A stretch of DNA of 10,993 bases, from assembly GCA_003152795.1 (NCBI GenBank), contig PMBA01000306.1, positions 1 through 10,993 of the forward strand, written 5' to 3'. The notes under the pieces were generated by a model. The model searched no databases. It worked only from the letters and a program-made list of their open reading frames with translations, and was not told the DNA's origin. The stretch is from Acidobacteriaceae bacterium. GTDB taxonomy: Bacteria > Acidobacteriota > Terriglobia > Terriglobales > Acidobacteriaceae. Position 1 is the stretch's first letter; every line of letters starts with the position of its first letter. Of this stretch, positions 1-10,993 are shown piece by piece. The position numbers and the translations under genes are program-made.

Positions 1-1029
1 GTGTACTTCTTCGCAATCGAGACCACCAGCCGCAAGTTCGCTTCAATCAGCTCGCGCTTGGCGTGCTCCGCGTCCATGTCCCCCTGGATGATCTCGCGCT
101 GCGTGCGCTTGAGCTCCTGGAACAACAGGCCCGCTTCCGCTTCCAGCTTTTCCAGCTCTCCGCGGACCGCTCGTGACTGCTTCTTGTATTCCTTGCGCTG
201 CTCTTCGCTGCGCGTCGCCTCCGCCCGCTTCTCCAGATTCTGGATCTGCCGGTCCAGCGAGCGCATCCCGTCCACCGTCCGATTAACCCGGTCGATGAGC
301 CGTTTCCGTTCGTTGTTGGTGAAGCCCAGTTTCCGCACCGCGATCGAAGTGCGCACCACCGCCCGCGCCAGATTGATGCGGTATCGCCGATGGTCCCGCG
401 GCCGCTTCTTCTGGTTCACCGTCGCCAGCTTCTCGACGAACGGCATCACTTTCTTGTATAGCTTGTCCAGCGCGTGGATCTTGGCGAGAAATTCCTTCAG
501 TCGCTTCTCGACAATCTCCTCCGTGATCTCCTCTTCGTCGAACGTTACCAGCTCTTTAATCGACCGGACGCCCTTCTCCAGGTCGTCCCCCAAAGCCAGC
601 AGTTCGCGAATCACGATCGGTGACCGCGATAGCGCTTTCAGAACGCGGTTCTGCCCCCGCTCAATCCTCTTGGCGATTTCAACTTCGCCTTCCCGCGTGA
701 GCAGCGGCACTGTCCCCATCTCCCGCAAATACATGCGGACCGGGTCATTGGTTTTTTCTAAAGCGCCGGGGGTTAAGTCGAGTTCGACGTCCTCCGAGCT
801 CTTCATCCACTTCTTCGAATTTTTTTTCCAGATCGGTCGAAGGCCCTTTCGAGCTCTCCAGTACATCGATTCCTTGCGTCCCGATCGTGGTTAGCAGATC
901 TTCCAGGTCCTCAGGAGAGTGCACATCGTGCGGGATAAGGTCGTTGACCTGATCATAGGTCAGATATCCCTTCTCTTTGCCTGCGTCGATCAGCTTTTTT
1001 ATATCGTCGTACTTGTCGTCAAGTGCCAA
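1..1029 (-). CDS. rpoD: RNA polymerase primary sigma factor RpoD (3'-truncated by window, apparent frameshift)
   Basis: Housekeeping sigma-70 that directs core RNA polymerase to promoters. The first frame (1029 down to 745) encodes region 1.1 (for example KKLIDAGKEKGYLTYDQVND and LTTIGTQGIDVLES) and then hits a stop after 94 codons. A second frame, from about 794 down to the window edge, encodes region 1.2 (GALEKTNDPVRMYLREMGTV), a charged non-conserved region and the start of region 2.1 (ELIEANLRLVVSIAKKY). Together they match one RpoD, so the break lies between about 790 and 827. That stretch contains an A8 run (820-827 on the minus strand) and a GGAGGA (790-795). The start is UUG at 1029, preceded by GAGG with 7-nt spacing; the nearby ATG is out of frame. 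dnaG lies 232 bp upstream on the same strand. An intact rpoD is essential, so a sequencing or assembly indel is the likeliest cause; a split or slippage-read gene is the alternative. Confidence 0.95.
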
Positions 1030-1036
1030 GACACAT

Positions 1037-1040
1037 CCTC
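1037..1040 (-). promoter_or_regulatory. Shine-Dalgarno site of rpoD that selects a UUG start
   Basis: GAGG on the minus strand sits 7 nt before TTG (1029-1027), which opens the RpoD region 1.1 frame (Met-Ala-Leu-Asp-Asp). The overlapping ATG inside GAGGATG leads to a stop after a few codons, so it cannot be the rpoD start. Confidence 0.6.
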
Positions 1041-1096
1041 AAGACGCCGCCGGTTCGCGGACGCCATACTATTCAGCGGTGGGAGTCGTCACGGAG

Positions 1097-1115
1097 TTGT
1101 GCGCGAGCCGCACAA
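1097..1115 (-). other. Hairpin at the predicted 5' end of the rpoD mRNA
   Basis: On the minus strand TTGTGCG and CGCACAA form a perfect 7-bp stem around a 5-nt loop. If transcription starts about 7 nt after the extended -10 at 1124-1129, this hairpin lies almost at the first nucleotide of an approximately 88-nt leader. 5'-terminal stems are known to protect mRNAs from decay; that role here is inference. Confidence 0.45.
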
Positions 1116-1123
1116 ACCTTAAA

Positions 1124-1132
1124 AGTATAGCA
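1124..1132 (-). promoter_or_regulatory. Extended -10 promoter for rpoD
   Basis: The minus strand reads TGCTATACT: a TG at 1131-1132, one base, then TATACT at 1124-1129 (5 of 6 to TATAAT). No convincing -35 hexamer lies 16-18 bp upstream, which suits an extended -10 promoter. It would give rpoD its own transcription start within the dnaG-rpoD spacer. Confidence 0.6.
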
Positions 1133-1261
1133 CGCCAACTGCTGTCCGTGCCCCGCAAGTTGCCGCCAGTCCTTTAGATGGCGCTCGACCCCGTTTCGTT
1201 CCAAACTTAAGCCACCCATAGCCCCGGCAGCGCCCGGCACCCCGCCCGGCCAGTCGCCGCA

Positions 1262-3298
1262 CTAAGCCGCATCTCCTAACCCCGGATCCATCAGCGCCCT
1301 CTTCAATCGCACTTTTTCCTGCAAAAGCGCCTGCCTTTCCTCCATCCCCAGCCCCGCGCGCTGCAACCCGACCTGCACTTCCTCCAGCCTCCGCCGCAGG
1401 TAGATCCGCCGCAACCCCCGCACCGCCCCTTCCACCGTTTCCGGCGTCAGGTCTTCCTCCTCGTCCATCAAAATCGACGCCAGCAGCCGCCGGTCTTCTT
1501 CCGTCTTCGGCAACGCCATTACATCCGCCGTCTCCGTCCCTCCCTCCAGCAATGCCTCGATCAACGATTGCGACGCCAATCCCTCATACAGATGTTCCGA
1601 CTGCAGCGCGAATTGCGCCTGCCGCGCCGGATCGAATTCCTCTTCCGTTCCCTCCCGCGCCGAACTCCTCTCTCCACTTTCTTGCATCTGCGTCGCCGAC
1701 GCCAGCGCCCGGATCAGCACCCGTTCCGCCCCCGTGATCTGCGTCGCCGCCGTCGCGTTCACCTGCGTCGCCGACCGGTTGGTCGCAACATGCTTCAATT
1801 CCTGCCGTAGCACCGCCGAATCGATTCCCAGCTTCTGCGAAATCTCCAGCGCCAGTTCATCCCGCACAATCCGGCTCGGCACCCGCTGTATGTGCGGCAG
1901 AAGATGGTTCACCGCCTTCACCTTGCTATCCGCATTCCGCCCCGGAAACATCGCCCGCACCCGGTCGATCAGGTAGTCAAAATATTTCTGCGAACTCTTC
2001 AGCGCCCCGCCATACGCCTCTTTGCCCTTCCGCCGGATATACAGATCCGGGTCGTATCCCGTCTCCAGCGTCAGCACCCGGATATTGAATTCCTCTTCCA
2101 CCAGCAGCCCCAGCGTTCGCTCCGTTGCCCGCGCCCCCGCCGTGTCCGGATCGAAGTTCACCACCACATTCTTCGAAAATCGTCCCAGCAGTTTCGCCTG
2201 CAACTCCGTGAACGCCGTCCCCGAACTCGCAATCACATTGTGAAAGCCCGCTGCGTACACCGATATGCAATCCATCTGTCCTTCGACCAGGATCGAGTAC
2301 TCCAGCTTCCGAATCGCCTCTTTCGCGTTGTCCAGATTGAACAGCACCCGCGATTTCGAGTAAATCGCCGTCTCCGGAGAATTCAGATATTTCGGCCCTG
2401 CCTTCTCATCCGTAGCCAGCGTCCTTCCCGTAAACGCAATCACCTTCCCCTGGTCGTTGCAGATCGGAAACATCACCCGATTGCGAAATTTGGAGTAGAT
2501 GGCAGCGGCGGCTCTTGGCTCTTGCCTTGCCTTTGGCTCGAAGCCCGCGCCGTCCCCTGTTCGCTCCTCGTCGTTCGCTGTTGGCCGTTCGTCGTTCGCC
2601 TCGGAGTTCCCCACTGCATTGTCGGAACCGCCCCCATTCTTGTCATCCTGAGCGGAGCGAAGGACCTGCTTTCCCTGAGACCTGACAGCTGAGACCTGAG
2701 ACCTGTCTTCCTGACGGCTGTCTTCCTTCCAGGAAAACAGGCCACTCTCCCGCAACAACTCTTCGCCGAACTCGCGCCGCAGCGCATCCCGCAGCAAGAA
2801 GCCCGAATCCGGTGCATACCCAATCCGAAACCGCGCAATCGTCTCCCCATCAAGCCCCCGCGTCTTCAAATATTCGCGGGCATTCGCACCCTCCGGACGC
2901 CGCAGACATTCCTGGAAAAACGCCGCCGCCCGCACATGCACATCGAGCAGCGCCATCCGAACCTGAGCCTCCCGCGCCTCCGCCGGACTGGAAAAGCTGA
3001 CCTTCGGCATCGCCACGCCCACCTTCTGCGCAATCAGCCGAACCGCCTCCGGGAACGTGATGTTCTCTACCTTCTGCACAAAAGTAAAAACATCTCCCGA
3101 CTCCCCGCACCCAAAGCAGTGATAAAACTGCCGTGTCGCATGTACCGAGAACGAAGCCGTCTTCTCCGCATGAAACGGACATAGCCCCGAAAAATTCTGC
3201 GCCCCAGCCTTCTTCAGCTTGACGTAGTCCCCCACAATCCGGACGATGTCCGCCTGCTGCTTCAGCGTCTCTTTGAAGTTGTCGGAAGAAAAAGTCAT
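1262..3298 (-). CDS. dnaG: DNA primase DnaG with a repeat-derived insertion
   Basis: Synthesises RNA primers at the replication fork. 678 aa from the ATG at 3298. An in-frame TTG nine codons upstream was rejected, because the family start motif (SDNFKETLKQQADIVRIVGDYV) follows this ATG directly. Domains: CHC2 zinc-binding domain with C40, H43, C61 and C64; RNAP basic domain (YSKFRNRVMFPIC, then KYLNSPET near 303-310); TOPRIM domain with catalytic E339 in VEGQMD and D383/D385 in FDPDTAG; then a helical C-terminal region in the position of the DnaB-binding domain. Residues 194-266 are a low-complexity insertion between LFSWKED and IYSKF, where relatives such as the E. coli protein have a short loop. 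GGAG lies 15 nt before the ATG, rather far. It is encoded upstream of rpoD on the same strand. The family call is very firm. Confidence 0.97.
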   Translation of the reverse strand: MTFSSDNFKETLKQQADIVRIVGDYVKLKKAGAQNFSGLCPFHAEKTASFSVHATRQFYHCFGCGESGDVFTFVQKVENITFPEAVRLIAQKVGVAMPKVSFSSPAEAREAQVRMALLDVHVRAAAFFQECLRRPEGANAREYLKTRGLDGETIARFRIGYAPDSGFLLRDALRREFGEELLRESGLFSWKEDSRQEDRSQVSAVRSQGKQVLRSAQDDKNGGGSDNAVGNSEANDERPTANDEERTGDGAGFEPKARQEPRAAAAIYSKFRNRVMFPICNDQGKVIAFTGRTLATDEKAGPKYLNSPETAIYSKSRVLFNLDNAKEAIRKLEYSILVEGQMDCISVYAAGFHNVIASSGTAFTELQAKLLGRFSKNVVVNFDPDTAGARATERTLGLLVEEEFNIRVLTLETGYDPDLYIRRKGKEAYGGALKSSQKYFDYLIDRVRAMFPGRNADSKVKAVNHLLPHIQRVPSRIVRDELALEISQKLGIDSAVLRQELKHVATNRSATQVNATAATQITGAERVLIRALASATQMQESGERSSAREGTEEEFDPARQAQFALQSEHLYEGLASQSLIEALLEGGTETADVMALPKTEEDRRLLASILMDEEEDLTPETVEGAVRGLRRIYLRRRLEEVQVGLQRAGLGMEERQALLQEKVRLKRALMDPGLGDAA
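2568..2599 (-). repeat. 21-bp-period direct repeat (GCGAACGACGA) within dnaG
   Basis: GCGAACGACGA occurs at 2568-2578 and 2589-2599 (written on the minus strand), exactly 21 bp apart. This gives a 7-residue periodicity in the protein: ANDERPT then ANDEERT. Confidence 0.7.
2642..2663. repeat. Copy of the GTCATCCTGAGCGGAGCGAAG interspersed repeat type
   Basis: The plus strand reads GTCATCCTGAGCGGAGCG then AAGG. I recall near-identical sequences as abundant, mostly intergenic, short dispersed repeats in Acidobacteriota and other soil-bacterial genomes; this is from memory and not checked. Here it is translated within dnaG as LRSAQDD. Only one copy lies in this window. Confidence 0.55.
2675..2705. 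repeat. Triple CTGAGACCTG repeat within dnaG
   Basis: CTGAGACCTG occurs three times on the plus strand: 2675-2684, 2689-2698 and 2696-2705. The last two overlap by 3 bp. Translated on the minus strand it contributes the SQVSAVRSQ stretch of the primase insertion. Confidence 0.75.
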
Positions 3299-3324
3299 GC
3301 CGGGCGCACACCACTCCAGTTGCA

Positions 3325-3330
3325 ATTATG
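3325..3330 (-). promoter_or_regulatory. Possible -10 element for dnaG
   Basis: CATAAT on the minus strand matches TATAAT at 5 of 6 positions and would place the start of transcription near 3318, about 20 nt before the dnaG ATG. The -35 region (TTCGCT at 17-bp spacing) is poor. This is a weak call. Confidence 0.3.
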
Positions 3331-3385
3331 AGGGCTGGAAGGGGTCGAGCGAAATAGCGTAGAAATCACAACGAATTGGAAAAGC

Positions 3386-3394
3386 TGTGGATAT
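3386..3394 (-). promoter_or_regulatory. DnaA-box-like sequence upstream of dnaG
   Basis: The minus strand reads ATATCCACA, 8 of 9 to the DnaA consensus TTATCCACA, about 90 bp upstream of the primase start. A single near-consensus box can occur by chance. Binding is only a possibility. Confidence 0.2.
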
Positions 3395-3416
3395 CGGCGC
3401 GCCAATGTTGATCGGC

Positions 3417-3440
3417 GAGGAAAAGGCAGAGGAAAAGGCA
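3417..3440. repeat. Perfect 12-bp tandem duplication
   Basis: GAGGAAAAGGCA occurs twice with no gap (3417-3428 and 3429-3440) between the terminator-like hairpin and dnaG. It reads TGCCTTTTCCTC twice on the dnaG strand, giving a pyrimidine-rich leader segment. Confidence 0.8.
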
Positions 3441-3481
3441 ATTGATCGCCCTGCCGGACCTCGCTGCGCCGGACGACCACC

Positions 3482-3720
3482 GCCATAAAAACAAATGCGG
3501 CCCGGGCCAGCCACCCAAGCCGCATTGTTGTCGTGGACATTCTGGCTGCCGTCTTTCGCCGCAGCGAAAGATCATCGCGCAACTGCACTCCGTAGAGCGC
3601 CCTCCGCGATGCTCACCTGAAGCTTGCGCTTCAGCGTTTCGATTCAGCGCTTCCATCCTCCTGGAAGGAGGACTTCTGAGGAGGCCGCGAAGCCCGGGCA
3701 CCGGCGCACTGGACATGCGT
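3482..3720 (-). ncRNA. Candidate structured RNA between ruvA and dnaG, family unknown
   Basis: No protein gene is supported in 3299-3959. On the minus strand this part folds into a series of perfect or near-perfect hairpins, in order: TCCTCC/GGAGGA (3672-3656); CTGAAGC-GCAA-GCTTCAG (3634-3617), a GNRA loop; CATCGCG/CGCGATG (3611-3605 with 3579-3573) enclosing GCGCTC-TACG-GAGTGC (3600-3585, one G-U pair), a UNCG loop; TCTTTCGC-TGCG-GCGAAAGA (3571-3552), a second UNCG loop closed by C-G; and then a terminator-like hairpin. Read on the plus strand the same loops are TTGC, CGTA and CGCA, which are not stable tetraloop classes, so the minus strand is the likely RNA strand. The 5' end and promoter are not clear; another inverted repeat (CCGGCG/CGCCGG, 3731-3760) may belong to it. 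It could be an independent sRNA or a dnaG leader element. I could not match it to RNase P, tmRNA, SRP RNA or 6S RNA motifs. Confidence 0.5.
3487..3526 (-). terminator. Rho-independent-like terminator on the minus strand
   Basis: AATGCGGC (3526-3519) pairs perfectly with GCCGCATT (3501-3494), with a possible inner GGG/CCC pairing. On the minus strand it is followed by TGTTTTTAT (T5 at 3491-3487). The opposite flank is not T-rich, so it would act on minus-strand transcripts arriving from upstream of 3526, before dnaG begins at 3298. Confidence 0.6.
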
Positions 3721-3859
3721 CGAATTTCCCCCGGCGATTCACTCTCGAGAAAACCGCCGGCAACGCTGAACCCTTCTCGGAACAGATTCAGAACATCTCA
3801 CGCTTTTGACTGCGATCACTTTGCGGCACCCCTGAAATTAACGCAACCGCAAATTGCTC

Positions 3860-3904
3860 CTCCACTGTGTAAAAACTGTGGAGCGCGGAAACTTCCTGTG
3901 GAAG
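3860..3904. promoter_or_regulatory. Operator-like inverted and direct repeats upstream of ruvA
   Basis: CTCCAC (3860-3865) and GTGGAG (3878-3883) form an inverted repeat with a 12-bp spacer. CTTCCTGTGGAAG (3892-3904) is a second one. CTGTGGA recurs exactly 20 bp apart (3876-3882 and 3896-3902), about two helical turns. The block lies 45-75 bp before the ruvA -10 element, where a regulator could bind. No GAAC-N4-GTTC-type LexA site is visible here. The regulator is unknown. Confidence 0.3.
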
Positions 3905-3946
3905 CAAAAGGAAAACTGTCTTTTTATTCCCACCGCGACCCTGCCG

Positions 3947-3952
3947 TACAAT
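3947..3952 (+). promoter_or_regulatory. -10 element of ruvA, predicting a leaderless mRNA
   Basis: TACAAT (5 of 6 to TATAAT) ends 7 nt before the A of the ruvA ATG at 3960, so transcription would begin at or next to the start codon. No Shine-Dalgarno sequence precedes the ATG (the bases are AAGCCCG). The -35 region is poor. Confidence 0.5.
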
Positions 3953-3959
3953 AAGCCCG

Positions 3960-4547
3960 ATGATTGCTCACCTTCGCGGAACGCTGCTCGCCAAACATCC
4001 CAACCAGGCCATCGTCGAAACTCACGGCGTCGGCTATGACGTTGCCATCAGCGTGCCCACGTTTTCCGAAATGCCCGCGCCCGGCGCTGAAGTCTCGCTC
4101 CACATTCACACCCATGTTCGCGAGGATGCGCTCAGCCTCTACGGATTCTTGCGCCTCGCCGAAAAAAAGCTCTTTGAGAAGCTGCTCACCGTCAGCGGCA
4201 TCGGCCCCACCCTCGCCATTAAAATCTTGAGCGGCATGCCCGCCGACGACATGATCGCAGCGATTCGCGGAGGCGACCTCGCTCGCCTCACCCGCATTCC
4301 CGGAATCGGCAGGAAGACGGCCGAGCGCATGGTGCTGGAACTGCGCGACAAGCTGCCGGCGCCCGGAGCGTCCGAGGTGAGCCCGTCGCTCGCCACTCCC
4401 GTCGAGGAAGACGTCGTTTCCGCTCTGCTCAATCTCGGCTATCAGCGCGCCCCGGCGGAAAGGGCGCTGCTCGCCGCCCGCAGCGGCCAGGGCCCTCAAA
4501 CTTTTGACGTGCTCTTTCGCGAAGCCCTGGGCGCCCTGTCAAAGTGA
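3960..4547 (+). CDS. ruvA: Holliday junction branch-migration protein RuvA
   Basis: Tetrameric DNA-binding subunit that recognises four-way junctions and loads the RuvB helicase during recombinational repair. 195 aa, close to the usual length of about 200. Seen: the N-terminal OB-fold start (MIAHLRGTLL, GVGYDV) and the conserved THVREDALSLYGF (residues 51-63); two helix-hairpin-helix motifs, LTVSGIGPTLAIKIL (76-90) and LTRIPGIGRKTAERM (110-124); a Pro/Ala-rich linker (about 133-147); and a C-terminal domain III (EEDVVSALLNLGYQ) that contacts RuvB. The start fits the family exactly although no Shine-Dalgarno site is present. ruvC and ruvB are not in the window; instead an M19 peptidase follows after 57 bp. 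The call is firm. Confidence 0.97.
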   Translation: MIAHLRGTLLAKHPNQAIVETHGVGYDVAISVPTFSEMPAPGAEVSLHIHTHVREDALSLYGFLRLAEKKLFEKLLTVSGIGPTLAIKILSGMPADDMIAAIRGGDLARLTRIPGIGRKTAERMVLELRDKLPAPGASEVSPSLATPVEEDVVSALLNLGYQRAPAERALLAARSGQGPQTFDVLFREALGALSK

Positions 4548-4604
4548 TTTCGCGCTTCTATTCGCCGCTAGCTGCCAGACGCCGCAATACTTCACGGAGG
4601 TTGT

Positions 4605-5771
4605 ATGCGCAGACGTTCGCTTCAAATCGCTCTTGTCGTCCTCTGCATTGTGGTCGCATTCTTCGTCGAGCTCCCCCGCCTCGTGGACCAGAACCAGAAC
4701 AAGGTCCTGCACCCGCCGCCCTACACCGCATCCCAGCCGGCCCTCATTCTCCACCAGCAGCTCACCATCGCCGATCTTCACGCCGATTCGCTTCTCTGGG
4801 GACGCGATCTCCTCGACCGCGCCACCGACGGGCAAGTCGACATTCCCCGCCTCGCCGACGGCAACGTCGCATTGCAGGTCTTCTCCCTCCCCACCAAAAG
4901 CCCGCACGGCTTGAACATTGAGAGCAATGAAGACAAAAACGATGACATTTTCTGGCTGGCGGTCGTCGATCGCTGGCCCCTCCGCACCTGGAACAGCCTC
5001 ACCCAGCGAGCTCTTTACCACGCCCGCCGTCTCCATCAATTCGCTTCTGCCTCCCGCGGCGGTTTCGTCGTCATTGAAAGCGCTGCCGATCTTTCCACTT
5101 ACCTGGACCGCCGCCGCAACAATCGCAGGCTTACCGCCGGTCTGCTTTCGATCGAAGGCGCCCACGCCCTTGACGGCCAGCTCGACAATCTCGACGTTCT
5201 GTTCCGCGCCGGCTACCGCATGATGTCGCCCAGCCATTTTTTCGATAACGACATCGGAGGCTCCGCCGCCGGCGTTCATAAAACCGGCCTCACCGAAAAA
5301 GGCCGCGACTGGGTGCGGCAAATGGAAGCCCGTCACATGATCGTCGACCTCGCCCACGCTTCGCCAAAAACAATTGCCGATGTTCTGGCCATTGCCACCC
5401 GCCCCCTGGTCGTTTCCCACACCGGCGTCAAAGGCACCTGTGACAACAACCGCAACCTTACCGACGATCAGATTCGAGCCGTGGCCGCTAACGGCGGCTT
5501 GATCGGCATCGGATATTGGGACACGGCGACCTGCGGCACCGATGCTCGCGCCATCGCTAAAGCCATGCGCTACGTTTCCGACCGCGTCGGCCCGGAACAT
5601 GTTGCCCTCGGCTCCGACTTTGATGGTGCCGTCACCACTCCCTTCGACACCACCGGATTGGTCGAAATCACCGATGCCATGCTGCAAGCCGGATATTCCG
5701 ACCCAGAAATCCGCATGATCATGGGAGAAAACGTCATCAACTTCCTGGCCGCGAATCTCCCCCGGAACTAA
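4605..5771 (+). CDS. Membrane-anchored M19 family (renal-type) dipeptidase
   Basis: Zinc metallopeptidase of family M19, which hydrolyses dipeptides. 388 aa. Residues 6-24 form a hydrophobic segment after MRRR, so the enzyme is probably exported and either anchored or cleaved; the Cys at 14 lacks a lipobox, so it is not a lipoprotein. The family's metal ligands are all visible: H59 and D61 in ADLHADS, the bridging E184 in SIEGAH, H251 in DLAH and H272 in SHTG, plus the substrate-side Asp 338 in GSDFDG. The start ATG has a strong GGAGG 4 nt upstream (4596-4600). It follows ruvA by 57 bp, likely co-transcribed, though no functional link is evident. The true substrate (D-/L-dipeptide, peptidoglycan fragment or other) cannot be told from sequence. 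Confidence 0.93.
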   Translation: MRRRSLQIALVVLCIVVAFFVELPRLVDQNQNKVLHPPPYTASQPALILHQQLTIADLHADSLLWGRDLLDRATDGQVDIPRLADGNVALQVFSLPTKSPHGLNIESNEDKNDDIFWLAVVDRWPLRTWNSLTQRALYHARRLHQFASASRGGFVVIESAADLSTYLDRRRNNRRLTAGLLSIEGAHALDGQLDNLDVLFRAGYRMMSPSHFFDNDIGGSAAGVHKTGLTEKGRDWVRQMEARHMIVDLAHASPKTIADVLAIATRPLVVSHTGVKGTCDNNRNLTDDQIRAVAANGGLIGIGYWDTATCGTDARAIAKAMRYVSDRVGPEHVALGSDFDGAVTTPFDTTGLVEITDAMLQAGYSDPEIRMIMGENVINFLAANLPRN

Positions 5772-5777
5772 CACGTA

Positions 5778-5801
5778 GGGGCAGGTGCCCTCACCTGCCC
5801 C
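5778..5801. repeat. Perfect 10-bp hairpin between convergent genes
   Basis: GGGGCAGGTG and CACCTGCCCC flank a 4-nt CCCT loop, 7 bp after the dipeptidase stop. There is no T tract, so it is not a canonical intrinsic terminator. Similar GTAGGGGCAGG-type palindromes are, from memory, dispersed in related genomes. It may serve as a 3'-end stabiliser or a bidirectional pause for the convergent neighbours. Confidence 0.6.
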
Positions 5802-5802
5802 C

Positions 5803-5819
5803 GCGGAGCGCAGCTCCGC
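5803..5819. repeat. Second hairpin abutting the first
   Basis: GCGGAGC and GCTCCGC form a perfect 7-bp stem with a 3-nt GCA loop, directly after the hairpin at 5778-5801. The pair together fills most of the 76-bp gap between the convergent dipeptidase and hypothetical genes. Confidence 0.6.
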
Positions 5820-5847
5820 CCCACTATGTACTCGGCTGCAATGGTTG

Positions 5848-6141
5848 TTAGTTACCCACGAACCGCAGGTAGAGGTCGCGGTCGTGGCGGCAGGTTTCCG
5901 CCATGTGTTTCACTTTTTCCCAGGCTTCTAACTGAGAATCGTCGCGCACCCGATCCTTCGCGCGATCCCATTCCGTCAGGAATGCTGCCATCTGCAGGTG
6001 ATTGAACACGGTCTTCCCGAACGGATCGATCCCGCTCAGCAGCAGGAAATCCGCATGGCTGGTGACCGGTACCACCCCGTGCAGCATCACCCACTCGCTC
6101 CGTTCGCCGAGATCGTCTTCCAGTTTTACGACCAGGGACAT
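5848..6141 (-). CDS. Hypothetical 97-aa protein
   Basis: I do not recognise the family. It is a soluble, acidic-to-neutral small protein with no membrane segment or signal peptide. It has an N-terminal beta-rich half (SLVVKLEDDLGERSEWVMLH), a central FLLLSGIDPFGKTVFN stretch, and a helical C-terminal half ending in DRDLYLRFVGN. The composition looks like a real protein rather than a shadow. The chosen ATG at 6141 has GAGG 9 nt upstream; GTG (6156) and ATG (6147) are in-frame alternatives with worse spacing. A promoter is visible at 6182-6210, so it is probably transcribed on its own, although the sensor kinase gene ends 134 bp upstream on the same strand. Function unknown. Confidence 0.75.
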   Translation of the reverse strand: MSLVVKLEDDLGERSEWVMLHGVVPVTSHADFLLLSGIDPFGKTVFNHLQMAAFLTEWDRAKDRVRDDSQLEAWEKVKHMAETCRHDRDLYLRFVGN

Positions 6142-6181
6142 CGCCATCACCCTCACTCACTATTGCACTGGTACTGGCCGC

Positions 6182-6210
6182 AATGTAACAGGGCGGACGG
6201 GCGTTGTCCA
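6182..6210 (-). promoter_or_regulatory. Sigma-70-type promoter for the 97-aa gene
   Basis: On the minus strand TGGACA (6210-6205; 5 of 6 to TTGACA) is separated by exactly 17 bp from TACATT (6187-6182; 4 of 6 to TATAAT). Transcription would start near 6175, about 34 nt before the ATG. Confidence 0.5.
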
Positions 6211-6275
6211 AGGCGAGCCTGGTATCGAAGGTAACCGCCTGTGGTTTATGGAGACAGTCACCGCACCCTCGCTAC

Positions 6276-8540
6276 CTACGCTTCGCCTACATGGGCGCCG
6301 TGCTGGAAGTGGTATTGCAGAATCTTCGCGGCCAGGGCCGGCGTGGCTGCCGCTTCTTCTCCTTGGCCTCCCACCGAGCGGACCACCTCTCCCCGGCACA
6401 TTACCTCCGTCGCCGCCAGACCCGCAATCTCTGGCGGCAGCACCAGGCTGATCTCCAACAGTGCATTCGGATGCAGCGCTTCCTGCGCCTGGAACAGCAA
6501 CCCCGAGCGGCTGATGTTCTCGGTCGTGCCCGGCCGCCAGCTCATCTCGCCCAGTGGACGATAGCGCAGCGGCAGATGGAGATTGAATCGCCGCGCTCGG
6601 AACGGTGGAACCTTCCTTTCAACCACGTTTGCGCCATGCGTTGACATCGCGACCTCCTGCGGAATGGCTTCGGAATCCAGCACCTCGCGCACCCGGTCCT
6701 TCAGTGCCGGCAGACTGAATGGCTTTTGCATCAGGTTGATCCCCGCATCCAGCATGCCGTCTTGTCCCACCGCATTCTCCGTGTAACCCGACATGTACAG
6801 CACCCGGATCTCCGGCAGCACTTCGCTAACCCGCGCCGCCAATTCGCGCCCGTTCATCCCCGGCATAATCACGTCCGTCAGCAGTAGGTCGATCGCTCCC
6901 TGGTGGCCGGCTACGATTTGCAGCGCAGCTGCCCCATCTTCCGCTTCCAGAATCTTGTACCCCTGCGTTTCCAGATACTGTCGGGCAAGACGCCGCAGAT
7001 TGGTTTCGTCTTCCACCAGCAGGATCGTCTCCTGCCCGTGGGCGGCCCGCGGCAGACCCACCGACTCCGGCACCGCCGCCACATCTTCCCGCCCATCCAC
7101 TCGCGGAAAATACGCCCGGAAAGCCGTCCCCCGCTGCGGCTGGCTGTCCACGAAAATATACCCGCCGCTCTGCTTCACGATGCCGTACACCGTAGACAGC
7201 CCGAGACCCGTCCCCTTCGATCCCTTCGTCGTAAAAAACGGTTCGAAGATACGCGACTGCGTTTCGTTGTCCATGCCAACCCCGGTGTCGCTGATCGCCA
7301 GCATCACGTACTCACCCGCCGTTAGCGGCGTGTGTGTGCGCGCAAAACTTTCGTCCAGAGTGATATTCACCGTCTCGATCGTCAGCTTCCCGCCTTTCGG
7401 CATCGCGTCCCGTGCGTTCACCGCGAGATTCATGATCACCTGGTCCATTTGCCCCGGGTCGGCGCGCACCGCTCCCAGCCCCGCTCCTGGGACCATCACC
7501 AGATCGATATCCTCGCCGATCATCCGCGTCAGCATTTTCAGATTTTCCGACACCACCTCGTTCAGGTCGAGCACCTTCGGGGCCAGCATCTGCTTGCGGC
7601 TGAACGCCAGCAATTGCCGCGTCAGCGATGTGGCCCGCTGCGTCGCGTTCGAGATTTCCTGCGCCGGCCCTCGCAAGCGCGGATCGGGCCCCACACGCTC
7701 CAGCAGGAATTCCGAGTACCCCGAGATCACCATCAGCAGGTTGTTGAAATCGTGCGCAATGCCCCCCGCCAGCCGCCCGATCGCTTCCATCTTTTGCGCC
7801 TGTCGCAGTTGCAGCTCCAGCGTCCGCGTCTCGGTCACGTCTTCCATGAAAATTTCGAATGTGCCCCCCGATTTCCCGTTCGGGATCGACCGCCCCGAAA
7901 TGCGCGCCACAATCGCCGCCCCGTCCTTCCGCACGCACTCTGTGGTCAGGTTGTTGAACTCCTTTCGCGCGTAGAAATAATCGGCGGTTTGAAACCATTG
8001 CTGGGCGTCCGCGTACAAACTCCCCAGATGCCGGCCCCTCAGCTCCGCCGCGCTCTCATACCCAAACATGGCCACCATCGCTGGGTTTGCGTCCTGCAGG
8101 ATTCCCAGAGCGTCGCACCGGCAGATGCTGTAAGGTGCGTTCATCACCAGCGAGCGAAAGTTGCTCTCCGACCGCCTCAGGCTATCTTGCGTCGCCCGCA
8201 GCGCCCCGTTGAACCAGCAGATCAGCAGCGCCACCGCGAAGAACAATGCCAGGTGCGCGATCGCCTTTCGATACTCCCCCGGAGTTTGCCCCCCACTGAA
8301 CGAGTAATAGGCGCTGACCGTCAGCGCAAATGACGTGGCCGCCAGTCCCGGCTTCCATCCGCCGTACCACGCGCTCACCATCACCGCGACCGCGAATACC
8401 ACCAGCCGGCTTTCTGCCACATCGGAAAAAAATAAGGTTGGAATCAGCGCCAGAACCGTGCTCAGCAGCGCCAGTCCGTACCGCAGTATCGGTGCCCGCG
8501 CCGGCGCCACTACCAGGTTGCGGATGAGGGGGAGTTTCAT
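6276..8540 (-). CDS. Membrane PAS hybrid histidine kinase-receiver-PilZ-like fusion
   Basis: Two-component sensor of 754 aa. The start at 8540 was chosen because GAGG lies 9 nt upstream; ATGs at 8546 and 8555 and a longer open frame to 8681 are less likely. Domains: three to four hydrophobic segments at about 21-38, 46-60, 64-80 and 94-111, resembling DUF4118-type sensor modules; PAS (about 123-240); HisKA with phospho-acceptor H263 in GGIAHDFNNLL; HATPase_c with N box (NLAVNARDAM, 371-380), G1 (DTGVGM), F box (FEPFFTTKG) and G2 (GTGLGL); receiver domain (about 504-622) with E510/D511, phospho-acceptor D556 and K606; and a C-terminal PilZ-like domain (about 645-745) with N675-x-S-x-x-G680. 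The first PilZ motif is degenerate: R651 is followed by His at position 655, where RxxxR expects Arg, so c-di-GMP binding is uncertain. No separate response regulator is adjacent. Confidence 0.93.
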   Translation of the reverse strand: MKLPLIRNLVVAPARAPILRYGLALLSTVLALIPTLFFSDVAESRLVVFAVAVMVSAWYGGWKPGLAATSFALTVSAYYSFSGGQTPGEYRKAIAHLALFFAVALLICWFNGALRATQDSLRRSESNFRSLVMNAPYSICRCDALGILQDANPAMVAMFGYESAAELRGRHLGSLYADAQQWFQTADYFYARKEFNNLTTECVRKDGAAIVARISGRSIPNGKSGGTFEIFMEDVTETRTLELQLRQAQKMEAIGRLAGGIAHDFNNLLMVISGYSEFLLERVGPDPRLRGPAQEISNATQRATSLTRQLLAFSRKQMLAPKVLDLNEVVSENLKMLTRMIGEDIDLVMVPGAGLGAVRADPGQMDQVIMNLAVNARDAMPKGGKLTIETVNITLDESFARTHTPLTAGEYVMLAISDTGVGMDNETQSRIFEPFFTTKGSKGTGLGLSTVYGIVKQSGGYIFVDSQPQRGTAFRAYFPRVDGREDVAAVPESVGLPRAAHGQETILLVEDETNLRRLARQYLETQGYKILEAEDGAAALQIVAGHQGAIDLLLTDVIMPGMNGRELAARVSEVLPEIRVLYMSGYTENAVGQDGMLDAGINLMQKPFSLPALKDRVREVLDSEAIPQEVAMSTHGANVVERKVPPFRARRFNLHLPLRYRPLGEMSWRPGTTENISRSGLLFQAQEALHPNALLEISLVLPPEIAGLAATEVMCRGEVVRSVGGQGEEAAATPALAAKILQYHFQHGAHVGEA

Positions 8541-8869
8541 TCGCATGGGCCTCATGCTATGCGCGCGCCGCGCGCACCGCGAGTTACGCCAGTCCACCGC
8601 TTTTTCCTGGCGGCACAGTGGCCAGAGGTACACCACCAACCATGGAGCGCCCGGCGACACCCCGTTCCGCCATCGTCCCACACCCTTGGGCAGACTTCAG
8701 TGAGCCGCAAACGTCGTGTCCACCGCCTAGTCTCACATCCCGTCCGGACAAAACTCGCTCGTGCAAAATGCCCGCCCCGGAACATACTTCGGCAACAGGA
8801 CTTGCCACCGTGCCCTGCAAACAACGACACTATCGAGACATAGCAGCAATACCAGCCAGGAATATACGA
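8541..8869. other. Intergenic region between divergent kinase and nadD genes
   Basis: These 329 bp hold both 5' regions. The frame of nadD is open back to 8618 and that of the kinase back to 8681, but neither extension resembles its family. I see a GC-rich palindromic stretch near 8561-8575 and a CGCCAG/CTGGCG inverted repeat near 8587-8613. I could not identify a convincing promoter in either direction. Confidence 0.5.
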
Positions 8870-9592
8870 ATGAATATCGGCCTTTTCGGCGGCAGCTTCG
8901 ATCCCATCCATCGCGGACACATCGCACTAGCCCAGGCCGCCGCCAGCCGTTTCTCTCTCCGCCAAGTCCTGTTTGTCCCCGCCAATCTCCCTCCCCACAA
9001 ACAGAACCAGCCGCTCTCTCCCTTCATCCATCGTTATGCCATGATCGCCCTCGCCACCCAGGACGAAAAAGGATTCCTCCCCTCCTTGCTCGAGGCGCCA
9101 GAATTCGCCCTCGCCCCTGCACCGGCGGACGCCCTCGTCCGCCCATCCCGGCGCCGCGCCCCTTCCCCCAACTACTCAATCGATACGGTTCGGCGCTTGC
9201 TCCAGACTCTTAGAAAGTCCGACCGCCTGTTCTTCCTGATCGGAATCGACGCCTTCCGCGACATCGCGAAATGGCGCGACGCCCGCGCCCTTCTCGCCCT
9301 CTGCGATTTCGTCGTCGCCAGCCGCCCCGGGTTTTCCTTGCGCCAGGTGGCCGAGTCCTTGCCCGAAGATTTGCGCCCCGCCCCGGCCGTGACCCGTCCC
9401 TTCCATAAGCACCCCGCTAAAGGCGACTTGCTTCTTCCTGGAGTCACTCTCCACTTGCTCGAAGGCGTCAACCAGACTGTCTCCGCCACCGCCATTCGAA
9501 CCGCTGCCGCCCAATCCAAACCTCTCGGCCATTGGCTCGACCCCCGCGTCGCCGACTATGTCCGCAAGCACGGACTCTACCGCTCAAAATGA
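8870..9592 (+). CDS. nadD: Nicotinate-nucleotide adenylyltransferase NadD
   Basis: Transfers AMP from ATP to nicotinate mononucleotide to make deamido-NAD, a late step of cytosolic NAD synthesis. 240 aa. The start is fixed by the family N-terminus GLFGGSFDPIHRGH (residues 4-17), with the nucleotidyltransferase HxGH motif at H14-H17 and AGGA 8 nt before the ATG. Also seen: NYSIDTVRRL (101-110, the family SYTIDTL-like motif), FLIGIDAF (122-129; Ile where Ala is usual in GADAF), KWRDARALL, and VSATAIRTA (204-212, equivalent to ISSTxIR). A Pro/Ala/Arg-rich segment of about 20 residues (81-100) lengthens the loop before NYSID relative to typical enzymes. It heads the nadD-rsfS-rlmH cluster, 51 bp before rsfS. 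Confidence 0.96.
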   Translation: MNIGLFGGSFDPIHRGHIALAQAAASRFSLRQVLFVPANLPPHKQNQPLSPFIHRYAMIALATQDEKGFLPSLLEAPEFALAPAPADALVRPSRRRAPSPNYSIDTVRRLLQTLRKSDRLFFLIGIDAFRDIAKWRDARALLALCDFVVASRPGFSLRQVAESLPEDLRPAPAVTRPFHKHPAKGDLLLPGVTLHLLEGVNQTVSATAIRTAAAQSKPLGHWLDPRVADYVRKHGLYRSK

Positions 9593-9625
9593 TTGCCCGA
9601 TCCACGGCCCCTCTCAGCGCCGGGT

Positions 9626-9631
9626 TACAAT
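9626..9631 (+). promoter_or_regulatory. Possible -10 element just before rsfS
   Basis: TACAAT (5 of 6 to TATAAT) lies in the 51-bp nadD-rsfS gap and ends 12 nt before the ATG, predicting a leader of only about 6 nt. No -35 hexamer and no Shine-Dalgarno site are visible. The bases AGCCCG before the start also precede ruvA. Confidence 0.35.
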
Positions 9632-9643
9632 CAATCAGCCCGT

Positions 9644-10090
9644 ATGAAGAAAAAAAATGACCTCCAGCACCAGGTGATTGAAGCCCTCCTCGCCTGTCAG
9701 GACAAACAAGCCGACGATGTCGCCGTTCTCGAACTCGAAAAAGATTCGGGAGCTTTCACCGACTACTTCGTCATGTGCAGCGGAACCAACCCTCGCCAGA
9801 TCCAGGCCATCGCCGACGCCGTCGACGAGCGCCTCGAAGCCCTCGGCCTCCGCGTCACCCACTCCGAGGGCTACAAACAAGCCGACTGGGTCCTGCTCGA
9901 TTACGTGGACTTCGTCGTCCATATCTTCTCCGAGAAAGCCCGCCAGTTTTACGACCTGGAACGACTCTGGAAGTCGGCCAAGCGCCTCGAGCCAGCCGAT
10001 TTGCTCGCAAAACCCAAGCCGCGCGCTCTGTCTGCCAAAGCCACCTCCGCTTCCCCCGCGCCCAGAAAAACTCGCAAAAAGAAGGCCTGA
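9644..10090 (+). CDS. rsfS: Ribosomal silencing factor RsfS
   Basis: RsfS (Iojap/YbeB family) binds ribosomal protein L14 on the 50S subunit and blocks subunit joining when nutrients are short. 148 aa. The core is typical: DVAVLELEKDSGAFTDYFVM (25-44), CSGTNPRQIQAIADAV, HSEGYKQADWVLLDYVDFVV (73-92), then HIFSEKARQFYDLERLW. The last 26 residues or so (from KPKPRAL) form a Lys/Arg/Ala/Pro-rich basic tail ending RKTRKKKA, longer than in the compact enterobacterial form; it could touch rRNA. The start at 9644 was chosen over an in-frame TTG at 9593 because the upstream 17 residues are not family-like. Codons 2-5 contain an A8 run. It is followed by rlmH after 6 bp. Confidence 0.94.
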   Translation: MKKKNDLQHQVIEALLACQDKQADDVAVLELEKDSGAFTDYFVMCSGTNPRQIQAIADAVDERLEALGLRVTHSEGYKQADWVLLDYVDFVVHIFSEKARQFYDLERLWKSAKRLEPADLLAKPKPRALSAKATSASPAPRKTRKKKA

Positions 10091-10096
10091 ATTGTC

Positions 10097-10549
10097 GTGA
10101 AGATCAAAGTGGCATGGATCGGAAAGACGAAAGAGCCGGCCATCCAGACTCTATGCGACGAGTATTTGAAACGAATCTCCCGCTATGCCGAGGTTGCGGG
10201 CCTCGCTCTGAAAGACGAGTCCGCAATTCTGTCGCTGGCAACCGGCGATCGTCAGCGCCAGCAACACAGAGAACGCCACCAGCTCGTTCTCCTCGATTCG
10301 CCAGGCAAGCAGCTTTCCTCCGAAGAGCTCGCCGCGTTCCTGCAGCGCGAGCAACTGAACGCCGTACCTCTCCTGTTCGCCATTGGCGCCGCCGACGGCT
10401 TCACTGCGGATGCGCGCCGCCACGCCGCGTTTACCCTCTCCCTCGGAAAGATGACTCTGCCCCACGAACTCGCCCGTGTCGTTCTGCTCGAGCAACTCTA
10501 CCGCGCTCTCACCATTCTCAAAAATCACCCTTATCATTTGGGACATTAA
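10097..10549 (+). CDS. rlmH: 23S rRNA pseudouridine-1915 N3-methyltransferase RlmH
   Basis: SPOUT-family, SAM-dependent enzyme that methylates pseudouridine 1915 (E. coli numbering) in helix 69 of 23S rRNA on the assembled ribosome. 150 aa, near the usual 155. The N-terminal beta strand is MKIKVAWIGK. The knot region is LLFAIGAADGF (92-102), where the family usually has IGGxxG, so the second Gly is Ala here. The C-terminal signature is LSLGKMTLPHELARVVLLEQ followed by LYRALTILKNHPYHLGH (114-150), essentially canonical. The start is GTG, 6 bp after the rsfS stop, implying translational coupling; the only ribosome-binding candidate is a weak AAGG about 11 nt upstream. Confidence 0.95.
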   Translation: MKIKVAWIGKTKEPAIQTLCDEYLKRISRYAEVAGLALKDESAILSLATGDRQRQQHRERHQLVLLDSPGKQLSSEELAAFLQREQLNAVPLLFAIGAADGFTADARRHAAFTLSLGKMTLPHELARVVLLEQLYRALTILKNHPYHLGH

Positions 10550-10709
10550 CTTTATGGTAACGGGCAGCGGCCAGTCAGCCCCGTTCTCACCCGTCTTCAA
10601 TCCTCTCCCCGATGCACTTCCGGCAGCTTCACCCCGCCGCCGATCTGCCTTACTGTATTTCTCGACAGGCAAAAAACAAGCCTGAATTTGTTGGTGAGGC
10701 CCTCCCCCA

Positions 10710-10874
10710 ATGAAAAACCCGTACGACGTTCTTCGAACGAAGGAACAGGAGTTGATGCGCGTCCGCAAAGAAATGGACGCTCTGCGTATCGCTGCCCGCT
10801 TGATGGGCGCCGACGATCCCGGCGCCGCCCAGGCGGCTCAACCCAAGCTCCAACGTGTCGTCGAAATGCCCTAG
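10710..10874 (+). CDS. Small helical hypothetical protein (54 aa)
   Basis: Short gene beginning MKNPYDVLRTKEQELMRVRK and ending LQRVVEMP. GAGG lies 10 nt before the ATG. The first 32 residues are a charged amphipathic helix likely to form a coiled coil; the rest is Ala/Pro/Gln-rich and probably flexible. It sits 160 bp after rlmH and is followed closely by an intrinsic terminator, which supports a translated last gene of the unit. I recall similar MKNPY(D/E)-type small proteins in Acidobacteriota, but no function. The 160-bp gap before it shows no other gene and no clear promoter. Confidence 0.7.
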   Translation: MKNPYDVLRTKEQELMRVRKEMDALRIAARLMGADDPGAAQAAQPKLQRVVEMP

Positions 10875-10900
10875 AAAGTCTACTTCCCCCGTTTGACGCC

Positions 10901-10939
10901 AGGCGGACGGACGCCAAAACCGTCCGCCTTCTCCTTTTT
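10901..10939 (+). terminator. Intrinsic terminator closing the nadD-rsfS-rlmH unit
   Basis: AGGCGGACGG (10901-10910) pairs perfectly with CCGTCCGCCT (10920-10929) around a 9-nt loop, followed by TCTCCTTTTT (10930-10939). It lies 27 bp after the 54-aa gene. The remaining 54 bp to the window end show no recognisable feature. Confidence 0.8.
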
Positions 10940-10993
10940 GGGAAGCTCTGCGTTGCGATCGATCCGTTCGAACCCGTGCGCTAGATATCCCAG

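Follow-up and report, generated by a model that had tools for sequence, protein, structure and literature searches.

What occupies the 661 bp between dnaG, on the minus strand, and ruvA, on the plus strand (positions 3299-3959), in this member of the Acidobacteriaceae? The window that we analysed is a stretch of 10,993 nucleotides (G000:C229:1-10993) from a draft assembly that is 82% complete. An earlier note on this DNA had seen no credible protein gene in the gap, and our results confirm this. Both borders were re-mapped, neither of the two spacer ORFs that we tried has a Pfam match, and 101 of 108 insertions and deletions relative to the window sequence are not multiples of three, which excludes a protein gene and points to noncoding DNA. 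A near-consensus DnaA box, ATATCCACA, is situated on the minus strand between dnaG and the element described below (3386-3394).

The earlier note had instead proposed a structured RNA at 3482-3720, with consecutive hairpins and a terminator-like stem on the minus strand. All of these are present. The predicted fold of minus strand 3482-3813 has an energy of -160.8 kcal/mol (z -5.69), which none of 100 shuffled sequences equalled, whereas the plus strand gives a z of -3.07, with 1 shuffle in 100 as good. The fold consists of a closing stem (P1), a second stem (P2), hairpins P3 to P8 and a core hairpin, and is followed after P1 by a terminator hairpin that is GC-rich and runs into a U tract, as in an intrinsic terminator. 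The element is located where the note placed it, but is larger: the closing stem reaches 3802, the predicted start lies near 3811 and a conserved promoter region extends to 3915. From the sequence comparisons described below, we conclude that minus strand 3487-3811 is a structured noncoding RNA gene of about 325 nt, with its 3' end at the U tract and its 5' end predicted from the promoter (Table 1).

Table 1. Features of the RNA locus and of the genes around it, in window coordinates. R1 is the covariance model of the terminator described in the text.
Feature	Positions	Strand	Basis or remark
Sigma-70 gene, partial	3-866	-	
dnaG	1262-3298	-	ATG at 3298; longest ORF extends to 3325
Noncoding RNA gene (putative), ~325 nt	3487-3811	-	3' end at U tract; 5' end predicted from promoter
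Terminator hairpin with invariant 7-nt loop UGGCUGG (loop 3507-3513)	3490-3529	-	model R1; U tract ends at 3487
Closing stem P1, 3' strand	3532-3544	-	fold; genus alignment; strand-swap test
Hairpin P8, TGCG loop here, variable among relatives	3553-3570	-	fold; genus alignment
Hairpin P7, TACG loop here, variable among relatives	3572-3612	-	fold; genus alignment
Hairpin P6, GNRA loop GCAA	3617-3634	-	fold; genus alignment
Stem P2, 3' strand	3641-3652	-	strand-swap test; genus alignment
Hairpin P5	3653-3673	-	fold; genus alignment
Central core motif GGGCUUCGCGGCCUCCUC; other genera usually GGGCGUUGCGGCCUCCUC	3678-3695	-	
Hairpin P4; absent from L037, L049 and L067	3701-3722	-	genus alignment
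Hairpin P3, conserved apical sequence around CUCGAGAG/CUCGAGGG	3731-3760	-	genus alignment
Stem P2, 5' strand	3762-3772	-	strand-swap test; genus alignment
Closing stem P1, 5' strand	3789-3802	-	fold; genus alignment; strand-swap test
Predicted -10 hexamer CAAAGT	3818-3823	-	
Predicted -35 hexamer TTGCGT, 17 bp from -10	3841-3846	-	
Array of three CACA boxes that resemble DnaA boxes; phasing 20 and 11 bp; 19 bp to the downstream -35	3866-3901	-	
Conserved TTTTCC upstream of boxes	3910-3915	-	
ruvA	3960-4547	+	start 3960

Comparison with relatives provides further insight into this structure. A DNA search with the spacer finds a matching block in nearly all relatives within the genus, and the similarity ends at the U tract (3487) except in the closest of them. 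The RNA is present in 23 of 24 genomes of the genus, counting its own, the one exception (G012) being 88% complete. In an alignment of 21 genus sequences 91.5% of the cells of the fold pair, and 31 of 118 pairs change on both sides as against 16.4 in shuffles, a value as high being reached in none of 500. Sliding the partners by one column cuts the covariation score to a third, although the unslid version is favoured here by having been derived from one of the aligned sequences. Across 61 terminator hairpins, 13 of the 16 pairs of the stem change on both sides.

A plain MAFFT alignment of the family gave almost no structure with RNAalifold, and we therefore tested the helices by register, by strand swaps and in the genus alignment. 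In 64 sequences the two strands of P1 pair better within a species than after exchange between species, and so do those of P2 (for each stem, 0 of 2000 permutations did as well). Two control pairings gave 619 and 1696 of 2000; these permutations ignore relatedness. Within the stems G-U cells outnumber A-C cells by 335 to 61, and the structure therefore belongs to the minus strand. The proposed stems thus carry the compensatory changes that would be expected of a conserved RNA, but a strict test of all pairs against a tree-simulated (alisim) null on the plain MAFFT alignment found no significant pair, with either G-test or pairing-covariance scores. When only the proposed pairs are compared with the tree-simulated null, 7 of 13 terminator pairs reach p<0.01 and 2 of 11 P3 pairs reach p<0.001, both uncorrected; P3 was recognised in 57 of the 64 sequences, and its pairs were counted in the 40 full-length ones. 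We take this last test as clear backing for the terminator stem and weak backing for P3.

The earlier note had counted GNRA and UNCG tetraloops among the signs of a real RNA. This holds for the GNRA loop, which is retained together with its C-G closing pair in 19 of the 21 genus sequences, but not for the two UNCG loops, where 12 and 17 different strings occur at the two sites (closing bases included) and UNCG itself, as counted from the loop table, recurs without being conserved, in 9/21 and 6/21 sequences. What is conserved, judging from these alignments, is the terminator heptaloop UGGCUGG, which is invariant, and the central core motif, which is nearly so. The heptaloop is identical in 61/61 terminator hairpins, loci that were themselves anchored by the exact loop. 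In an earlier scan, which allowed two mismatches in ten and whose score favoured exact matches, it was the best loop at 61 of 63 loci, the exceptions being L021, where the contig end cuts the hairpin, and L069.

In the predicted fold the inner five bases of the heptaloop are open and the outer U and G are paired. The core loop is mostly open; GCCU within the core is mostly paired and the CCUC after it mostly free. The complement of the heptaloop, CCAGCC, occurs in none of the 64 RNAs across the family where shuffles predict 6.8, which rules against a heptaloop pseudoknot and suggests that the loop is kept free. Because both loops are predicted to be open, and complements of the heptaloop are avoided, it is likely that they are contact sites for a partner RNA or protein. 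We found no enrichment of the loop complement within the RNA or over the next 400 nt. The core and the loop bear what we take to be a partial likeness to the 3' end of 16S rRNA. GGAGG, as looked for downstream under an anti-Shine-Dalgarno role of the core, is not enriched (12 of 64 as against 20.3 in shuffles). Two sets of variants were noticed: L037, L049 and L067 have a changed core, GCGGCTCC, as well as lacking P4, and a divergent relative (L130, in G052) has the terminator hairpin with the exact loop and a likely closing stem, with no recognisable core motif.

A first blastn search recovered pieces of the RNA from 49 of 200 family genomes, and from such loci we built two covariance models, one of the terminator (R1) and one of the core (R2). 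R1 matches 58 of 250 family genomes (E up to 1e-6; 25 of 79 genera) and R2 matches 56 (E up to 1e-3; 24 of 79 genera), and in 53 of the 250 the two lie next to each other on one contig, within about 300 nt. Seven of these double matches (G061, G149, G480, G490, G499, G506 and G512) had been used for neither model. Each listed genome has one match per model. Three genomes match R2 only, of which G097 and G109 also have the hairpin and G215 looks false. Among 299 genomes of the class, the matches that held on reading were all inside the family, with the proviso that the first pass of the models scores few candidates per genome and may miss weak relatives. We rejected R1 matches in three f7 genomes and in genus g42, which are without the UGGCUGG loop, and R2 matches in G215 and G312, which have only a core-like string (3 and 2 changes respectively) and no R1 match. 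Carriers of the core motif that have names, among 56 stretches, are uncultured Acidobacteriota of subdivision 1, such as Candidatus Sulfotelmatobacter and Terriglobia MAGs; five stretches from unrelated organisms (L076, L083, L087, L110 and L123) were taken as chance matches. About three quarters of the sampled family genomes have no match to the RNA, and its role is therefore not essential to the family.

The RNA, which the earlier note could not assign to a family, also matches none that we could find. None of the 4227 families of Rfam release 15, 6S RNA (RF00013) and the acidobacterial motifs included, reaches its gathering score in the window. At E up to 10 three matches fall within 3300-4000, all far below cut-off, and a scan of 9 of the 49 loci outside the genus returned only a tRNA gene. 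Several familiar RNAs were considered individually. 6S RNA has no match in the window, and that of this genome is at G000:C221. RNase P RNA (RF00010) has no match at the new RNA and is found elsewhere in 4 of 6 genomes tested, though neither in the draft itself (G000) nor in G043. There is no tmRNA in the window by RF00023 or ARAGORN; it scores above cut-off elsewhere in 5 of the 6 genomes and below cut-off in the draft itself. A GGGUGG string presumably accounts for some likeness to a T-box leader, for which there is no Rfam match and where the identified neighbours are dnaB, dnaG, rpoD and ruvA. In searches of open-access literature on acidobacterial structured RNAs, small RNAs, DnaA-linked RNAs and loader promoters, no description of the element appeared among the matches listed. 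The RNA is thus previously uncatalogued, and its carriers form one group of soil bacteria that are uncultured.

Upstream of the RNA there is a conserved array, which reads TTTTCC, three CACA boxes on one strand, 19 bp, TTGCG, 17 bp and CAAAGT. It was counted at 70 of 72 loci (L021 and L043 being dropped). The strict pair CCACA-N7-CACA is present in 56 of the 70, compared with 0.2% of 3500 shuffles, and the triple-box pattern in 54, compared with none. In a slightly wider stretch the pair is found at 57 loci; TTG follows exactly 19 bp on in 56 of these, and N17 and a CAAAGT-like hexamer then follow in 51 of the 56. Box 3 is near -60 of the predicted start, a distance common for activator sites. 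One box, TTTTACACA, agrees fully with the DnaA-box consensus TTWTNCACA, as quoted in an excerpt of PMC5043019, and the other two agree with it in part.

The 11-bp phased motif (CCACA-N7-CACA) recurs 3' of dnaA in 5 of 6 genomes, and is missing at the corresponding locus of G016 (L148). In the genome of the window it comes immediately after the stop codon of dnaA; for the other four genomes we could not place that codon. Within 36.6 kb of the contig the motif occurs only beside dnaA, which is 25 kb from the RNA, and at the RNA itself, and within 39 kb of G016 only at the RNA. From this recurrence we propose that the array is probably bound by DnaA or by a protein with the same DNA specificity. 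A cluster of DnaA-box-like sequences just downstream of dnaA (G000:C229:28250-28650) is a candidate oriC.

The same promoter was found at a second gene. We searched 25 genomes, chosen as carriers of the RNA, for CCACA-N13..16-CCACA-N7-CACA and obtained 43 sites, compared with 3 for a reversed control pattern. Of the 43, as assigned by position and by tblastn, 24 are at the RNA and 12 precede a helicase-loader gene, leaving 7 elsewhere; the loader gene therefore accounts for 12 of the 19 sites that are not at the RNA. The exact pattern gave no loader site in the other 13 genomes. All 12 sites are on the strand of the loader gene, and within about 105 bp of its estimated start except for L186, where the alignment is partial. 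The 19-bp spacing to TTG is kept in 11 of the 12, and a CARAGT or CACAGT hexamer follows after 17 or 18 bp in 10. As the loader locus was outside the query, it argues independently for the promoter being a regulatory unit linked to replication.

The partner gene codes for a helicase loader of the DnaC/DnaI type, an AAA+ protein that matches Pfam IstB_IS21. This assignment was made by running two of the 12 proteins against Pfam and NCBIfam and one against solved structures, the other sites being assigned by tblastn. Among solved structures the L187 protein is closest to DnaC 3ecc and 3ec2, followed by the helicase loader 2w58. The loader proteins score below the NCBIfam equivalog cut-offs for DnaI or DnaC (73-85 versus 228 bits and 52-54 versus 357 bits). 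The gene is located at L187:1614-2381, at L188:1640-2461 and at 10 further loci in several Acidobacteriota genera, and in L187, L188 and L164 a second similar ORF comes after it. Acidobacteriota are not among the phyla given with a domesticated dna[CI] in the excerpt of PMC5109545, and the acidobacterial loader may be a further domestication. The arrays at L196 and L197, which precede unrelated ORFs in two genera, look alike by eye (TTGTGCACAGCC.TCCACA...CCACAGG..ATGCACAAT) and are perhaps one mobile promoter.

Because of these promoter and fold comparisons, the explanation that we favour, and consider reasonably probable, is that the locus encodes a single-copy, trans-acting RNA of about 325 nt, belonging to one Acidobacteriota family and co-regulated with the helicase loader, probably by DnaA. 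In this model DnaA, or another protein that recognises the same DNA sequence, would bind the three helically phased boxes and activate transcription from just upstream of the -35, and the RNA and the helicase loader would be made together when DnaA is active. The transcript would fold into a multi-branched RNA closed by P1 and containing P2 to P8, and would stop at the intrinsic terminator. Its action in trans would depend on two sites that are conserved and exposed, namely the heptaloop and, in the core, the loop (N)UUGCG together with the CCUC that follows; these would pair with mRNAs or hold a protein. In this way the RNA would tie helicase loading, or the expression of other genes, to the initiation of replication.

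A different view of the same signals is that the RNA is a cis-acting leader, with a terminator that serves as an attenuator of read-through into the primosome gene that follows and an array that is the promoter of that gene. The earlier note had offered a choice between a lineage-specific sRNA and a leader controlling dnaG and rpoD; a lineage-specific structured RNA on the minus strand, ending at about 3487, is borne out, but the leader is not. The joint absence of covariation and conservation, which the note had named as refuting the RNA, is not what we found. It is true that dnaG follows in the window, and that among the 49 loci outside the genus, where neighbours were counted from mechanically called ORFs, the flank that was retrieved includes dnaB (the representative has both DnaB_N and DnaB_C) in 42, and in 34 dnaB is the next ORF on the same strand. 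However, dnaB is only the second ORF in 6 of the 49, with the intervening ORF on the opposite strand in 5, and is unseen in 7; three of these loci (L043, L056 and L145) end early. It lies upstream and in the opposite orientation in two (L037 and L049). In L037 dnaB and rpoD are on one strand and the RNA is inverted between them, together with its promoter array (one mismatch), and in L049 the RNA is opposite to dnaB at a distance of 1.6 kb. The gene rpoD is within reach in 13 of the 49. Within the genus, ruvA is upstream of the RNA in 21 of 23 loci, but what lies within about 1.5 kb downstream differs, being dnaG in 8 of 22, dnaB in 1 and neither in 13, and only in the closest relatives does the similarity, as noted above, continue past the U tract. 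We noticed no competing antiterminator. Because its neighbours vary and it is inverted along with its promoter, we regard the RNA as a unit with a promoter of its own, near the primosome genes but not fused to them, and a leader as unlikely.

We think it rather less likely still that the locus is a DNA element, either a DnaA-titration or origin-like site or a single-strand site of primosome assembly. An array of DnaA-box-like sequences, dnaB or dnaG as neighbours and strong hairpins would all suit such an element, but it would not account for a promoter geometry held in common with a protein gene, for a terminator with a U tract or for G-U wobbles that are specific to one strand, and a separate cluster of boxes exists at dnaA on the same contig. 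Chance folding of a GC-rich spacer, combined with an ordinary ruvA or dnaG terminator, can practically be dismissed: plain terminators did give weak R1 matches elsewhere and the strict all-pairs covariation test was negative, but chance would have to produce the distribution in the genus and in 53 family genomes, the fold score, the covarying stems and the promoter array together. An explanation that departs from ours in the regulator only, with the same RNA and regulon and an array bound by something other than DnaA, is improbable but deserves more weight than these or the leader. The boxes GCTTCCACA and CGCTCCACA fit the E. coli consensus TTWTNCACA only in part, and a DnaA box does not include the conserved TTTTCC; against this, the box phasing recurs 3' of dnaA and the partner gene is a helicase loader.

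If the RNA is indeed a trans-acting partner of the loader gene, as we favour, a bolder version of that explanation is conceivable, which we put forward tentatively. DnaA may run a minimal regulon of two members in this lineage, the helicase-loader gene and a dedicated RNA beside dnaB, and the RNA may take part directly in helicase loading or control its dosage; it could, for instance, bind the loader or DnaB, or regulate their translation by feedback. If true, a noncoding RNA would be built into the initiation of replication. To our knowledge, few bacterial noncoding RNAs are tied to chromosome replication. The defined RNA, its promoter and the co-regulated loader make both the question of DnaA control and that of the partner of the RNA testable in the Acidobacteriota, a phylum abundant in soils that has received little study of this kind.

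Like 6S RNA, RNase P RNA and tmRNA the new RNA appears to be standalone and structured, and the latter two are of similar size. Acido-1 (RF01686) and Acido-Lenti-1 (RF01687) are likewise candidate noncoding RNAs of Acidobacteria, as given in an excerpt of PMC2864571, although, unlike their members, the new RNA is matched by no acidobacterial Rfam motif. The partner gene is of the same AAA+ type as the DnaC/DnaI loaders treated in the DciA and Dna[CI] work, where the excerpt of PMC5109545 mentions no RNA with a loader. The nearest system in concept, as described in PMC8959179, is CcnA of Caulobacter crescentus, a noncoding RNA that acts in trans and is linked both to a cell-cycle regulator and to the origin of replication; it lies in oriC and is presumably activated by CtrA. 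The new RNA differs in being located about 25 kb from dnaA, in having DnaA-box-like sites and in belonging to another phylum.
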